From: Phycisphaerae bacterium
GTDB lineage: Bacteria > Planctomycetota > Phycisphaerae > UBA1845 > UTPLA1
Reading direction: 5' to 3'
NCBI GenBank assembly: GCA_019636475.1
Contig: JAHBXN010000003.1
Location: 186,001 to 250,000 of the forward strand
Length of the DNA: 64,000 nt
The notes under the pieces were generated by a model. It saw nothing but the letters and a program-made list of their open reading frames with translations. It was not told the origin of the DNA and made no database searches. A program made the position numbers and the translations under genes. This document shows, piece by piece, positions 1 through 64,000 of the stretch (position 1 is its first letter; every line of letters starts with the position of its first letter).

Positions 1-26
1 TCCCGGGAAGAGCGGCGCCCGAAGCG

Positions 27-902
27 TCAGATCCCGAATGCGTAGAACAGCGCGGTGAATATCACATCGGCCGTGATCAACGCGACGATCGACTTGACAA
101 CCGTGTTCGTCGTCGCCTGCCCGACACCTGCCGCGCCGCCTCGCACGTTCAATCCCTCATGACAGGCGATCAGCGCGATCATCGCGCCAAATACGCCCGC
201 CTTGAAGATCCCGCCCAGAAAATCCCTCGGCAGCACCGCGGCCCGGGTGTAGCTGATGTACTGGTCCGCGGACAAATCAAGGATGAAAACCGACGTCAGG
301 AATCCGCCCAGCACGCCGATGACATCCGCCAATACCGTGAGCAGCGTCAGCATGATGACCGTCGCCAGAAATCTTGGCACGACAAGAAACCGAATTGGAT
401 TCAACGCCGTCGCACGCAGCGCCTTGATTTCCTCGCCTTCAACCATCGTCCCCAACTCAGCCGCGATGCTTGCACCGGCAAACCCTGAAAGCACGATGCC
501 CGCGAGCAGCGGGCCCAATTCTCGGAACATCGCCACCGCGACGATATCCGCGACGCGCTCCAACTGACCATACCATTTCAATGTCGGCGCCATCTGAAGA
601 CACAGGATGATCCCGATGAATATCTCAACCAGAAAAATAATTGGGATGCTCTTGATGCCGACCCGCACCATTTGAGTGTAGATATGGTCCAGTCCGATCC
701 GCGCGTCACGGCGGAACACCATGCGGTGGATCCACGCCAGCGTGCTGCCGCAAAGCGCAGTCGCTCCCCCGATAAATGCAACGACATCGATTGTCTTTTT
801 GATCTGACTGTCGGTCAATCCACCGACATACTCCACCGCGCGCACGATCGGTCCGGGTTCAGTCGAGTTTTCCGCGGTCGGATTGGAAGGCCGATCACTC
901 AT
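27..902 (-). CDS. mlaE: MlaE-type ABC transporter permease
   Basis: Predicted inner-membrane permease of an MCE/Mla-type phospholipid transporter. After a short polar N-terminus the protein has several hydrophobic segments separated by the MlaE-family core: FRELGPLLAGIVLSGFAGAS, then an AAELGTM..EEIKAL stretch that in the family contacts the ATPase. The C-terminus ends in hydrophobic helices. Length (about 291 residues) fits the family. I chose the ATG at 902 (MSDRPSNP); a GTG at 968 would add 22 residues without hydrophobic or conserved content. No matching ATPase or MCE gene is beside it here, but mlaF and mlaD homologues lie at 48.9-51.2 kb. Whether the three proteins form one complex is inference. 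Confidence 0.9.
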   Translation of the reverse strand: MSDRPSNPTAENSTEPGPIVRAVEYVGGLTDSQIKKTIDVVAFIGGATALCGSTLAWIHRMVFRRDARIGLDHIYTQMVRVGIKSIPIIFLVEIFIGIILCLQMAPTLKWYGQLERVADIVAVAMFRELGPLLAGIVLSGFAGASIAAELGTMVEGEEIKALRATALNPIRFLVVPRFLATVIMLTLLTVLADVIGVLGGFLTSVFILDLSADQYISYTRAAVLPRDFLGGIFKAGVFGAMIALIACHEGLNVRGGAAGVGQATTNTVVKSIVALITADVIFTALFYAFGI

Positions 903-992
903 TGGAAAACGCGGATTGTCGATCCGGACTCCGCGAATGTCCAGCATCCTCGCCTGTCGGAAAACCACCCGGCCAAGAGGATGAACCGTCGA

Positions 993-1805
993 TCACCGCC
1001 GGGGTGCCCATGAGAATCTTCGACATTGCCGAAAGAATTTCAGCGGATTCTCGTAAACCACACGGGCAATCTCGGCTTCGGCGTGCCCGCGAAGACGCAT
1101 CTCCAGCATGAACGCAGGCACCGCCATCGGATTGGACGGTCCCCAGTCGCCGGCCGAATTGACCATGACTCGCTCGGTGCCATACCGCTCAACCATGTCG
1201 GCCGCGCGCTGCGGCGTACACTTCGTCACCGGATACAGCGTCATGCCGCACCAGAACCCTGCGTCCAGAATATGTTTGATCGTGTGCTCCTCGGCATGAT
1301 CAACCAGCACGCGCTCCGGACGCAGCCGCGACTCATTTCTGAGCATGTCGAGGATCATCCGAGTCCCCTTGTACTTGTCTTCTAGATGCGGCGTATGAAT
1401 CAGAACCAGCTCATCGCGAACAGCGGCCAGTTCGAGATGCTCGGCGAAGATTGTTGCCTCATTCCGCGTGTTCTTGTTCAGTCCGATTTCGCCGATGCCC
1501 AGTACGTTGGGCCGCTCCAGGTAGTCCGGAATCATCGCGATCACTTCTCGCGAGAGTGACACGTTCTCCGCTTCCTTCGCGTTGATGCACAACCAGCAGA
1601 AATGCTGAATACCATATTGTGCGGCCCGCTTCGGTTCATGCTCCGTCAGTTGCCGAAAGTAATCCCGGAAAGCCAGGGAACTTCCCCGATCGAATCCAGC
1701 CCAGAATGCGGGTTCGCTCACTGCAACGCACCCGGCATGCGCAAGCCGTTCGTAATCATCGGTGAGCCGGGAAATCATGTGAATGTGCGGATCGATGTAG
1801 TTCAT
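993..1805 (-). CDS. TatD-family metal-dependent hydrolase (EboB-like)
   Basis: TIM-barrel amidohydrolase of the TatD type. The N-terminus [10 protein letters not shown] carries the HxH metal ligands (His7, His9). Further candidate ligands follow in order: GIGEIGL (Glu), LVLIHTPH (His), VLVDHAEEH (His) and NSAGDWG (Asp). The opening residues and the [15 protein letters not shown] stretch resemble, from memory, the TatD-like proteins of the ebo (edb) gene clusters rather than the DNase TatD, but no other ebo gene is next to it. The ATG at 1805 is preferred because it starts exactly at the metal-binding strand; the longer frame to 1925 would overlap the upstream gene and adds basic low-complexity sequence. 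It probably forms an operon with the small gene at 1858-2160. Confidence 0.85.
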
Positions 1806-1857
1806 TTGAAATCGTCGGCTTGGGATTCGAGCGACACGATCGAGATCAGCAGGTCGC

Positions 1858-2160
1858 CTATTTCTCCTGCCAGGACGGATCGTAAGCCTGCGAGAACAAC
1901 TGCTGCACCTGCTCCGCCCGGTCACGGTCGGTCGGCCCCGAATCGACCAGCAAACTCAGGGCCTCGCGAATTCGGCGGTATCGAGGATCCGAAACCGCCG
2001 CTGCGGCATTTTCCCCTCTTGCGATTCGGTCCAGATTGGCCGCAATTTCGAGCAGCTTGCACCGGGTCTCCAGGAAGGTTCGATCCAGTGCCGTGGATGC
2101 AGTGAGTGGTTTCAAGGCCGGAGCCTCCTTCGGAGCATTCATTCGATGACCAGCGTCCAT
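1858..2160 (-). CDS. Small helical conserved protein upstream of the TatD-type hydrolase
   Basis: About 100 residues, not recognised as a characterised family. The core ([20 protein letters not shown]) looks like an amphipathic helix rich in Leu, Arg and Asp, and the C-terminal half is also predicted helical ([11 protein letters not shown]...[16 protein letters not shown]). It has no signal peptide, membrane segment or cysteine cluster. It stops about 50 bases before the hydrolase ATG on the same strand, so co-transcription is likely. A GGGAGG lies about 14 bases before the ATG at 2160; an in-frame ATG at 2142 is a possible alternative start. Function is unknown; a role as partner of the hydrolase is only inferred from position. 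Confidence 0.65.
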
Positions 2161-2378
2161 TATTCCGATTCGCGCCTCCCGTTGCAAACATGCCTGCCCG
2201 GCTGCTGCATACAGATCGCCATGCCGCTTGACATCACCCGCCGCACGCCGCTAGTTTCAGATATCGCACAGCGCGAAAAAACGCCCTTCGCGAGAAGGAT
2301 TTCGCGCTGGTTCGCCGAACCCCTCATCTCGGCGATCAAAACCGGACCATTCTCCGCAAATTCCAAGGTCGCCCCATC

Positions 2379-3746
2379 ATGGACATCCGCAACAGCATTC
2401 TCGAGTGCATCGGGAAGACCCCGCTCATCAGGCTGAATCGAGTTTCCAATGGCCTCAGGTGCACACTCGCAGCCAAGGTCGAGTACTTCAACCCGGGGGG
2501 ATCCGTAAAGGATCGGCCGGCCATGCGCATGATCGAAGAGGCCGAAAAGGCCGGTTTGCTCAAACCCGGAGGAACGATTATCGAGCCGACGAGCGGGAAT
2601 ACCGGCACGGGCCTCGCCATGGCGGCCGCCGTCAAGGGCTATCGGTGCATACTGGTCATGCCTGATAAGATGGCTCCCGAAAAGTTTGCACTCCTGCGTG
2701 CCTATGGTGCCGAAACCGTGACAGTGCCGACGGTCGGAGCGAACAATCCGGAAAGCTACTATAACGTCGCGAACCGGCTCACCGCCGAAATCCCAGGTGC
2801 GTTTCAGCCGAATCAGTTCGAAAATCCCAATAATCCGGCCGCACATTATTACTCGACCGGCCCCGAAATCTGGGAGCAGACCGACGGCCGGCTCGATTAC
2901 TTCGTCGCCGGCATCGGAACCGGCGGCACCATCAGCGGAACCGCGAAGTACCTCAAGGAGAAAAACCCGAATATCAAGATCATCGGCGCTGACCCGGAGG
3001 GATCCATCTACACGCCGGGTGCCATGCCCAAGTCATACAAGGTCGAGGGAATCGGCGAGGATTTCGTCCCGCGTACCGTCGACCTTAAGATCGTCGATCA
3101 GGTGATCCCAGTCAGCGACAGGGATTCATTCACCATGGCGCGGAGACTCGCAAGGGAGGAAGGAATCCTGGTCGGCGGCTCGTGCGGAACGGCGGTTTGC
3201 GCCGCCTTGAGAGTCGCCGAGGATCTGCCCGCCGACAAGCTCGTCGTCGTGCTCTTGCCCGATACCGGTCGCGCCTACTTGAGCAAGATTTACAACGACG
3301 AATGGATGCAGCAGTTCGGATTTCTTGATGTGCCGGGCCGTGGAATGAGCATCGGCGATGTGCTCGATTCCAAAGGGGAAACCGACGCCATTCTCACGGT
3401 CGATCGCCGGGACACCGTCCGCAAGGCGATTGACCTCATGCGTCGGAACGGAATCTCGCAGGTGCCTGTGTCCGATCGCGATGGGAACATCGTGGGCTCG
3501 ATGCAGGAAGTGACCGCCATGCAGCTTGTCTTCGACCACGTCGATATCGCGCACAAGCAGGTCGGCGACGTCATGGGATCCCCGTTCCCCAAAATGGAAC
3601 GATTCGCCGAAGTCGACAGGGGATTCAAGGCGCTTTCGCTCGGCGCCTCGGCGATCATCGTGACCGACCATGGCAAGCCCGTAGGCGTGCTGACCAAATC
3701 GGACTTCATTACTTACCTCAGTGCAATGCTCCCGTCGGGAGAGTAG
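2379..3746 (+). CDS. cbs: Cystathionine beta-synthase (PLP domain plus CBS pair)
   Basis: Fold-type II PLP enzyme predicted to condense serine and homocysteine to cystathionine (transsulfuration). The catalytic half holds the PLP lysine in GGSVKDRP (Lys44), the TSGNTGTGLA substrate loop, and the phosphate-binding GIGTGGTISGT. Residues from about 335 to the end are two CBS motifs (DTVRKAIDLMRRNGISQVPV and ASAIIVTDHGKPVGVLTKSD), the regulatory pair that separates CBS from plain cysteine synthase. There is no N-terminal haem domain. Total 455 residues, as expected for bacterial or yeast-like CBS. An O-acetylserine-dependent activity cannot be excluded from sequence. Divergently oriented from the gene ending at 1858. 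Confidence 0.93.
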   Translation: MDIRNSILECIGKTPLIRLNRVSNGLRCTLAAKVEYFNPGGSVKDRPAMRMIEEAEKAGLLKPGGTIIEPTSGNTGTGLAMAAAVKGYRCILVMPDKMAPEKFALLRAYGAETVTVPTVGANNPESYYNVANRLTAEIPGAFQPNQFENPNNPAAHYYSTGPEIWEQTDGRLDYFVAGIGTGGTISGTAKYLKEKNPNIKIIGADPEGSIYTPGAMPKSYKVEGIGEDFVPRTVDLKIVDQVIPVSDRDSFTMARRLAREEGILVGGSCGTAVCAALRVAEDLPADKLVVVLLPDTGRAYLSKIYNDEWMQQFGFLDVPGRGMSIGDVLDSKGETDAILTVDRRDTVRKAIDLMRRNGISQVPVSDRDGNIVGSMQEVTAMQLVFDHVDIAHKQVGDVMGSPFPKMERFAEVDRGFKALSLGASAIIVTDHGKPVGVLTKSDFITYLSAMLPSGE

Positions 3747-4018
3747 CAAACGTTGAGCTTTGGTAAATTCCGAAATCGATCCTGCCAAAGTGGCTGATTC
3801 ATCGCGCATTTTGGCGTCGTTCGTCCCGAGCCGAGTCAATCGCCGCGATCGAAGGGATGGCGACCACCCTGTGAATTCCATCGCCCGCCGATTTTTCTTC
3901 TCAGTCGCTGCGCGCGCCGGATCGCTCGCTACCTGTCGTGAAGAAACACCTTAGAAAAATCCAGAAGCGCATAAGTGATACATGCGGGTTGTGAATTGCT
4001 TCCGCAGCTGATTTTTTG

Positions 4019-4046
4019 TTGAACTCGCGCGATTTCTTATTATCTT
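4019..4046 (+). promoter_or_regulatory. Candidate sigma-70-like promoter
   Basis: TTGAAC (4019-4024), a 16-base spacer and TATCTT (4041-4046). It lies in the 590-base gap between cbs and the glycosyltransferase gene. A transcript from here would carry a leader of roughly 280 bases containing the two palindromes at 4108-4123 and 4151-4198. This rests on motif match alone. Confidence 0.3.
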
Positions 4047-4107
4047 GCAGGTCTTCCGGCGCAGAAGCACGGCCCGGTTGCGGCGAATTCAACTCGACTC
4101 GAGAGAT

Positions 4108-4123
4108 TTGTGGTTCACCACAA
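4108..4123. repeat. Short perfect palindrome TTGTGGT-TC-ACCACAA
   Basis: Two 7-base arms separated by two bases, a perfect inverted repeat. It could be an operator half-site pair or a small RNA hairpin in the leader of the glycosyltransferase gene. It sits 27 bases upstream of the larger palindrome. No homologous operator is recognised. Confidence 0.4.
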
Positions 4124-4150
4124 CTGCGGAACCGTGGCAACAGATTGAGT

Positions 4151-4198
4151 TTGCGACCCGCTCGATTGAAGATGGATCTTCAAGAGAGCGGGTCGCAA
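4151..4198. repeat. 48-bp near-perfect palindrome with tandem G-A mismatches
   Basis: The outer arms TTGCGACCCGCTC (4151-4163) and GAGCGGGTCGCAA (4186-4198) are exact reverse complements. The inner arms TTGAAGAT (4166-4173) and ATCTTCAA (4176-4183) are also exact. They are separated by GA on each side, which would give a tandem G-A internal loop in RNA, and GG in the centre. The element is followed by CGTTTT (4199-4204). The rest of the gap 3747-4334 holds no convincing gene. It could be an intrinsic terminator with a weak T-tract, an attenuator in front of the glycosyltransferase, or a mobile palindromic repeat. I saw no second copy in the window. Confidence 0.75.
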
Positions 4199-4334
4199 CG
4201 TTTTGGGTCCTCCGCCGCCGGTCCAAAGTACTTCTGGATTCCATTGCACACCCCCTTCAAAACTCCAGCCTCGCAACGTGGAATGCCGATGCATCCCGTA
4301 ACAACGGCGCATCCATGTGACACCCAGTGAATCC

Positions 4335-5348
4335 ATGAGTCACCACACCGCGATAGCACAGGTTACGCCCGGCGATTGCGATGCCGGCGCCGAACGACCG
4401 ACAGTCTCCGTCATCATCCCGACCTACAACTCCGCCGCGACGCTGCCGGATGCAATCGAATCGGTCCTGAACCAGACCTATGCCCCGGATGAAATCATCA
4501 TTGTGGATGACGGCAGCACTGACGACACACAGGGCGTCTGCCGACGCTTCCCTGAATCCGTTCGCTGCATTCGGCAGGAGAACGCCGGCGCTTCGGTCGC
4601 CCGAAATAGCGGCGCTGCGGCTTCGTGTGGCGATCTGCTTGCGTTTCTCGATGCCGACGATGTCTGGGAGCCTCAAAAGCTGGAACTGCAAGTAACGGCG
4701 ATGCTCCAGAATCCGGAAGCGACATTCGTCCTGTCCGCCGTGCTGTCGTGGTCGCGGAGAGAGAACCAATACTACAAATACGAATGGACCGGAAGCCTCG
4801 ACCCCCGAACGCTTCGACGCGAACTCCTCGTCCGTAACATCTTCACCGGTCTGTGCTCTTCAATCCTCATTAGACGCGACGCCTTCGAGGCCATCGCCGG
4901 ATTTGCTCCGGGAAAGCTCTCGGAGGATCGGCGGCTCGCAATCGACCTGCTGGCTCGTTTTCAGGGTTTGATTCTGCCGCACGCACTCGTGCGCCAGCGC
5001 CCCGGTCCTGCCAGTTTTGGCAATCCCGAGACCATGCGGCAGGCGATGATCGAGTTCATAAACGACTATCTGGCGCTATTTCACGAACTCGATCGTTCCG
5101 GCCGCCTGCTTCGACGGGCCCGCGCTCGCGTCCATGAACGGGCCGGTATGCATTATCTTGAGAAAGGCAATCGGCTGGCTGCCGCCGCCGATTTGGCCCG
5201 GGCAGCCGCAATTTGGCCTTTCATGGCGAATCCATGGCGTTTCTTCGCGAATGCGTGCATGGGCAGATTGAATCGCTTCGATCGTGCAGCGAAGCCACCG
5301 TCCACCCCGATCGCTGCCGGCATACCGACAGGCGTTTCGGGGGCGTAA
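4335..5348 (+). CDS. Family 2 (GT-A) glycosyltransferase
   Basis: Predicted inverting sugar-nucleotide glycosyltransferase. The GT-A domain starts at about residue 22 with PTVSVIIPTYNSAATLPDAI, followed by IIIVDDGSTDDT, the acceptor-side NAGASVARNSG and the metal-binding FLDADDVW (DxD motif). The C-terminal 150 residues are helical and basic. No membrane helix is evident, so it is likely cytoplasmic or peripheral, working on cell-envelope glycans. The ATG at 4335 is preferred over a GTG at 4317, which adds six residues. It is not followed by other glycan genes; donor and acceptor are unknown. Confidence 0.88.
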   Translation: MSHHTAIAQVTPGDCDAGAERPTVSVIIPTYNSAATLPDAIESVLNQTYAPDEIIIVDDGSTDDTQGVCRRFPESVRCIRQENAGASVARNSGAAASCGDLLAFLDADDVWEPQKLELQVTAMLQNPEATFVLSAVLSWSRRENQYYKYEWTGSLDPRTLRRELLVRNIFTGLCSSILIRRDAFEAIAGFAPGKLSEDRRLAIDLLARFQGLILPHALVRQRPGPASFGNPETMRQAMIEFINDYLALFHELDRSGRLLRRARARVHERAGMHYLEKGNRLAAAADLARAAAIWPFMANPWRFFANACMGRLNRFDRAAKPPSTPIAAGIPTGVSGA

Positions 5349-5394
5349 ACGGCACCTCATTTGCGCGGCCCCCATTTATAGCTCCGATTCACAC

Positions 5395-5422
5395 TTGTAT
5401 TCAGGGCCGGATGTGCTACGAT
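5395..5422 (+). promoter_or_regulatory. Candidate promoter of the RRM protein gene
   Basis: TTGTAT (5395-5400), a 16-base spacer and TACGAT (5417-5422). Transcription from here would give a leader of about 160 bases that is strikingly pyrimidine-rich between 5465 and 5520 before the AAGGAG ribosome-binding site. Support is motif match plus position only. Confidence 0.4.
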
Positions 5423-5589
5423 TACTCCGTTGGTTGGATCTGACGATGCGGTATCTAGGCCTGCGGTTTGATTTTTCTGCCTGCCCTTCTTGCCTTTCTC
5501 GCCTGCTCCTTCCGCCGGGCCAATGTCGGCCCCTTTCGATGACTCGGGAAAGCGAAGTCCGCGTCAAAGCATCCTTTTGAAGGAGCAGT

Positions 5590-5916
5590 ATGAACATGTC
5601 CAAGAAACTTTACGTCGGCAATCTGCCCTATTCGGTCACCGGATCGGATATCGAGCGCCTTTTCTCCGAGCATGGCAGCGTCGCCTCGGCCACGGTCATT
5701 ACCGACCGTGACACCGGCCGCAGCAAGGGCTTCGGCTTTGTCGAGATGAATTCCGACGCCGAAGCAGATGCCGCCATTGCGGCGCTGAATGGCAAGGACC
5801 ATGACGGCCGCGCCCTGACCGTTAACGAAGCCAAGCCGATGAAGCCGCGAACTGGCGGCGGTGGCGGCGGTCGAGGCGGCTACGGTGGTGGAAGCCGTGG
5901 CGGACGTGGCTGGTAA
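5590..5916 (+). CDS. RRM-domain RNA-binding protein with glycine-rich tail
   Basis: Single RNA-recognition motif protein of 108 residues. RNP-2 is KLYVGNLPY (residues 5-13) and RNP-1 is KGFGFVEM (about residues 45-52); both carry the aromatic residues that stack on RNA bases. The last 25 residues are Gly/Arg rich (GGGGGGRGGYGGGSRGGRGW), as in cyanobacterial Rbp and plant glycine-rich RNA-binding proteins linked to cold response. AAGGAG lies seven bases before the ATG at 5590. The second in-frame ATG at 5596 gives the more usual MSKKLYVGN start. The gene is monocistronic, with a candidate promoter and a strong terminator downstream. It may act as an RNA chaperone; targets are unknown. Confidence 0.93.
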   Translation: MNMSKKLYVGNLPYSVTGSDIERLFSEHGSVASATVITDRDTGRSKGFGFVEMNSDAEADAAIAALNGKDHDGRALTVNEAKPMKPRTGGGGGGRGGYGGGSRGGRGW

Positions 5917-5963
5917 ATCCCCCAACGATGGGGTGATTCCAAATCACAACTGGCACTGAAAAA

Positions 5964-6004
5964 CAGGGGTTTCGAAGCTGGAAAACAAGGCTTCGAAACC
6001 CCTG
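5964..6004 (+). terminator. Intrinsic terminator after the RRM gene
   Basis: Perfect 15-base stem CAGGGGTTTCGAAGC (5964-5978) and GCTTCGAAACCCCTG (5990-6004) with an 11-base loop, 48 bases after the stop codon. The following ATTATTT is only a weak U-tract. Between convergent genes it could act in both directions. Confidence 0.8.
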
Positions 6005-6022
6005 ATTATTTCAGGCGAGGTA

Positions 6023-6074
6023 AAAAAGCGTGAGGCCGAGGTGGCGTTCCGGTAAACACCAACCCGGCCTCACG
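6023..6074 (-). terminator. Intrinsic terminator of the sigma/anti-sigma operon
   Basis: Read on the minus strand, CGTGAGGCCG (6074-6065) pairs with CGGCCTCACG (6038-6029), and the stem is followed at once by CTTTTTT (plus-strand A-run 6023-6027 and neighbours). The U-tract orientation shows it ends the leftward transcript of the gene at 6100-6582. Confidence 0.75.
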
Positions 6075-6099
6075 TTGCAAGAGATAATGGGGCTGTTTG

Positions 6100-6582
6100 T
6101 TAGCTGCCCTCCAGCATACATCGCGTGAGTTGATCTGCCATGAGCAACAATTGTCGCTCCGCATCCGGATCTCCCGCGACCTGTTGGCGACGATCCGCGA
6201 ACGCTTGAATGTCCAGGCCATCAACCCGACCATCACCGTTAAAGTCGCACTCAACCACCGCGCTTGCGGAGGAGACTGCGGCATTATCAGCGAGGAGTTC
6301 CGGCTCCTGCGATCGGATTTCGACGGGGACATTTACATGCGATACGGAATTCGAACGCCCGGAGAAAAGGTTCGGACCCACGAATAAGACGGCGACCGCG
6401 GCTGCCGCGGCCAGTGGACTTCCCAGCCAGATCCATTGGTGACGTCGATGTCCGCCGCTCTGAGCGACGGGCACTTTCGCCTTCCAAGGGAACCGGTTCG
6501 TTTGATCGTCAAAAACGCCACTTTCATGGGCTTCGCCGAGCAAGACGAGCAGGCTGTCCAAGTTATCTTTCCGAGAGTCCAT
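6100..6582 (-). CDS. Putative membrane anti-sigma partner with one dockerin-like loop
   Basis: 160-residue single-pass protein. A polar N-terminus of about 50 residues is followed by a membrane helix (LAAAAAVAVLFVGPNLF) and an exterior tail containing DFNGDGRVDGLDIQAFAD, a calcium-loop motif of the dockerin type I half-repeat kind. The ATG at 6582 is 17 bases after the stop of the ECF sigma gene and has GGAG at good spacing, so the two are surely co-transcribed. That order (sigma, then single-pass membrane protein) is typical of sigma/anti-sigma pairs. The cytoplasmic part is too short and divergent for me to recognise a known anti-sigma domain, so the role is inferred. Confidence 0.7.
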   Translation of the reverse strand: MDSRKDNLDSLLVLLGEAHESGVFDDQTNRFPWKAKVPVAQSGGHRRHQWIWLGSPLAAAAAVAVLFVGPNLFSGRSNSVSHVNVPVEIRSQEPELLADNAAVSSASAVVECDFNGDGRVDGLDIQAFADRRQQVAGDPDAERQLLLMADQLTRCMLEGS

Positions 6583-6599
6583 CACTGATTCTCCGAAAG

Positions 6600-7196
6600 C
6601 TATTGAACTTCATCACCCGCCTGCGCAGAAAAAATCTCAGAAAATTCGATTTTCTTTGCCCGGAGACACCGCCGGAGTTGCTCGGTGATGCGGGGTATCT
6701 GGACCTCGCGAAGCGTGGCCTCCGGAATCTTAACTTCTTGTGCCACCTGTCTTAATGTCAAATTTTGAAAATAGCGCAGCCGTACGATTCGGGCAGATTC
6801 CGCATCCAAGCCGCCGACGCAATCCTTCAGTGCGGCAAGAACTTCGGCCTCATGCGCAATCTCCTCGGGGCTGTTGCGGTCCACTTTATCGGAGCCAACG
6901 CCCTCGCCGGCGTGACCAATTGACCTATGCGAATCCCGGCAGAATTCGCGGTACACATTCCTGAGAATTCCGGCCATCCAGACGAGAAACGGTTTATCCG
7001 GCGCGTAACCCGACCGTTGCCTGAACGCCCGACACCAGGCTTCGTTGGCCAGGTCGTCGATCCAGTCCGCTCGATGGGTAATTCGAAATGCCACGAGCCG
7101 TACCTGCGTGGCGAAATGATCGTATGCCCGCTCGAAAGCGCGCTCATCGCCCGAGGCAATCTGGCGCTGCAATTCCTGTTCAGATTGTTTGACCAT
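6600..7196 (-). CDS. ECF-type RNA polymerase sigma factor
   Basis: About 198 residues with the two-domain ECF layout. Region 2 is RAYDHFATQVRLVAFRITHR...WIDDLANEAWCRAFRQ, and region 4 is ESARIVRLRYFQNLTLRQVAQE, a helix-turn-helix for the -35 element. Between them is a short acidic linker. I prefer the ATG at 7196 (MVKQSEQ); a TTG at 7217 would add seven residues. It is followed directly by the putative membrane anti-sigma gene, and an intrinsic terminator ends the pair. Target genes cannot be told from the sequence. Confidence 0.88.
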   Translation of the reverse strand: MVKQSEQELQRQIASGDERAFERAYDHFATQVRLVAFRITHRADWIDDLANEAWCRAFRQRSGYAPDKPFLVWMAGILRNVYREFCRDSHRSIGHAGEGVGSDKVDRNSPEEIAHEAEVLAALKDCVGGLDAESARIVRLRYFQNLTLRQVAQEVKIPEATLREVQIPRITEQLRRCLRAKKIEFSEIFSAQAGDEVQ

Positions 7197-7404
7197 CGGC
7201 TCTCTGACTGGAATCAACCTTGATCAACCCCGGAATTCGCTCTCCGCCGGTCCAAGAAGCAAAACTGAGTTCGGCCTGCCCGCCGAAACGACCCGTTCCA
7301 CTCGCCGGAAACATTCCTCGTGATTTTACGCAGGTTTTGAGATCAAACTACTGCCATTCTCCGGCCGATGCAGTGGTGTCCGGCCGACCAACACGTTCCT
7401 CGGC

Positions 7405-7432
7405 TTGGCGAGGCAGGGATTATCGCTACACT
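7405..7432 (+). promoter_or_regulatory. Candidate promoter of the transhydrogenase operon
   Basis: TTGGCG (7405-7410), 16-base spacer, TACACT (7427-7432), about 110 bases before the first pnt start codon. The 346-base gap 7197-7542 separates this operon from the divergent sigma gene and shows no other feature. Motif match only. Confidence 0.35.
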
Positions 7433-7542
7433 TGGTCGTTGAATATCGGTCGTCGATCCGACATGGATCGCATGAATGACCGGACGGCGTCAGCCGCGCA
7501 CACTGCGCATGACGCGATTTCCGGCGTCCTGAAGGGGAGATC

Positions 7543-8679
7543 ATGAAAGTTGCCGCACCCAAAGCGGTGGTCGCCGGCGAGCGGCGAGTCGCAATTATTC
7601 CTGAAACCTGTTTGAGGCTGAAGAAGGCAGGCCTCGAATTCATCGTCGAGACCGGTGCGGGGGTCGAATCCGGGTTCGCCGATTCCGCCTACGCCGAAGC
7701 GGGCGCGACGATCGCTCCCGATGCGGCGAGCCTCTACGCGACCGCGGAAGTCATTGCCTTTCCCAATGCCCCGACGCCGGAACAGCTCGGCATGATGCGC
7801 CGAGGAACCATCGTGCTGGGGGTGCTGAACCCGCTCACTCATCACGATCTCGTACGACAACTCGCGGAGGCGGGTGTCATTTCGATTGCACTCGACCTCA
7901 TGCCGCGAATCACTCGGGCTCAGAAGATGGACGTCCTGTCCTCCATGAGCACCATCACCGGCTACAAGTCGGTGCTGATGGCGGCTGCCGCCCTACCTCG
8001 CATGTTTCCCCTGCTGATGACCGCGGCTGGAACCCTTACGCCGGCCAAGGTGCTGATTCTCGGAGCGGGCGTCGCTGGATTGCAGGCGATCGCGACAGCC
8101 AAGCGCCTGGGCGCCGTGGTCGAAGCATTCGACGTTCGGCCCGTTGTGAAGGAGCAGGTCGAGAGCCTGGGCGCGAAATTCGTGGAGGTACCGGTCGAAG
8201 CGAAAGACGCGCAGGACGCAGGCGGATACGCGAAAGAAATGTCGGAGGACTACAAGCGCAAGCAGATGGAACTGGTCGCGAAGCACGCGGCCGCCTCCGA
8301 TGTGGTCATTTCGACAGCGCTGATTCCCGGCCGGCGCGCCCCCATCCTGATTACGGCCGAAACGGTTCGCGCGATGCATGCCGGCTCGGTTGTTGTTGAT
8401 CTTGCATCGGAGGCCGGCGGCAATTGTGAATTGACGCGGCATGGCGAAACCGTGAATGAGGGTGGCGTGCTCATCATGGGACCGGCGAATCTGTCTTCGT
8501 CCATTCCCTTCCACGCCAGCCAGATGTTTTCGCGCAATGTCGGGGCGTTTCTTCAGGATCTGACACGCGACGGCGTGGTCACGCTCAATCCCGAAGACGA
8601 ATGCGTAAGCGGCACACTGATCACCAGGGACGGCCAGATCGTCCACCAGCGCGTGAGAGATTCGATGGGCGTCGCGTGA
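7543..8679 (+). CDS. pntAA: NAD(P) transhydrogenase subunit alpha part 1 (domain I)
   Basis: NAD(H)-binding domain of the proton-translocating transhydrogenase, which moves hydride between NADH and NADP+ at the cost of the proton gradient. 378 residues, the size of the split alpha subunit. It opens with the AlaDH/PNT N-terminal fold (GERRVAIIPETCLRLKKAG). The Rossmann dinucleotide loop GAGVAGLQAIATAKRLGA is near residue 172, followed by the typical mobile loop region (SEDYKRKQMELV). AGGGGAG precedes the ATG. First gene of a three-gene operon with pntAB and pntB. Confidence 0.96.
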   Translation: MKVAAPKAVVAGERRVAIIPETCLRLKKAGLEFIVETGAGVESGFADSAYAEAGATIAPDAASLYATAEVIAFPNAPTPEQLGMMRRGTIVLGVLNPLTHHDLVRQLAEAGVISIALDLMPRITRAQKMDVLSSMSTITGYKSVLMAAAALPRMFPLLMTAAGTLTPAKVLILGAGVAGLQAIATAKRLGAVVEAFDVRPVVKEQVESLGAKFVEVPVEAKDAQDAGGYAKEMSEDYKRKQMELVAKHAAASDVVISTALIPGRRAPILITAETVRAMHAGSVVVDLASEAGGNCELTRHGETVNEGGVLIMGPANLSSSIPFHASQMFSRNVGAFLQDLTRDGVVTLNPEDECVSGTLITRDGQIVHQRVRDSMGVA

Positions 8680-8720
8680 TAAGCCAGCCCATCGAGAGTT
8701 CAACGGGGAGCATCCATCCA

Positions 8721-9065
8721 ATGACATCGAACTTGCTTGCAATACTGGCGTCCACCGGCGAATCACTCTCGGCGTCATCGCCCGGCGTGATGTTCGTCGC
8801 GGCCATCACGGTGTTCACCCTTTCGACATTTGTCGGATTTGAGGTCATCACCAAAGTGCCGCCGACACTGCACACGCCGCTGATGTCTGGGTCGAATGCC
8901 ATATCGGGCATCACCATCATCGGCGCGATCCTGGTCGCCGGGCTCAAGCTCAAGTGGTACACGAGCGTATTCGGTGTGCTGGCCATCGCGCTCGCCATGA
9001 TCAACGTCGTCGGCGGTTTTCTTGTGACCCATCGCATGCTCGGCATGTTCAAGCGGAAGGGCTGA
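8721..9065 (+). CDS. pntAB: NAD(P) transhydrogenase subunit alpha part 2 (membrane)
   Basis: 114-residue membrane subunit carrying part of proton-conducting domain II. Three to four hydrophobic helices, with the family's conserved entry (FVGFEVITKVPPTLHTPLMS) and the GSNAISGITIIGA helix. The ATG at 8721 begins MTSNLLAI; the longer frame from 8601 runs back into pntAA and is not used. It lies 41 bases after pntAA and 3 bases before pntB. The split into PntAA/PntAB is common outside enterobacteria. Confidence 0.95.
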   Translation: MTSNLLAILASTGESLSASSPGVMFVAAITVFTLSTFVGFEVITKVPPTLHTPLMSGSNAISGITIIGAILVAGLKLKWYTSVFGVLAIALAMINVVGGFLVTHRMLGMFKRKG

Positions 9066-9068
9066 TAT

Positions 9069-10490
9069 TTGTCCCCGGCAATTTCAAATTTTGCATACCT
9101 CGTCGGCTCAGTGATGTTTATTCTCGCGCTTAAGCGATTGAGCCATCCGCGAACGGCTGTCAGAGGCAACCTCATCGGCGCCCTGGGAATGCTTTTCGCG
9201 ATCATCGTCACCATCAAGATCGCAATCGACGATCCGGACATCGCCGGTACCGGCTACTGGCTGATCGGCATCGGATTATTTGTCGGTTCGGTCATCGGCG
9301 CCTTGTTTGCGATTCGCGTTCCCATGACCGGAATGCCGCAAATGGTCGGCCTGTTGAACGGATTTGGCGGCGGTGCATCCTTTTTTGTCGCGGCCGCGGA
9401 GCTGGTGTCCAAAACGAACGAACCGAATTGGGCGGCGCAGGCCGATATTCGGTTCTTCATGGGGGCCACGTTTGTCGCCGGTCTTATCGGCATGCTGACC
9501 CTTCTGGGCAGTCTCGTCGCCGCAGGGAAGCTCCAGGACATCAAGTGGGTTCCGAATGGCGACATTCTTCCCATGCAGCGCGTCGTCAATGGCCTGACAT
9601 TCTTGCTGTGTGTATTTGCCGTCGTCTTTGCCGTGTACGATCCGACGAAATACTGGCTGTTTGTGCCTCTCACGGTGCTTGCAGCCGCTCTGGGTGTGAT
9701 GGTCACCTGTCCGATCGGCGGAGCGGATATGCCTGTTGTTATCTGCCTCCTGAACTCCTACTCGGGCATGGCGGCTGCCGCGACGGGATTCGTCACGCAG
9801 AACGACGGCCTCATCATCGCCGGCTCGCTAGTTGGTTCCTCGGGCATCATTCTTTGCATGATTATGTGCAAGGCGATGAACCGATCACTCACGAACGTGC
9901 TTTTCGGCAAGCTCGGAACATCGCAGTCCGCGGGCAAAGGTGATGATATTTATGCCGGCAAGATCAAGGCGGCGTCGGCTGAAGAGATCGCAATGCTCTT
10001 CGATTCGGCACGGCGCGTCGTCATTGTTCCGGGCTACGGGCTTGCGGTCTCTCAAGCACAACATGCCGTACGGGATCTTGCAGGCACACTCGAAGCCAAG
10101 GGCGTCGAAGTCGAATATGGCATCCATCCGGTGGCCGGTCGGATGCCGGGCCACATGAACGTGCTCCTGGCAGAGGCCAACATTCCATACGAGAAAGTTC
10201 GCGAAATGGACGACATCAACTCGACCTTCGAGCAGACTGATGTTGCCATCGTCATCGGCGCGAACGACGTCGTAAATCCGGCGGCCAGAACGGACCCCAA
10301 GTCTCCGATCGCGGGCATGCCTATTCTGGATGTGGACAAGGCCCGCACGGTGGTCGTGGTCAAACGAAGCCTCAGCCCAGGATTCGCCGGAATTCCAAAC
10401 CCACTCTTTGCCGCGGACAACACGTTGATGTATTTCGCCGACGGCAAGAAAGCGATTCTTGACCTCGTCGCGGCGATCAAGGCCGGCTGA
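9069..10490 (+). CDS. pntB: NAD(P) transhydrogenase subunit beta
   Basis: 473 residues: an N-terminal membrane domain II of about eight helices (with MTGMPQMVGLLNGFGGGAS and CLLNSYSGMAAAATGFV), then the soluble NADP(H)-binding domain III from about residue 300 (VVIVPGYGLAVSQAQHAVRD; IHPVAGRMPGHMNVLLAEA; VVVVKRSLSPGFAGI). The start is a TTG at 9069, since no ATG is available before the first helix. It completes the operon. The enzyme is expected to supply NADPH. Confidence 0.96.
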   Translation: MSPAISNFAYLVGSVMFILALKRLSHPRTAVRGNLIGALGMLFAIIVTIKIAIDDPDIAGTGYWLIGIGLFVGSVIGALFAIRVPMTGMPQMVGLLNGFGGGASFFVAAAELVSKTNEPNWAAQADIRFFMGATFVAGLIGMLTLLGSLVAAGKLQDIKWVPNGDILPMQRVVNGLTFLLCVFAVVFAVYDPTKYWLFVPLTVLAAALGVMVTCPIGGADMPVVICLLNSYSGMAAAATGFVTQNDGLIIAGSLVGSSGIILCMIMCKAMNRSLTNVLFGKLGTSQSAGKGDDIYAGKIKAASAEEIAMLFDSARRVVIVPGYGLAVSQAQHAVRDLAGTLEAKGVEVEYGIHPVAGRMPGHMNVLLAEANIPYEKVREMDDINSTFEQTDVAIVIGANDVVNPAARTDPKSPIAGMPILDVDKARTVVVVKRSLSPGFAGIPNPLFAADNTLMYFADGKKAILDLVAAIKAG

Positions 10491-10751
10491 GTCGTTTGGC
10501 GCGATTTCAGGATGCAAGATCTCCCGAGGAGGTTCCATCCGCTTCAACTGGTGTGGAGCCACCACTGGTTGCGGATTTTCCGTCAATCGCACCCCTATGA
10601 TTTTCAGGATGGCACGACAATTGCTGCGCATCAATTCGGGACTTCGGCGTGAATCCGGTTTGGCGCGAGGGTCCTTTGACGGTGTTCAGTCAAAGCCGCG
10701 CGAGATAGCCGGTCGATCGCAGATTTGTTCTGCCGATGGATGAGGTGCATC

Positions 10752-10943
10752 ATGATCCTTGAATTGAACGATCACGAACGGCAAATCCTCACAACTTTGA
10801 TCGCTTCGGAACTCCATGAGTTGCCTACCGAAATTCGTCATACCGACGAGCGCGACTATCGCGAGATGCTGAAGGACCGCAAGTCTGTGCTCCAATCGAT
10901 CCAGCAACGACTCGGAGTGACCGCAGACCAGGCTACCGCCTGA
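10752..10943 (+). CDS. Small conserved cytoplasmic protein
   Basis: 63 residues, MILELNDHERQILTTLIASE at the start, then ELHELPTEIRHTDERDYREM and a helical Leu/Arg-rich end. Small proteins of this pattern (helical, with a conserved IRHTD or equivalent segment) are common in diverse bacteria but uncharacterised as far as I know. GAGG lies five bases before the ATG at 10752. It is probably transcribed alone: pntB ends 260 bases upstream, and aspS begins 270 bases downstream. Those two gaps show nothing else I can support. Confidence 0.7.
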   Translation: MILELNDHERQILTTLIASELHELPTEIRHTDERDYREMLKDRKSVLQSIQQRLGVTADQATA

Positions 10944-11210
10944 CGCACGATTGCATGCGTCCGCAACGGCGGCTACAAGCCATCAGATGATCCTGGCCTT
11001 GTGCGCCAGTCGGTGACTGCGATGGGTACCCCTCCTTAGACTGAAGCGCGTGATCGCCGCAGCCCATCATCCAACCCTTCTGCTATTCCGGCCTCGCTGG
11101 CATCGTCGGTTCCAGGTGCGTATCATCCCGCTCCGTAATGTCGTGCCGTCAAACAACCGATAAGATCGGCTGGTAACCTGGACTACACCCTCCATCGGAG
11201 ACTTTGAACC

Positions 11211-13025
11211 GTGTCCCTCCCGTACAACAAACGCACAAACGACTGCGGCTCGCTCAGAGCCGAAGACATCGGCAAGGCGGTCATACTCTCCGGCTGGGTT
11301 GACAATTTCCGCGACCTCGGCGGGATGGTGTTCATTGATCTTCGGGACCGTGGCGGCATCACCCAGTTGCGGTTCGATCCTAATACCGACCCGGTCGCGC
11401 ACGGCGTGGCCAGAACGCTGCGCAGCGAGTACGTCATCTGCATCCGCGGTGAAGTGGTGAGCCGTGGCGACAAGATCAATCCGAAACTGCCGACCGGGGA
11501 GATCGAGATCGTCGTTCACGAGATCGATCTTCTTTCAAAGAGCGAAACGCCTCCGTTTGAAATCTCCGACGAAACCGAAACAAACGAGGATCTGCGGCTG
11601 AAGCACCGGGTGCTGGATATTCGCCGTCCGCGGATGAAAAACGCGCTGATGCTTCGCCATCAGATCACGCGGACGATTCGCGAGTATTTTGACCGACATG
11701 GATTTCTCGACATTGAGACGCCCATTCTGACGAAGTCGACGCCGGAAGGCGCCCGCGACTATCTCGTGCCGTCCCGCATTCACCACGGCTGCTTCTTCGC
11801 GTTGCCTCAATCACCACAGATATTCAAACAATTGCTGATGATCGGCGGACTTGACCGGTACATGCAGGTGGCTCGATGTTTTCGCGATGAAGACCTGCGT
11901 GCGGACCGACAGCCAGAGTTCACCCAGATCGACATTGAGATGGCATTTGTTCAGGCCGAAGACGTCATGCACCATGTGGAGCACTGCATCGCCGAAGTGG
12001 CCAAAGTCGCGCGAGGGCTCGATGTGCCGCTGCCGATGCCTCGCATCAGCTACGCCGAGGCGATGCTTAAATATGGCAAGGACGCGCCCGACATGCGGTA
12101 TGAAATGGTCATCAAGGACATCACCGAGATTGCCGGACGCGTGGATTTCGGCGTCTTCAAGGATGCGATCGCCAAGGGTGGCGTCGTTCGGTGCATCGTC
12201 GTCGATGGCGGCGGCGACATGACCCGCAAGGAGATTGACGGTCTTGTCGAGGAGATCAAGGGAATCGGCGCAGGCGGGCTGCCGCTGGTCAAGCTGGCGG
12301 AGGAAGGCGGCAAGATCGTCTTCCAGACGGGCATCTCGAAGTTCTTTACTGAGCCGTCGATTGTGGCGGCGGTTTGTGAGCAAATTGGCGCGAAGGCCGG
12401 CGACCTGGTGTTCTTTTCAGCGGATCATGCCGACAACGTGTGCAAGTATCTGGGATGGCTTCGAGCCACCGTGGCAGAGCGTCGCGGCCTGATTCCAAAA
12501 GACAAATGGGCATTCTGCTGGGTGGTCGACTTCCCCGCCTTCGGTTTTGACGCCGAAACGAAATCGGTTTTCCCGATGCATCACCCGTTTACAAGTCCGA
12601 AGGACGAAGACCTTCATCTGCTTCGGCTCGGCACGGGCGAGATCCCGCCGAAGGAGGATCTGCTTCAGATTCGCGCCAAGGCGTATGACGTCGTGCTGAA
12701 TGGAATTGAACTTGGCGGCGGGTCAATCAGAATTCACCGAAATGATGTGCAGTCGAAGATTTTTCAATTGCTCGGGCTGACGCCAGAGGATGCCAAGAAG
12801 AAGTTTGCGTTCCTGCTGGACGCGCTTCGATTCGGCGCGCCGCCCCACGGCGGCCTGGCGCTGGGGCTGGACCGTATCGTCATGCTCTTCGGCGGCTACG
12901 CTTCGATTCGCGATGTGATCGCGTTTCCGAAGAACGCCCGGGCGACCTGCCCCCTGTCGGATGCGCCCGGTGAAGTGGCGGCGGAACAACTCCGCGAACT
13001 CGGTATCTCAATTGTCGGAAATTAG
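11211..13025 (+). CDS. aspS: Aspartyl-tRNA synthetase
   Basis: Class II aminoacyl-tRNA synthetase, 604 residues, the bacterial long form. N-terminal OB-fold anticodon domain (GWVDNFRDLGGMVFIDLRDR). Class II motif 1 is around ETPILTKSTPEGARDYLVPS, motif 2 is CFRDEDLRADRQPEFTQID, and motif 3 is GLALGLDRIVMLFGG. The GAD insertion domain sits between motifs 2 and 3. The GTG at 11211 is the start. It charges tRNA-Asp; whether it also mischarges tRNA-Asn cannot be decided here. Confidence 0.97.
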   Translation: MSLPYNKRTNDCGSLRAEDIGKAVILSGWVDNFRDLGGMVFIDLRDRGGITQLRFDPNTDPVAHGVARTLRSEYVICIRGEVVSRGDKINPKLPTGEIEIVVHEIDLLSKSETPPFEISDETETNEDLRLKHRVLDIRRPRMKNALMLRHQITRTIREYFDRHGFLDIETPILTKSTPEGARDYLVPSRIHHGCFFALPQSPQIFKQLLMIGGLDRYMQVARCFRDEDLRADRQPEFTQIDIEMAFVQAEDVMHHVEHCIAEVAKVARGLDVPLPMPRISYAEAMLKYGKDAPDMRYEMVIKDITEIAGRVDFGVFKDAIAKGGVVRCIVVDGGGDMTRKEIDGLVEEIKGIGAGGLPLVKLAEEGGKIVFQTGISKFFTEPSIVAAVCEQIGAKAGDLVFFSADHADNVCKYLGWLRATVAERRGLIPKDKWAFCWVVDFPAFGFDAETKSVFPMHHPFTSPKDEDLHLLRLGTGEIPPKEDLLQIRAKAYDVVLNGIELGGGSIRIHRNDVQSKIFQLLGLTPEDAKKKFAFLLDALRFGAPPHGGLALGLDRIVMLFGGYASIRDVIAFPKNARATCPLSDAPGEVAAEQLRELGISIVGN

Positions 13026-13029
13026 CGAT

Positions 13030-13137
13030 TTAGTCGGCGGCGCGTGTCTTCGGCACGAATCGGCGAATTCCAAACGGGTCATCGAAGGCTAGCCTGAAGC
13101 CGACCCATTCACACAGACGATAAAACGGCGTTGTCAT
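13030..13137 (-). CDS. Possible 35-residue protein convergent with aspS
   Basis: A short open frame with GAGGA seven bases before its ATG at 13137, ending five bases after the aspS stop. The peptide (MTTPFYRLCEWVGFRLAFDD..., basic end) has no signal or membrane segment. Only the good ribosome-binding site and the compact fit argue for it. Confidence 0.25.
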   Translation of the reverse strand: MTTPFYRLCEWVGFRLAFDDPFGIRRFVPKTRAAD

Positions 13138-13254
13138 GGGTGAATCCTCGCCCCGAGCAGCCGCGTCCTGGTATAATTGCGCGCAAGGGCGGGACAAACG
13201 GGCCTCGAAAAGCAAATCGAATCATGGATTGCCCGACTGAAACGGAGCAGTGTC

Positions 13255-16200
13255 ATGCGAGCGACCGGCAAGAGTTGCACACTTTACTCCTCAATGGGTG
13301 CGATGCTTGTGTTTTCAATCGTTTCGGGCCATGCCCGCGCGGACACCGGAAATCTGCAACTGTTTCATCACGAGGCCGGCAATGGCTCGAAAATTGGGTT
13401 CGCATCGACCGAACTGGGCGAATGGACGGCGGGTTCTGACCTCGCCGAGGCTTCTCGCATTGTCCGGGTTGACGATGCCGCAATCTCGGCACTTCGATCG
13501 GGCAAAGCCACTTCCGTTCTTCTGGCGCTGACCGATGACATTCGCGCCACCGGTACGGTGGATCGCTTCTTCGAAGCGCCGGAGGGAGACTTCTGTGCGG
13601 CAGGCCGCATCGACGGTGATTCCGCCAGTTGGGTGATTCTTGTGTTGCACGACGGCGTGCTGGCCGGATCCGTGGGCTCGCCAGGAATCGGAATCCATGA
13701 AATCAAGCCACTGCGTCCGGGGTGGGTAGCGATACGAAAAGTCGATCAGGATTCGCAACGTGGCCGCGCGTGCGCTGCGACGAACCTGCCTGCCGAATCG
13801 CCTGGAACCGCGCGCGGCGCCAGCTCCATCTGCCCATTGCAAGGCTCGCCGCTCGCCGGATTCGTCGCCGACGATGGATCGACGATTGACATCATGTTTG
13901 TCTACACGGCCGGCGCGCTGGCCTCGGCAGGGTCGCAGACGAACCTGATCGCGGAAATCAGCGCTGCGGTGACCTACGCCAACAATGCCTATGTAAACAG
14001 CGGAATCGGTACGGAGCTACGCCTGGTACATGTCGCTCCTGTTTCGTATGAGGAAGAGGTCAATGCCGTCACAAATTTGAATCGGCTTGTTGAGATGTCC
14101 GACGGATTTTTGGATTCGGTTCACGCTGATCGGGATGTCCACGGAGCCGATCTAGTGTGCCTGGTCGTGAACAACACAATGGACTCCGGCGGTGTGGCCT
14201 ATCAGTTATACGAATTCAGCCCGATCGACGATGGTCGATACGGATTCAGCGTCGTCCGTGAAGACAACCTGCTCTTCGAGACACTTGCACACGAAGTCGG
14301 CCACAACTTCGGATGCCAGCACGACCGGTGTAATCCGCAAGGCACACCGTTCTTCGAATTCGGCTACGGCTATCGGCAGCCCTGCCCCGGGCCGCCGCCC
14401 ACGCCCTGTTCCACCCCATGGCCTTGCGTGCCAAGCAAAGACATCATGAGCTATCCACCGGGAATGACCGTTCCCTACTTTTCGACGCCGAGTGTTCTTG
14501 TCGGTGGACTTCCCATCGGGGGTACTGATGAACTCGGCGGATGGTGTGACAACGCTGAGGCACACAATGGAACGGCTTTCACCGTTGCAAACTTTCGACC
14601 GAGCACGGTCACTCCGACGCCCCCGTCGCGTCTGTATGTCAATCAGGCTGCCGCAGGAACCGGAGACGGCACGACATGGAACAACGCCATAACGGACCTG
14701 CAGGATGCAATCGGACTGGCGGCGCGAGCCCGGGGTGCCGTGACTGAAATCTGGGTGGCTGAAGGAGTCTATCGACCTGATCGCGGCAGCGGAGATCGAT
14801 ACGCGACATTTCGGGCAATCAACGGCGTCGCCATCTATGGCGGGTTCGGCGGTGGAGAATTGACGCTTGAAGAACGAGACACCGCGGCACATCCAACGAT
14901 CATGAGCGGAGACATCGGTTCTGAGTTTGACATCGAGGACAATAGCTATCACGTTTTGATCGCCAGCGACCGCGACCAAACGGCCGTGATCGACGGCTTC
15001 TCGATCGTCGGAGGAAACGCCGACGGGCCGTACTGGCCGTTGAATGCCGGCGGCGGGCTGCTGAGTCAATGCAGCGCGATGGTGGTTCGAGACTGTCGCA
15101 TTACCGAAAACTTCAGCAGCCTGATCGGAGGCGGCGTTTATACCGAGGAATCGACTGAATTGTTCGAAGATTGCGTGATCTCGACCAATATTTCTCAGAA
15201 TGGTGGCGGCGTGGAGACCAGCTCGAGCTCGCCGAGTTTTCGCAATACCGAATTTCACGCCAATCTGGCGGAGTTCGTCGGCGGCGGCGCCAATTGCAAC
15301 GGCGGCGCGCCGATATTCGAATCCTGCCGGTTCCTGGATAATGCCACGCTGTCGCAGTTCGGATTCTTTGGCGCAATCCGATCCACCAGCGGGGCAGATC
15401 CGTTGGTGACGGACTGCGTCTTTATGGGAAATTCGGCCTATGCCGTGGCTGCCGTCGGCGTCGATTACGGCGGACACATTGTCATCCTGGATTCGGAATT
15501 CACTCAGAACTTCGCCGACTTCTCCGGTTCGATTGAGCTGTTCGAGGAATCCGCGGTAATCTCGCGATGCAAGTTTGTCGCCAACCATGCCGGAGCCGAG
15601 GAGGGTTCTGGCCACGGTGGCGCAATCACACTTATCAACGGCGCATCGGCCGAACTGACTGACTGTGAGTTCGTCGGCAATTCCGCCGACTTTGGCGGCG
15701 GCGCGATCGCCTGTTTCAACAGCGATCTGGCGACCGAGCGATGTGTATTTGTCGGAAACGAAGCATGGTACGGCGGAGCGATCTGGAGTGATCTGGGTGC
15801 AACTCGGAACACCAACGCGCGAATGCATGGCAATCATGCGACCTACGGCGGCGGCGCCGTTCACGCAAGCGGTGGCGGAACCCACGACTTCGTCAATTGC
15901 ATCCTAACCGGGAACCAGGCACCGGCCGGCTGGGGTGGCGCATTTTTCAATTACTCGGGAGCCAATGTTCTGATCGATCACTGCACGATCGCATCCAACA
16001 GTGCTCCGACCGGAGAAGGCGGCGGTGTTCACAGCGATGGAAATACGACACGCCTGACGCACTCGATCGTCTGGGGTAACACGGCATTCGGCGGAATGAA
16101 TCAGAGTGCGCAGGTGGCTGGTTTCGGTGACCCAATCTACCTGATCGACTATTGCGATATCCAGAACTGGGATGGCTCGCTCGGCGGATTCGGCAACTTC

Positions 16201-16593
16201 GGGCTGAATCCTTTTATGACGGACGTTGATGGCGCTGACAATATCATCGGCACCCCGGATGACGACGTTCGGCTGCTACCCGGATCGCCCTGTATTGATG
16301 CAGGCGATGTGTCGTATGTTGCGCCGGACACCGGCATGTTCGACATCGATGGGGAACCGCGCATCATGGGTTGTCGCGTCGATATCGGAGCCGATGAGTT
16401 CACTGGAGGAGAGCGAAATTCGGGAGATATGAACGCCGACGCTGTTGTTAATCTGTCAGATATTCCGCTGTTTGTGGGCGTCCTTTTGAACGGAGGCACA
16501 CCAACTGAAGCCTGTATTGCGGACATGAACAACAACGGGACGGTCAACGGCGCGGACATCGAGCTTTTCGTATTCGCGTTGCTGTCCCCTTGA
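13255..16593 (+). CDS. Secreted metzincin protease with beta-helix and dockerin-type C-terminus
   Basis: 1112-residue exported protein. A signal peptide (YSSMGAMLVFSIVSGHARA) is followed by a beta-rich propeptide-like region. A reprolysin-type protease domain has zinc motif HEVGHNFGCQHD (346-357) and a Met-turn DIMSYPP. From about residue 455 to 1030 there are repeated Gly-rich right-handed beta-helix coils (GGGV, GGGA, NSA..YGGG units; pectate-lyase-like fold). The last 60 residues hold two dockerin type I loops (DMNADAVVNLSD and DMNNNGTVNGAD). GGAG lies eight bases before the ATG at 13255. No cohesin is visible here, so the dockerin probably serves secretion or sorting. Substrate unknown. 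Confidence 0.85.
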   Translation: MRATGKSCTLYSSMGAMLVFSIVSGHARADTGNLQLFHHEAGNGSKIGFASTELGEWTAGSDLAEASRIVRVDDAAISALRSGKATSVLLALTDDIRATGTVDRFFEAPEGDFCAAGRIDGDSASWVILVLHDGVLAGSVGSPGIGIHEIKPLRPGWVAIRKVDQDSQRGRACAATNLPAESPGTARGASSICPLQGSPLAGFVADDGSTIDIMFVYTAGALASAGSQTNLIAEISAAVTYANNAYVNSGIGTELRLVHVAPVSYEEEVNAVTNLNRLVEMSDGFLDSVHADRDVHGADLVCLVVNNTMDSGGVAYQLYEFSPIDDGRYGFSVVREDNLLFETLAHEVGHNFGCQHDRCNPQGTPFFEFGYGYRQPCPGPPPTPCSTPWPCVPSKDIMSYPPGMTVPYFSTPSVLVGGLPIGGTDELGGWCDNAEAHNGTAFTVANFRPSTVTPTPPSRLYVNQAAAGTGDGTTWNNAITDLQDAIGLAARARGAVTEIWVAEGVYRPDRGSGDRYATFRAINGVAIYGGFGGGELTLEERDTAAHPTIMSGDIGSEFDIEDNSYHVLIASDRDQTAVIDGFSIVGGNADGPYWPLNAGGGLLSQCSAMVVRDCRITENFSSLIGGGVYTEESTELFEDCVISTNISQNGGGVETSSSSPSFRNTEFHANLAEFVGGGANCNGGAPIFESCRFLDNATLSQFGFFGAIRSTSGADPLVTDCVFMGNSAYAVAAVGVDYGGHIVILDSEFTQNFADFSGSIELFEESAVISRCKFVANHAGAEEGSGHGGAITLINGASAELTDCEFVGNSADFGGGAIACFNSDLATERCVFVGNEAWYGGAIWSDLGATRNTNARMHGNHATYGGGAVHASGGGTHDFVNCILTGNQAPAGWGGAFFNYSGANVLIDHCTIASNSAPTGEGGGVHSDGNTTRLTHSIVWGNTAFGGMNQSAQVAGFGDPIYLIDYCDIQNWDGSLGGFGNFGLNPFMTDVDGADNIIGTPDDDVRLLPGSPCIDAGDVSYVAPDTGMFDIDGEPRIMGCRVDIGADEFTGGERNSGDMNADAVVNLSDIPLFVGVLLNGGTPTEACIADMNNNGTVNGADIELFVFALLSP

Positions 16594-16671
16594 GCCTGGC
16601 GAGACACAGGGGTGAACATTCCCGGCGGATCCTTCATCGACGCCCATGCACCGTTCAGATAACGTCATAAT

Positions 16672-17745
16672 TCATGTCGGCTTCCGGCGCGCCAGCGGAA
16701 GGCGGATGATGACTTCCGTGCCTTCGCCGATTTTTGAATTGAGCCGAATCGTGCCGCCCATTTCCCCTACCATTCCGTGAACGGCCGCGAGTCCCAGCCC
16801 GATGTTCTCCATGCCATTACTCGCGAACTCACCCTTTGTCGTGAAGAAGGGCTCGAAAAGATGCTCCTTCAAGTCGTCGGGTATGCCGCAACCTGTGTCG
16901 CGCAGACGGATCACGGCTGCGTCATCATCCTTCCTGAACTGGATGCTGAGCCTTCCGTGCGGAGACATCGCTTCGATTGAGTTCTGAGCAAGACTCTCCA
17001 GAACGGCGAGCAAACGTGGAGCCTCGTACGGATCGGATTCGACCGGCTCGATGTCGACATCCAGTTCCATTTGCGCGGCGGCAAGTCTTGGGCGGACTTT
17101 CCGGACAAAGTCATCAAGCACCGAATTCAGTTCCTTCCACTCCACTATCTCGTTCTCGGATTCCGCGAAGGCCGCCAGTTGATTCGTGATTCGGGTCGCG
17201 CGGCCGATCGACTGGGCGAGGAGTCGAAGCGTCTTTCTTAATTCGCGCGGGCTGTCGCTGCCGAGCACATAGTCGATACTCGTGAGCATTCCGCCAAGGA
17301 TATTGTTGAAATGGTGCGCGATGCCTCCGGCGACGCGGCCCAGAGCGTCCATGCGACGAGATTGTGACAACTCCCGCGAAAGGCGTTTTCGCTCAGTGAT
17401 GTCGCGCATGCCGGCGGACGCGCCAATGCATTCGCCCGAGTCGTTCATGATCGGTGAAACAATCAGAACCAGCGTAACCTTTTCCCCATCGGGCCTGGGA
17501 TATTTGACTTCCATGTCGCCAGGCTGGCCTGTGGTCATGGCATTCTCGAACAGCTTCCGCGCCTCGTCGCGATCTGCCGGGCTGAGAATCTCGACGAACG
17601 GGCGACCGGCCAGTTCGTCGCGCGATCGACCGAAGTAGCGCGTCGCCTGGTCGTTGGAGAATCGAATTCGCTGGTCGCGATCGACCGCGATGCAAATGAA
17701 GCCGAGCCCTTCGAAGAGTCGCCTGAAGAATGCGTCGTCGGACAT
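16672..17745 (-). CDS. PAS-domain sensor histidine kinase, soluble
   Basis: 357 residues without membrane helices. A PAS/PAC sensor module spans about 1-115 (GFICIAVDRDQRIRFSNDQA; ASAGMRDITERKRL). The HisKA dimerisation helix carries the phospho-acceptor in GGIAHHFNNIL (His144). The ATPase domain has an N box (ESLAQNSIEAM), G1 (DTGCGIPDD), F box (FEPFFTTK) and G2 (GLGLAAVHG). No receiver domain is fused and no response regulator is adjacent, so it is an orphan kinase. It is convergent with the metalloprotease gene and starts just after the lipoprotein gene at 17775 on the same strand. Signal and partner are unknown. Confidence 0.9.
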   Translation of the reverse strand: MSDDAFFRRLFEGLGFICIAVDRDQRIRFSNDQATRYFGRSRDELAGRPFVEILSPADRDEARKLFENAMTTGQPGDMEVKYPRPDGEKVTLVLIVSPIMNDSGECIGASAGMRDITERKRLSRELSQSRRMDALGRVAGGIAHHFNNILGGMLTSIDYVLGSDSPRELRKTLRLLAQSIGRATRITNQLAAFAESENEIVEWKELNSVLDDFVRKVRPRLAAAQMELDVDIEPVESDPYEAPRLLAVLESLAQNSIEAMSPHGRLSIQFRKDDDAAVIRLRDTGCGIPDDLKEHLFEPFFTTKGEFASNGMENIGLGLAAVHGMVGEMGGTIRLNSKIGEGTEVIIRLPLARRKPT

Positions 17746-17774
17746 CTTAAACTCGCTGTGAGGCGAAGACGGTC

Positions 17775-18761
17775 CTACGGCGATCCCCGTGCCGAAATCG
17801 GATTCTCGGCAAATCGCACGATCGGACTGATTACATAGATTCTATCGCGGTCATTGCCCCGAGACTGCGGCCCCTCCGCCGCATGCTCAGTGAAAAAGAC
17901 CGTCCCGAGGACAGGCCGCAATCGATCGCGATCGGCTCCGCCGATGACGAGAAAACCACCCTCGGGAATCTGGGCTCCGATTCGCATGTCGGTAAAGGTT
18001 TGCTTGCGTTCTTCCGGCACTTCAATCAGTTCACCATCGGGGCGCCGAACCCATTTCGTCGACAGCGGCGGTTCTTCAATCTCGGGCACGACCTCAATCC
18101 AGATATCCTTCAGATTGCTGGAACGGATATCGAATTTCACGATCAGACGGGCGACAGCGCCGATCAGATCGGATCCGTGCAATGCGCCACGCCGATCAAA
18201 GTGAAACACCGTCGAGAGCGGACCGATGGAACCGAGTTCCACCACGATTGGCTTATCCACATCGGGCGTTACCTCATCCATCTTCAACTTCACGCCGTCA
18301 ATCGAATCCAGATATTCCATCAGCGCCGGTCTGTCAGAATCCCGGCCGACGGCTGCATGGAAGCCGTTCGAACGCTGCCGAAGTGCGCCCCCTGCGTCCG
18401 CGGTGGGAGTTGACGCGATTGACCAGAGTTTGGACTGATTGCCGAATGTGCCGAGTGGAGCTGTAACAAGATGCACCCGAAAATGCACGGCCAAGCGCTG
18501 CATAGGCCGACTGAAGATGGCACGCGGCCCTTCGTCGGCATTAACCGCGAGCCGGGGCGGAGCCTTGAGAATTCCCTCATCGTCGGGCGCCGGTTCGCCT
18601 GGTTTCCCCGATGTCCGGTCGACGGAAGGCGCCGTGCCATGCGGCGGGCACCCGAAGTTCATCGAAAAAATCGCGAAAAGCGCCACCGTGATACGCGCCC
18701 AAGCCGGTCGATTCGGCAATTTCAAGAGGTATCTGCCAGAAAGTGACGCCAGGATGTTCAT
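17775..18761 (-). CDS. Putative lipoprotein with secretin-like beta segment
   Basis: 328 residues, not assigned to a named family. The N-terminus ITVALFAIFSMNFGC resembles a signal peptide with a lipobox ending at Cys38. A Pro/Asp-rich linker follows. The C-terminal 100 residues (FTDMRIGAQIPEGGFLVIGG and VFFTEHAAEG...IYVISPIVRF) have the look of the closing beta region of secretin/TonB-type proteins, but the rest does not match a full secretin. It is encoded on the minus strand between an aminotransferase gene and the PAS kinase. Envelope location is likely; function is unknown. Confidence 0.65.
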   Translation of the reverse strand: MNILASLSGRYLLKLPNRPAWARITVALFAIFSMNFGCPPHGTAPSVDRTSGKPGEPAPDDEGILKAPPRLAVNADEGPRAIFSRPMQRLAVHFRVHLVTAPLGTFGNQSKLWSIASTPTADAGGALRQRSNGFHAAVGRDSDRPALMEYLDSIDGVKLKMDEVTPDVDKPIVVELGSIGPLSTVFHFDRRGALHGSDLIGAVARLIVKFDIRSSNLKDIWIEVVPEIEEPPLSTKWVRRPDGELIEVPEERKQTFTDMRIGAQIPEGGFLVIGGADRDRLRPVLGTVFFTEHAAEGPQSRGNDRDRIYVISPIVRFAENPISARGSP

Positions 18762-18848
18762 CGGTTCGCGTTTCGCCTCACCGTTGACTCTATCGCGCAG
18801 TGCATCATCAGACTCTATTAATCGAGGGTCATGTGGTCAAATCAGTGA

Positions 18849-19979
18849 CTAGCGCCTCTCGGCTCGAGCGATCTCACAGAGTTTTTCGCATCCCCGACGG
18901 AGCATTTCATCCGTGGTCGCATAACTGATGCGGAAGTGGGTGTCGCGACGCGAGAAGACCGACCCGGGAATCACGAGTACTTCCCGCTCGGCCGCAATCT
19001 CGCAGAATTCGGTGGCCGAACGAAACTGAGATGGGACTTCGGCAAATACGTAGAAACCACCGCCCGGTCTTACGAAGCGGAAAGCCGGAGAAAGTAGCTC
19101 GCACACCAGATCGCGTTTTCGGGCGTAATCCCGCCGATGCTGTGACACATCCGCTTTTAATGCCGCGAGCGTTGCGTACTGAGCAATGGACGGCGCACAA
19201 ACAAAGGTGTACTGCTGGAACTTCATCATTTCTTGGATGATTTGCGCAGGCCCGGCCGCGAAGCCCATCCGCCAGCCGGTGACTCCGTAAGTCTTGCCGA
19301 AGCCTCGAAGTGCAAGCGTGTGTTCAGGCGCCAAGGTCAACGGACACGGGCTGGGGGCGTCGTAGCATAGTCGGTCGTAAATCTCGTCGGAGATCAGGAG
19401 GAGTCCATGCCTCTTTGCAATGGATGCGGCTGCAGTCATCTCATCGGGGGTCATCACCCGGCCAGTCGGGTTCCCTGGCGAGTTGACCATCAGCACCTTG
19501 GTGCGCGGCGTGATGGCGGCCTCGACCGCAGCGGCATCGAATCGAAAGTCGGGGTACGAAGAGATCGTGACCGGCTTTCCGCCGACCATGTTCACGAGAT
19601 GGACATAGGAGACGAAGTACGGATCGAGGAAAACCACTTCGTCGCCGGGCCCCACTGTCGCCAGCAGGGCAAGCGTCAGCCCACCGGACACGCCGGATGT
19701 CACAAGCACGGTCGGCTCGTGGCCGTCAAACTCCTTGCGGAGTTGAGCAACGATCTGTTCGCGCAGCTCCGGAAGCCCCGCGTTGGGTGTATAGCGATTG
19801 TGACCGGCACGGACCGCATCGATGGCGGCCTGTTTCATTTCGTCCGGCGCGTCGTAATCCGGCTGACCGATTGAAAGGTCGCAGGGATTCTTCATTCGAG
19901 CGGCAAGTTCAAAGAACCGCCGAATGCCCGAAAATTCAACCTTCCCAGTCCGATCAGCGAGTATACGTGCGTAATCCAT
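18849..19979 (-). CDS. PLP-dependent class I/II aminotransferase
   Basis: 376-residue fold-type I aminotransferase of the aspartate aminotransferase group. The Schiff-base lysine is in FGKTYGVTGWRMGF (Lys229). The cofactor-ring residues lie in NSPGNPTG (Asn170) and SDEIYD (Asp198). The carboxylate-binding Arg lies near the end in FRISYATTDE. AAGGGA is five bases before the ATG. Aspartate, alanine or aromatic 2-oxo acid specificity cannot be fixed from sequence. Neighbours give no pathway hint. Confidence 0.92.
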   Translation of the reverse strand: MDYARILADRTGKVEFSGIRRFFELAARMKNPCDLSIGQPDYDAPDEMKQAAIDAVRAGHNRYTPNAGLPELREQIVAQLRKEFDGHEPTVLVTSGVSGGLTLALLATVGPGDEVVFLDPYFVSYVHLVNMVGGKPVTISSYPDFRFDAAAVEAAITPRTKVLMVNSPGNPTGRVMTPDEMTAAASIAKRHGLLLISDEIYDRLCYDAPSPCPLTLAPEHTLALRGFGKTYGVTGWRMGFAAGPAQIIQEMMKFQQYTFVCAPSIAQYATLAALKADVSQHRRDYARKRDLVCELLSPAFRFVRPGGGFYVFAEVPSQFRSATEFCEIAAEREVLVIPGSVFSRRDTHFRISYATTDEMLRRGCEKLCEIARAERR

Positions 19980-20042
19980 GTCGTCCCTTCATGATGGACG
20001 GCGCGACACGGTGATATCGAGCGATTCGATCAGGCGAATGGC

Positions 20043-20267
20043 CTACTTCTTGGCAGGCGCCGCTTCACCCTCGGCTGGAGCAGCCTTCTTCGACTTGCCG
20101 CCGACGCTGACCTTCCGGTTGCCAACCTTCGGCAGACCGATCGGACGCGACTTGGTCGCCTCGAATTTCTCCTCGTCCATGAGCTTCTGAATCCGCTCGG
20201 CACGATTCAGCACGTTTCGGTGCCGAACGAGCGAGCTTCGGGCCTTGAGGGAGCGATCCATTGACAT
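20043..20267 (-). CDS. Small basic protein, PVC-restricted (TIGR04137-like)
   Basis: 74-residue, strongly basic protein beginning MSMDRSLKARSSLVRHRNVL and ending in a Lys/Ala/Pro-rich tail. The sequence matches, as I remember it, the small basic protein family found only in Chlamydiae, Verrucomicrobia and Planctomycetes and suspected to bind the ribosome or RNA. AAGGAG lies eight bases before the ATG at 20267, which overrides the longer frame from 20333. It follows the coiled-coil protein gene by five bases, so the two are one transcript. Together with Minf_1886 it anchors the phylum assignment. Confidence 0.88.
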   Translation of the reverse strand: MSMDRSLKARSSLVRHRNVLNRAERIQKLMDEEKFEATKSRPIGLPKVGNRKVSVGGKSKKAAPAEGEAAPAKK

Positions 20268-20272
20268 CAAAA

Positions 20273-21412
20273 CTACTCCTTGAATACGACCGGGCGACCC
20301 TTCATCGCATTGCCATGACTGACGAAGAAGCAATCCTTAAACTGATAGCGGCCGCCGCCCCTGAAATACTCCTGACCGACTTTCTCTATCTGGCGAAGGA
20401 ACGCTTCGCGATCCGCGCGTGTGTCCTTCGACATTCTGAATCCAGCCGCTGAATACAGGATAAATCCTCGCGGCAATTCCCTGGCGAATGTTTCGAATCC
20501 TCGGGCTCTCAGGAAGCGTCTGACATCTTCCAACTCGGCCCGAAGGTCTTCGCCGCTCTTGTCCGCCGAAATCTGGAACCACTCAATCTGAACATAGTTC
20601 AGCTTCTTCTGATCGGGCGAATCGTCTGTCGCTGGCGGATCGATTCGCACGGCCTGATTCGCAACGATGTTGTTTTTCGTCACCGAGGCCGGCGGCGTGA
20701 GCAATTCATCCAGATCCTTCACGGCGGCACGCCCCGCCTTCGGTGCCACAGCACTTTGCTTCGCCGCACCGGACGACTTGCCCGGCTTGTTCTGCGGTGA
20801 ATCCGAAGTGAGCGCTTCGAGATTCTTGATCGCCGCAACGGTCGTCATCTCGCCGGGATTCGACTCACTGCCGAGGCGACGCCCCACTGAAAATGCGACA
20901 ATCACCAGGCCGCAGACTGTTCCGGCAATTACCATGCAGGTCGCCGTATTCAGCGAAAAGCCAAATCGCCCTCCGGATCCCACAGCGATGATCGGTCGAA
21001 GCGGCTCAGTACCGCCGCCGTCAACACCTTCGTCCTTCCCGGCCGCCATTTTCGCGGCAAGCTTCGCAGCCGCCTGCTCCGCAGCCAACCGGGCCTTCTG
21101 TTCACGCGCCGCAGCTCGCTCGGCCTCTTTCGCGGCCTTGCGCTCCATTTTCGCCATCCGCCGCGCCTGCTTCTCCTGCAAGGCGCGGGCGTCGGCATCC
21201 GCTCGGGCTCGCGCCTCTGCCTCCGCCAACGCACGGCGGCGGGCGAGCTCGGCGGCAGCCTCCTCCTCCGTAAGTGCCTGCGCCACCAACTGTTGAGGCG
21301 GAGGCGAACTCTTCGGCTTTGCCCGCAGGAACGGAACCCGTAATTTCGGGACGGCCTGCTGGCTCTGAGGGGCCTTATTAATGACCTCAAAAAGGCACGG
21401 TCGATTCTTCAT
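20273..21412 (-). CDS. Membrane coiled-coil protein of unknown function
   Basis: 379 residues. The N-terminus MKNRPCLFEVINKAPQ is followed by a long charged Ala/Glu/Arg helix (about residues 48-125, coiled coil), one membrane helix (TCMVIAGTVCGLVIVAFSV, near 157-175), a low-complexity linker, and a C-terminal alpha/beta domain of about 110 residues (NYVQIEWFQISADKSGEDLR ... ADREAFLRQIEKVGQEYF). That last domain has the size and pattern of a SPOR-like fold but I cannot confirm it. AGGGA precedes the ATG. It may link an envelope component to a cytoplasmic complex; this is speculation. Confidence 0.75.
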   Translation of the reverse strand: MKNRPCLFEVINKAPQSQQAVPKLRVPFLRAKPKSSPPPQQLVAQALTEEEAAAELARRRALAEAEARARADADARALQEKQARRMAKMERKAAKEAERAAAREQKARLAAEQAAAKLAAKMAAGKDEGVDGGGTEPLRPIIAVGSGGRFGFSLNTATCMVIAGTVCGLVIVAFSVGRRLGSESNPGEMTTVAAIKNLEALTSDSPQNKPGKSSGAAKQSAVAPKAGRAAVKDLDELLTPPASVTKNNIVANQAVRIDPPATDDSPDQKKLNYVQIEWFQISADKSGEDLRAELEDVRRFLRARGFETFARELPRGFILYSAAGFRMSKDTRADREAFLRQIEKVGQEYFRGGGRYQFKDCFFVSHGNAMKGRPVVFKE

Positions 21413-21812
21413 CGTAACATCCCTGGAGACCTTTACGCTGCGATCTCCTTTTCGCAGGTATGGCGGAACAAAAAGTGGCCCGCCTTCGCTGTTACGCTCG
21501 GCACTGCCCCCCCGTTTGCCGAATTATTAAGTTTACCGGAAACGCGGAAAGATGCAATGCAGCTTCAGCCGACGCACGGAAAGGAGCGAACATTGCGCCT
21601 CCCCCGGGCCTGACACCGCGTTTCATAAGCGACAAGCCAACTGAGCCTCCCAGCAGTCTGTGCGGCGAAGCTGAAATAATGCAAGGAGTGAATGCAATAT
21701 CTGCTTGCAAACGCTGCCTCTCTAAAAATTGCCGAGCAGGCGTGAGAGTGCCAAAGCGCGTGCGTTAAAGTCCTCGGGTGGTGTGGGCTTTGACCATTAA
21801 AGGAGACTTCAA
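21413..21812. other. Intergenic region between divergent genes
   Basis: 400 bases between the divergent starts at 21412 and 21813. It holds the promoters of both genes, but I see no clear -35/-10 pair. AT-rich patches at 21525-21537 and 21720-21735 are the likeliest sites. No RNA gene is recognised. Confidence 0.4.
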
Positions 21813-22049
21813 ATGGAAGCATTGCTTGCACCCGATTCGTCGCAAATCCTGCTTGACCTCCCTGCAGATTACTCGCATGAAGTAGAAGTTCCTCGCGTCC
21901 GAGAACTTGCGGCGCCGGTCGACAAGAAGGGATTCCTCTCTGTTCACTGGGAGCTCAAGATTCTCTTCTGGGGCCTCGCGTTGATCGCCCTGGCCTATCC
22001 CGTGACCTACGGAATCACCTACGCAATCGCGGCATACTGGCCGGTCTGA
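21813..22049 (+). CDS. Small single-pass membrane protein
   Basis: 78 residues: an acidic N-terminal half (MEALLAPDSSQILLDLPADY) and one or two hydrophobic stretches at the end (WELKILFWGLALIALAYPVT and YGITYAIAAYWPV). AAAGGAG lies seven bases before the ATG. Not recognised; topology suggests a cytoplasmic tail of about 48 residues. It is followed by a structured convergent intergenic region. Confidence 0.65.
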   Translation: MEALLAPDSSQILLDLPADYSHEVEVPRVRELAAPVDKKGFLSVHWELKILFWGLALIALAYPVTYGITYAIAAYWPV

Positions 22050-22063
22050 GTTGCACGATCAGC

Positions 22064-22122
22064 CGTGCCAGTCGGGCTTAGCCGCCTTCCCCCTCGGGCC
22101 TTTGTTTCGGGGGCTTGGCACG
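22064..22122. terminator. Candidate bidirectional terminator or structured spacer
   Basis: CGTGCCA (22064-22070) pairs with TGGCACG (22116-22122), and an inner CCCCC/GGGGG arm pair forms a second stem. It lies between convergent genes. No strong U-tract on either strand, so the call rests on position and pairing. Confidence 0.35.
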
Positions 22123-22153
22123 CCTGAGCGTTCAATGGGGCCCGGTTGGCGGA

Positions 22154-22945
22154 TCATTCCGCACGAAGAAGCTTCACGACTTCCGCGTCGACGACAGAGG
22201 CATCAACGCGATCCTGAACTCGGGGCGCGATCCACTTCCACGCGATTTTTCCGCTGCGATTCAGTAGGAAATTCGCGGGCAGCGCGATGTCAGTTTTCCT
22301 CATGGGCTCGTGGAATAACAGACCATATGCCGAGATCGTTACGAGCTTCTCGTCGCTGAGAATGTTGAATGGAAGCTTGTTCTTTTCCTTCACGCGCCGA
22401 CAATCCGCGATTTTGTCAGCGCAGATTGCTATTACCGCACCTCCCTTTTCCGCAAGCCTTTTGTGAATATCTCCGAGACCTCGGAGCTCAACGATGCAGA
22501 ACGGTCACCAGAAGCCCCGATAGAAAACAAGCAGCACCGGGCCCTTGCCCCGGTAATCAGCGAGCGAGACCTGACGCCCGTCCTGATCGGGAAGCGTGAA
22601 ATCGGGCACCTCCTCACCGACAGCCCACGCACGAGACGGCGGAGGCAATCGCATCAGCACAAATATCGAACCAAGGAACCCGACGGTGATCAGTGCGGAA
22701 AAGGCGACCGCGGCGACCACACCTCTGGTTCGACTCATCCGCAGCGCATGAATGGTCATGGCCATGCCGATTAATACGCCGGCTATGTTCGGAATCGCAT
22801 ACATGCGAATCCATGCTGATTCCATAAAAAAGAAATATGCCACACCGGAGACCAGCGTCACGAGCGATCCCAACAGCGCGAATCGCCCGGCACGTCTGCG
22901 GCTGATCGATGGTTGGACGGGATTAGCGTCTGATTCGGGCATCAT
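22154..22945 (-). CDS. Membrane-fused peroxiredoxin-like selenoprotein (AhpC/TSA, UxxC)
   Basis: Two adjacent frames form one 263-residue protein if the TGA at 22507-22505 is read as selenocysteine. Residues 1-100 contain three membrane helices. From residue 110 an AhpC/TSA domain begins (VPDFTLPDQDGRQVSLADY), reaching VLLVFYRGFW-U-PFC, where Sec147 replaces the usual peroxidatic or redox Cys of a CPxC motif. The same frame continues without other stops through GDIHKRLAEKGGAVIAIC, LPFNILSDEKLV and ALPANFLLNRSGKIAWKW, the normal second half of the family. A hairpin fitting a bacterial SECIS follows the TGA (22471-22486). Translation as two truncated proteins is unlikely because each half lacks essential parts of the fold. 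It probably reduces peroxides or disulfides at the membrane. Confidence 0.88.
22471..22486 (-). promoter_or_regulatory. Bacterial SECIS-like hairpin
   Basis: In the mRNA (minus strand), CUCCG-AGGUCU-CGGAG forms a five-base-pair stem, extendable inward by A-U and G-C, with apical loop AGGUCU. The loop begins 23 bases after the UGA. The loop sequence equals that of the E. coli fdhF SECIS bound by SelB, and the distance lies inside the range accepted for bacterial SECIS elements. It overlaps coding sequence, as in all bacterial cases. Confidence 0.8.
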
Positions 22946-22970
22946 CCCCTAATTCTAGTCGCGTCTCGGG

Positions 22971-24818
22971 CTATGGCGAGGACCGGTTTTCGTCAGGCAA
23001 ACGGTCTTGCGAAGCGGCCAACGCTTCGTTGAGACGAACGCCCCAGTGGTGCTGCTCTTGGATCATTCGGGTCGTGCGATCGCGAGTGTCCGCAAAATGA
23101 GAAGGTGAATCTCCGAATTTCTTAAGCAGATTCACGAAGTCCCCCCGTGTTGTGTAGGTAGCCAGATCGTCACGTGGAGAAAGCAGGTCATCAAGCTGGG
23201 TTTCACGGCCGATGCCTGGGTGAACCCGGGCAACGCCGAGCAAGCCGGCATTAAGGGCATCCAGAAACTTGCAGAGCAATTCGCTGCCGGTGTTGATCAT
23301 GACGATTGCGCCGAATTCGCTTAGTGTCTGCGACGTGGCATCCAATGACCAGTTCGGTACCACCCTTACCGGTGCATCGCTCCCGCTGGATGTCGTCGAC
23401 TCGGCCGACCAGCCCACTCCCGACACGGCAAACTCAACCTTTGCCTCCCGAAGTGCGTCGAGATAGCCCCGGCGCACCCACTCCGGACCAATGACTTTCC
23501 GAATGCGATCCGCGATCCCGCGTTTGACTTCATCGCTGTCGAGTCTGATCTGCAGCGCCAGCTGTGCGCGTTCGAGAATCGAGTCTGCCAAGCCGTCGTG
23601 GTAGGCATCCACGCTCTCCCGGATCAGCCGGGCAGCGGCTTCCCAGAGTCGGACATGGGAGGCCAGATGTAGTCCGACAGTCGAGGGCTCGACATCATGG
23701 CGGTCCGCGAGAATCAGTATTTTTGCAGAACCTGACGCAGTCCTTGAACCGGGCAATGCAGCAGACCGAAACACTCTGAAGCGATGGGCGGTTCCTTCAC
23801 GATTCGCGTCCGTGAGGTGCCGCTGAACTGTGGCGCTGGCGGAGTGAAGCAATAGTGGGATGTCGTCCGAAAGCGATTCGAGTGATTCAGCGGTCGGCGC
23901 GAACGATCGGCTGCCGATGACCACGGTCCTGCTCCGGGGTAATGCAAATGGCAACGTATCCGGCAGGGTGTCAATCAGGACGATGTGATCCGGCGCGAAG
24001 GAAGCGAGTTGCGCGGCAGCAAAGGCCGGGTTGGCTGACATCGGCGAATCCAAGGCGATGCACTCGCAACGCAACTTGGCTTGTTTCGCGCCGGCCTCAA
24101 TCCGCCTGCACAGCCGATGTGTACGCGCATCCAGGCTTGTCGATACGATGGCGACGGCCACGGTCCGCGGCTCCGAGGCAATTGAAGTTGGCGATCTGTG
24201 AGTATCAGTCAATCTTCGGCGACGAGTGACATCGAGTTGGAGCGAACCGAGTTGTTCGCTTACATGGGCGATCGTCGACTTGTCAAACCACGGCCACGAA
24301 AGGATGCGAGACGGGATCAGGTATCCCGCATGTTCCACAAGATCGTCTCCGCAGTTCTTCCAGGCATTTGCCCCGACAAAAATGCGAAGGCGCCGGCTTG
24401 TAAGATACTTCGAAAAATCATGGAGCATTAGTGCGGCCGCGACCGCCCATGGATCGGGATCAACGACGAACACCGCTTGGTGCGGCGCAATTCGCTCGAG
24501 CAGAAGTCGAACGTCGATGCCGTGGCCAAGCGTGTAGAACAGGATATTGCCGCTGCCGGGCTGGAACGAATCGACAATCGCCTCCGCGCGAAGCGACGGC
24601 GTGGTCGTTCGACCGAGCCATTGGACTTGGTCATCCACGGATCGCCAACGGAAAGTCGGCGTCCCGTCCCGGCCGATCGTCCGGGAGAATTCTCTGGGCG
24701 GCTTTCCCTGAGCGATCATGTCCGCCGTGAAGGGGAGGGCAGCGCGCAGCGCCGCAAGGTTTTCGGCGAACACCGATTCCTGGCCGAATTGCATATCGAT
24801 CGCGTCGGTCGGTTTCAT
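22971..24818 (-). CDS. Large protein with possible MAF-like and CgeB-like glycosyltransferase parts
   Basis: 615 residues, no signal peptide. The N-terminal part (GSGNILFYTLGHGIDVRLLL...AVFVVDPDPWAVAAAL) resembles the N-terminal domain of motility-accessory-factor proteins (DUF115 neighbours), where it precedes a sugar-transfer domain. The C-terminal 200 residues (RVVPNWSLDATSQTLSEFGA, IVMINTGSELLCKFLDALNA and GLLGVARVHPGI) recall CgeB-type GT-B enzymes. Both comparisons are from pattern memory and weak. It is the last gene of a leftward run with the 53-residue membrane protein and the Minf_1886 gene. A cytoplasmic glycan-modifying role is a working guess. Confidence 0.6.
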   Translation of the reverse strand: MKPTDAIDMQFGQESVFAENLAALRAALPFTADMIAQGKPPREFSRTIGRDGTPTFRWRSVDDQVQWLGRTTTPSLRAEAIVDSFQPGSGNILFYTLGHGIDVRLLLERIAPHQAVFVVDPDPWAVAAALMLHDFSKYLTSRRLRIFVGANAWKNCGDDLVEHAGYLIPSRILSWPWFDKSTIAHVSEQLGSLQLDVTRRRRLTDTHRSPTSIASEPRTVAVAIVSTSLDARTHRLCRRIEAGAKQAKLRCECIALDSPMSANPAFAAAQLASFAPDHIVLIDTLPDTLPFALPRSRTVVIGSRSFAPTAESLESLSDDIPLLLHSASATVQRHLTDANREGTAHRFRVFRSAALPGSRTASGSAKILILADRHDVEPSTVGLHLASHVRLWEAAARLIRESVDAYHDGLADSILERAQLALQIRLDSDEVKRGIADRIRKVIGPEWVRRGYLDALREAKVEFAVSGVGWSAESTTSSGSDAPVRVVPNWSLDATSQTLSEFGAIVMINTGSELLCKFLDALNAGLLGVARVHPGIGRETQLDDLLSPRDDLATYTTRGDFVNLLKKFGDSPSHFADTRDRTTRMIQEQHHWGVRLNEALAASQDRLPDENRSSP

Positions 24819-24879
24819 CGGCTTCGCGGGGGCGGATTTGATTTCGGCAGGCGCGGCAAACGCCAGGAGCCTGCGTCAA

Positions 24880-25041
24880 TTATCGAAAAGAGACGAACCA
24901 ACGCTCAAATGATAGCGCGGCAAGCAAGAGTACAAATGCGGCATAAATGGATGCAACAGTGATGAGCCGACGCTTGCTGATTTTGGGAGCGTACTCCTTT
25001 TCCCAGGCCCGATCGCCCGCGTCCTGATTCGGTTGCGTCAT
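24880..25041 (-). CDS. 53-residue single-pass membrane protein
   Basis: A short gene easily missed: ATG at 25041 with GGAGG six bases upstream, stop TAA at 24882-24880. The protein starts MTQPNQDAGDRAWEKEYAPK, has basic KISKRR, then one membrane helix (LITVASIYAAFVLLLAALSF) and a short aromatic tail (ERWFVSFR), giving N-in topology. It fits cleanly between the stop of the Minf_1886 gene (25109) and the start of the gene at 24818, all on one strand. Function unknown. Confidence 0.75.
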   Translation of the reverse strand: MTQPNQDAGDRAWEKEYAPKISKRRLITVASIYAAFVLLLAALSFERWFVSFR

Positions 25042-25108
25042 TGAAACCTCCATGAACCGCCTGCTGTCGCCGCAGCGTCATCCTCTGTTGATTCAATTGG
25101 CCGCAGGG

Positions 25109-25702
25109 TCATTCGTCGCTGCCCGGAAGCGCGATGCGATAGGCTTTTTTGAAGGCCGCTTCGAAATCAAATACGTTCTGAAAGTCTTCGATGCGATCCT
25201 CAGGCTGCTTCTGCAGCAGATTATTCTCGACGAGGGCAAACACCATGCGGCCGAAATCAAGTGTCCGGAAGATGCCCCAGCTGTTGAGCACTGCCGGCGC
25301 CATCGCCCCCCACTTCTCGAGTGCGAGGTCGCGAAGTCCCCAGCACAGCTCGGACCCTTCAACGTGCCGATTCAGCTTCTGCCGGAATTCTTCGGCTCCG
25401 CCCACGCTTTCAATGACGCTGACGACGGCCTGCGGAAGGCGATTCTCATCCAGAAGCGCTTCGAGGTCGTCCGGGTCGATTTCATTTTCGCGAATCCATC
25501 GGGCAACGTTTTCTACGGATTGGTTCGTCGGACCGTGGATTTTGCGGACGGTGTAGTCCAATCCCTCGGTGAGGAATTCGAACGCATCGACGGCGTATCG
25601 CCCCAGTTCGTTTGCGATCTCGACAATGGACTTTCGAGGATCGTCGGGCATCGTCAGAACTATTTCGATCTTCGTTTCGGCATGGATTTTTCGTTTCGCC
25701 AT
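25109..25702 (-). CDS. Minf_1886 family protein (PVC-restricted)
   Basis: About 197 residues, soluble. The sequence (EIANELGRYAVDAFEFLTEG, LDYTVRK, GLRDLALEKWGAMAPAVLNS and GIFRTLDFGRMVFALVENN) matches the Verrucomicrobia/Planctomycetes-restricted family named after Minf_1886. Function is unknown for the whole family. The ATG at 25702 begins MAKRKIH; a GTG at 25714 would add four residues. A downstream partner of the RicT-like gene in a leftward gene run. Confidence 0.88.
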   Translation of the reverse strand: MAKRKIHAETKIEIVLTMPDDPRKSIVEIANELGRYAVDAFEFLTEGLDYTVRKIHGPTNQSVENVARWIRENEIDPDDLEALLDENRLPQAVVSVIESVGGAEEFRQKLNRHVEGSELCWGLRDLALEKWGAMAPAVLNSWGIFRTLDFGRMVFALVENNLLQKQPEDRIEDFQNVFDFEAAFKKAYRIALPGSDE

Positions 25703-25801
25703 AGCTGGGAGCACATTCTAGCGGAAACGCCCCCCCACAGTCACGCCATGGGGCGGACAAAACACGCAGACAAGCCAAGCGGGCAGAGTCGATGACCAGG
25801 C

Positions 25802-27349
25802 TCAGCCCGTCGGTCCGGCGCCGGGTTCGCCACCCCCACCGCCGGATGGGCCGCCGCCCGATCCGCCGTCTCGACGACCTCGCCGCCTTCGTCCGCGACG
25901 GCGACGGCGACGCTGCTCCTCCGAGCCGCCCTGGCCAGCGTCGTCAGCTCCTTGAACATCCGGCCCTCGCATCGGCCCAGATCGACGCCCCGAATCCGCG
26001 CGGCCCTGGACCGCTGGGCCGTGTTCGCCTTGATCGTCGCTCCCCAGGTCAACAGCTGACTCATCTTCAAGGGGTCCGTCCAGTAATCCGCTCGCAAAGC
26101 CCGGTGAATGTTCGATCGACTCGTCAACGTTATTCTGCGTCGAAGCACCCTGCTCGCCATGGCCGATCGGCTCAGCCTGGGATTCTTCGGCTTCGGCGCG
26201 CCGGCCGGACGCCATTCCACGATCAATCGATGGTTGAGAACCGCGGTCGACGGATCGATCAGCCGAGGGGCGATTGTCGCCGCGTCGAGCGGATGGACGG
26301 CCGCGGCGATCATTCGAATCTCGCGAGGATCGCTGGTCGCGCGAGGGCATCGGCCCCTCCATCGGCCTTTCCAGCTTGGGTAACCCGCGCTCAATCACGT
26401 CCTCGATCGCGATGGTCTCCCATTCCTCGGTCCCGTCGTAAATTACGGAGAGTAACTGCGTGAGGATCTGCCGATTGCGGACCGTCGCGATCCCCTTGGC
26501 GGTTCGTATGCGCGAGCCCACGCGAGGCAGCTTTCGATTCAGTTCCTCATACCCCTCGTGTTCGTAGCGGAGGCAGCATCGCAGGCGGCCACAGCGTCCG
26601 GAGACCTTGGAAGGATCAAGAGTCGCCTTTTGCAGTTTGGCCATTTTCATGTTGACCTGCCGCAGCTTCTTGAGGAAGTTCTTGCAGCAACACTCTCGGC
26701 CGCATATTTCGTAATCGGCGACCAACCTCGCCTCGTCCCGGGCGCCGACCTGATGCATCTCAATTCGCGTGTGATATTCCTGAGCGAGCACCCGAACCAA
26801 CTCACGAAAATCGATCCGATCCTCGGACATGAAGTGGAAGATGATCCGCTCGCCACCGAGCAGATGCTCGCAAGTGACGAACTTCATCGGCAATTGCTGC
26901 TCCGCAGCCAGCTTCCTGGCAAACAGCAACTTCTGCGCGGCCGCCATATTGAGATGGACCTGGTCATCGAGGTCGGCCGGCGCGGCAGCGCGGAGGATGC
27001 GGCCGGCTTTGAGCTGCATAAACTCCGGCCCGCTCTGCCGGACATAGTCCATGATCTGCTTGCGATTCACGGACTTGTCGCAGCCGGAGCAGGTGAGGCT
27101 GACCTGTTCGCCTAGTTCAATGCCGCGATTCGTGTGAATGACGACCTTGCCGCCGCAGGTGAACTTCATCCCCGGCGAATATCTGAATTCGCCGATGTAG
27201 CGCATGTATCCATAGCGAACAGCGCACGTTGGGTAGATCTTCTCCAGGCCGTTCCCACACTTGGCGTCAGGATTGCACCCGCCAAGCTGGAAACCGTCGC
27301 CCCGGTGCGTTCCGGCCTTATGGTCCAGAACGATGAGCGGGTTTTCCAT
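25802..27349 (-). CDS. RicT/PSP1-domain protein with Arg-rich tail
   Basis: 515 residues. The middle (about 120-300) is a PSP1/YaaT (RicT) domain, with the cysteine pattern known from RicT: YEICGRECCCKNFLKK and SGRCGRLRCCLRYEHEGYE. In Bacillus these cysteines help hold [4Fe-4S] clusters in the RicA-RicF-RicT complex that directs RNase Y. An N-terminal extension adds Cys pairs (GGCNPDAKCGNG, KFTCGGK, TCSGCDK) that could bind zinc. The C-terminal 170 residues are low-complexity, first acidic and then RRRRRRGRRRRGRR and Gly-rich, likely RNA-binding or disordered. A YlbF-family gene lies at 43.1 kb. Confidence 0.88.
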   Translation of the reverse strand: MENPLIVLDHKAGTHRGDGFQLGGCNPDAKCGNGLEKIYPTCAVRYGYMRYIGEFRYSPGMKFTCGGKVVIHTNRGIELGEQVSLTCSGCDKSVNRKQIMDYVRQSGPEFMQLKAGRILRAAAPADLDDQVHLNMAAAQKLLFARKLAAEQQLPMKFVTCEHLLGGERIIFHFMSEDRIDFRELVRVLAQEYHTRIEMHQVGARDEARLVADYEICGRECCCKNFLKKLRQVNMKMAKLQKATLDPSKVSGRCGRLRCCLRYEHEGYEELNRKLPRVGSRIRTAKGIATVRNRQILTQLLSVIYDGTEEWETIAIEDVIERGLPKLERPMEGPMPSRDQRSSRDSNDRRGRPSARRGDNRPSADRSVDRGSQPSIDRGMASGRRAEAEESQAEPIGHGEQGASTQNNVDESIEHSPGFASGLLDGPLEDESAVDLGSDDQGEHGPAVQGRADSGRRSGPMRGPDVQGADDAGQGGSEEQRRRRRRGRRRRGRRDGGSGGGPSGGGGGEPGAGPTG

Positions 27350-27691
27350 GTCGATTCCAATCGATCTATATCATGGCCGGGCCGGATCGGCGGCCTCGCA
27401 GCCTCGGCTTGGTGGCTGCTTAGAAACGGCCGGCATCGATCGGCATCGACGGCCCGAAGCCGCGAGCGATCACGAACGGATGGCCCGGATTCGAAAAGGA
27501 GATTGGCCTTCTGAGCGGCACCCTCTCAAAGTCCGGGTTACAATTCCGATCAACGAGCAGTGTACCATAATCCTCGGTTCGCGGGTAACCCGAAAGGCCG
27601 GGATGTGGGTCTCGATTTTTCTTGACGGCGCGAATGTCCCGAACCGGTGCAGGTCAGTCACGATTGCCGGAGTGCTTTCGAATTGGATTCC
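27350..27691. other. Intergenic region between divergent genes
   Basis: 342 bases between the ricT-like gene (leftward) and the gene at 27692. An inverted repeat CGGGTTAC/GTAACCCG (27534-27541 and 27595-27602) spans it, with a 53-base gap; it is weak evidence for a regulatory site. No confident promoter or RNA gene. Confidence 0.3.
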
Positions 27692-28237
27692 ATGATTGCG
27701 ATCGGATCGCTGAACCGATTTCTTCGTCTGGGAGGCGGACCGGTTCCGCTTGGCGTGATCGTATCTCTGCTGCTCGGCGGACTTGTTCTGATTCTCGTGC
27801 TTCGCGCCGTGGTGAAGCGCGTTCGACGCCGATTGCCCCGGGACATCAAGCGACCCGCGTGCTACGAACGGCTTGCACATTATTCACCCGGAGGTCAATG
27901 CCCGTGCGGGCGAACTCACGAGGGCGTTCCAAGAGAGTACGCCTCGTGCTGCCGAACCTCGGACATTGCAGAACTACAGAAGCAGTTGGAATCGGCAGCA
28001 TGGCAAACCTGGTCCCATCAGTCATTTGCCGGCCGTCGCTGGTCGCGTCCGCTCCAGGATCGCATTCGCGAGTACCCACTGCCGAAGACTTCGCTGCCGG
28101 CCTGGGTGCTCAGTCCGGAGCAGTTTGAATTCCCGATCGATGAATCAGTTCAGCGTCGCTGGAAGCCGTTTGTGCGCGGTCATCCAACTCATCCGCGGCC
28201 ACTCAATGACGGCTCGGATGAGGGCGCCATTCTGTAA
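27692..28237 (+). CDS. Single-pass protein with SEC-C-like cysteine motif
   Basis: 181 residues. One membrane helix near the N-terminus (LGVIVSLLLGGLVLILVLRA), then a basic stretch (VVKRVRRRLPRDIKR) and a motif CPCGRTHEGVPREYASCC, similar in spacing to the SEC-C zinc-binding motif (CPCGSG..Y..CC) but with a longer middle. The rest is polar and unrecognised. The ATG at 27692 begins MIAIGSLNRF; an earlier ATG at 27647 would add 15 residues with no membrane signal. It is followed 43 bases later by the TPR/FG-GAP gene. Confidence 0.6.
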   Translation: MIAIGSLNRFLRLGGGPVPLGVIVSLLLGGLVLILVLRAVVKRVRRRLPRDIKRPACYERLAHYSPGGQCPCGRTHEGVPREYASCCRTSDIAELQKQLESAAWQTWSHQSFAGRRWSRPLQDRIREYPLPKTSLPAWVLSPEQFEFPIDESVQRRWKPFVRGHPTHPRPLNDGSDEGAIL

Positions 28238-28280
28238 TCGGCTGTCTGTCGGGCGCGAAACAAAACACGCAAAGGCGAAT

Positions 28281-31200
28281 ATGAAACAACCAGAGTGCAT
28301 CGCAATCACCATGCTCATTCTTCTCGCCGCGTCAGTCGTCGATACCCCGGCATTGGCCGACGACGCCGAGTTCGTCCTTTTGATGAACCGCGGCAAAGCG
28401 CTGATCGAGAATCGCGACTCGGTCAAAGCCGTCGAAACCATCGAGGCCGCCCTGAGGCTGTGCCCGGATTCGGCCGTGGCGCTTCGCAATCTGGCCCGCG
28501 CGGCCTTGATCGCGGGTCTACATGAGAAAGCCATATCGGCACTGACCGAAGCGGCGAAAATTGATCCGATGTCGTCCTCAACGCCATATCTGCATGGTCT
28601 GGTGCTGGCGCGCGATAGTCGATTCGAGGATGCGGTGCCGTTCTTCGAGGCGGCGACAAAGCTCGACGCAGTCACTCCCGCAGTCCGTTTTCAACTCGCT
28701 TTGGCCTATCAGGCGACCGGTCGAGACGACGCGGCCGGCGTGCAATTTCGCGAGACCGTCCGACTGGATCCGATGCACGCGGCGGCATGGTTCAAACTCG
28801 CAGCATATGCCCGTCAGGCAGGCGAGGTGGAAGAGGCCCGGCGATGCACGCTTGAATTCACACGTCTGAGGAAGTTGTTCGGCGATCAATCACGAAATGC
28901 CGAATCTCTCGAGTCCTGCATCCACACACGGCCGGAAGCAATCATCAACACGTTAGCGTCAGTTAGTGCCAGGCGGACGACAACCCAACCCGCAACGTCC
29001 AGTCCCAACGATCCGGATGCCGCCTCGGCCGCGCCGATCAAAGTAAGATTCGTTGACGCCACTTCGACCGCATTTTCCGGACAGAATCAGAAATTCGCGT
29101 CGATGGCCATACTCGATACCGACGATGCGGGTCGCCCCGGTGTTGCGATGGTGACGGACCAGGGCGGGATCAGAATTGCCCGATGGAGTAAATCCGCCGG
29201 GTTCGAACTGCAATCCGTGGATTTGACCTTGGATGATTTGAAGGGCGTGAAGGCGGTGGTCGTTGGCGATTATCATAATGATGTTCCGAAGGGCGAGAAA
29301 TACGACGCCCGATCGCATGCGCGAAACGATCTCCTTCTGATTCATGGCGATGGACTGACACTACTCAGGCAATCCGGCCGTGGAACATTCGTCGATGTGA
29401 CAGATAGATCAGGCCTGCGCGGCGTACGGGCAGAAAGCGCCGTATGGGCGGACATCGATCACGATGGCGATCTGGATCTTGTTCTGGCCTGCCGAGACGG
29501 CGCGAGAATCTTCCAGAACAATGGTAACGAGACCTTCAAGGACGTCTCCGGCGAGGTGGGGATGCCGCAGATCGAGGATTGCGAACGCGCTGCCGCGGTT
29601 GATCTTGATCGCAACGACGCAATCGATCTCATCCTGATACGCGGCCATCAGCCTACCGTCGTGATTGAGAATCGTCGCGCCGGGCAATTCGCGCGAATGG
29701 TGGAGCCGCCGGGACCCTGGCCAGCGGCCAATCGGATTCTGGCGGATGACCTGAATCTTGACGGAAACATTGATATCGTACTGTTGGGAGCAGATCGAGC
29801 AGAAATCATCGACTGGGGAACGCCGGCTCGTGGGCGCCTGGATTATGCCGGCTTTGATGCCTGCGATACCGCACTCGTGGATTGGGACAATGACGGTCAG
29901 ATCGACATTGTGATTTCCGGAAAATCAGAAGGTGAAGGCGCGGCCATTCGAGGTTGGAGAAACGATGGGAATGGTGGATTCTCCCAGGCGCCCGCAGGTT
30001 TTTTCAATATTGGGACGCAACAAGGTCACATCTCGCAGATCCTGTCCGGCGATTTCGACGGCGACGGTGACACGGACTTGCTCGCGTTGACCCGGGACGG
30101 CTCACCGATTTTCCTTCGCAACGATGGCGGGAATGCCAATCGACAGATCAAGGTACGGCTTCTCGCGCAGAAGACGAATCCCTCCGGATTCGGAACCCAT
30201 GTCGAAGTTCGCGTCGGCCGCTTCTTCACGTCGCGCGAAGTCACGTCGCCGGCCATTGAGATCGGAGTAGGGGCACGCGATCGACTCGACCTGATTCAAA
30301 CAATCTGGACCAACGGCGTGGTCGATAATCAACTGGACATACAAACCGCCTCGGCCCCATTCGTGATTCTTGAGAAGAATGTGGCGACGGGTTCCTGCCC
30401 GTTTCTATACGCGTGGGATGGCGCCGGGTTTCGCTTCGTGACGGATATCCTCGGCAATGCGCCGATCGGCCTTCCGCTGACCCGACAAATGCTCCTGCCT
30501 GCCGATCCCGAGGAAATTGTCCTGATCGGCAACGACGAGTCACTTCGAGCCACAAACAATCGCTTCGTGCTCGAAATCACGAGCGAATTTCTGGAAGTCC
30601 TGTACATGGACGATGTGGAGCTGCTGGCCGTCGATCATCCGCCGGGCGCGGAGGTCCACTCAACCGACAAGATCATGATTCCACCGTTTCCGCCGTCGGA
30701 GATTCGCCTGCTCCAACACCGACGATCGCCCATACTGGCGATGGGTGACGACGGTATCGATCGGACTCAGGCAATGGAAGAGATCGACGGCCGGTTCGCA
30801 CCGCCGGGCGCGCTATTGCCGCCGCCCTATCGCGGCATGTGTCGTCCGCTGGTTCTGACGCTGGATTTTGGCGAACCTATCGACGCATCTGGAAGCATCG
30901 TTCTCGCTCTCACTGGTTGGCTCCAGTATGGACAAGGCAGCACAAACATCGCTCTGTCGCAGAACCCCGATGCATTGGTGTCGATGCCGAAACTGGAAGT
31001 CGAAATGCCCGACGGTGGGTGGAGGGTTGTCGATGTCGATGTCGGCATGCCGGCCGGCAAGACAAAGACGATACTTGTCGACCTGGATGGCAAGGTTCCG
31101 CCGGCATTTCGCCGGCTGAGGCTGACGAATACGTTTGAAATTCGCTGGGACCGGCTCGCGCTCTTCGAGAGCGTGCCGCTTTCCCGCAATGTGGTTCGCT

Positions 31201-31649
31201 CTTCAAGGCCGGATTCGGCTCAACTGCGGTGGCGCGGATTTTCCGATCTTCGAGCGCGGGCCCAGGACCATCCGACCACACCGGATTATGACCAGGTGTC
31301 CCCCGTTCCAATGTGGCGATCGAACATGTACGGATGGTGCACGCGATACGGCGACGTGCTCGAGCTAGTATCTGCTCGCGATGGCGCTCTCGTGCTGGCC
31401 AACGGCGGGGACGCACTGCGACTGGAATTTGATGCCGACGACTTCGCACCCGTTGCTCCCGGCATGACACGCACCTACTTCTTACGATCGTACGGCTGGG
31501 AGAAAGATGGCGACCACAACGTCGTCGGTGGTGATTCGATCGATCCGCTTCCGCCTGGTGCAAGGCAAGGCGACTGGATTCTTAAGTACAACACGCGATG
31601 GTCGGCAGGTGACCGATATCGGCGTTCCGGCGAACACAGTGCGAACTGA
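28281..31649 (+). CDS. Exported TPR plus FG-GAP/VCBS repeat protein with ASPIC-like domain
   Basis: 1122 residues. The signal peptide (IAITMLILLAASVVDTPALA) is followed by tetratricopeptide repeats (about 27-200), then FG-GAP beta-propeller units with calcium-like loops (DIDHDGDLDLVL, DLNLDGNIDIVL, DWDNDGQIDIVI, DFDGDGDTDLLA), then an ASPIC/UnbV-type segment (GFGTHVEVRVGRFFTSREV...DLIQTIWTNGVVDNQLDIQ). The last 420 residues are beta-rich and unassigned. The ATG at 28281 is chosen because it opens the signal peptide; the frame extends upstream to 27873 only as non-coding read-through across the previous gene. Likely periplasmic or surface scaffold. Confidence 0.8.
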   Translation: MKQPECIAITMLILLAASVVDTPALADDAEFVLLMNRGKALIENRDSVKAVETIEAALRLCPDSAVALRNLARAALIAGLHEKAISALTEAAKIDPMSSSTPYLHGLVLARDSRFEDAVPFFEAATKLDAVTPAVRFQLALAYQATGRDDAAGVQFRETVRLDPMHAAAWFKLAAYARQAGEVEEARRCTLEFTRLRKLFGDQSRNAESLESCIHTRPEAIINTLASVSARRTTTQPATSSPNDPDAASAAPIKVRFVDATSTAFSGQNQKFASMAILDTDDAGRPGVAMVTDQGGIRIARWSKSAGFELQSVDLTLDDLKGVKAVVVGDYHNDVPKGEKYDARSHARNDLLLIHGDGLTLLRQSGRGTFVDVTDRSGLRGVRAESAVWADIDHDGDLDLVLACRDGARIFQNNGNETFKDVSGEVGMPQIEDCERAAAVDLDRNDAIDLILIRGHQPTVVIENRRAGQFARMVEPPGPWPAANRILADDLNLDGNIDIVLLGADRAEIIDWGTPARGRLDYAGFDACDTALVDWDNDGQIDIVISGKSEGEGAAIRGWRNDGNGGFSQAPAGFFNIGTQQGHISQILSGDFDGDGDTDLLALTRDGSPIFLRNDGGNANRQIKVRLLAQKTNPSGFGTHVEVRVGRFFTSREVTSPAIEIGVGARDRLDLIQTIWTNGVVDNQLDIQTASAPFVILEKNVATGSCPFLYAWDGAGFRFVTDILGNAPIGLPLTRQMLLPADPEEIVLIGNDESLRATNNRFVLEITSEFLEVLYMDDVELLAVDHPPGAEVHSTDKIMIPPFPPSEIRLLQHRRSPILAMGDDGIDRTQAMEEIDGRFAPPGALLPPPYRGMCRPLVLTLDFGEPIDASGSIVLALTGWLQYGQGSTNIALSQNPDALVSMPKLEVEMPDGGWRVVDVDVGMPAGKTKTILVDLDGKVPPAFRRLRLTNTFEIRWDRLALFESVPLSRNVVRSSRPDSAQLRWRGFSDLRARAQDHPTTPDYDQVSPVPMWRSNMYGWCTRYGDVLELVSARDGALVLANGGDALRLEFDADDFAPVAPGMTRTYFLRSYGWEKDGDHNVVGGDSIDPLPPGARQGDWILKYNTRWSAGDRYRRSGEHSAN

Positions 31650-31691
31650 CGGCTCTCCGAAAGGTTGATACAGCACTTCGCAAAGCCGGTA

Positions 31692-32621
31692 TCAGCCGCT
31701 GTGATGCGAAAGAAATCCGACGCTCGATTGAAAGAGCCGCTCGGATAGGTCGGTCTGGGCAAGCCGTTCGCTTTCAACAGAAAGGTCGGTCAGATTGGCA
31801 CGGCACATCAGACACTGGATCGTATCGAGATGAAAGACGGTATAAGACAACCACGGCTCCTCCAGTACACCGAGCAGGTATGAGCCGATCGTACTGCGCT
31901 TCAGGCAACTCAGCCGACGGCTACGCCACACGCGGGCGATGGTCGCCTCACTTGACAGCGCGTCCACATCAATCAACTCACGATCCACGGGAGCCAACTC
32001 CTCGAAGAACTCCCGCAAGCGGCCTAGTGCCCTGAACTTGACACCCGCGACGGCCTTCTCGTCGCGGCCCAGCCGTTCACCCGCCTCCTTGTTTCGAAGT
32101 CCGACGTAAAAAAGCAACTCGACGACTTCAAGATCGTCCAGCTTGCCACGGTCCCGAAGCTCTTCGATGAGTCGGCGAAGTATGCGAGCGAGTACTTCCC
32201 CCTGCTGACGCTCGCGTTCCGCAGCCAGCGCCACACTGCTCGGCGTTTCACCGCCCACCGGATCAGGCGGGGCCGCGTCGTCATCGATGTCGAATCCCGC
32301 CGTCAGTTCCTGGGACCGTTCTTTGCGGGAGAGCAGTTCACCGATCTTGTAGCGGAGAATGGCGTAGAGATAAGTTTCAAGCGATCGGCTCTCATCAAAA
32401 TGCGGCAGGCTCGTGACAAAACCGAGCAAGGTTTCCTGCAGGGCGTCTTCGGCCTCGCCGGGATTTCGGAGCCGCGAGCGGGCAAACGCCAGTAGGCGGC
32501 CCTGGTAGCGCTCGATGAGTTGATGCCAGGCACGCTGATCGCCATTGCGAATCGCAACGACGAGGAACTTGTCTGCGTCGTCCGTCTGACTCAAGGTGCC
32601 CGTCCCATCCAATGTGGACAA
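31692..32621 (-). CDS. ECF sigma factor with zinc-ligand C-terminal tail
   Basis: 309 residues. Region 2 (WHQLIERYQGRLLAFARSRL...EAEDALQETLLGFV) and region 4 (LEVVELLFYVGLRNKEAGERLGRDEKAVAG) identify an ECF sigma factor. About 90 extra residues follow, ending with FHLDTIQCLMCRANLTDL, a His-x5-Cys-x2-Cys pattern like the zinc motif of anti-sigma domains; similar tails occur in planctomycete sigma factors encoded by kinase genes. This gene ends the operon FHA protein, kinase, membrane protein, sigma. Kinase-controlled activity is plausible but inferred. Confidence 0.85.
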   Translation of the reverse strand: MSTLDGTGTLSQTDDADKFLVVAIRNGDQRAWHQLIERYQGRLLAFARSRLRNPGEAEDALQETLLGFVTSLPHFDESRSLETYLYAILRYKIGELLSRKERSQELTAGFDIDDDAAPPDPVGGETPSSVALAAERERQQGEVLARILRRLIEELRDRGKLDDLEVVELLFYVGLRNKEAGERLGRDEKAVAGVKFRALGRLREFFEELAPVDRELIDVDALSSEATIARVWRSRRLSCLKRSTIGSYLLGVLEEPWLSYTVFHLDTIQCLMCRANLTDLSVESERLAQTDLSERLFQSSVGFLSHHSG

Positions 32622-32707
32622 TGCAACGATCGATGGCAGCGTGTGTCCAATCGCTTGTCGTGTCCACCTGTCGAAACGCGCCGGCCGCTGCTTCGATCAA
32701 TCACTTG

Positions 32708-33274
32708 TCAGAGCGGACCCAGATTCCAGAGCACGAGACAAAGGCCGACAAACGTCGCCGCGCTTCCAACGCGGACCGGAAAAGTATACCGGCCGAATCG
32801 TTCGGCGTCGAGAAAGATCGCCGTGAGCAACATCAATCCGAGTGTGACGCCGCCGCCGAGAATTGCTGATTTAACCGGCCGTGTGGTCTTTTCGTCTTGG
32901 TAGGACGATCCCGAAGATCGAGAAACCGATTGGGCACTTTCGCGCGCATGTAATGCGTTCTTGAAATGGATTTCCGGAACCTCGGGAACAGGCACTTCCG
33001 CCCCCTGGTCCGAATGCACTTCCGGCAAATCGGAACAATCCAGCGGCGGCGGAGGCTTGGGTGACGGTGGAGCAACTTGATACGAGACGGCCGTCATCGG
33101 CTGAACCCGGTGGAAACGTTGGGACGACGCGAGCATCGCGATAGCTGCCACGATGGATATCGCAATGAAGGCGGATAATCCTGAGCGGCGCGGTCGGCGC
33201 GTCGGGATCAGCCAAAAGGCAGCGATCACGGCGATCAGAACCAGAAGCCAAGCCCCCACACTCGGAGCATTCAT
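32708..33274 (-). CDS. Membrane protein of the kinase operon
   Basis: 188 residues with two hydrophobic helices at the N-terminus (VGAWLLVLIAVIAAFWLIP; FIAISIVAAIAMLASS), a Pro-rich polar loop (PPSPKPPPPLDCSDLP...PVPEVPEIHF) and two more helices at the C-terminus. The start overlaps the kinase stop by four bases (ATGA), so translational coupling is likely. Not assigned to a family; it may anchor or regulate the kinase or the sigma factor. Confidence 0.7.
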   Translation of the reverse strand: MNAPSVGAWLLVLIAVIAAFWLIPTRRPRRSGLSAFIAISIVAAIAMLASSQRFHRVQPMTAVSYQVAPPSPKPPPPLDCSDLPEVHSDQGAEVPVPEVPEIHFKNALHARESAQSVSRSSGSSYQDEKTTRPVKSAILGGGVTLGLMLLTAIFLDAERFGRYTFPVRVGSAATFVGLCLVLWNLGPL

Positions 33275-36057
33275 ACGACGATCTCCCGTTCCTGATCCGC
33301 CGGCGCACCGGCGATGAGGGCCTGTAATTCGCCTAATTGCTCATCGAGTTTTCGGAGCATCGAGCGGTCCGGCTTGTGGAACGGCGCATCGATGTCCAGC
33401 ATGCAATTGACCCAGTAACCTTCCTGACCGTTCTCTGTGGCCACGAGATTGATTTCGGTCTTCCATTTACGCACGTCGGACTGCCAGAATCGCGCAATCC
33501 ATTCGCCCCGAGTCAGTCGCCATAGCAATTCGCCAGGATGATCGACGCGATATCCGTTGAGAAACGCATACTGCTCAAGCGACCGACGCAGGCCCGAAAG
33601 CGATTCGGCGCGGAACGACCGGCGCAACGGCAATTCGACGGGCGTGCTTACCGGAGGCTTCGGCTTGCGCGCCCTCCGCTTCAGGACTGTGGCGGCGATA
33701 TGCAGTCCGAGTCCGATGAAGCCCAGCGGGATCATCGTCGCCGGAAATGCTGATTCCCAGTCGCGTTTGGGAACGGTCGCCAGTAACGTCGGAATAAGGA
33801 GAATCGCGATGCCCCATGTGACAAAGCCGGCCCATCGAAATTTTCGGGCTCGATTCAAGAGTCTGGCGGCCTCCCCATCATTCGTCGGGCCGCTCTCACT
33901 CGCTTCACGCAGAAAAGACGGCATGGGCACGGGAATCACCCAGACGATTAATGACATGATCGCGCCAACCAGGATCCCGATAATCAGGCCGAAGAATTCC
34001 TCATTGGTCAGGCGCAATTGACCTGAGGCGATTCCGCACCCGGCAGCGATGGCGACTCCGGCAAAACTGATTCCTTTACGAAAGATGCCTCGCCAAAGGC
34101 CTTTTTTGAATCGTGGCACGGCGCAGGAGATGGCGAAGAGCATGAAGATCGATTGAACCACGCCGCCGATGAGCGTACCGGTGAACTCGTCCCTTCCGAG
34201 ATTCAGTAAGGGCAATGCAATGAAACAAATGGTCGCTCCAAGCCCAAGCACCCCTGCCGCGACGAACCAGAGTGCGCGAGACGCTGGATGGCGCTCGGGG
34301 AGTGACGTGCGAAAACCCGACTTCTTAATTGCCTGATTGGTCGATCGCTCCCGTCCCGACCCTGCTGAGCCATCCCGAGAAATACCGACAGCGGCTCCGT
34401 TCACAATTTCGGCTGACGCTTGCCTGATTTGGCCGTCGAACGATGCGTCGCTTCGGTTCTTCCCCGTCCCGGCGTCGCTGGAGCGATTCGGTGCGATCGG
34501 CCACAACGCGCCCAGGGCCTGAATGCCAAGTGACGCGCCTGCGAGAATGGCAATCATGCAAACCAGATCGGCCTCGGAAATGAACCAGGCGATGACTCCG
34601 AATGCGGCGGCCGACATGGCGGAACCCGCGGAGATTGTCCCACGTCGGCCCTCGTCCAGACGGCCGCGCCAATCGACAAACACGAACGACGCAGCAAGCG
34701 GAAGACCCAGGCTTCCAACTTTCGGCAGCCCCCAACCCATCTCGACTGCCAGCCAATTGACAATGTAAGTGAGTGCAATTCCAAGCACTACGAGCGCAAG
34801 CTTCGCGTTCCAGTTATGGCGATTCCCTTCGGACCGGCGCATCCACGATTGCCACAGAAACACCGAAGTCAGGAAGGCAACGCCATGAAGGAACATCGCA
34901 AGCCAGAATTCGAAATCCCCGTGATTCATCACGGTCGCCGCACCGGCCGCGGCCGAGCATGCAACGACTGACATGACCGCGTTGATGGGATTTGACGGTC
35001 CCGGCCATAGGCCAAGGCCTCTGGTTGCGACTGCTGGAGCAGCCGGGATGGCGGGATGAGATTCGATCCGACCCTCCATGCGATTACCCAGGGGGGCGGC
35101 GATAATCGGGGGCGGCGCGAATTGACCAATGTTGCTGCTGCCGGTACCGATCGCGTGGCCTCCGCCGGCCGGCAGGGTCTCATTCATGGACCGCGCGATC
35201 TTTCGCGCAGCGCGGCTGGCCAGCGTCGAAATACTGGCCGGCTCAAAAGCGCCAACGGATCGACTGAGGTCTTCCGCATCGAACAGATCCGTCATCATCT
35301 CATTCACAGTCTGATAGCGGTCGTTCGGATCCTTCGCGAGAGCCTTGCGTATGACATGCGGAAAGGGCGCAGGAAGTTCATCCACTTCAGGCTGGGCGGT
35401 TAGATGCTTCATCAGCACCTCACCCATGCTCGAACCACTGAACGGAACTCGCCCCAGGAGCATCTCATAGAGGATCACGCCCAGGGCGTAGATGTCGATC
35501 GTGCGGTCGTAGTTGCCGCTGCCGACTTCCGGAGCCATGTAATGGACGGTGCCGACGCTGACGGTCTGACCGCTATGCTGGCTCGCGGCCATCATCTTCG
35601 ACAGACCGTAGTCGCCGATTTTGACATAGCCGTCTTCATAAAAAATGTTACCGGGTTTCAGATCGCGATGAACGATGCCACGGTCATGAAGATAGGCCAG
35701 GCCCTTTGCGATCTCCCGGGTGAAGTAAGCGGCCTTCTGCGTACCAAGTCCGCGCGGCTCTTCGTTCATGAGGTCGCGAAGCGAGGCTCCGTTGACAAAC
35801 TCCATGATGACGAAGAATTCGCCGGCGACACTTTGCTTGATATCGTGCAATGCAACAAGGTACGGGCTCTTGAGATTGAGGCAGTGCGTGGCGCCACGGA
35901 GTTCGACCTGTGGGTTCTCTCGCAGGTACTTCAGCGCGACTTCCTTGCCGCCATCGGAAAGTGCGTAATACACCTCGCCAAATCCACCGCGCCCCACCCC
36001 GCGTTGGATCGTGTATCCCGGCAACGGCCGATCACCTTGATTGAATCGAAAGCTCAT
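33271..36057 (-). CDS. Ser/Thr protein kinase with multi-helix membrane region
   Basis: 928 residues. A Hanks-type kinase domain spans 1-280: glycine loop GVGRGGFGEV (20-29), ATP-lysine VALK (Lys43), catalytic loop HRDLKPGN (from 130), DYG instead of DFG (149-151) and an intact APE. The second half has about eight hydrophobic helices, and the end is a soluble domain of about 120 residues. I chose the ATG at 36057 (MSFRFNQGD), where the kinase fold begins; the frame upstream to 36192 encodes no conserved residues. It lies 97 bases after the FHA gene in the same operon. Substrates are unknown; the neighbouring FHA protein and sigma factor are candidates. Confidence 0.9.
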   Translation of the reverse strand: MSFRFNQGDRPLPGYTIQRGVGRGGFGEVYYALSDGGKEVALKYLRENPQVELRGATHCLNLKSPYLVALHDIKQSVAGEFFVIMEFVNGASLRDLMNEEPRGLGTQKAAYFTREIAKGLAYLHDRGIVHRDLKPGNIFYEDGYVKIGDYGLSKMMAASQHSGQTVSVGTVHYMAPEVGSGNYDRTIDIYALGVILYEMLLGRVPFSGSSMGEVLMKHLTAQPEVDELPAPFPHVIRKALAKDPNDRYQTVNEMMTDLFDAEDLSRSVGAFEPASISTLASRAARKIARSMNETLPAGGGHAIGTGSSNIGQFAPPPIIAAPLGNRMEGRIESHPAIPAAPAVATRGLGLWPGPSNPINAVMSVVACSAAAGAATVMNHGDFEFWLAMFLHGVAFLTSVFLWQSWMRRSEGNRHNWNAKLALVVLGIALTYIVNWLAVEMGWGLPKVGSLGLPLAASFVFVDWRGRLDEGRRGTISAGSAMSAAAFGVIAWFISEADLVCMIAILAGASLGIQALGALWPIAPNRSSDAGTGKNRSDASFDGQIRQASAEIVNGAAVGISRDGSAGSGRERSTNQAIKKSGFRTSLPERHPASRALWFVAAGVLGLGATICFIALPLLNLGRDEFTGTLIGGVVQSIFMLFAISCAVPRFKKGLWRGIFRKGISFAGVAIAAGCGIASGQLRLTNEEFFGLIIGILVGAIMSLIVWVIPVPMPSFLREASESGPTNDGEAARLLNRARKFRWAGFVTWGIAILLIPTLLATVPKRDWESAFPATMIPLGFIGLGLHIAATVLKRRARKPKPPVSTPVELPLRRSFRAESLSGLRRSLEQYAFLNGYRVDHPGELLWRLTRGEWIARFWQSDVRKWKTEINLVATENGQEGYWVNCMLDIDAPFHKPDRSMLRKLDEQLGELQALIAGAPADQEREIVV

Positions 36058-36154
36058 TTTCAACCGCCTCGTTGCACAAGTCGGGCCTGTGCACCGCAAA
36101 ACCACCCTGCCCACACGCTCAAGCTGCGCACAAATCGGATCGCGATCAAACATC

Positions 36155-37843
36155 TCAACCCGGCACCCGGCCAATGTCTGACGGTCCAGCAACCGGCGTG
36201 GCGGTGAATCTCAAATTGCCGAACTGCATCGGCGCACCGAGTTCCACTGGCATCGCGTCGCTCGACGACCCCACTGTCTTCAAGTACATGCGTCCGCCCC
36301 GTTCCATGAAAACCAGATCCGCGCCGCCGCCGTTGACGCTGACGTGACACTCTCTCGTACCACCGATCAGGACAGGGCCGCTCCAGAGAATCACTTTCCG
36401 GCTGTCATTCTCCATTCGTACGCCCTCTCCCAATTCCAGAGTGGCTGCGCTGCTCTTGAGGCTGGGCCGCTGAAACTTCAATCGCACGCGCTTACCCAGT
36501 CTCACTCGGTCGCCTGGCTGAAGCAACGCATGATCGACATGGGCGCCGCCCAGTTCCACTCCGCCCTGCGAGACGACAAAATAATCTTCGCCTGCGCGAA
36601 CGATTTCCGCGTGGCGCTCAGGCAGATCGCTGATCAACTGGACATCCGCGGTCGCGCCTGTACCACCGCGGCCGATGCTCACCCGATCCCCTCGAACCAG
36701 CAGATAACTGCCCACGCCATCAATGCGGAGCAGGATGCGCCGAGGCAATCCGGGCGTTTCAGGCGGCGCAAACAGACGCTCTTCCCGGCCCATGCGTGCG
36801 ACGGCACCTGGTGCCGCCGTTGCGATCGGTGGCGGCCGGACGCCGTTTCGATCGACGGCCGGCAGTGTTTCAAATAATGGCTGCCCCTTCGGTCCTTGCA
36901 CAGCGGTCGACATCAGCGGCGAGCGCTGTTCATTACACACCGAAAGCAGCGGACCAAGTGGTCCTTCCATGATTGCCTCGGATGCTGCCTCCATTGCATC
37001 GACCGACTGACGAGCCTCGCCAATCCAGGTCGCACTCGGATTCAGCTTGGCGATTCGCCCGAGCAGCACGCTCGCCGCGGAATAGTCGTGGCGCGCGAGC
37101 GCCGTAGCCGCATCCGTCGCGTGCCGAACCTGATCCTCGATATCCAACCGATCCGCGCGACGATCCCCAAAACCGTCGAGCGCCGCAAGCGATTGTTTAG
37201 CGCGATCCAGACGGCCGTTCTCAAAATCCGCCTTCGCTCGTTCGATTAAGGAATCCACCAGACGATTCTCCGCATCTGTTAATCCATCCAAACCCTTGTG
37301 GAGCTTTCTGACCTCTCGAATTCGAATGGCAGCTGTTTGATAATCTTCTCGATCGAATGCGACCATAGCGGCGGAAAGCGCTGCTTCGGCCTGTCGCGTT
37401 TGCCGCTCGATCGAGTCGGCAATCAAGCCGCCGCGCGGATCAACGACACCGACTCGCTCCAGTGCCTCGGCTGCGCCGACAAGGCTACCCGCATCCGCAC
37501 GACGCCTGGCCTCATCCAGAGCGGCATCGCGCTGAGCGATCTCGAGGCAGTCAGCCCGCTGAGCTGCAATCGCCCGCCTCTGCCACTCAATAACCTTTTC
37601 GACTAGCCGCCCGCAGCGGCCTGCACGTGCAAAATCATCGATCGCTTCGACGAACTGGCGATTTAGCAACCGCTCCTGCCCGCGAGCGAGGTATTTCTCC
37701 GCCAGAATTTCCCGGAGCCGAGCCACTCGCTCATTCTTCGCCAAGTCCGAAGATGTGACGATCTCCAGTGCAGCCTCAAGGTTTCCGGCCGCAATGGCTT
37801 CCTCGGCTGATTTGATCCGAACTGTCGCAAGCCGACCAAACAT
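36155..37843 (-). CDS. FHA-domain protein with helical N-terminus
   Basis: 562 residues. The N-terminal 320 residues are alpha-helical and Ala/Arg/Leu-rich, like TPR-type repeats. From about 375 comes an FHA domain, recognised by GDRVSIGRG, the DLPERHAEI turn and the DRVRLGKRVRLKF strand. A second, more divergent FHA-like segment follows (SGPVLIGGTRECHVSVNGGG...). FHA domains bind phosphothreonine. The ATG at 37843 has GGGAG eight bases upstream; the frame continues to 37948 without that signal. First gene of the operon that ends with the ECF sigma factor, so it may read the kinase output. Confidence 0.85.
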   Translation of the reverse strand: MFGRLATVRIKSAEEAIAAGNLEAALEIVTSSDLAKNERVARLREILAEKYLARGQERLLNRQFVEAIDDFARAGRCGRLVEKVIEWQRRAIAAQRADCLEIAQRDAALDEARRRADAGSLVGAAEALERVGVVDPRGGLIADSIERQTRQAEAALSAAMVAFDREDYQTAAIRIREVRKLHKGLDGLTDAENRLVDSLIERAKADFENGRLDRAKQSLAALDGFGDRRADRLDIEDQVRHATDAATALARHDYSAASVLLGRIAKLNPSATWIGEARQSVDAMEAASEAIMEGPLGPLLSVCNEQRSPLMSTAVQGPKGQPLFETLPAVDRNGVRPPPIATAAPGAVARMGREERLFAPPETPGLPRRILLRIDGVGSYLLVRGDRVSIGRGGTGATADVQLISDLPERHAEIVRAGEDYFVVSQGGVELGGAHVDHALLQPGDRVRLGKRVRLKFQRPSLKSSAATLELGEGVRMENDSRKVILWSGPVLIGGTRECHVSVNGGGADLVFMERGGRMYLKTVGSSSDAMPVELGAPMQFGNLRFTATPVAGPSDIGRVPG

Positions 37844-38330
37844 CACGAACTCCCGCCCGATTTCGGACCTCGATGAACCAAATGACCCATTGAGCTTGAA
37901 AGCACGGTTCCACCGGCCAACCGTCGTTTCAATTCGAGGTGGCATCACGTCGAAACGCGGCTGGACTTTCCTCTAATCTCTTCGATTATAACCATTTATG
38001 AAGCATGGTTGTACTTAAAACGGCGTTTGACTGGCCAACCGCAACGTGCGGTTTCGTATTGATATTCCGAAACGGAACCACATTATTTTGAGGCGCCCGG
38101 CTGGCTTCGCAAAATTACTCCGTTTCGACGCTAACCTCGCGAATTTCAGCCCTGTCTATAACCAGTGCCGAGCGGGCAGCGCGGGCGATTCGAAAGTCTC
38201 AAGCCCTTGCCTCGGTAAACGACGTACACAAACGCGATTCACCCAACACCAACTGATGCTGGTGCTGAAGTCCGGTGAGTCGCGCGACGAAGATTAACGC
38301 CGAACGTCGGCTAATGCTGGAGAAACGGCA
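37844..38330. other. Intergenic region before the repeat lipoprotein gene
   Basis: 487 bases between divergent genes. Apart from a short hairpin (CACCA/TGGTG near 38247-38264) and the AT-rich stretch around 37978-38000, no gene, RNA or clear promoter can be supported. It should contain the promoters of the FHA operon and of the lipoprotein gene. Confidence 0.35.
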
Positions 38331-38753
38331 ATGATCACTCGATTTCGATTTTCCTGTATGGCAGCAACAGCCATCTTTATTGCCACAATCTTCTCGGCCG
38401 TCGGCTGCGACGGCAGACCCGGCCGCGGCGGCTACAGCTACTCCGGATTGGGGTTCAATTTTTTCCCTTCATTCAACGGCTGGAGCGACGGATACTATGA
38501 GGAATCGTGGTTTGAAGAAGGGAATTGGTTTGACGGGGGCTGGTGGTATGACGACGGCGGTTGGTTCGACGATGGCGGTTGGTACGACGACGGCGGTTGG
38601 TATGACGATGGCGGTTGGTATGACGATGGCGGTTGGTATGACGATGGCGGCTGGTATGACGATGGCGGCTGGTATGACGATGGCGGCTGGTATGACGATG
38701 GCGGTTGGTACGACGACGGCGGCTGGTATGACGACTGGGAAGATTGGTGGTGA
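38331..38753 (+). CDS. Lipoprotein made of WYDDGG tandem repeats
   Basis: 140 residues. A signal peptide ends in a lipobox FSAVGC (Cys26). A Gly/Tyr/Phe-rich linker is followed by eleven tandem WYDDGG-type hexapeptides (about residues 72-135) and the end WEDWW. GGAG lies eight bases before the ATG at 38331. The composition (Trp, Tyr, Asp, Gly) resembles aromatic-acidic repeats of surface adhesins or metal-binding proteins, but no family matches. A Rho-independent terminator 125 bases downstream and a large upstream gap make it a single-gene transcript. Other frames through the repeat are also open because the unit is a multiple of three. Confidence 0.8.
   Translation: MITRFRFSCMAATAIFIATIFSAVGCDGRPGRGGYSYSGLGFNFFPSFNGWSDGYYEESWFEEGNWFDGGWWYDDGGWFDDGGWYDDGGWYDDGGWYDDGGWYDDGGWYDDGGWYDDGGWYDDGGWYDDGGWYDDWEDWW
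38544..38735 (+). repeat. 18-bp tandem repeat array, ten full units plus 12 bases
   Basis: Units of the type TGGTAYGACGAYGGCGGY start at 38544 and repeat every 18 bases. Differences between units are nearly all synonymous third-position C/T changes, with one TTC for TAT in the second unit. The array sits wholly inside the lipoprotein gene and keeps frame. Confidence 0.95.
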
Positions 38754-38877
38754 TCGAACGCGGTTCAGTATGACCGGAACACCGTTTCGCGACGAGATCT
38801 GAGTAACGACCGTCGGCACATCTCATTCCCCCAAGAGCCGCGAAGCGCGGCATTCCGACAACCCGGCGGTCTAGCCG

Positions 38878-38915
38878 ATCACCGCACTCACCCAACGAGT
38901 GCGGTGATTGTTTCA
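38878..38915 (+). terminator. Intrinsic terminator after the repeat lipoprotein gene
   Basis: Perfect 12-base stem ATCACCGCACTC (38878-38889) and GAGTGCGGTGAT (38897-38908), seven-base loop ACCCAAC, followed by TGTTT. Lies between the lipoprotein gene and purF, both rightward. Confidence 0.8.
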
Positions 38916-39010
38916 AAGGTCCTTCAATCCGCTGAGACCCACGGGAAATACAAGACCACGTCGACAAGTTTGCGTGCCCGGTTGCACATCACCCCATTTA
39001 CCTCGAAACC

Positions 39011-39039
39011 TTGCGGATATGCAGAATTCCGCCTATGCT
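39011..39039 (+). promoter_or_regulatory. Candidate purF promoter
   Basis: TTGCGG (39011-39016), 17-base spacer and TATGCT (39034-39039), 23 bases before the GTG. The resulting leader would be short, with TAGGAG eight bases before the start. The rest of the 310-base gap 38754-39062 holds only the terminator at 38878-38915. Confidence 0.5.
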
Positions 39040-39062
39040 CAGTCCTTTAGGAGCCGCGATTC

Positions 39063-40616
39063 GTGACGCGCTTCGAAAATTCGCAATCCATCGCACTTCC
39101 GGTTCTGCCATCGATTCGCGCCGCATTGACTTCGCCTCAGATTCTGACGGCTATCGCCGATCACGAACCTGAATCCCCCTCACACGATCATCTGACCGCT
39201 CGCGACAATCGCATCAAAGAGTACTGCGGCCTATTCGGCGTGTGGGGGCGTGCCGATGCCGCCGAACTAACCTACCTTGGAATCTACGCCCAGCAGCACC
39301 GAGGCCAGGAAGCGGCGGGAATCTGCAGCGTACGAGAGGGGCGAATCGAACGGCACGCGGGCCTGGGTCTCGTCACTCAGGCATTCAGCAGTGCGACTCT
39401 CGAGCAGGTGCGTGGCAAAGCCTCCATCGGTCATGTTCGGTACTCAACCACCGGCTCGTGCAGCGAGATAAACTGCCAGCCTCTGCTCGTGAACTATTCA
39501 CGCGGTCAGGTCGCGGTGGCACACAACGGTAACTTAGTCAACGCCCTCACACTGCGGCGCGATTACGAATCGCGGGGCGCGATCTTCCAGACATCAAGCG
39601 ACACGGAAGTCATCCTGCACCTCCTGGCTAGCCCGAAGTTCGACGACACGGCCGATCCGCTGGCAGCCGTGCTTCGCGAACTGCGCGGTGCCTACTCCCT
39701 GCTTTTCATGCTTCCCGACCGGATCGAGGCGGCTCGCGACCCGCAAGGATTGCGACCGCTCTGTATCGGCCGGCTGGACGATGGCGCGTACTGCGTCGCC
39801 AGCGAAACGTGCGCCCTGGACCTTGTCGGGGCGGATCATGTCCGCGATGTTCTGCCGGGCGAGATCGTCACGCTGTCGGACGAGGGCATATCATCGCGCA
39901 TGTTTGCGGAGCCTCAAGAGATCCGCCCGGCCCACTGCATCTTCGAGCATGTCTATTTCGCGGATCCATCGAGCCGCGTGTTCAATCAGAATGTGCATTT
40001 GTTCCGCGTGGCGTCCGGCCGTCGGCTCGCTCGTGAAGCGCCGGCCGAAGCCGATCTGGTTATTCCCGTTCCGAACGCCGCCCGGTGTGCGGCGATGGGA
40101 TACAGCGAAGTCATCGGGATCCCGCGCGGTCGCGGATTCACGACCAACCACTACATGGGTCGCAGTTTCATCATGCCAACCCAGCGGCAGCGGGATCTCG
40201 CCGTCCGCGTAAAACTGAACGTGATTCGCGAGGCCGTGCAAGGCAAACGACTAATCGTCGTCGAGGATTCAGTCGTCCGCGGAACAACAACTCGCGGAAA
40301 GATGAACGCGCTTCGAAAAGCCGGCGCGAAGGAAATTCACCTGCGCGTCGCAAGCCCGCCGATTCGACACCCCTGCTACTATGGCATCGACTTTCCCAGC
40401 CAGCGGGAGTTGATCGCCACCGGCCGCAGCATTGAGGACATACAAGCTTTTCTCGAAGTGGATTCCCTCGCCTATCTCTCGATTGAAGGCCTGCTCGAGT
40501 GCGCGTCACAGTCCGCGTCGAGCTACTGCACGGCATGCTTCTCCGGTCGCTACCCGGTCCCGATCGAAACGCCACTCAACAAGTTGGACCTGGAGCTGCC
40601 CGCGTCCAGCAGATGA
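39063..40616 (+). CDS. purF: Amidophosphoribosyltransferase
   Basis: First committed enzyme of purine synthesis (PRPP plus glutamine to phosphoribosylamine). The N-terminal nucleophile cysteine is in EYCGLFGVWG (near residue 55) and the Ntn-hydrolase signature is QHRGQEAAGI. The C-terminal phosphoribosyltransferase domain has the PRPP motif VVEDSVVRGTTTR. Residues 1-54 precede the catalytic Cys, longer than in most PurF proteins, whose propeptide is 0-11 residues; the GTG at 39063 with TAGGAG upstream supports the long form, but a later start such as the TTG at 39126 is possible. Confidence 0.95.
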   Translation: MTRFENSQSIALPVLPSIRAALTSPQILTAIADHEPESPSHDHLTARDNRIKEYCGLFGVWGRADAAELTYLGIYAQQHRGQEAAGICSVREGRIERHAGLGLVTQAFSSATLEQVRGKASIGHVRYSTTGSCSEINCQPLLVNYSRGQVAVAHNGNLVNALTLRRDYESRGAIFQTSSDTEVILHLLASPKFDDTADPLAAVLRELRGAYSLLFMLPDRIEAARDPQGLRPLCIGRLDDGAYCVASETCALDLVGADHVRDVLPGEIVTLSDEGISSRMFAEPQEIRPAHCIFEHVYFADPSSRVFNQNVHLFRVASGRRLAREAPAEADLVIPVPNAARCAAMGYSEVIGIPRGRGFTTNHYMGRSFIMPTQRQRDLAVRVKLNVIREAVQGKRLIVVEDSVVRGTTTRGKMNALRKAGAKEIHLRVASPPIRHPCYYGIDFPSQRELIATGRSIEDIQAFLEVDSLAYLSIEGLLECASQSASSYCTACFSGRYPVPIETPLNKLDLELPASSR

Positions 40617-40644
40617 ATTTCCTCACAGCGCCGTGCCAGAACAC

Positions 40645-42999
40645 TCATCGCCTTCGTCCGGATTTGCCTTTTCGATGCGATTTCGGGCCTGTCTTACGCT
40701 GGGATCCTCCGGCCGACCTTCCGCGACTCTGTTGGCCTCGGGTGCGGTTGCTCCGCGGCGCAGCGGCGGCTGCATGTCGCCGCTTTGGGGATGCGGGGTT
40801 GACATCAGGAAGACCGAGGCTGAGTTGTCGCCGCGACAGATCGACCTCAGCGATCACAACACTGAGCCGCGTACCAAGCGTGAATGTCTTCCCATTCCGC
40901 TGCCCCCGTATTCGCGCTGTGCCGATGTCCACATCCCACCAATCGTCCCCGAGATCCTCAATCCGGATCAAGCCATCAATCAGATACTTCGGGTGCTGCA
41001 CGAACAAGCCGAACTGTGTCACACCCGTGACCACGCCTTCGAACCCTTCGCCCACCTGCTTCGCGAGCAACGAAAGAACCTTGAGCGTCTTGAGTTCCCG
41101 CTCAGCGCTCTCGGCACGGCGGGCAAGGAATGACATTCGCCGGCCAAGCTCGGTGAGTTCATCCTGCGGCACGAACGCGGCCGGTCGACGATGCCCTCGT
41201 TTGCGGACAATCGGCAGTTGCCCATCGAAAGAAAGATCAAGCAGGCGATGAACCATCAGGTCGGGATAACGCCGAATCGGGCTCGTGAAGTGCGCGTAGT
41301 CATCGCTGGCAAGTGCGAAGTGTCCGATCTGCTTCGGCGAGTACTCCGCGGATTGCATGGACTTCAGAACGGCGAGATTGACGGCGCGACCCTCCGGCTT
41401 TCCGCGTAGCTTATCGAGTGCTACTTGCAAATCACTGGGTTGAATCTGTTTAGGCAGCTTCAGTCCCACTGCTCGCATGAATTTCGCCATGCCGAGGACC
41501 GATTCCTTCTCCGGAGGTGGATGAATACGACGCAGAAACGGGACATCAAGACTCGATAGCCGCCGTGCGACGGCTTCGTTGGCTTCAACCATGAACATTT
41601 CAATGATCGTGTGACTGAAGCTCGTGTCCTCAGGGCGCGCATCGATCACGCGGCCATCCGGATCGTAGACCAGGTCCACCGCCGGCAGTTCCAGAACGAT
41701 CATGCCATCGCTGATTCGGCGTTCGCGAATCGCGCGGGCGACTTGATCCATCCGCAGAACCAGCTCGACGATCGACTTGGAAACGCCCTCCGTCCGCCCA
41801 TCGATGATCTCCTGCGCGGCGCCGTAGGTGAGTCGGCGTGACGATCGAATCAGCGTGTTCGCAAACCTGGAACTGACGACCCGGCCTTGCCTGTCATATC
41901 GAATGAACGCGCTTTTGCAGAGTCGCGGCTCATTCTCCTGCAGGCTGCACAATCCGTTCGACAAAATTTCGGGGAGCATCGGAATAACCCGGCCGGGCAG
42001 GTAAATACTCGTGCCGCGTCGCACCGCTTCCTTATCCAGTTCGGAATCGATTCTCACAAAATGGCTGACGTCCGCGATGTGAACACCGACTTCCCATGCC
42101 GCCGGGCCATGAGGACGATTCGAAACATGCCACTGTCGATCACCATCCCTTGAACGTTCCGCGACAGGCGTCAGCGAAATGGCATCATCGAAATCCCGGG
42201 CATCGTCTGGATCGATGGTTACGATCGTCAGGCCGCTGAGGTCTTCGCGTTGTCGGACAGCCTCCTCCGGATCAAAGCCTTGCGCCAGTCTTCGTGTCTC
42301 GTCGAGGACCTCTTCCGGGAATGCATCCGGCAGTTGATATTGTTCGATAATGCCGGCGAGGTCGACGCCTGGATCACCGCGCCGGCCCAGCCGCTCGACG
42401 ATCACTCCCCGCGCCGGTCGCCCCTCGCGCGGGTATTCAACCAGTTCCACGACGACCTGGTCACCCGACCGCGCGCCCTTGGCATGCGGATCGCCAATCA
42501 GGATCGGGCTGTGCAATGTGTTGCCGTCGGATTGGACGTACCAGGTCGAGGCTTCGAGGGTCAGTGCACCGACGAACCGGCTGTTGCCGCGCTCAACAAC
42601 CTTCAGAATTCGGCCGCCGAAGACTTGCTTGCCGTCACGCTTGCCACGCTTCAGAACGGAACAAATGACTCGATCGCCGGTCAGCGCGTCACCGGACTCG
42701 CCTTGTGGGATGTATAGATCCCCGTGTTCAGTCGCTTCATCCGGGACGACGAAGCCAAACCCTCGCGGATTGGCGCGGTACACCCCCACGACCTGCGACG
42801 ATGCCTGTCCCAGCATGACCGCGTTGTTTGCGCCGATGATCACGCGGCCAAGCCGGCGTAGCGCGTCAACCGCATCGCGAAACTCGCCCATCTCTGCGTC
42901 AGCGACGCTCATCACCCGGGCGAGCTTGTGGGCACGCACGGGCCGGTAATCCGAGCGCCCCATGAATTCGATGATGCGGTCGGAAAATCGTTTGGCCAT
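40645..42999 (-). CDS. rnr: Exoribonuclease R (RNB family)
   Basis: 784-residue 3'-5' exoribonuclease. An N-terminal winged-helix-like and cold-shock region (GVYRANPRGFGFVVPDEATE) is followed by the RNB catalytic domain with the metal-binding acidic run TIDPDDARDFDDAISL, then the C-terminal S1 domain (VGEGFEGVVTGVTQFGLFV) and a basic Arg/Lys-rich tail (...KSHRKGKSGRRR). The ATG at 42999 has GGAAGG a few bases upstream; the open frame running on to 43437 only reads the antisense of the ylbF gene. It is divergent from ylbF with a 147-base gap that would hold both promoters. Confidence 0.94.
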   Translation of the reverse strand: MAKRFSDRIIEFMGRSDYRPVRAHKLARVMSVADAEMGEFRDAVDALRRLGRVIIGANNAVMLGQASSQVVGVYRANPRGFGFVVPDEATEHGDLYIPQGESGDALTGDRVICSVLKRGKRDGKQVFGGRILKVVERGNSRFVGALTLEASTWYVQSDGNTLHSPILIGDPHAKGARSGDQVVVELVEYPREGRPARGVIVERLGRRGDPGVDLAGIIEQYQLPDAFPEEVLDETRRLAQGFDPEEAVRQREDLSGLTIVTIDPDDARDFDDAISLTPVAERSRDGDRQWHVSNRPHGPAAWEVGVHIADVSHFVRIDSELDKEAVRRGTSIYLPGRVIPMLPEILSNGLCSLQENEPRLCKSAFIRYDRQGRVVSSRFANTLIRSSRRLTYGAAQEIIDGRTEGVSKSIVELVLRMDQVARAIRERRISDGMIVLELPAVDLVYDPDGRVIDARPEDTSFSHTIIEMFMVEANEAVARRLSSLDVPFLRRIHPPPEKESVLGMAKFMRAVGLKLPKQIQPSDLQVALDKLRGKPEGRAVNLAVLKSMQSAEYSPKQIGHFALASDDYAHFTSPIRRYPDLMVHRLLDLSFDGQLPIVRKRGHRRPAAFVPQDELTELGRRMSFLARRAESAERELKTLKVLSLLAKQVGEGFEGVVTGVTQFGLFVQHPKYLIDGLIRIEDLGDDWWDVDIGTARIRGQRNGKTFTLGTRLSVVIAEVDLSRRQLSLGLPDVNPASPKRRHAAAAAPRSNRTRGQQSRGRSAGGSQRKTGPKSHRKGKSGRRR

Positions 43000-43146
43000 A
43001 AGCCTTCCTGCACTTGCCGATTCGCGGAATAACGACGACGATGACCCCGGTTCGCGTGCGATGACGCGCGATCCAAGGGCCGCTCCGCCGCACGAGCGAA
43101 CGGGGCGGCGGCCCGATAGCCGATCGCTCACGAAAGGATTGAATAC

Positions 43147-43515
43147 ATGGATGACATCATCGCCGACGCGACGGCCTTGGGCAAGAAGATGGCTGCGCAT
43201 CCTCGAATGAAAGCCTACATGGTCGCGGCACAGGCCGTGAACGGCAATCAGGAAGCCCAGGACATCCTGATGGGCTACCAGAAAGCCATCGAAAAAATCC
43301 AACAACTGGAGGCCGCCGGCAAACCGATCGAGGTTGCCGACAAGCGCGCGATCAGCGACTGGGAATCGAAGGTTGCCAACAATGATCTCCTGAAGCGAAT
43401 GATGACCGCGCAGGCAGACTACCTGGAGCTCATGCACCGCATCAACGCGGCCATCGATGCCGGCGCGGGCGCCGAATCGAGCGGGAGTGCCAAGGGCGTG
43501 GTCCAGACCGCCTGA
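43147..43515 (+). CDS. ylbF: YlbF/YmcA family regulator
   Basis: 122-residue, all-helical protein (MDDIIADATALGKKMAAHPR, QEAQDILMGYQKAIEKIQQL, RMMTAQADYLELMHRINAAI) of the com_ylbF type. In Bacillus, YlbF (RicF) with YmcA (RicA) and YaaT (RicT) forms a complex that steers RNase Y. AAAGGA lies eight bases before the ATG. Its last 97 bases overlap the convergent glycosyltransferase gene. The RicT-like protein is at 25.8 kb; no separate YmcA was found in the window, so a homomeric complex with RicT is possible. Confidence 0.85.
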   Translation: MDDIIADATALGKKMAAHPRMKAYMVAAQAVNGNQEAQDILMGYQKAIEKIQQLEAAGKPIEVADKRAISDWESKVANNDLLKRMMTAQADYLELMHRINAAIDAGAGAESSGSAKGVVQTA

Positions 43516-44654
43516 CCGACGGCCGCCCCCACGTGGTCCGAAAGTTCATGGACTTTGGCCCGCCATGTTTCGCGCTGCATGGCCGTCCGGCTGCGCGCCG
43601 CGAATGCCTCTCCACGCCTGGCAAGTGCCCGCTCACACGCCGCGAGAAATTCCGGCATGCCTTCCGCGATCTCGACGAATTCTCGGTAGGCCGCGACCTC
43701 AGGCATGGGAGTCGAAACCACGGGCAATCCCGCACAGAGATACTCGCGCAGCTTGATCGGATTCACCGCCTGGGTGAGTTTGTTTACGCGAAACGGAATC
43801 AGCGCGACGTCGAACCCAGCAGCATATTTCGGCAAATCCGAATACGGCCGGCGCCCGAGTCGATGAACATTGGGCAGGTTGAGCGCCGTTGCGTCGCACG
43901 CCACTTCTCCAATGAGCACAAATGTCCAATCCGGTCTTGCAGCCGCGACGGCGCCGACCAATTCCGCGTCGAACCATTCCTGCATCAATCCCCAGAAACC
44001 AATGATCGGGCGCGGCAGGCGGATGACATCCGATGGAACTGATTCAATTTCCCGTGCCTTCACAAAATGGTCGTAGTCCACGCCATGCGAGACAGTCACG
44101 GTCCGTCGCTTCGGATGCGACTTTTCCTCGTACAGAATTCGGGAGGTCGTCACCACAAGGTCCGCTCGGCCCATCAGCTGCTGCTCGGCACGGAGCACGT
44201 GTTCGCGGTCGTATCCGTCAAACTCGCTGAAGGCGTCGACGCAGTAGTATACAACACACTCCTCACCGAATTGGCCGCACAAGTAATCTACATCGGGCGC
44301 GAATGACCAGAGCTGAATCGGCTGCGGCGGGAGTTCCCTCAGCACACGACGAATTCGCCACGTGAGCAAACGCCGATTGACGGACCGCGCCAGCTGGCTG
44401 CCCGGCAACGGAACGACCAGAGGCGTGATGACGGTCATTCGATCGTCCACGCGTTGAGGGCCCTTTATGGCCTGGCGCAGCTTACGGACGATCGCACCGG
44501 CGTCGGCACAGTTTGCGCGCGGCCGCCGCGACGCATGATAGTTAACCCAGATGACGTGATTGCGCTCTGAAAGAATGCGCATGACGTGGTGTTTGCTGGT
44601 GGGGTCGTAGGCCCAGTTGCTCGCGATGCAGATGATATTTCGACCCTCAATCAT
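43419..44654 (-). CDS. Glycosyltransferase (GT-B)
   Basis: 411 residues. The start MIEGRNIICIASNWAYDPTS and the C-terminal PIKLREYLCAGLPVVSTPMPEVAAY stretch (donor-binding, with Glu) are of the GT-B type, similar to UDP-sugar transferases that act on cell-surface sugars. It follows the upstream glycosyltransferase with an eight-base overlap and its 3' end overlaps the ylbF gene. The end of the protein is Ala/Pro/Met-rich. Donor and acceptor unknown. Confidence 0.85.
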   Translation of the reverse strand: MIEGRNIICIASNWAYDPTSKHHVMRILSERNHVIWVNYHASRRPRANCADAGAIVRKLRQAIKGPQRVDDRMTVITPLVVPLPGSQLARSVNRRLLTWRIRRVLRELPPQPIQLWSFAPDVDYLCGQFGEECVVYYCVDAFSEFDGYDREHVLRAEQQLMGRADLVVTTSRILYEEKSHPKRRTVTVSHGVDYDHFVKAREIESVPSDVIRLPRPIIGFWGLMQEWFDAELVGAVAAARPDWTFVLIGEVACDATALNLPNVHRLGRRPYSDLPKYAAGFDVALIPFRVNKLTQAVNPIKLREYLCAGLPVVSTPMPEVAAYREFVEIAEGMPEFLAACERALARRGEAFAARSRTAMQRETWRAKVHELSDHVGAAVGQAVWTTPLALPLDSAPAPASMAALMRCMSSR

Positions 44655-46119
44655 GCGCTATTGCTCCCGAGGTTTGCCGAACCGGATGGGGCCCGCGCTG
44701 CAAGCCGGCGTTGTAATCGATCACGCACGCCGCCATTGGCGGCCGATCCTTCGATGGCGAAAACGATTCGACCGGCAACCGACGCACACCGTATTGTTCT
44801 CCGCTTCGCTCCCGGTTGCCATCGACGCCGACCGTCGTGCGCCCTGTCACGTCGTCAATGGCTTCCGCGCACTGGCGACCGACGACTTTCCAGTCGCGCT
44901 CTCCCCCCGCCGAAGCGATAGCCCGTCGATTCCATGATCGAGTCAGCGATCGGACAACGGCATCGACAAGTGCCTGCCGATCGTCAAGCGGAACGAGCAT
45001 TCCCATGTCCGGGTCGGAGACAAGCTCTCGATTGCCCCCGACATCCGTTGCCACCACGGGGCAACCACAAGCCAGCGATTCAGCAATCGCATTGCACCAG
45101 CCTTCTGACTCCGAGGTGAGCGCAAACAGATCGGCCGCATTAAGCATGCAGGCTATCTGCATCGGCGGCGCACCATTGAGCAGCCTGATGCAGCCACCGC
45201 CGCGCGATGAAATCGATTTGTTCACGCGAGCGATCCGGCGACGAAGCTCCTTCGAATAGGCCGGCTCACCCGATTCGTCACCGACGAGGATCAATCGAAT
45301 GTCGCCAACTCGCGCACGCACCTCCGGCCAGATATCCACCAATCGATGAAAGCCCTTAAGCCGCTGAATGTGTCCGACCGCTACGACATACCGGGCATGC
45401 GAATCCCACCCGAGCAACGACCGCGACGCAGCATCATGGCCGCTCACGTTCGCGATCGGGGCCGAGCGATTGAAAATCGTCCGATCGATGCCGTTCGGAA
45501 TGACACGAATCCTGCGCGACGTTCCGGCGATTCGCGCCGCCAGATCGGCCAATGACTGTGAGACAGCAATCAGCCCCGACGCATCGCGAAGCATCTCCGC
45601 TACGCGTCGGCGAATCTTCGAATGCCGCGCGGCACTGACCAGCTTGCCCCGCAGCGTGCAGAGAAACGGGATTCGATTCTCCCTTGCGACAATCCAGGCG
45701 CCCACCGCGTCAGGCCACTCGAAATGGGCATCAATCGCCACGATCGAATGGGACGCGCGGATCGCCCGGATCACAGGCCGAAGCGCCCGCGCGAAGTAAT
45801 CAGCATCCCGGTGCTTGAATACGCCCGGGAGATAGAACATCGAGGGACGAAGGACGTCCGGAGCTTTCGAAGGCCGTCCGATGGAACGCGCGGTTGAAAA
45901 CTCGCGGCCGTCGAGCGGCCGCAGTAACGGAAACCAAGGACGCGGCGCAACCACCATCACTGGACGAATTGCATGGAGCGCGGCAAGCCGTCGCGCCACA
46001 AAAATGCCGCGATTGGGATGCGCGATCGAGGGATAGACAGTTGTCGTCGATACGATAATGCCCTGCGGTCTCCTCCCGCCGACATTCCACTTCTCGTCAA
46101 TCGGGTTCGATTCCAACAT
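44647..46119 (-). CDS. Family 4 glycosyltransferase
   Basis: 490 residues after the ATG at 46119, which has AGGAAG upstream; the longer frame from 46248 adds 43 basic residues and overlaps the intergenic promoter region. N-terminal Rossmann half VSTTTVYPSIAHPNRGIFVA; C-terminal half with YVVAVGHIQRLKGFHRLVDI and the family 4 signature ESEGWCNAIAESLACGCPVV (E-x7-E). Retaining mechanism expected. Part of a two-gene glycan locus with the next gene; the last 70 residues are divergent. Confidence 0.88.
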   Translation of the reverse strand: MLESNPIDEKWNVGGRRPQGIIVSTTTVYPSIAHPNRGIFVARRLAALHAIRPVMVVAPRPWFPLLRPLDGREFSTARSIGRPSKAPDVLRPSMFYLPGVFKHRDADYFARALRPVIRAIRASHSIVAIDAHFEWPDAVGAWIVARENRIPFLCTLRGKLVSAARHSKIRRRVAEMLRDASGLIAVSQSLADLAARIAGTSRRIRVIPNGIDRTIFNRSAPIANVSGHDAASRSLLGWDSHARYVVAVGHIQRLKGFHRLVDIWPEVRARVGDIRLILVGDESGEPAYSKELRRRIARVNKSISSRGGGCIRLLNGAPPMQIACMLNAADLFALTSESEGWCNAIAESLACGCPVVATDVGGNRELVSDPDMGMLVPLDDRQALVDAVVRSLTRSWNRRAIASAGGERDWKVVGRQCAEAIDDVTGRTTVGVDGNRERSGEQYGVRRLPVESFSPSKDRPPMAACVIDYNAGLQRGPHPVRQTSGAIAHD

Positions 46120-46322
46120 CGCGCTTCCTGACGGCCCCCGGACCCGCCGGGATGGGTATTCACAGTGCGTTCGACGCGCTTCCCTGATTGAATATCGGCA
46201 AAAAGTGCCATCGCCGGCACTTGGCCGACCAGCCAGATTCGTTCGCACTCATCGAGTCGCCCAGTTGCATCTCGATGCGAAAATCTGGCATCCTCGAAGT
46301 TCAAACGCTAGCATCTGGGACG

Positions 46323-47105
46323 ATGGATACATGCCGTCTGCTCATCGATCAGCCGCTCGTCGGGTCCGTCAACATGGCTCGGGACGAGGCCCTCCTGCAC
46401 GCCTGTCAGGACATCACCTTCGAGCCGGTTCTGCGGTTTTACGCGTGGAATCCACCAACGATCTCACTGGGGTACTTTCAGGAAATTAAGGAGTTTGAGG
46501 CGATAGGTGGTCCAGCCGGCGAGTTGGATGTGGTTCGTAGAACGACCGGCGGCGGCGCCATTCTGCATGACCTTGAAGTGACATATTCGCTGATTCTGCC
46601 GATCGATCACGCACTGGTACACGGCCGCCCGAATCAACTCTATACGCTCTCACACGAAGCGATCATTCAGGCAATCGGTGGTGGAGTTGCTCGCCTATTC
46701 GGCTGCGGCCAGACGGGTTGCGGGGAATCGCCCCAGCGGGGTCCGTTTTTCTGCTTCTCGCGCCGCCACGGCCTCGACGTCGTGCTTGACGACAAGAAGT
46801 CCGAATCGGGTGCTTCCAAGATCGCGGGGTCCGCTCAGCGTCGCACCCGACAGGCGATTTTGCAGCATGGATCAATCATGCTGGACAGCCGGTTTGCGCA
46901 ACAGAATGTCGCGACATGGCGTATGATCGACCCTGATATTTCGCACGACAGCGCCGTTTCGCGACTGGTGAGTGCGTTTGGGGAATCATTGAAAATGCAG
47001 CTGCGCTTATCCGCATGGAGGCCTGAGGAACTGGAGAATTCCAAGCAGTATGAGTCGATTTACTCCAGCGAAGAATGGACGCGGCACCGCATGCGCCCGA
47101 AGTAG
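46323..47105 (+). CDS. Octanoyltransferase LipM-like (BPL/LPL fold)
   Basis: 260-residue biotin/lipoate-ligase-fold protein. Motifs: RRTTGGGAILHDLEVTYSL (lipoyl-group loop), a cysteine at PFFCFSRRHG (Cys144) where LipM/LipL octanoyltransferases have their acyl-enzyme Cys, and a Lys in SKIAGSAQRR (Lys166). The combination suggests transfer of octanoate from acyl-carrier protein to a lipoyl domain rather than ATP-dependent ligation; a lipoate ligase role is the alternative. The insertion between Cys144 and Lys166 is longer than I recall for LipM. Divergent from the glycosyltransferase genes. Confidence 0.8.
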   Translation: MDTCRLLIDQPLVGSVNMARDEALLHACQDITFEPVLRFYAWNPPTISLGYFQEIKEFEAIGGPAGELDVVRRTTGGGAILHDLEVTYSLILPIDHALVHGRPNQLYTLSHEAIIQAIGGGVARLFGCGQTGCGESPQRGPFFCFSRRHGLDVVLDDKKSESGASKIAGSAQRRTRQAILQHGSIMLDSRFAQQNVATWRMIDPDISHDSAVSRLVSAFGESLKMQLRLSAWRPEELENSKQYESIYSSEEWTRHRMRPK

Positions 47106-47154
47106 CCGCGTTCCAGTCATGAGATGCAAATTTTGCGCCAAGTGAAGCCGGTTG

Positions 47155-47595
47155 CTACTTCATATCCTTCAAAATGCCACCAATTGCCACGATTATCGCG
47201 ATCATCGACACATTGGCGGTGAGCCAAACCGCGCGCTTCTGCCTCATGCCATCAAACGCCCTGGCCTTGCCGGTAAGCGCGCTGGCAATGAAAAAGACCG
47301 CGAGTGCAAGGAGAATTTTGCAGCCCATCAGGCCATGATACAGCCCCTGACCCTTGTGAAGCGGCATTTTCACGAAGACATAGTTATAAACTCCGGAGAT
47401 GATCAGCGCGCCGATTCCGGCCGAGATCAGCTTCGCAAATTTCGGGCGAATCGCCTCATGAAATGTCGCCCGCATATCATCGGAAACGAGCTTCAATGCC
47501 GGTAGCAGAGCCGCCAGCGCAAAAATGGCCGCTCCGCCTGCGACGATCGCGCCCATCACATGCAGCCAACGCATGAAGTGGTCCAACAGGTTCAT
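47155..47595 (-). CDS. Four-helix membrane protein, CopD/DUF2269-like
   Basis: 146 residues with four hydrophobic helices: FMRWLHVMGAIVAGGAAIFA (with a His in the RWLHV start), ISAGIGALIISGVYNYVF, LLALAVFFIASALTG and VSMIAIIVAIGGILKDM. The RWLHVMGA opening is typical of CopD-type and related proteins. ATG at 47595. Convergent with the LipM-like gene and encoded near an SDR gene; the function (copper, haem or small-molecule handling) is not known. Confidence 0.7.
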   Translation of the reverse strand: MNLLDHFMRWLHVMGAIVAGGAAIFALAALLPALKLVSDDMRATFHEAIRPKFAKLISAGIGALIISGVYNYVFVKMPLHKGQGLYHGLMGCKILLALAVFFIASALTGKARAFDGMRQKRAVWLTANVSMIAIIVAIGGILKDMK

Positions 47596-47641
47596 ATGCA
47601 ATAATCCGAATACATGTCGCCCTCGGGTTTCGTCGCGCCAA

Positions 47642-48724
47642 TTAGTCTATCTGGGCCGCATACGCAGCCAATTCCGAGCGGAAATCTCGCATACGAATTC
47701 CAAATGCCTGCTCAACCGGCGTGATATCGCACACGGAGTCTTCCTGCGACATCTGCACCTGACCCACATTAAAGCGCAACATTTTCGGAAGCAGCGGCGT
47801 CTTCATGATCGTGCTCGCGACGAGATTGGCCACCGACACGGGCAGCCCAACCATCGGCTTCCATGCCTTTGCGCCGGGGATCAGTTCGCGGCAGTCTCGA
47901 TAAAGCTCTTTCCATGAAAGGGCGTTCGCCCCGCCCAACTCATAGGACTTCCCAATGGTTTCGGGTTTCGACAAGGCCGCGACAAAACAATGCGCCACAT
48001 CCTTCACCGAGACGGGCTGCAGCCTGTTTTGTCCGTCTCCGAAATATGGAATAACCGGAAAGGGGCTTGGGATGAATCCCAGCGCGGGAACCATGGCATC
48101 ACAGACAAACACCTTCATCATCCGCATGAACTCGCCGCCCGGCCCATGAATCAGGCTGGGGCGAAAGATCGTCCAATCCAGCCCGCTTTTTCGAACGATG
48201 TTCTCGGCGGCCCACTTCGTCTTGTGGTAAGTGCTGACGGCATCGGGTCGCACGCCCAATGCCGACATGTGGACATATCGTCTAACGCCGGCGGCGCAAG
48301 TTGCTTCCACCACGCGCTGCGTGCCTTCGGTATGAATTCGCGAAAACGTCTGCCCTCGCAGTCGGTCCTCGGTGATGATCCCGACAAGATGAATCACCGC
48401 ATCGGCACCGGCCACACCGGCGGACAACGCCGCTGCATCGAACAGGTCGCCGTTCACAGTTTCGATTCGGTCAACGGATATATCCCGCAGACCGCCGACA
48501 AACCGTTGCCGATCACGCAACAGGCACACGGCCTTATGACCTCGAGACACCAATTCACGCACGATGGCAGATCCGACAAATCCCGATGCGCCGGTCACGA
48601 ACACGCGGGTAGGGAACGGGGCCGAAGATGCCTGTCCCGCGGTAGAGGTCGTCTCCGCGGGCGCGGAATCATTCTGTTTCGATGGATCGGACGCCATGGA
48701 TTGGGTGGGTTGGTTTTCGCTCAT
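47642..48724 (-). CDS. NAD(P)-dependent atypical SDR (NmrA/NDUFA9-like)
   Basis: About 360 residues. After a low-complexity Ser/Thr/Pro N-terminus, the Rossmann motif VFVTGASGFVGSAIVREL begins near residue 40, followed by GADAVIHLVGI and a modified YxxxK (YHKTKWAAENI). The length and the EDRLRGQTFSRIHTEGTQRVVE stretch fit the atypical SDR group including NDUFA9-like and sugar-epimerase-like proteins. The ATG at 48724 is the first in good context; upstream frame to 48781 has no support. Substrate unknown. Confidence 0.8.
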   Translation of the reverse strand: MSENQPTQSMASDPSKQNDSAPAETTSTAGQASSAPFPTRVFVTGASGFVGSAIVRELVSRGHKAVCLLRDRQRFVGGLRDISVDRIETVNGDLFDAAALSAGVAGADAVIHLVGIITEDRLRGQTFSRIHTEGTQRVVEATCAAGVRRYVHMSALGVRPDAVSTYHKTKWAAENIVRKSGLDWTIFRPSLIHGPGGEFMRMMKVFVCDAMVPALGFIPSPFPVIPYFGDGQNRLQPVSVKDVAHCFVAALSKPETIGKSYELGGANALSWKELYRDCRELIPGAKAWKPMVGLPVSVANLVASTIMKTPLLPKMLRFNVGQVQMSQEDSVCDITPVEQAFGIRMRDFRSELAAYAAQID

Positions 48725-48947
48725 GGGTTGGTGTCGACTCGTCACGGCATGTCGATACCCGCGATCGACTGATGCCGTCACCGATCAATTCGAGCAATCG
48801 GATGATAGCCAGCGACCCTTGCCGCGTAAACGGAGAGAATCCGTCCGGGATCACTTTCATCTTCAACGAAAAGTCGGAACGGATGCGACAGCGTGACTCG
48901 GAAAAGGGCCGCGTTCAAGCTTGAAGTGGGCAGCGCGACGACATGCG

Positions 48948-50270
48948 TCAACCACCCCGGCCGCCAAGCTGCTTCCAGACTTCCGCCTCCGCTCGATCAT
49001 AAATTTCCGCCGATTCCTTCAGGTCCGCCTGAATTCGGGCGAGGTCAGGATCGTCAAGCGGAATCTGCCCATTGTGGAGCTCCGCGAGAGCTCGAAGCTG
49101 GGCTGTTGCGCCGTCGATTCTTGAAGCAGCCTCCGAAAAGCTCCGTGCAGCATCAAAGAGTGACTGCTGCCGCAGTTCCGCAAGCGAGGGCGGGTTAAAC
49201 AGTTTCCACGGATTTCGAAGGACGTACTTCAGTCCGGTTTTGATATGATCGGAAGATTCCTTAAGGTTGATCAACGTGCGATTCAGGTTCTCTCGATTCA
49301 GCACCATCACGTCGCGCGTCGCCTTTGTGACGGTATTAATGTCCATCACGGACGCGTTGATAAGCTCGCTGGTCTGCTTCAGATGCGCCATGAGGCTGGA
49401 GGGGAGCTCCGGATCCGTCTCCGCCCGAAAATGATCGGACATGGTCTCGACATTTGCCAGCGTCTTGGTAATCGGCTCCTCGCCGCTGGCAAGGATTCGC
49501 TTGATTACGGTCAGGCCGTCATTGATGCCGTCCATGGCCATATGCAGCTTGGCCAGCGTCACGTTCGGCCGGGACGGATCGAACTCGCGCCGGAGCGAGC
49601 CGGTCATTTCCGCGATGTTGTCAGCGACGAGGTGCAGTTTCGACAAAACGGTCGCCCGTTCAGAGACGGTCAGCTCGTTCGCAAGCGAAGCGGTCATCGA
49701 GTTGATGTCGGCCAGAGATTGATGCAGCTTGGCAATAAGCGATGTGGCCGCCTCCGGATCGAGTTGCATCTTCAACTGACCTAGCAGACTGGCCGGATTC
49801 GTTGAGTCGAATTCGCTTTGAACGGATGCCAGTAATGCGGCGAACCCTCCCGGCTCGGCGCCTGCGATGAATTCGCCTTCGAAGAGTTTGTCAGACCTGC
49901 CAAGATCGATCTTCACGATCCCGTCGCCGCCAAGCGGCGGTCCTTCCGCGAATGCGGAGCAGTCAGCACGAAGCCGGATGTCAGCGCGAAGGCTGATTTT
50001 CGCCTCGACGAAGTAGGTCGGCTTCGATTCATCGCTCCCGGGATCGCGAACGAGCGATGTCGCATCGACGCGACCCACCTTCTGACCACCGACCAACACA
50101 AAAGACCCGGGTGCCAGACTTGGCATGATCGTCGTCGGCTCAAACCGGACGAAAATCGTGGACATCCGTCCGCTGACGCCCTTGCTGACAAGAATCAGCA
50201 CGACGACCGCAACGACCACGACAATAATCGTGAAAACTCCGAGCTTGAATGCGTTTCGTTCTTTTGCCAT
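48948..50270 (-). CDS. mlaD: MCE-domain substrate-binding protein
   Basis: 440 residues. One N-terminal membrane helix (LGVFTIIVVVVAVVVLILVS) anchors a periplasmic MCE domain (about residues 35-140, MPSLAPGSFVLVGGQKVGRV and FAEGPPLGGDGIVKIDLG), followed by a long helical region (about 155-440), as in MlaD-type proteins that carry phospholipids. The start shares one base with the stop of mlaF (TGATG), so the genes are coupled. A permease is not adjacent, but MlaE lies at the far left end of the window. Confidence 0.9.
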   Translation of the reverse strand: MAKERNAFKLGVFTIIVVVVAVVVLILVSKGVSGRMSTIFVRFEPTTIMPSLAPGSFVLVGGQKVGRVDATSLVRDPGSDESKPTYFVEAKISLRADIRLRADCSAFAEGPPLGGDGIVKIDLGRSDKLFEGEFIAGAEPGGFAALLASVQSEFDSTNPASLLGQLKMQLDPEAATSLIAKLHQSLADINSMTASLANELTVSERATVLSKLHLVADNIAEMTGSLRREFDPSRPNVTLAKLHMAMDGINDGLTVIKRILASGEEPITKTLANVETMSDHFRAETDPELPSSLMAHLKQTSELINASVMDINTVTKATRDVMVLNRENLNRTLINLKESSDHIKTGLKYVLRNPWKLFNPPSLAELRQQSLFDAARSFSEAASRIDGATAQLRALAELHNGQIPLDDPDLARIQADLKESAEIYDRAEAEVWKQLGGRGG

Positions 50271-51160
50271 CAGTAGTTCGACTCGGGTGAAAGAACCAGC
50301 AGCTTTTCAAATTCCGTCATGCCGTCAGAGTCGGTCAGCGGTCCGGTCGTGCGGCCGTTCAGAAATTGATTCATCAGCCGATCGGCGTCATTCGTCAGGT
50401 TCTCGTACGACGTATCGCGAAGCACTTCGAATTCGTGACGCGATCCGATCTTGAGGACACGGCCTTTCTCCAGCATGACCATCCGGTCCGCGATTCGGAA
50501 GGCCGAATCCATCTCGTGCGTCACCACGATGCTCGTTACGTTCAACTTTTTCGACAGGTCCATGATCAAATCGTCTATTGCCGCGCTCGTGACTGGATCG
50601 AGTCCGGCCGACGGTTCATCGTAGAAAAGTATCTCCGGATCCAGCACCGTGGCCCGCGCGAGGCCAGCACGTTTCTTCTGGCCGCCCGAGAGTTGCGACG
50701 GCAGTTTGTCCCGATGCGGCAGCATGTGAACCTGCTGCAACTTAAGTGTCACGACAATGTCAATGATTGACGGATCGACATAGCTGTGCTCGCGGAGCGG
50801 GAGCGCGACGTTCTCAGCCAGCGTCATGGAGTTGAAGAGCGCCCCGCTCTGAAAGAGGATGCCGAATCGTTTGCGAATTTCGTTCAGGCCGGATTCGTCC
50901 ATGCCAACGATATTACGGGGCGCGGACATGTCCCTCGTCCTGAAATGAATGCTGCCATGTGTGACGTCATATTCGCCGATCAGACAGTTCAGCAGAGTGC
51001 TCTTACCGCATCCGCTACCGCCCATGATGACGATCGTCTCACCGCGATGAATGTCGAATGTGATCCGATCGAGCACAATGACTTCGTCGCCGTCGTTACT
51101 GGTGAACGACTTGCGCAAGTCCTGGATCGAAATGACTACGTCACGCTTTTCGGACACCAA
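50270..51160 (-). CDS. mlaF: MlaF-type ABC transporter ATPase
   Basis: 296 residues with all ABC motifs: Walker A GGSGCGKSTLLN, signature LSGGQKKR, Walker B ILFYDEPSAGLDPVT and the H-loop VTHEMDSAF. The residues around the signature and the C-terminal extension resemble MlaF rather than other importers. The start is a TTG at 51160 or the next GTG; no ATG is available. It is one unit with mlaD; the permease gene is separate. Confidence 0.9.
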   Translation of the reverse strand: MVSEKRDVVISIQDLRKSFTSNDGDEVIVLDRITFDIHRGETIVIMGGSGCGKSTLLNCLIGEYDVTHGSIHFRTRDMSAPRNIVGMDESGLNEIRKRFGILFQSGALFNSMTLAENVALPLREHSYVDPSIIDIVVTLKLQQVHMLPHRDKLPSQLSGGQKKRAGLARATVLDPEILFYDEPSAGLDPVTSAAIDDLIMDLSKKLNVTSIVVTHEMDSAFRIADRMVMLEKGRVLKIGSRHEFEVLRDTSYENLTNDADRLMNQFLNGRTTGPLTDSDGMTEFEKLLVLSPESNY

Positions 51161-51499
51161 TCAAGACCTGCAGTATTTTGGCGGCCAACCGAACTCGAGC
51201 GTCCGATCGTCAACCGAGACCGGACTCGACCGGCATAAACGAACGCGCCGACCGGAATCGGAATGATTCTAATTCGGACGATGAATGTTTGAAAGCGGGC
51301 CGCGTCCGGCACTTGTTCCAGGGAAATATGGACGAGTCTGGTTGGAATGAAGGCGAGATCGCACCGACTTCAGGGAACCTGCGATCGCCTCGATGTGAAG
51401 AAAACTGTCATTGGGGATCGACGGCCGACAGCTGCGCAGCGAACCGCGCAGGCGTTCGAGACGACTGGACCCGAAATCGATACCGGCGGCTACAGATAC
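51161..51499. other. Intergenic region upstream of mlaF
   Basis: 339 bases between the gene ending at 51500 and mlaF, both leftward. I see no gene with a ribosome-binding site and no clear hairpin. It probably carries the mlaFD promoter, but no box pair stands out. Confidence 0.35.
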
Positions 51500-53191
51500 T
51501 CAGCCTTGCAGTCGGCGGATATCGCTCAGTTTCCCTTCGATGCCGATGAAGTTGTAGAACTGCTCCTGCGTCAGCACCGGAACCGAGAAGTATGTGGCGC
51601 GGCGCCGCGCGTCGCGGAACCGTTCAGCCTCATTTGCATACCTGCGCTTCAGGACCGGAATCGTCGGATCGACTTCGGGCTTTCGTTGGATGCCGGCTGG
51701 GCCATCCTGCATGGCGCCGATCCCGCCATTACCACCATCGGCATCGTCATCGTCTGACGTGTCCTCGTCATCGGACGAGTCATCGTCGTCATCGGAATCG
51801 GCCTCGTCGCTAGAATCTTCGTCATCGCTGGTTCCGACGGCCTCTTCGGCGGTTTCTTCGTCTCCGCTCTCGTCCGCGGTCGCAGCGGCCGGCGTTGAAG
51901 CCGCCGCCTCCGTCGGAACGACATCCTCGCCGCGCGGCGGCGTTCCGACGACAAGATAGTCTGTGGCCGCTGTCACCTCATCAGTGACGACGCCGCCCCA
52001 GCGCTCAATCAGGGCAATCACCTGTTCGCGGCCGCGTACATCCGGCTCGCCATCGAAGTCGGTATCAAATTCACCGACGACGACGAATCGTTGCTTCTTG
52101 TTTCGGTTCTTGCTGATCACGATGTTATTGACCGAATCCCCTTCGAGAATCGGATCGTCCGGCGACGCCGGCGACACCACCCGGCACTCGGCTGTTCGGG
52201 CATCGACGCTCCGAACTTCCAGGCTGGCCTTTCCTCGGCCGCTGGCTGGCACACGCTCATCAGAGGAATACACGCTGAAGGTCATTCCGAGTGCGACATT
52301 GTCGTCGCGACCAAGATTGATGTAGCAGAGTGAATCGCCCGGGAGAATTCGAAGCACTTTCCCCAGCGGCTTGCGGGCCACAGCCAGCGGCTCCGCATTT
52401 GTCGGCACGTTTCCGCGATACTCCTTGATTGCGCCGGCCTGGGCCAGAAGCATCTCGTCCTGCTCCTTGAGTGTCGCGGCGATTTGCCGTTTCTGGCGGG
52501 CGTGCGTCACCTTAGCATCTTCAAGTTCGCTTCGAGTCGCTTCGACCTTACTTGCAAGCGCGCGGACCTCGGCGCCCTTGACTTCCTCGAAGTCGCTCTT
52601 CGCTCGCTGAAGTTCCTCCACCTGCGCGGTCAGCTTCGCCAACCGGTCGTCAAACGTGTCGCGAAGCTGCTTGATCTGTTCCTGAGCCTCGGCCAACGAC
52701 TTGAGGGCCTTCTCGCTGGATTTGTCAGCCTGAATCCTGGCATCGCGCTCCGAGCTGTACTGTTCGTACAGTTTCTCAATCAACGCCACGGCCCCGCTCG
52801 ACGCGGCCAGGCTCGCGGCGTTGTCGTCAGTCCGGTCACCCGCAATCCGGGCGATGGCGGCGTCCAACTTGGCGAGTGCGGTCTGCGCCGAATCGTTCTG
52901 GTCGCCGGTGATCCGCCCCATCAACGCCTTCCCGGAGCGCATGATCTCCCCGACGAGCGTCTTGTTCTGGCCGGCCTGAACATTTGGGAACAGCCGTTTG
53001 ATTTCGTTCTCATCGTTGCCGCGGGCGATCTTGTTTCGTGCTGCGGTTGCAGATGCCGCATCGGCGCGCAACTGTTCCTGCAAGTTCACGAGCCAGATCA
53101 GCACGCCGGCAAGAATGAGGGCGACGACGATCGATACGACCATTCCGATCATGGTCCCGTTGGAACCACGCTGAGGCGCGACACCTGCCAT
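51500..53191 (-). CDS. Membrane-anchored coiled-coil protein with BRCT-like domain
   Basis: 563 residues. An N-terminal membrane helix (IGMVVSIVVALILAGVLIWL) is followed by a long coiled coil (about 115-265), then a beta-rich central domain (KVLRILPGDSLCYINLG...). A BRCT-like segment follows (KQRFVVVGEFDTDFDGEPDV...ALIERWGGVVTDEVTAAT-DYLVVG), and then a highly acidic Asp/Ser/Glu region (about 440-490) and a polar tail. BRCT modules bind phosphopeptides or DNA ends and are usually cytoplasmic, so a membrane-tethered one is unusual; the N-terminal topology places it in the cytoplasm only if the helix is N-out. Divergent from polA. Confidence 0.7.
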   Translation of the reverse strand: MAGVAPQRGSNGTMIGMVVSIVVALILAGVLIWLVNLQEQLRADAASATAARNKIARGNDENEIKRLFPNVQAGQNKTLVGEIMRSGKALMGRITGDQNDSAQTALAKLDAAIARIAGDRTDDNAASLAASSGAVALIEKLYEQYSSERDARIQADKSSEKALKSLAEAQEQIKQLRDTFDDRLAKLTAQVEELQRAKSDFEEVKGAEVRALASKVEATRSELEDAKVTHARQKRQIAATLKEQDEMLLAQAGAIKEYRGNVPTNAEPLAVARKPLGKVLRILPGDSLCYINLGRDDNVALGMTFSVYSSDERVPASGRGKASLEVRSVDARTAECRVVSPASPDDPILEGDSVNNIVISKNRNKKQRFVVVGEFDTDFDGEPDVRGREQVIALIERWGGVVTDEVTAATDYLVVGTPPRGEDVVPTEAAASTPAAATADESGDEETAEEAVGTSDDEDSSDEADSDDDDDSSDDEDTSDDDDADGGNGGIGAMQDGPAGIQRKPEVDPTIPVLKRRYANEAERFRDARRRATYFSVPVLTQEQFYNFIGIEGKLSDIRRLQG

Positions 53192-53565
53192 GAGAGTTAC
53201 CCTCTTGAATTCAACGTATGCACCGGCGTACCGGCGTCTGGTGTTAGGTCAGCCCCCCGATTGTGTGCTGAACCGCGAATCCCCTCTTGTCAGTCAACTG
53301 GACTTCGTTCCGGGCGGGTGCGGCCCCATTGGGTGGGCAGGCCGCGAGTCGGAGGGCCGAAGTTTCATCTAAGTATCTGCAAATCAAGGCCGAATGTCAA
53401 CGTTCGCGGCATCTTCCGTTTCCTGGGATTGCGGGCGAACATCTCGATTCTCGGTCCCGCATCGATCGAACCGACCGACCCGGCTTACCAGACTGACCAA
53501 CCGAACCCGGAGGCCCGGTTGACACCTTGCTCCTGCCCGCCGAAAACACCTTCAAGGCGGAACAC
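53192..53565. other. Intergenic region between divergent genes
   Basis: 374 bases between the BRCT-like protein gene (leftward) and polA (rightward). No tRNA, small RNA or clear promoter recognised. The region is GC-rich with short imperfect hairpins only. AAGGCGG lies close to the polA start. Confidence 0.35.
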
Positions 53566-56505
53566 ATGCCCCACAAAACGCTCTATCTCATAGACGGACA
53601 TGCCCAGATTTATCGCGCCTACTACGCGCCGTTCGGGAATCTGACGTCACCCCGGGGCGAGCCAACTCGGGCCGTCCATGTCTTCACGCAGATGCTGCTG
53701 AATCTGCTCAGAGACCGGAAACCCGATCACCTCGCGATGATCATGGATGTGGATGATCGGACGGTCTTTCGCGTTCAGATCGATCCGGAATACAAGGCCA
53801 ATCGCGACAAATCGCCTGAAGATCTCGGTCCACAGATTGATCGAATCGTCTCAATCGTTTCCGCAATGAAGATTCCGATTCTGCGTCTAAGCGGCTTTGA
53901 AGCGGACGATATCATTGCGACGCTTTGCCATCGGTTCGCGCGCGATCCGCTCGATGTATACCTCGTGAGCCGAGACAAGGATCTCGACCAGCTATTGACG
54001 GACCGGGTTCGAATGTACGACCCGGGAAAGGACGTCGTGATCGACGCCGCTTCGATGACGACCGATAAAGGATATCCGCCAGGACTGGCAGTCGAAGCTC
54101 AGATGCTCATTGGCGATAGCGCGGATAATGTCAAAGGCGTCCCGGGCGTTGGACCCAAGAAAGCAGCTCAACTCTTGTCGCAATACGGCTCGGTAGCCGC
54201 CATTATCGAAAACGCCGAACAACTGACGCCGAAGCTCCGCGAGAACATGCTCGCATTTCGTGATCGGATGGACGCCGTCCGCCAGCTTGTCACGTTGCGC
54301 CGTGATGTCCCGATTGATCTCACGCTTGAAAGCGCGGACGTGTCTCGCTTTACGCCCGCCGCAGCTGGACCGATTCTCGCGGAGCTGGGTCTGAACCGAT
54401 TACTGGACCGCATCGCCGGCGCATCGCCCGATTCCGGATCGCGCGATTCGGCCGCTCCGCCTGCCATGGGCGCTCTGGACGCTCGACGCAACGTACAGAT
54501 GGCGTCGAAACAGGACACACTCTTCAGTTCATCAGAGACGACCGCGCCGGACGAAGCGGCTCAGGACGAGTACAACCACGCATCAAGCGATGATGAGGCC
54601 ACACATGCGAAGTTGACTGCTGAGTCGACGTTTGCCGACGGCCTGTTCGGCCCGGACACCGGTGGTGATCTCATCTCGCCGCTTCAGGGTACAGACAATC
54701 CCGCTTATCGTCTGATCGATACCGAGGCCGCATTGACGGATTTGGCCACAACACTCGCCAAACAATCGGCTTTCGCATTCGACACTGAAACGACAGGTCT
54801 CGTGCCCGTCGATTCCGATTTGTGCGGCATCAGCATCGCGTATGAATTCGGATCCGCCTATTACATCGCGGTTCGGGGCGTTGGCCCGCTCGTCACCGAA
54901 GAGGCTGTTCGAACGCACCTAGGTCCAATTTTTGCCGATGAGCGCATTCGCAAGTGCGGGCAGAATTTGAAGTACGACTTGAACATACTTGCCGGAATCG
55001 GCATCGTCGTGCGGGGTGTTGACTTTGATTCGATGATCGCCAGTTTCGTGCTCGATCCGCTTCGACGTTCGCACGGCATCGACGGCCTCGCGATGGAATT
55101 ACTCCACTTCCGAAAAATCCCCACTCAGGCGTTGATCGGCAAGGGCAAGGACCAGATCACATTTGCCCAGGTTCCGACGGATCGAACTTCTCAGTATGCA
55201 TGTGAAGATGCGGACATTGCGTGGCGACTGCGACAGTCCCTCGAAAAACAAATGACCGATCCGGAAATTCGGGCTTTGTTTCACGACCTGGAAATGCCGC
55301 TCGTCGAAGTCCTCATGCGGATGGAACGCCATGGCATCGCCGTCGATCGAAACCTGCTCTTGCAGCTCAGCGGCGAGATGACCGAGAGATTGGCACGGCT
55401 TGAAGTGCAGATCCACGAGCAGGCGAAACGACCATTTAATATCAACTCCACCAAACAACTCGCGGAGGTTCTCTTCGACGAACTTGGCTTGCGCGTCGTC
55501 AAACGAACCCGCACGTCCCGATCCACTGACGCCGAAGTTCTCGAAACGCTCGCCAACGAAACCGAACAGCCGATCCTTCGGCTGCTGCTCGAACACCGCG
55601 AACTGTCCAAGCTGAAGGGCACATACGTCGATTCCCTGCCCGACATGATCAGTCGGCGCACGGGGCGGATTCATCCGAGTTTCCATCAGGCCGGCGCCGT
55701 CACCGGACGGCTCTCGTGCAGCGATCCGAACCTTCAGAACATCCCAATTCGCACCGAGGAAGGCGCCAAAATTCGGCGCGCGTTCGTCCCCGGCAACCGC
55801 GACCACGTCCTCATCAAGGCCGACTATTCCCAGATCGAGTTGCGCGTGCTGGCCCATTTCAGCGGGGATGAGAACCTGCGCGACGCCTTCCTTCACGACC
55901 GCGACATTCACGCCTTTGTCGCCGCCCAACTCAACGACATCCCGATTGAGGACGTTTCAAAAGAGCAGCGGTCACGTGCAAAAACCGTCAACTTCGGAAT
56001 CGTTTACGGCCAATCCGCATTCGGACTTGCCCGACAGACCGGCATGTCGCAGGCTGATGCCCGGCAGTTCATTGATCGCTATTTTGCCCGTTATCCTCGA
56101 ATCCGGGGCTTCCTCGATCAATGCGTCGAACACGCTCGTCGGCATGGCTATGTCAAAACAATCCTTGGCCGGCGAAGGCCGATAGCCGATATTTCATCGC
56201 GCAACCAGGCCGCACGAAACGCGGCCGAACGTTTGGCAGTTAACACGGTCGTGCAGGGATCCGCGGCCGATCTGATCAAACGCGCCATGATTAATCTCGA
56301 TCGGCGAATCGAAACCGAACGGCGTCCGATGCGGATGCTGCTCCAGGTACATGACGAATTGGTGTTCGAAGTCCCGCGGGAGCGCGCGGCCGAAGAGGCT
56401 CGGGTGATTGTAAAGGAAATGTCCGAGGCACTGACACTCAACGTGCCCATAAGGGTCGATGTCGCGGTGGGAGAAAACTGGCTCGATATGACTTCCGTCA
56501 TGTGA
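53566..56505 (+). CDS. polA: DNA polymerase I
   Basis: 979 residues with three domains. 5' nuclease (1-285): LYLIDGHAQIYRAYYAPF and the helix-hairpin-helix KGVPGVGPKKAAQLLSQYG. A 3'-5' proofreading exonuclease starts near 390 with intact acidic residues in FDTETTGL (Asp406, Glu408). The family A polymerase has motif A ADYSQIELRVLAHFSGDE, the O-helix RSRAKTVNFGIVYGQSA and motif C QVHDELVFE. The ATG at 53566 begins MPHKTLYLIDG with AAGGCGG upstream. A low-complexity linker of about 90 residues separates the nuclease from the exonuclease. Confidence 0.97.
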   Translation: MPHKTLYLIDGHAQIYRAYYAPFGNLTSPRGEPTRAVHVFTQMLLNLLRDRKPDHLAMIMDVDDRTVFRVQIDPEYKANRDKSPEDLGPQIDRIVSIVSAMKIPILRLSGFEADDIIATLCHRFARDPLDVYLVSRDKDLDQLLTDRVRMYDPGKDVVIDAASMTTDKGYPPGLAVEAQMLIGDSADNVKGVPGVGPKKAAQLLSQYGSVAAIIENAEQLTPKLRENMLAFRDRMDAVRQLVTLRRDVPIDLTLESADVSRFTPAAAGPILAELGLNRLLDRIAGASPDSGSRDSAAPPAMGALDARRNVQMASKQDTLFSSSETTAPDEAAQDEYNHASSDDEATHAKLTAESTFADGLFGPDTGGDLISPLQGTDNPAYRLIDTEAALTDLATTLAKQSAFAFDTETTGLVPVDSDLCGISIAYEFGSAYYIAVRGVGPLVTEEAVRTHLGPIFADERIRKCGQNLKYDLNILAGIGIVVRGVDFDSMIASFVLDPLRRSHGIDGLAMELLHFRKIPTQALIGKGKDQITFAQVPTDRTSQYACEDADIAWRLRQSLEKQMTDPEIRALFHDLEMPLVEVLMRMERHGIAVDRNLLLQLSGEMTERLARLEVQIHEQAKRPFNINSTKQLAEVLFDELGLRVVKRTRTSRSTDAEVLETLANETEQPILRLLLEHRELSKLKGTYVDSLPDMISRRTGRIHPSFHQAGAVTGRLSCSDPNLQNIPIRTEEGAKIRRAFVPGNRDHVLIKADYSQIELRVLAHFSGDENLRDAFLHDRDIHAFVAAQLNDIPIEDVSKEQRSRAKTVNFGIVYGQSAFGLARQTGMSQADARQFIDRYFARYPRIRGFLDQCVEHARRHGYVKTILGRRRPIADISSRNQAARNAAERLAVNTVVQGSAADLIKRAMINLDRRIETERRPMRMLLQVHDELVFEVPRERAAEEARVIVKEMSEALTLNVPIRVDVAVGENWLDMTSVM

Positions 56506-56554
56506 TCGGCGTTTCATCGCCATACAAGGCGACTGTCGCCGTCCGCGACGCCGC

Positions 56555-57610
56555 TCATCTCGCCCAGCGGCGCAGCTGCGACATGTCGTACGTCTGTCCT
56601 TCGACGGAGATTGACCCGCCCTGCATGACCGGGAACCATGGCGAACCATCCGCGCCGCGCAGCACATGAAACGTCTGCGCGGGAACTCCGCCGCGACCCA
56701 GGAGCACGCAAACTGCGCCTTCGCGATCTGTCGCAATATCCAGAACCATCAGAGGCTGGCTGCAGCGAGAAGGCGGGAGAAACATGTCGCCCGCTGCAAG
56801 AATCGGTTCATCAAGCGGACGGCTGTCATCCAGCAGACTTAGCGACGATGTGTACTGGAACAGCGTTTCCAGATACGCGCAGAAGTTCGCTCTCGTGTCG
56901 TCCACCTGCCCCGAACCCGTGAATGTCACATTGCGCCCGTCGATAACCGGCCGAATGCCGGCCGCCCACGGACGCCACGCCACGAAGTGCCCGCTGGTCA
57001 GGTGAAATCCGAGCGACGCACCTCGCTCCGTCATGGACCATTCATACTCCGCACGAAGGCGAATCATCATGTTCGCCCCGGCGAGCAAGCGACCGCTGCG
57101 CGGCTGCAAGGCCAGAGTCACGGCGATTCGTCCATCCTCCGCGGGATAGACCACTTTGCCGTTGGATGTCGTCACAGGCGTTCCGATTGGCGCAATAGGA
57201 AGATGTCGCAGCCACGATGCGAAACCGCCTTCGCATGATTTCACCCGCGAGAAGCCGGGCGGCACTGCAATATACTCGGACAGCGGCACAAAATCGGCCA
57301 CTTGTGATTTCGACAACCAGGCGTAGTGTTTCGCACGATCCACCGATCGAAGCGTGACGGCACTAGCGGCGACAGCTTTCATGCCGATCGGTTTCGGATT
57401 TGCCGCAGGCGCGAGCACCTGGCTCGCGGAAGCAAGCAGCACGGTCGCACACATAACGGCGCCAGCGCCGCGAAATGAACAACCTGCAACGGCCGGTACG
57501 ATCGAACTCAATCGCTCCCGGGCTGTAATCAGCAGCGGCAGGACAAAAAATCGCCACAGTCCGGCCGCGAAATGATACGTGAATCGCGAAGCGAGTTGGA
57601 TCTGTTTCAT
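56555..57610 (-). CDS. DUF4846-type protein, exported
   Basis: 351 residues. A hydrophobic N-terminal helix (MCATVLLASASQVLAPAA) suggests export or membrane anchoring. The rest matches the DUF4846 pattern as I remember it: FASWLRHLPI, VTTSNGKVVY, and MMIRLRAEYEW followed by FHLTSGHFVAWRPWAAG. The DUF4846 family is uncharacterised. It is convergent with polA and lies on the minus strand downstream of the TPR lipoprotein gene. The basic N-terminal 50 residues may be cytoplasmic. Confidence 0.75.
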   Translation of the reverse strand: MKQIQLASRFTYHFAAGLWRFFVLPLLITARERLSSIVPAVAGCSFRGAGAVMCATVLLASASQVLAPAANPKPIGMKAVAASAVTLRSVDRAKHYAWLSKSQVADFVPLSEYIAVPPGFSRVKSCEGGFASWLRHLPIAPIGTPVTTSNGKVVYPAEDGRIAVTLALQPRSGRLLAGANMMIRLRAEYEWSMTERGASLGFHLTSGHFVAWRPWAAGIRPVIDGRNVTFTGSGQVDDTRANFCAYLETLFQYTSSLSLLDDSRPLDEPILAAGDMFLPPSRCSQPLMVLDIATDREGAVCVLLGRGGVPAQTFHVLRGADGSPWFPVMQGGSISVEGQTYDMSQLRRWAR

Positions 57611-57779
57611 GGGAACTGACGCGTGCGCACGGATTCCCTTCCGGACACTGAATGCCCGGACGTGCCATTAATGAGGCACCGATGGAATCATCTGCAATGG
57701 ACTTCGGCGAGAGTCTTATATCGACAGAATTGTCGCGGCTGGAAGAGCAATCAGAAATCGCGAGCGTGGTTTCCGGACG

Positions 57780-58571
57780 TCAAGGTTCTACGGCGGCATC
57801 TTCACCGGCACGATCATTCTCTTCCGCCAGGTTGATCCTGACAAAGTTCGGCCCGCGTTTCTCATCGGCCAGCGCTGCAATTCGATCGAGATGATCCTGA
57901 GCTGCCGTGAATTTCGGGTTGATCTTGATGCTGCGACGGAGCGCATCCTCCGCTTCGGAATACTGTTCACGCTCCGTGCAGATCACCGCAACGTTGTAAT
58001 ATGCCACTTCAACAGGGACAACCTGCGTGAATTCCTTCACGGATTCGTCAATGCGATCGGTCCGGGCCAGCACGATGGCCAGATTCATCCGCGCACGCTC
58101 AAAAGTCGGCGTGATTGCAAGGGCGTTGCGGAACTCACTTTCGGCAGCCTGCACCTTGTCTTGCAGCAGATAGCAGTAACCGAGATTGTTGTGAAGCATG
58201 GCGGATTCGGGTGCGATCCGAACCCCCTGTTTGAAGTGATTCTCGGCTTCGGTGTACCGCTCCAGCCTTTGATAGACAATGCCGAGACGGTTATGGGCTT
58301 CGATCAGCCTGGGATTATTATTCAGCGCCCGCTCGTATTGCTTAATCGCGCCGGCAATATCATTCTGCTGTTCCAGCATACGCCCGGACGCAAGATGCGT
58401 GCCGGCCGAGATGCGCGGCGCAGGCGCATCCTTTACTTCCTTACCAGGCGGAGGAGACTTGTCCGCATCGTCCCACGACGCGGCCTTGACGTGCCGGGAG
58501 TCATCTTTCAGACATCCAAACGAGGCGGCGTATGCCACCAGCAGCGTTGCAGCTACGGGGTATTTGCTCAC
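57780..58571 (-). CDS. TPR lipoprotein
   Basis: 263 residues. Signal peptide with lipobox-like AASFGC (Cys20), then an Asp/Pro linker and five to six tetratricopeptide repeats (NDIAGAIKQYERALNNNPRL, ERYTEAENHFKQGVRIAPES, DKVQAAESEFRNALAITPTF, EQYSEAEDALRRSIKINPKF). The start is a GTG at 58571 with GGAGGA eight bases upstream inside the end of the preceding gene, so the two are translated together. It is the size of TadD/PilF-type pilotin lipoproteins, but no pilus gene is nearby. Confidence 0.82.
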   Translation of the reverse strand: MSKYPVAATLLVAYAASFGCLKDDSRHVKAASWDDADKSPPPGKEVKDAPAPRISAGTHLASGRMLEQQNDIAGAIKQYERALNNNPRLIEAHNRLGIVYQRLERYTEAENHFKQGVRIAPESAMLHNNLGYCYLLQDKVQAAESEFRNALAITPTFERARMNLAIVLARTDRIDESVKEFTQVVPVEVAYYNVAVICTEREQYSEAEDALRRSIKINPKFTAAQDHLDRIAALADEKRGPNFVRINLAEENDRAGEDAAVEP

Positions 58572-58573
58572 GA

Positions 58574-59113
58574 TCAGTTTCCTCCGCCACCACCCATGCC
58601 ACCACCGGCGTTGGTGAGGTTGTACGCGCGCCCGCGCTGCTCAGGCTGCTTCGCGACGCCCTGGCCCGCGGCAGCTTCGGCCGCGGTCATACCGCGTCCG
58701 CCGGCCATACCCAACTCCACCTTGATCTCGTTCTTTCCGGGGGTGGCGTGTGCCAAGAATTCCCGCGCCATCGCCAGTCTGGCTTCGAGCAACTCCGAGT
58801 TCTGGAGGTTTGTGTCGTAATGAAGGACTCCGCCGGTAGAGGCGAGCAATTCCGCATAGCGTTCAAGGCGCACTTCACCCGTGCCCGAAAGATGCGGCGA
58901 ATGGGGAATGAAATGAATGTCCGCGATGCTCATGTCAGACATCATTCCCTGGTCGTTGTGATTGGCAAAGTACTCCGCGAGGGCCGGCTGCGGCGGAGAA
59001 TCCTCGGTCTGCGGCCCGTTCATTGATACTGTTTCCGTGTCCTGATTGCAGGCTGACCCAAACGCCAGGAACATGACGCTGGCCGCAAGGGTGAGTTTGC
59101 CTCTGATATCCAT
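58574..59113 (-). CDS. Lipoprotein with OmpA/CpaD-like pattern
   Basis: 179 residues. The signal sequence ends at GSAC (Cys22). A central segment IADIHFIPHSPHLSGTGEVR and LERYAELLASTGGVLHYDTN...ARLAMAREFLA has the shape of CpaD/OmpA-like peptidoglycan-associated proteins. The C-terminus is Gly-rich (GGGMGGGGG). AGAGGAG precedes the ATG. Paired with the TPR lipoprotein. Tad-type pilus relationship is a guess. Confidence 0.65.
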   Translation of the reverse strand: MDIRGKLTLAASVMFLAFGSACNQDTETVSMNGPQTEDSPPQPALAEYFANHNDQGMMSDMSIADIHFIPHSPHLSGTGEVRLERYAELLASTGGVLHYDTNLQNSELLEARLAMAREFLAHATPGKNEIKVELGMAGGRGMTAAEAAAGQGVAKQPEQRGRAYNLTNAGGGMGGGGGN

Positions 59114-59350
59114 CGTGCGGACTCCTCTATCAAGAATCCCGACTCGACGCGCTCGCCACGATCGCCGCGCGAAACGACTGTTACAACGCCCGACTCCGCA
59201 TCAACACATTCCGGGTGCAGAGTCTCCCATCCCGTTATCGGCAGCGGCGCCTTCCGGCAAACAAGGAACCCGAACAATCAGTCCGATCGCGCAGGAATTG
59301 CACGCAACGAGCCATCGGAACCGACGAATTTATGAAAGATGGTTAGTGGG

Positions 59351-60784
59351 TCATTTCCCGACGCAAAAACGCGAAAAAATGCGGCCGAGCATGTCCTCGG
59401 TTTGATCCTTCCCAACCAGCGTGCCCAGCTCGTCCGCCGCGATCCGAAGTTCCGTGGCGATCAGGTCCGCGTCGGACAATCGGTTTGCTTGAATCTTTGC
59501 CAAACCAACGGCGCGTTCAAGTGCATCGACGGCCCGCTCCAGCGACTCCCGATGTTCGGCCATCAGAGCAATGGCCGAGTCTCGACGGTCCTCCGACCGA
59601 CCTTCGATAGCCACCTTGATCTGCTCCTTGAGTTCGTCGACGCCGTCGCCAGTCAATGCGCTGACAGGTAACAATCCGCGGCCCGCTTGCGTGCAACGCC
59701 GTAGCGCCGACATCCCGCGCTCATCCAACAGATCGACTTTGTTCGCCACGCGCAGACGTGGTATGGCCGGATTCGGCAAATGACAATCCTCGGTCGTCGG
59801 ATCGCCGCCGATTGAATCCATACCAATTGCCCCCTGAACTACGCTTGCGTCAACGACTTCGACTATCAGATCGGCGCCCTCGACGGCATCAAGGGCAACT
59901 CGTTGAGCTTGCGCATCAAGCGCGTCAACCGGTGCGCCGTGGCCGGCGATATCAACCAAAAGGCACTCCAGACCCCCGAGCGACATCGGCGACGATACGG
60001 CATCCCGAGTTGTTCCTGGGATCGGAGCGCAGATTGACCGTTCCGTACCCGTCAACCGATTCAGAAGACTGGACTTCCCCGCGTTCGGCCGCCCCGTTAG
60101 TACGACGCTGGGCAGCCTGCCCCAGCGTTCCGCCCGTTCGCCGGCAGCGATGGTTGACGAGAGCATCCGGTAAAGGCGCGACAATCGCTCAGCGAGTTCG
60201 CTCGCAGAGATAAATTCGATCGGCTCATCGGCAAAATCCATCGCCCCTTCCACAAGCGAGAGCAAATCCGCCAACTCGTCGCGCGCTTCGATCGCTCGGC
60301 GGGAAAGCGCACCATGAAGCAACTGCTCCGCGGCGGCGAGCTGCGCATCGGATCGCGCGGCGATCATTCCGGCAACTGCATGAACCTGCGACAAATCCAG
60401 CTTGCCCGCGAAAAACGCCCTCGCCGTGAATTCACCCGGCTCTGCAAGGCGAGCACCGCTCTCAAAGGCACCGACGACCATCAGACCCAGTACGACAGGT
60501 GAGCCGACGCAGTGAATTTCGACAATGTTTTGCCCCGTATAGCTTCGAGGCGATCGAAACAGAAATGCCATCGCAGGCAGGCTGCCATGTTCAATGTGTA
60601 AGTTTCCGAAGACAGCAGCCGGCCGCTCGGATGACTCTATTACGGCCGACAGCGATTCGTGGTTATCAGGGTGGAAAAAGCAATCAGCGATGCTCGCGCT
60701 GTCCGGACCGGAGAGCCGCACGATCCCGCGCAGACAACTCCCGGGGGGTGAACTGACGGCGACAATCGTGTCTTCGAGATTCAT
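59351..60784 (-). CDS. mnmE: tRNA modification GTPase
   Basis: 477 residues from the ATG at 60784. The N-terminus MNLEDTIVAVSSPPG starts the formyl-tetrahydrofolate-binding domain. A helical region with an inserted G domain follows: P-loop GRPNAGKSSLLNRL, a DIAG switch II motif and the NKVDLLDE guanine-specificity motif. The C-terminus FSRFCVGK has the family's conserved C-x-G-K end. With MnmG it modifies the wobble uridine of several tRNAs. An alternative GTG at 60814 overlaps the upstream stop (GTGA) and may reflect coupling. Confidence 0.95.
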   Translation of the reverse strand: MNLEDTIVAVSSPPGSCLRGIVRLSGPDSASIADCFFHPDNHESLSAVIESSERPAAVFGNLHIEHGSLPAMAFLFRSPRSYTGQNIVEIHCVGSPVVLGLMVVGAFESGARLAEPGEFTARAFFAGKLDLSQVHAVAGMIAARSDAQLAAAEQLLHGALSRRAIEARDELADLLSLVEGAMDFADEPIEFISASELAERLSRLYRMLSSTIAAGERAERWGRLPSVVLTGRPNAGKSSLLNRLTGTERSICAPIPGTTRDAVSSPMSLGGLECLLVDIAGHGAPVDALDAQAQRVALDAVEGADLIVEVVDASVVQGAIGMDSIGGDPTTEDCHLPNPAIPRLRVANKVDLLDERGMSALRRCTQAGRGLLPVSALTGDGVDELKEQIKVAIEGRSEDRRDSAIALMAEHRESLERAVDALERAVGLAKIQANRLSDADLIATELRIAADELGTLVGKDQTEDMLGRIFSRFCVGK

Positions 60785-60810
60785 GATTGGCGCGACCGTG
60801 GGAGCACGGC

Positions 60811-61281
60811 TCACCGACTGCCCAGATGCCGACGCTCCTCTTCGATGGTCTGGGTCCAGCGACGCTGCGAAGCCTGACTTCCGTTCTCGATTACCGGCAA
60901 GCCGTGGGCTTGAGCCCGCCCTTTCTCATCCACCGTGCAAAAGAGAAACGTACCGGTCGCGACGATTGTCGGTGCATGCTTCGGCTGAAGAGTCGTCGCA
61001 TCAACGCGAACACCAATCGTTGAGTCGCCCACATAATCCAACGTGCCGGTCAAACGGACTATATCTCCGACTCGAGCCGGCGAACGCATCGACAGACTGC
61101 GAATTGACATGAATACCAGCGCGCGCGGCTCGTCGAAGCAGTTTTCCGCGCAGACATAAGCCGCCTGCACGCACCATTCAACACAACGGCCGGCGTAAAG
61201 AGTCTGATGGTGGTTCAGATCTTCGCTCTTGACGAGTTGAAGTGTGCTGATCGTCCGCCCGCCGTCGGCCTGGGATGACAT
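60811..61281 (-). CDS. Acyl-CoA thioesterase (hotdog fold)
   Basis: 156 residues from the ATG at 61281 with AGGA upstream. The hotdog core reads QLVKSEDLNHHQTLYAGRCV...AAYVCAENCF and SLSMRSPARVGDIVRLTGTL, near the cytosolic acyl-CoA hydrolase (YciA/BFIT) family. A tail of 25 charged residues (WTQTIEEERRHLGSR) follows. It hydrolyses acyl-CoA; chain length unknown. It lies between rsmA and mnmE, a few bases from the mnmE start, so co-transcription is likely. Confidence 0.85.
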   Translation of the reverse strand: MSSQADGGRTISTLQLVKSEDLNHHQTLYAGRCVEWCVQAAYVCAENCFDEPRALVFMSIRSLSMRSPARVGDIVRLTGTLDYVGDSTIGVRVDATTLQPKHAPTIVATGTFLFCTVDEKGRAQAHGLPVIENGSQASQRRWTQTIEEERRHLGSR

Positions 61282-61437
61282 TGACCGTTCCTGATGAATC
61301 TCTGACTCCGCGTGAGCGAGGCCGGACAAGTTAAAGCAGTGCGGTCGCCGACACCTCGCGAGCCCGCGTCTTGCCTGCGGTCGCCACGAACCGGCGACCA
61401 TCGTGGATTCGGATTATATCGACCCGGAATTGGACCG

Positions 61438-62325
61438 TCACCGGCTCAAACTGAACAGAGCTGCCCACTCCGCGACGCCCATCTCTTCCGGGCGGACGTT
61501 ATGAGCGATGCCCAGTTGATCGAGCGCCGGAAGCACCTTGTCCGCAATCGAAAGGTGCCGGGCGGTATGCGCCACCGTTTTCCGCCTGTAGTTGAAAAAA
61601 AGGTGGACAAATTCGGCGAACCCGGCCGTGTCATTAGCCTGGGATTCTTCGCGAGGGCGAACATCAAGCCGCACCATGCTAGATTCCACTTTCGGCGCGG
61701 GCCAGAACGCCCGGGCCGGAAGTTTGCAGATGCGATGACCGACGGCAAGTAGCTGGGTAACGATGCTCACGGGACCGTAGTCCTTGGTACAGGGTTTCGC
61801 GAGGAAACGGTCCGCAACTTCGGTCTGCACGGTGAAGCACATTCGCTCGAAGGGCAGATTCGAAAGCAGCAGATTCATTACCAACGGCGTCGCAATGTCA
61901 TACGGAAGGTTTGCAACCAGCTTCAACTTTCCGCCCGACGCCACGTGCGCCTGCATCAGCGCGTCCACGAGCGACGGCGAAACCGATCGCTTGCCCTCCA
62001 GTGCATCCACCAAGAGAAACGTGATCCGTTCGCAATCCGATAAACGTTCTTGAGCGATTTCCAAGACGTCCGGATCGACCTCGACAGTTACGACATTCGC
62101 ACCGGTCGCGGCCACCAGTCCGGTGAGGCTCCCCGTGCCTGTGCCGACCTCCAGCACGCAATCCGTCGATTGCAGATCGGCCGACAACAGTAGCTTGTGC
62201 ATGAGGTTGCGATCGATAAGAAAGCACTGACCGAAGCGCTTTTTGGGATGTCCGCCGTGCGCATCGAGCAGCGCTCGAATCTCGGACTGCGTCTGGAATG
62301 CCGTTTCAAGCTGACGAGGGTCCAA
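61438..62325 (-). CDS. rsmA: 16S rRNA dimethyladenosine transferase
   Basis: 295-residue KsgA-type methyltransferase. SAM motif VLEVGTGTGSLTGL, catalytic NLPYDIATPL, then a C-terminal rRNA-contact domain (FNYRRKTVAH). It dimethylates two adjacent adenosines in helix 45 of 16S rRNA during late 30S assembly. The start is a TTG at 62325, since no ATG lies before the FGQCFLID region. An AT-rich TATAAT at 62354-62359 sits just upstream and may be a promoter box on either strand. Confidence 0.94.
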   Translation of the reverse strand: MDPRQLETAFQTQSEIRALLDAHGGHPKKRFGQCFLIDRNLMHKLLLSADLQSTDCVLEVGTGTGSLTGLVAATGANVVTVEVDPDVLEIAQERLSDCERITFLLVDALEGKRSVSPSLVDALMQAHVASGGKLKLVANLPYDIATPLVMNLLLSNLPFERMCFTVQTEVADRFLAKPCTKDYGPVSIVTQLLAVGHRICKLPARAFWPAPKVESSMVRLDVRPREESQANDTAGFAEFVHLFFNYRRKTVAHTARHLSIADKVLPALDQLGIAHNVRPEEMGVAEWAALFSLSR

Positions 62326-62441
62326 CGTGCACGCTCCAATTCAGAAACCGAATTATAATAGATCGAACTGTCCTGCCGAGATGAAATGATCGGAGACATC
62401 TGGAACCATGCGTCGAGTGCGTCAACTTGTGGAGCCGCATC

Positions 62442-62918
62442 ATGAAGTCAAATGAAGTGCTCAGGGAAGCCGCGGAAATCGTCGGTGTCAAAGCCCTCGC
62501 CAGCGAGTTGAAACTCAGCCCGGCGCTGATTTACAAATGGTGCCAGGAAGCCGATCCGAGCGACCCCGACCTCAGTGGAGCACGCAATCCGCTGGACCGC
62601 CTCAAAGAAATTGTCGACCTTACCGGGCATACCGCGGTGGTGAGTTGGCTTTGCCACGAAGCAGGCGGTTTCTTCGTGCACAATCCGGAGGCAAACTGCA
62701 AGAACATCGACCACGACCTGCTACAATCCACCCGTCGATTGGTGCGAGCGTTCAGCGAGTTGCTGAACCAAGTCAGTGACGCCGTCGCCGACGATGGCGC
62801 GATCGAACCGACCGAAGCCGATAGAATTCGAATTGAATGGGAGCGGTTGAAGACGACCGCTGAGACTTTCGTGGTCGCTTGTGAGCGCGGAATCTATCGC
62901 CAGCATGGACGAAAATGA
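62442..62918 (+). CDS. Helix-turn-helix protein, phage CII-like
   Basis: 158 residues. The N-terminus MKSNEVLREAAEIVGVKALA followed by SELKLSPALIYKWCQEAD is a CII/Cro-type helix-turn-helix, as in small phage and chromosomal regulators. The rest is helical and acidic. GGAG lies nine bases before the ATG. The stop overlaps the next start (ATGA), so the three genes 62442-63735 are translationally coupled. Role unknown; phage origin is possible but no other phage gene is present. Confidence 0.75.
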   Translation: MKSNEVLREAAEIVGVKALASELKLSPALIYKWCQEADPSDPDLSGARNPLDRLKEIVDLTGHTAVVSWLCHEAGGFFVHNPEANCKNIDHDLLQSTRRLVRAFSELLNQVSDAVADDGAIEPTEADRIRIEWERLKTTAETFVVACERGIYRQHGRK

Positions 62919-63334
62919 TTCAACCTCCACAAATTCATCCGCTGAATTCGCGGAGCCGCGATCGGGATTCGGACCTGCGGCCGCGATTGTTTCGATCGCG
63001 ACGTCATTTCGTCATCGCCATCGTCTGTGCGCTTGTCTCCGGCCTGGCATGCGGAGAGCGCAACAATCGCAACGAAAGTTCACCCAGTATGTTCGTCTCC
63101 GGCCCTGAATTTAATCGGGGGCGAAATGACGGCCGACGCGATGCGAAATGGTCGTTGACCGACAAAAACGCATCATGGCTGTGGACCTGGATGGCGGACC
63201 AGCAATACCGCCAGGGCTACAAGGTCGGCTGGACTGAAGGTCGCGCCGAGGTTAAGTTCAATGAGGAGCAGAAGCGCGCAAAGCACGACACAAAAAGTGA
63301 AGACAGCGGTCCGCCAGCGAGCGGCGGCCTCTAA
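62915..63334 (+). CDS. Putative lipoprotein
   Basis: 139 residues. A basic start is followed by a hydrophobic stretch ending in a lipobox (VIAIVCALVSGLACG, Cys46). The remainder is polar and rich in Arg, Lys, Asp and Trp (FNRGRNDGRRDAKWSLTDKN, ASWLWTWMADQQYRQGYKVG), and ends in charged residues. The first base of the ATG lies four bases before the end of the preceding gene. Function unknown; an envelope position is likely. Confidence 0.6.
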   Translation: MIQPPQIHPLNSRSRDRDSDLRPRLFRSRRHFVIAIVCALVSGLACGERNNRNESSPSMFVSGPEFNRGRNDGRRDAKWSLTDKNASWLWTWMADQQYRQGYKVGWTEGRAEVKFNEEQKRAKHDTKSEDSGPPASGGL

Positions 63335-63735
63335 TGCCCAGGCCCCCAATACCCCCCACCGGCAACCGCGACGACAGAGATGTCCGAGGGATCTCACAGC
63401 CTATGTCCACGCCCCACTCACGGATCGGTGATTGTTGGCTCTTTGAGCCGATTGGAACTATCGACCATGATTCGCCGCTCGCCGAAGAAATCGGCCGACT
63501 GCTTGACGAAGGACGCCCTCGTATCGTGCTCGATCTGTCGAGCGTTCAGATGATCACGTCGGCGGGACTGGGACTACTGGTTCAATTGACGGCTCGAGCC
63601 AACTCGCAGGGTGCCCGATTCGTGCTCACCTCACCATCGCCCTTCGTGCAGGGCGTGCTTCAGATAACACGGCTCATCCGATTCTTCGAGATTCACCCGT
63701 CGCGGGCGGACGCGATGTCGGCCGTCAACGCATGA
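63334..63735 (+). CDS. STAS-domain protein (anti-sigma-factor antagonist type)
   Basis: 133 residues; start ATG at 63334 shares a base with the upstream stop (TAATG). The STAS fold is seen in EPIGTIDHDSPLAEEIGRLL and RPRIVLDLSSVQMITSAGLG, where the Ser in ITSAG is the usual phosphorylation site of SpoIIAA-type proteins. The region before residue 25 is probably unstructured; MSTPHSRIGD near 63403 is an alternative start. Coupled to the HTH and lipoprotein genes; a phospho-switch module is inferred. Confidence 0.85.
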   Translation: MPRPPIPPTGNRDDRDVRGISQPMSTPHSRIGDCWLFEPIGTIDHDSPLAEEIGRLLDEGRPRIVLDLSSVQMITSAGLGLLVQLTARANSQGARFVLTSPSPFVQGVLQITRLIRFFEIHPSRADAMSAVNA

Positions 63736-63807
63736 GCGGCAGCCAGCGTGCAGCCCATTCCGACATCGACGATTGCATGCCGAGCCTCCCCGCCGAAGGA
63801 AATTCCA

Positions 63808-64000
63808 ATGAAACACTCCAGCTTGGTTATCATCGGGTTCGTCTGCCTGATGATTTTGTCGTATTCCACGGGCTGCGCGCGTGAGCCCGTCCGCGCCTTC
63901 GACGTGGACTGGCGCAACAATGTCGAGTACCTGAATCGCGACAACGCGGCGCCACTCAGGATGGATATCGCGATGCCCCGGGGCAGTTCGAAGCCGGCTC
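63808..64000 (+). CDS. Lipoprotein, N-terminal part only (cut by the window edge)
   Basis: The ATG at 63808 with AAGGA upstream begins a typical lipoprotein signal peptide (VCLMILSYSTGC, Cys24). The first 40 mature residues are acidic and polar (REPVRAFDVDWRNNVEYLNR). The gene runs out of the window in frame, so length and function are unknown. It follows the STAS gene by 72 bases on the same strand. Confidence 0.75.
   Translation, partial: MKHSSLVIIGFVCLMILSYSTGCAREPVRAFDVDWRNNVEYLNRDNAAPLRMDIAMPRGSSKPA

Follow-up and report, generated by a model that had tools for sequence, protein, structure and literature searches.

FlgT is an H-ring protein, and MreC combines a membrane helix, a helical region and a beta domain in this order. 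Passages of PMC13023049 describe H-rings as structures that decorate the flagellar motor in the periplasm, and a passage of PMC10653833 describes TsaP as a protein that stabilises the outer-membrane secretin. As for BRCT proteins, a review of BRCT (PMC10386641) states that most bacterial species seem to have one or two of them, namely DNA ligase and one subunit of DNA polymerase III.

Here we describe a gene from a Phycisphaerae bacterium, located in a window of 64,000 nucleotides (the whole stretch of DNA that was analysed), whose product begins with a single membrane helix, followed by a helical region, then a beta domain and finally a BRCT domain. This membrane BRCT protein is real and widespread, and its domain order and relationship to BRCT are solid. 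We favour, with a probability of roughly 0.6, the reading that it is an envelope scaffold in the inner membrane whose BRCT domain has been repurposed, with a cytoplasmic N-terminus and all other parts beyond the helix periplasmic. If true, the family would be a third, membrane-bound kind of bacterial BRCT protein. In the open-licence literature and the listings searched, we found no paper that describes a BRCT protein of the membrane or periplasm in this phylum. The word BRCT is absent from the main texts of planctomycete essentiality and fractionation papers (PMC10632474, PMC8567305), and passages of these papers leave the gene unmentioned.

Table 1 Features of the gene and its divergent neighbour, in window coordinates.
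Feature	Residues	Position	Strand	Basis or remark
Whole gene	563 aa	51500..53191	-	ATG start; stop codon at 51500-51502
N-terminal membrane helix	about 13-36	53084..53155	-	hydropathy
Heptad-like helix	140-200	52592..52774	-	3/1000 shuffles reach the score
Beta domain, FlgT_C/TsaP-like	about 272-363	52103..52378	-	profile searches
BRCT, first part	about 364-418	51938..52102	-	boundaries from alignment; domain from Pfam and family profiles
DTDFDG calcium-type loop	376-381	52049..52066	-	motif; between first strand and first helix of BRCT
Acidic low-complexity insert inside BRCT	about 417-507	51671..51943	-	91 aa (22 Asp, 11 Glu)
BRCT, last part	about 508-552	51536..51670	-	alignments with relatives
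polA, divergent neighbour		53566..56505	+	Pfam on a relative; likely ATG at 53566 chosen by eye

A membrane-anchored protein with relatives across the phylum

A first-pass annotation, made from the letters of the window, had proposed the open reading frame and a membrane anchor for its product. The reading frame is real, with the start codon and product length given in Table 1, and the anchor corresponds to the one hydrophobic segment of the protein. The 12-residue tail that precedes this helix contains one Arg and no Asp or Glu. The annotation had also described a coiled coil. We tested five stretches of the helical region for heptad periodicity and found that it did not rise above shuffled sequences in residues 42-100, 100-140, 156-253 and 200-253. 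Because only residues 140-200 stand out, the term coiled coil is valid for part of the helical region only.

Using the protein as query, we found relatives in 16 of the 17 genomes of the source genome's family (the source genome itself included) and in 166 of the 294 genomes of a phylum sample, the phylum presumably being Planctomycetota. A 12-row profile of the beta domain and BRCT, most of whose rows came from genomes of the same sample, gave matches at E<=0.001 in 290/294 genomes. The genome's own LigA already reaches about E 0.001 with this profile, so matches at E<=1e-10 were counted instead. These were present in 250/294 genomes, a count that proteins with the beta domain alone could inflate, while 40 genomes had weaker matches and four had none. 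Genomes labelled f49 (for example G049, G070 and G122), which are 86-100% complete, gave weak profile matches only (9.6e-8 to 6.8e-5), and the family may be strongly diverged or lost there. A plasmid search with the protein gave no match. The N-termini of several compact relatives (for example L023, L027, L031, L063, L110 and L117), judged by eye, resemble prepilin- or PilX-type leaders, with basic residues and Gly followed by a hydrophobic stretch (for example RERGMSFWP).

The beta domain and a modified BRCT domain

We analysed the beta domain and the C-terminal segment with Pfam models and with profiles searched against the PDB. The Pfam FlgT_C model scored 14.6 bits on the window protein and 20.1 bits on the domain alone (cut-off 27), and matched 13 of 20 family members at E<=0.1 (best 3.3e-7). 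In the PDB, TsaP was the sole match of the beta-domain profile to pass 0.001 (1.7e-4; best single stretch, i-Evalue 0.079). Ranked below it, none of them significant, were a "flagella basal-body protein", which we take to be FlgT, at 0.026 and 0.055, a ribosomal bL27c chain at 0.072, then a LysM protein at 0.12 and lastly a splicing factor at 0.78. The central beta domain noticed in the first-pass annotation is supported by this weak FlgT_C similarity.

The Pfam BRCT model matched residues 388-420 of the window protein with 17.2 bits, below its cut-off of 21.3. It matched 15 of 20 family members at E<=0.05 (best 7.7e-10), and the relatives L108 and L073 exceeded the cut-off. L073 (8379-9710) carries two BRCT stretches in one protein. 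When a profile of 20 relatives was searched against the PDB, the DNA ligase 1l7b ranked first (1.9e-11), followed by RFC1 (8.4e-8 and 4.2e-7), and other ligases and Mdb1 were also found below 0.001. The first 15 rows, up to E 0.25, are presumably all BRCT-carrying proteins; below them come three chains that are unrelated (0.26-0.75). With a profile built from five compact relatives, the match to 1l7b spanned positions 3-78 of 81 (3.6e-11). That the segment is another small alpha/beta domain merely resembling BRCT is highly improbable. Such a domain would fit the sub-threshold Pfam score of the window protein alone and the low confidence of two AlphaFold models (mean pLDDT 43.4 and 43.7, from alignments of the window protein and L002 alone). 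The ranking of BRCT proteins in the PDB searches, the relatives above the Pfam cut-off, one of them with two BRCT stretches, and the conserved glycines that the family has in common with LigA argue against it. Judged by these profiles, the C-terminal segment is a BRCT relative. Both the BRCT-like segment of the first-pass annotation and its placement in a membrane-anchored protein thereby gained support, the latter from the profile matches together with the hydrophobic segment.

The same annotation had ended the protein in an acidic tail. The Asp/Ser/Glu-rich stretch is present, but it is an insert within the BRCT domain and not a C-terminal tail, because the last ~45 residues (about 508-552) align with the final strand and helix of BRCT in insert-free relatives. 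Among the 14 copies of the window's family, the third strand and the second helix are separated by 95 to 194 residues in 11 copies and by 38 to 41 in the other three. In copies outside this family, the median is 13 residues and the maximum 40.

In BRCT domains, phosphate is bound by a Ser/Thr before the first-strand Gly and by a Lys of the second helix. We took these pocket positions from the genome's own LigA BRCT and aligned them to 146 copies of the family. The first-strand Gly was kept in 144/146 copies. The residue before it was Ser/Thr in 11 copies and something else in 135, and the second-helix position was Lys/Arg in 55/146. Both positions agreed with a phosphate-binding pair in 4/146 copies, with Lys or Arg allowed, and the window protein, with Val and Arg, does not have the pair. 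A passage of PMC10504179 links the phosphate pocket of prokaryotic BRCT domains to the phosphates found where DNA is nicked or ends. Loss of the pocket still leaves room for DNA binding, because the BRCT of the RFC complex contacts DNA mainly through another face, according to part of PMC9293009.

The DTDFDG loop of the window protein agrees with the Dx[DN]xDG sequence motif of calcium sites. The pattern D-x-[DNST]-x-D-G, which was set after the sequences had been seen, occurs in 39/146 copies, always at the same site of the BRCT, including all 14 of the window's family, and is absent from that site in 107/146; related copies are not independent in these counts. Elsewhere, the pattern matched four further times in 65,571 residues of the family and nine times in 84,720 residues of 84 long open reading frames. 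According to the motif paper (PMC3123361), which does not mention BRCT, known Dx[DN]xDG sites are strongly biased to periplasmic, surface or secreted proteins, apart from EF-hands and a few other exceptions. The motif suggests that the BRCT loop may bind calcium.

Gene neighbourhood

To describe the neighbourhood, we used 121 loci that carry 146 copies in total. Besides the window and L002, they comprise 119 stretches hand-picked from the listed matches, a choice biased to the better ones. Each neighbour was identified from one representative gene and extended by phmmer, and L002 was treated as one unlabelled family. In the window, 374 bp separate the gene from polA when the polA start of Table 1 is used. 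Among the 107 loci that include 3 kb of upstream sequence, close divergent polA was found in 26 (9 of 47 family labels), and divergent polA, coaE or rho in 57 (28 labels). Downstream on the same strand, tatC was present in 43/110 loci (27 of 49 labels); in 37 of these it lay within 200 bp. A lipid A acyltransferase-like gene followed in 12/110 loci (3 labels). The counts of 26 and 43 allow overlaps from over-extended reading frames; a stricter count gives 22/107 for divergent polA and 40/110 for tatC. The first-pass annotation had thought that the adjacency to polA may be chance. This was not supported, because the divergent arrangement recurs across loci and family labels.

Two copies of the gene lie in 25/121 loci (for example L072, L106, L122 and L146). 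In the window, an ABC ATPase gene and an MlaD-like gene follow the gene instead of tatC. The ABC ATPase is MlaF-like, the pair occupies 48948-51160 on the minus strand, and the short gap before it holds no permease gene. A match to MlaE is found near the opposite end of the window (48-680).

The adjacent tatC suggests a possible link to Tat export. It is also possible, if tentative, that the neighbourhood is ancestral gene order only and that the role of the protein is unrelated to its neighbours, which is compatible with the other readings. The downstream partners do differ between loci, and 37 of the 121 loci have none of seven marker genes in the stretch around the gene. The recurrence of tatC on the same strand, mostly at short distance, speaks against gene order alone.

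Side of the membrane and comparison with known systems

Topology was assessed in the 137 copies in which a helix was detected; nine of the 146 had none and were dropped, two of these touching a contig end. We compared them with controls that we take to be C-outside (MCE and ExbD) or C-inside (AtpF and YajC), where the MCE and AtpF sets, of 30 proteins each, lost one protein apiece for want of a detected helix. The net charge difference across the helix was positive in 111/137 copies, zero in 16 and negative in 10. Its mean (+1.85) resembles those of MCE (+1.45) and ExbD (+0.97) more than those of AtpF (-0.59) and YajC (-4.50). The K/R difference alone had a mean of -0.63, between the control classes, with 26 copies above, 37 at and 74 below zero. 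Nine classifiers, all given here as a range, called 66 to 96 of the 137 copies C-outside, with a control accuracy of 0.71-0.87 and a score of 0.64-0.83 for the window protein. The charge of the N-terminal tail (median nine residues), which was examined afterwards, was net positive in 110/137 copies, neutral in 22 and negative in 5. In the relative L108, a basic stretch separates two hydrophobic segments, an arrangement that fits C-outside.

A location of the domain outside the cytoplasm, which the first-pass annotation had set against its own proposal, gains support from the relatives of the beta domain, from the calcium-type loop and from the positively charged N-tails; it is not settled, because the charge classifiers are equivocal. 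From this combined evidence, and not from charge alone, we consider the BRCT to be probably periplasmic. The opposite orientation, with the N-terminus outside and a cytoplasmic BRCT tethering DNA-repair or replication factors to the membrane, such as the DNA polymerase I encoded next door, is unlikely. It would suit the equivocal K/R counts and classifiers, the divergent polA, coaE or rho beside the gene, and the statement in PMC10386641 that BRCT proteins are implicated mostly in the DNA damage response, repair and cell-cycle control. However, divergent neighbours need not have a compartment in common, and the FlgT_C/TsaP-like domain, the calcium-type loop, the positive N-tails and the absence of the pocket Ser/Thr from most copies speak against a cytoplasmic tether.

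In the favoured envelope reading, the helix would anchor the protein in the inner membrane, leaving the N-terminus on the cytoplasmic side and the remainder on the periplasmic side, and the helical region would form a stalk. The beta domain would dock on an envelope partner. The BRCT, its canonical phosphate pocket mostly lost, would be a protein-binding or self-association module, which in part of the family would have gained the calcium-type loop. This arrangement suggests a role as a scaffold. Points against it are the equivocal K/R counts and classifiers, the single significant PDB match of the beta domain and its score below the Pfam cut-off in the window protein, the copies that lack the loop, the poor AlphaFold models, and the cytoplasmic action of polA, coaE and rho. 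We hold at somewhat better than even odds the more specific proposal of an extracytoplasmic BRCT in a widespread inner-membrane envelope protein that has lost the phosphate pocket, binds calcium through its loop in part of the family and possibly works with the adjacent Tat system. If the BRCT is periplasmic, a fold of DNA-damage proteins would have been recruited into the bacterial envelope early in the history of the phylum, and a widespread gene that has no known role would become testable.

Among known systems, MreC was considered because of its order of domains and was rejected. Just one of 20 family members matches the MreC barrel (E 0.078), and the source genome has a separate MreC above the cut-off. 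The beta domain has profile similarity, weak in the case of the window protein, to TsaP and the C-terminal domain of FlgT (Pfam FlgT_C). The protein differs from them in that the scans gave no LysM match and that it has the membrane helix, helical region and BRCT instead. With the BRCT of LigA, the family has a profile relationship, and three Gly of the genome's own LigA are kept in 144/146, 134/146 and 127/146 copies and one Ala in 135/146. In contrast to LigA, the BRCT described here is not part of a ligase and sits behind a membrane helix, 11 of the 14 copies of the window's family have the long acidic insert, the pocket Ser/Thr and Lys positions are mostly changed in the 146 copies, and 39 of these carry the calcium-type loop.
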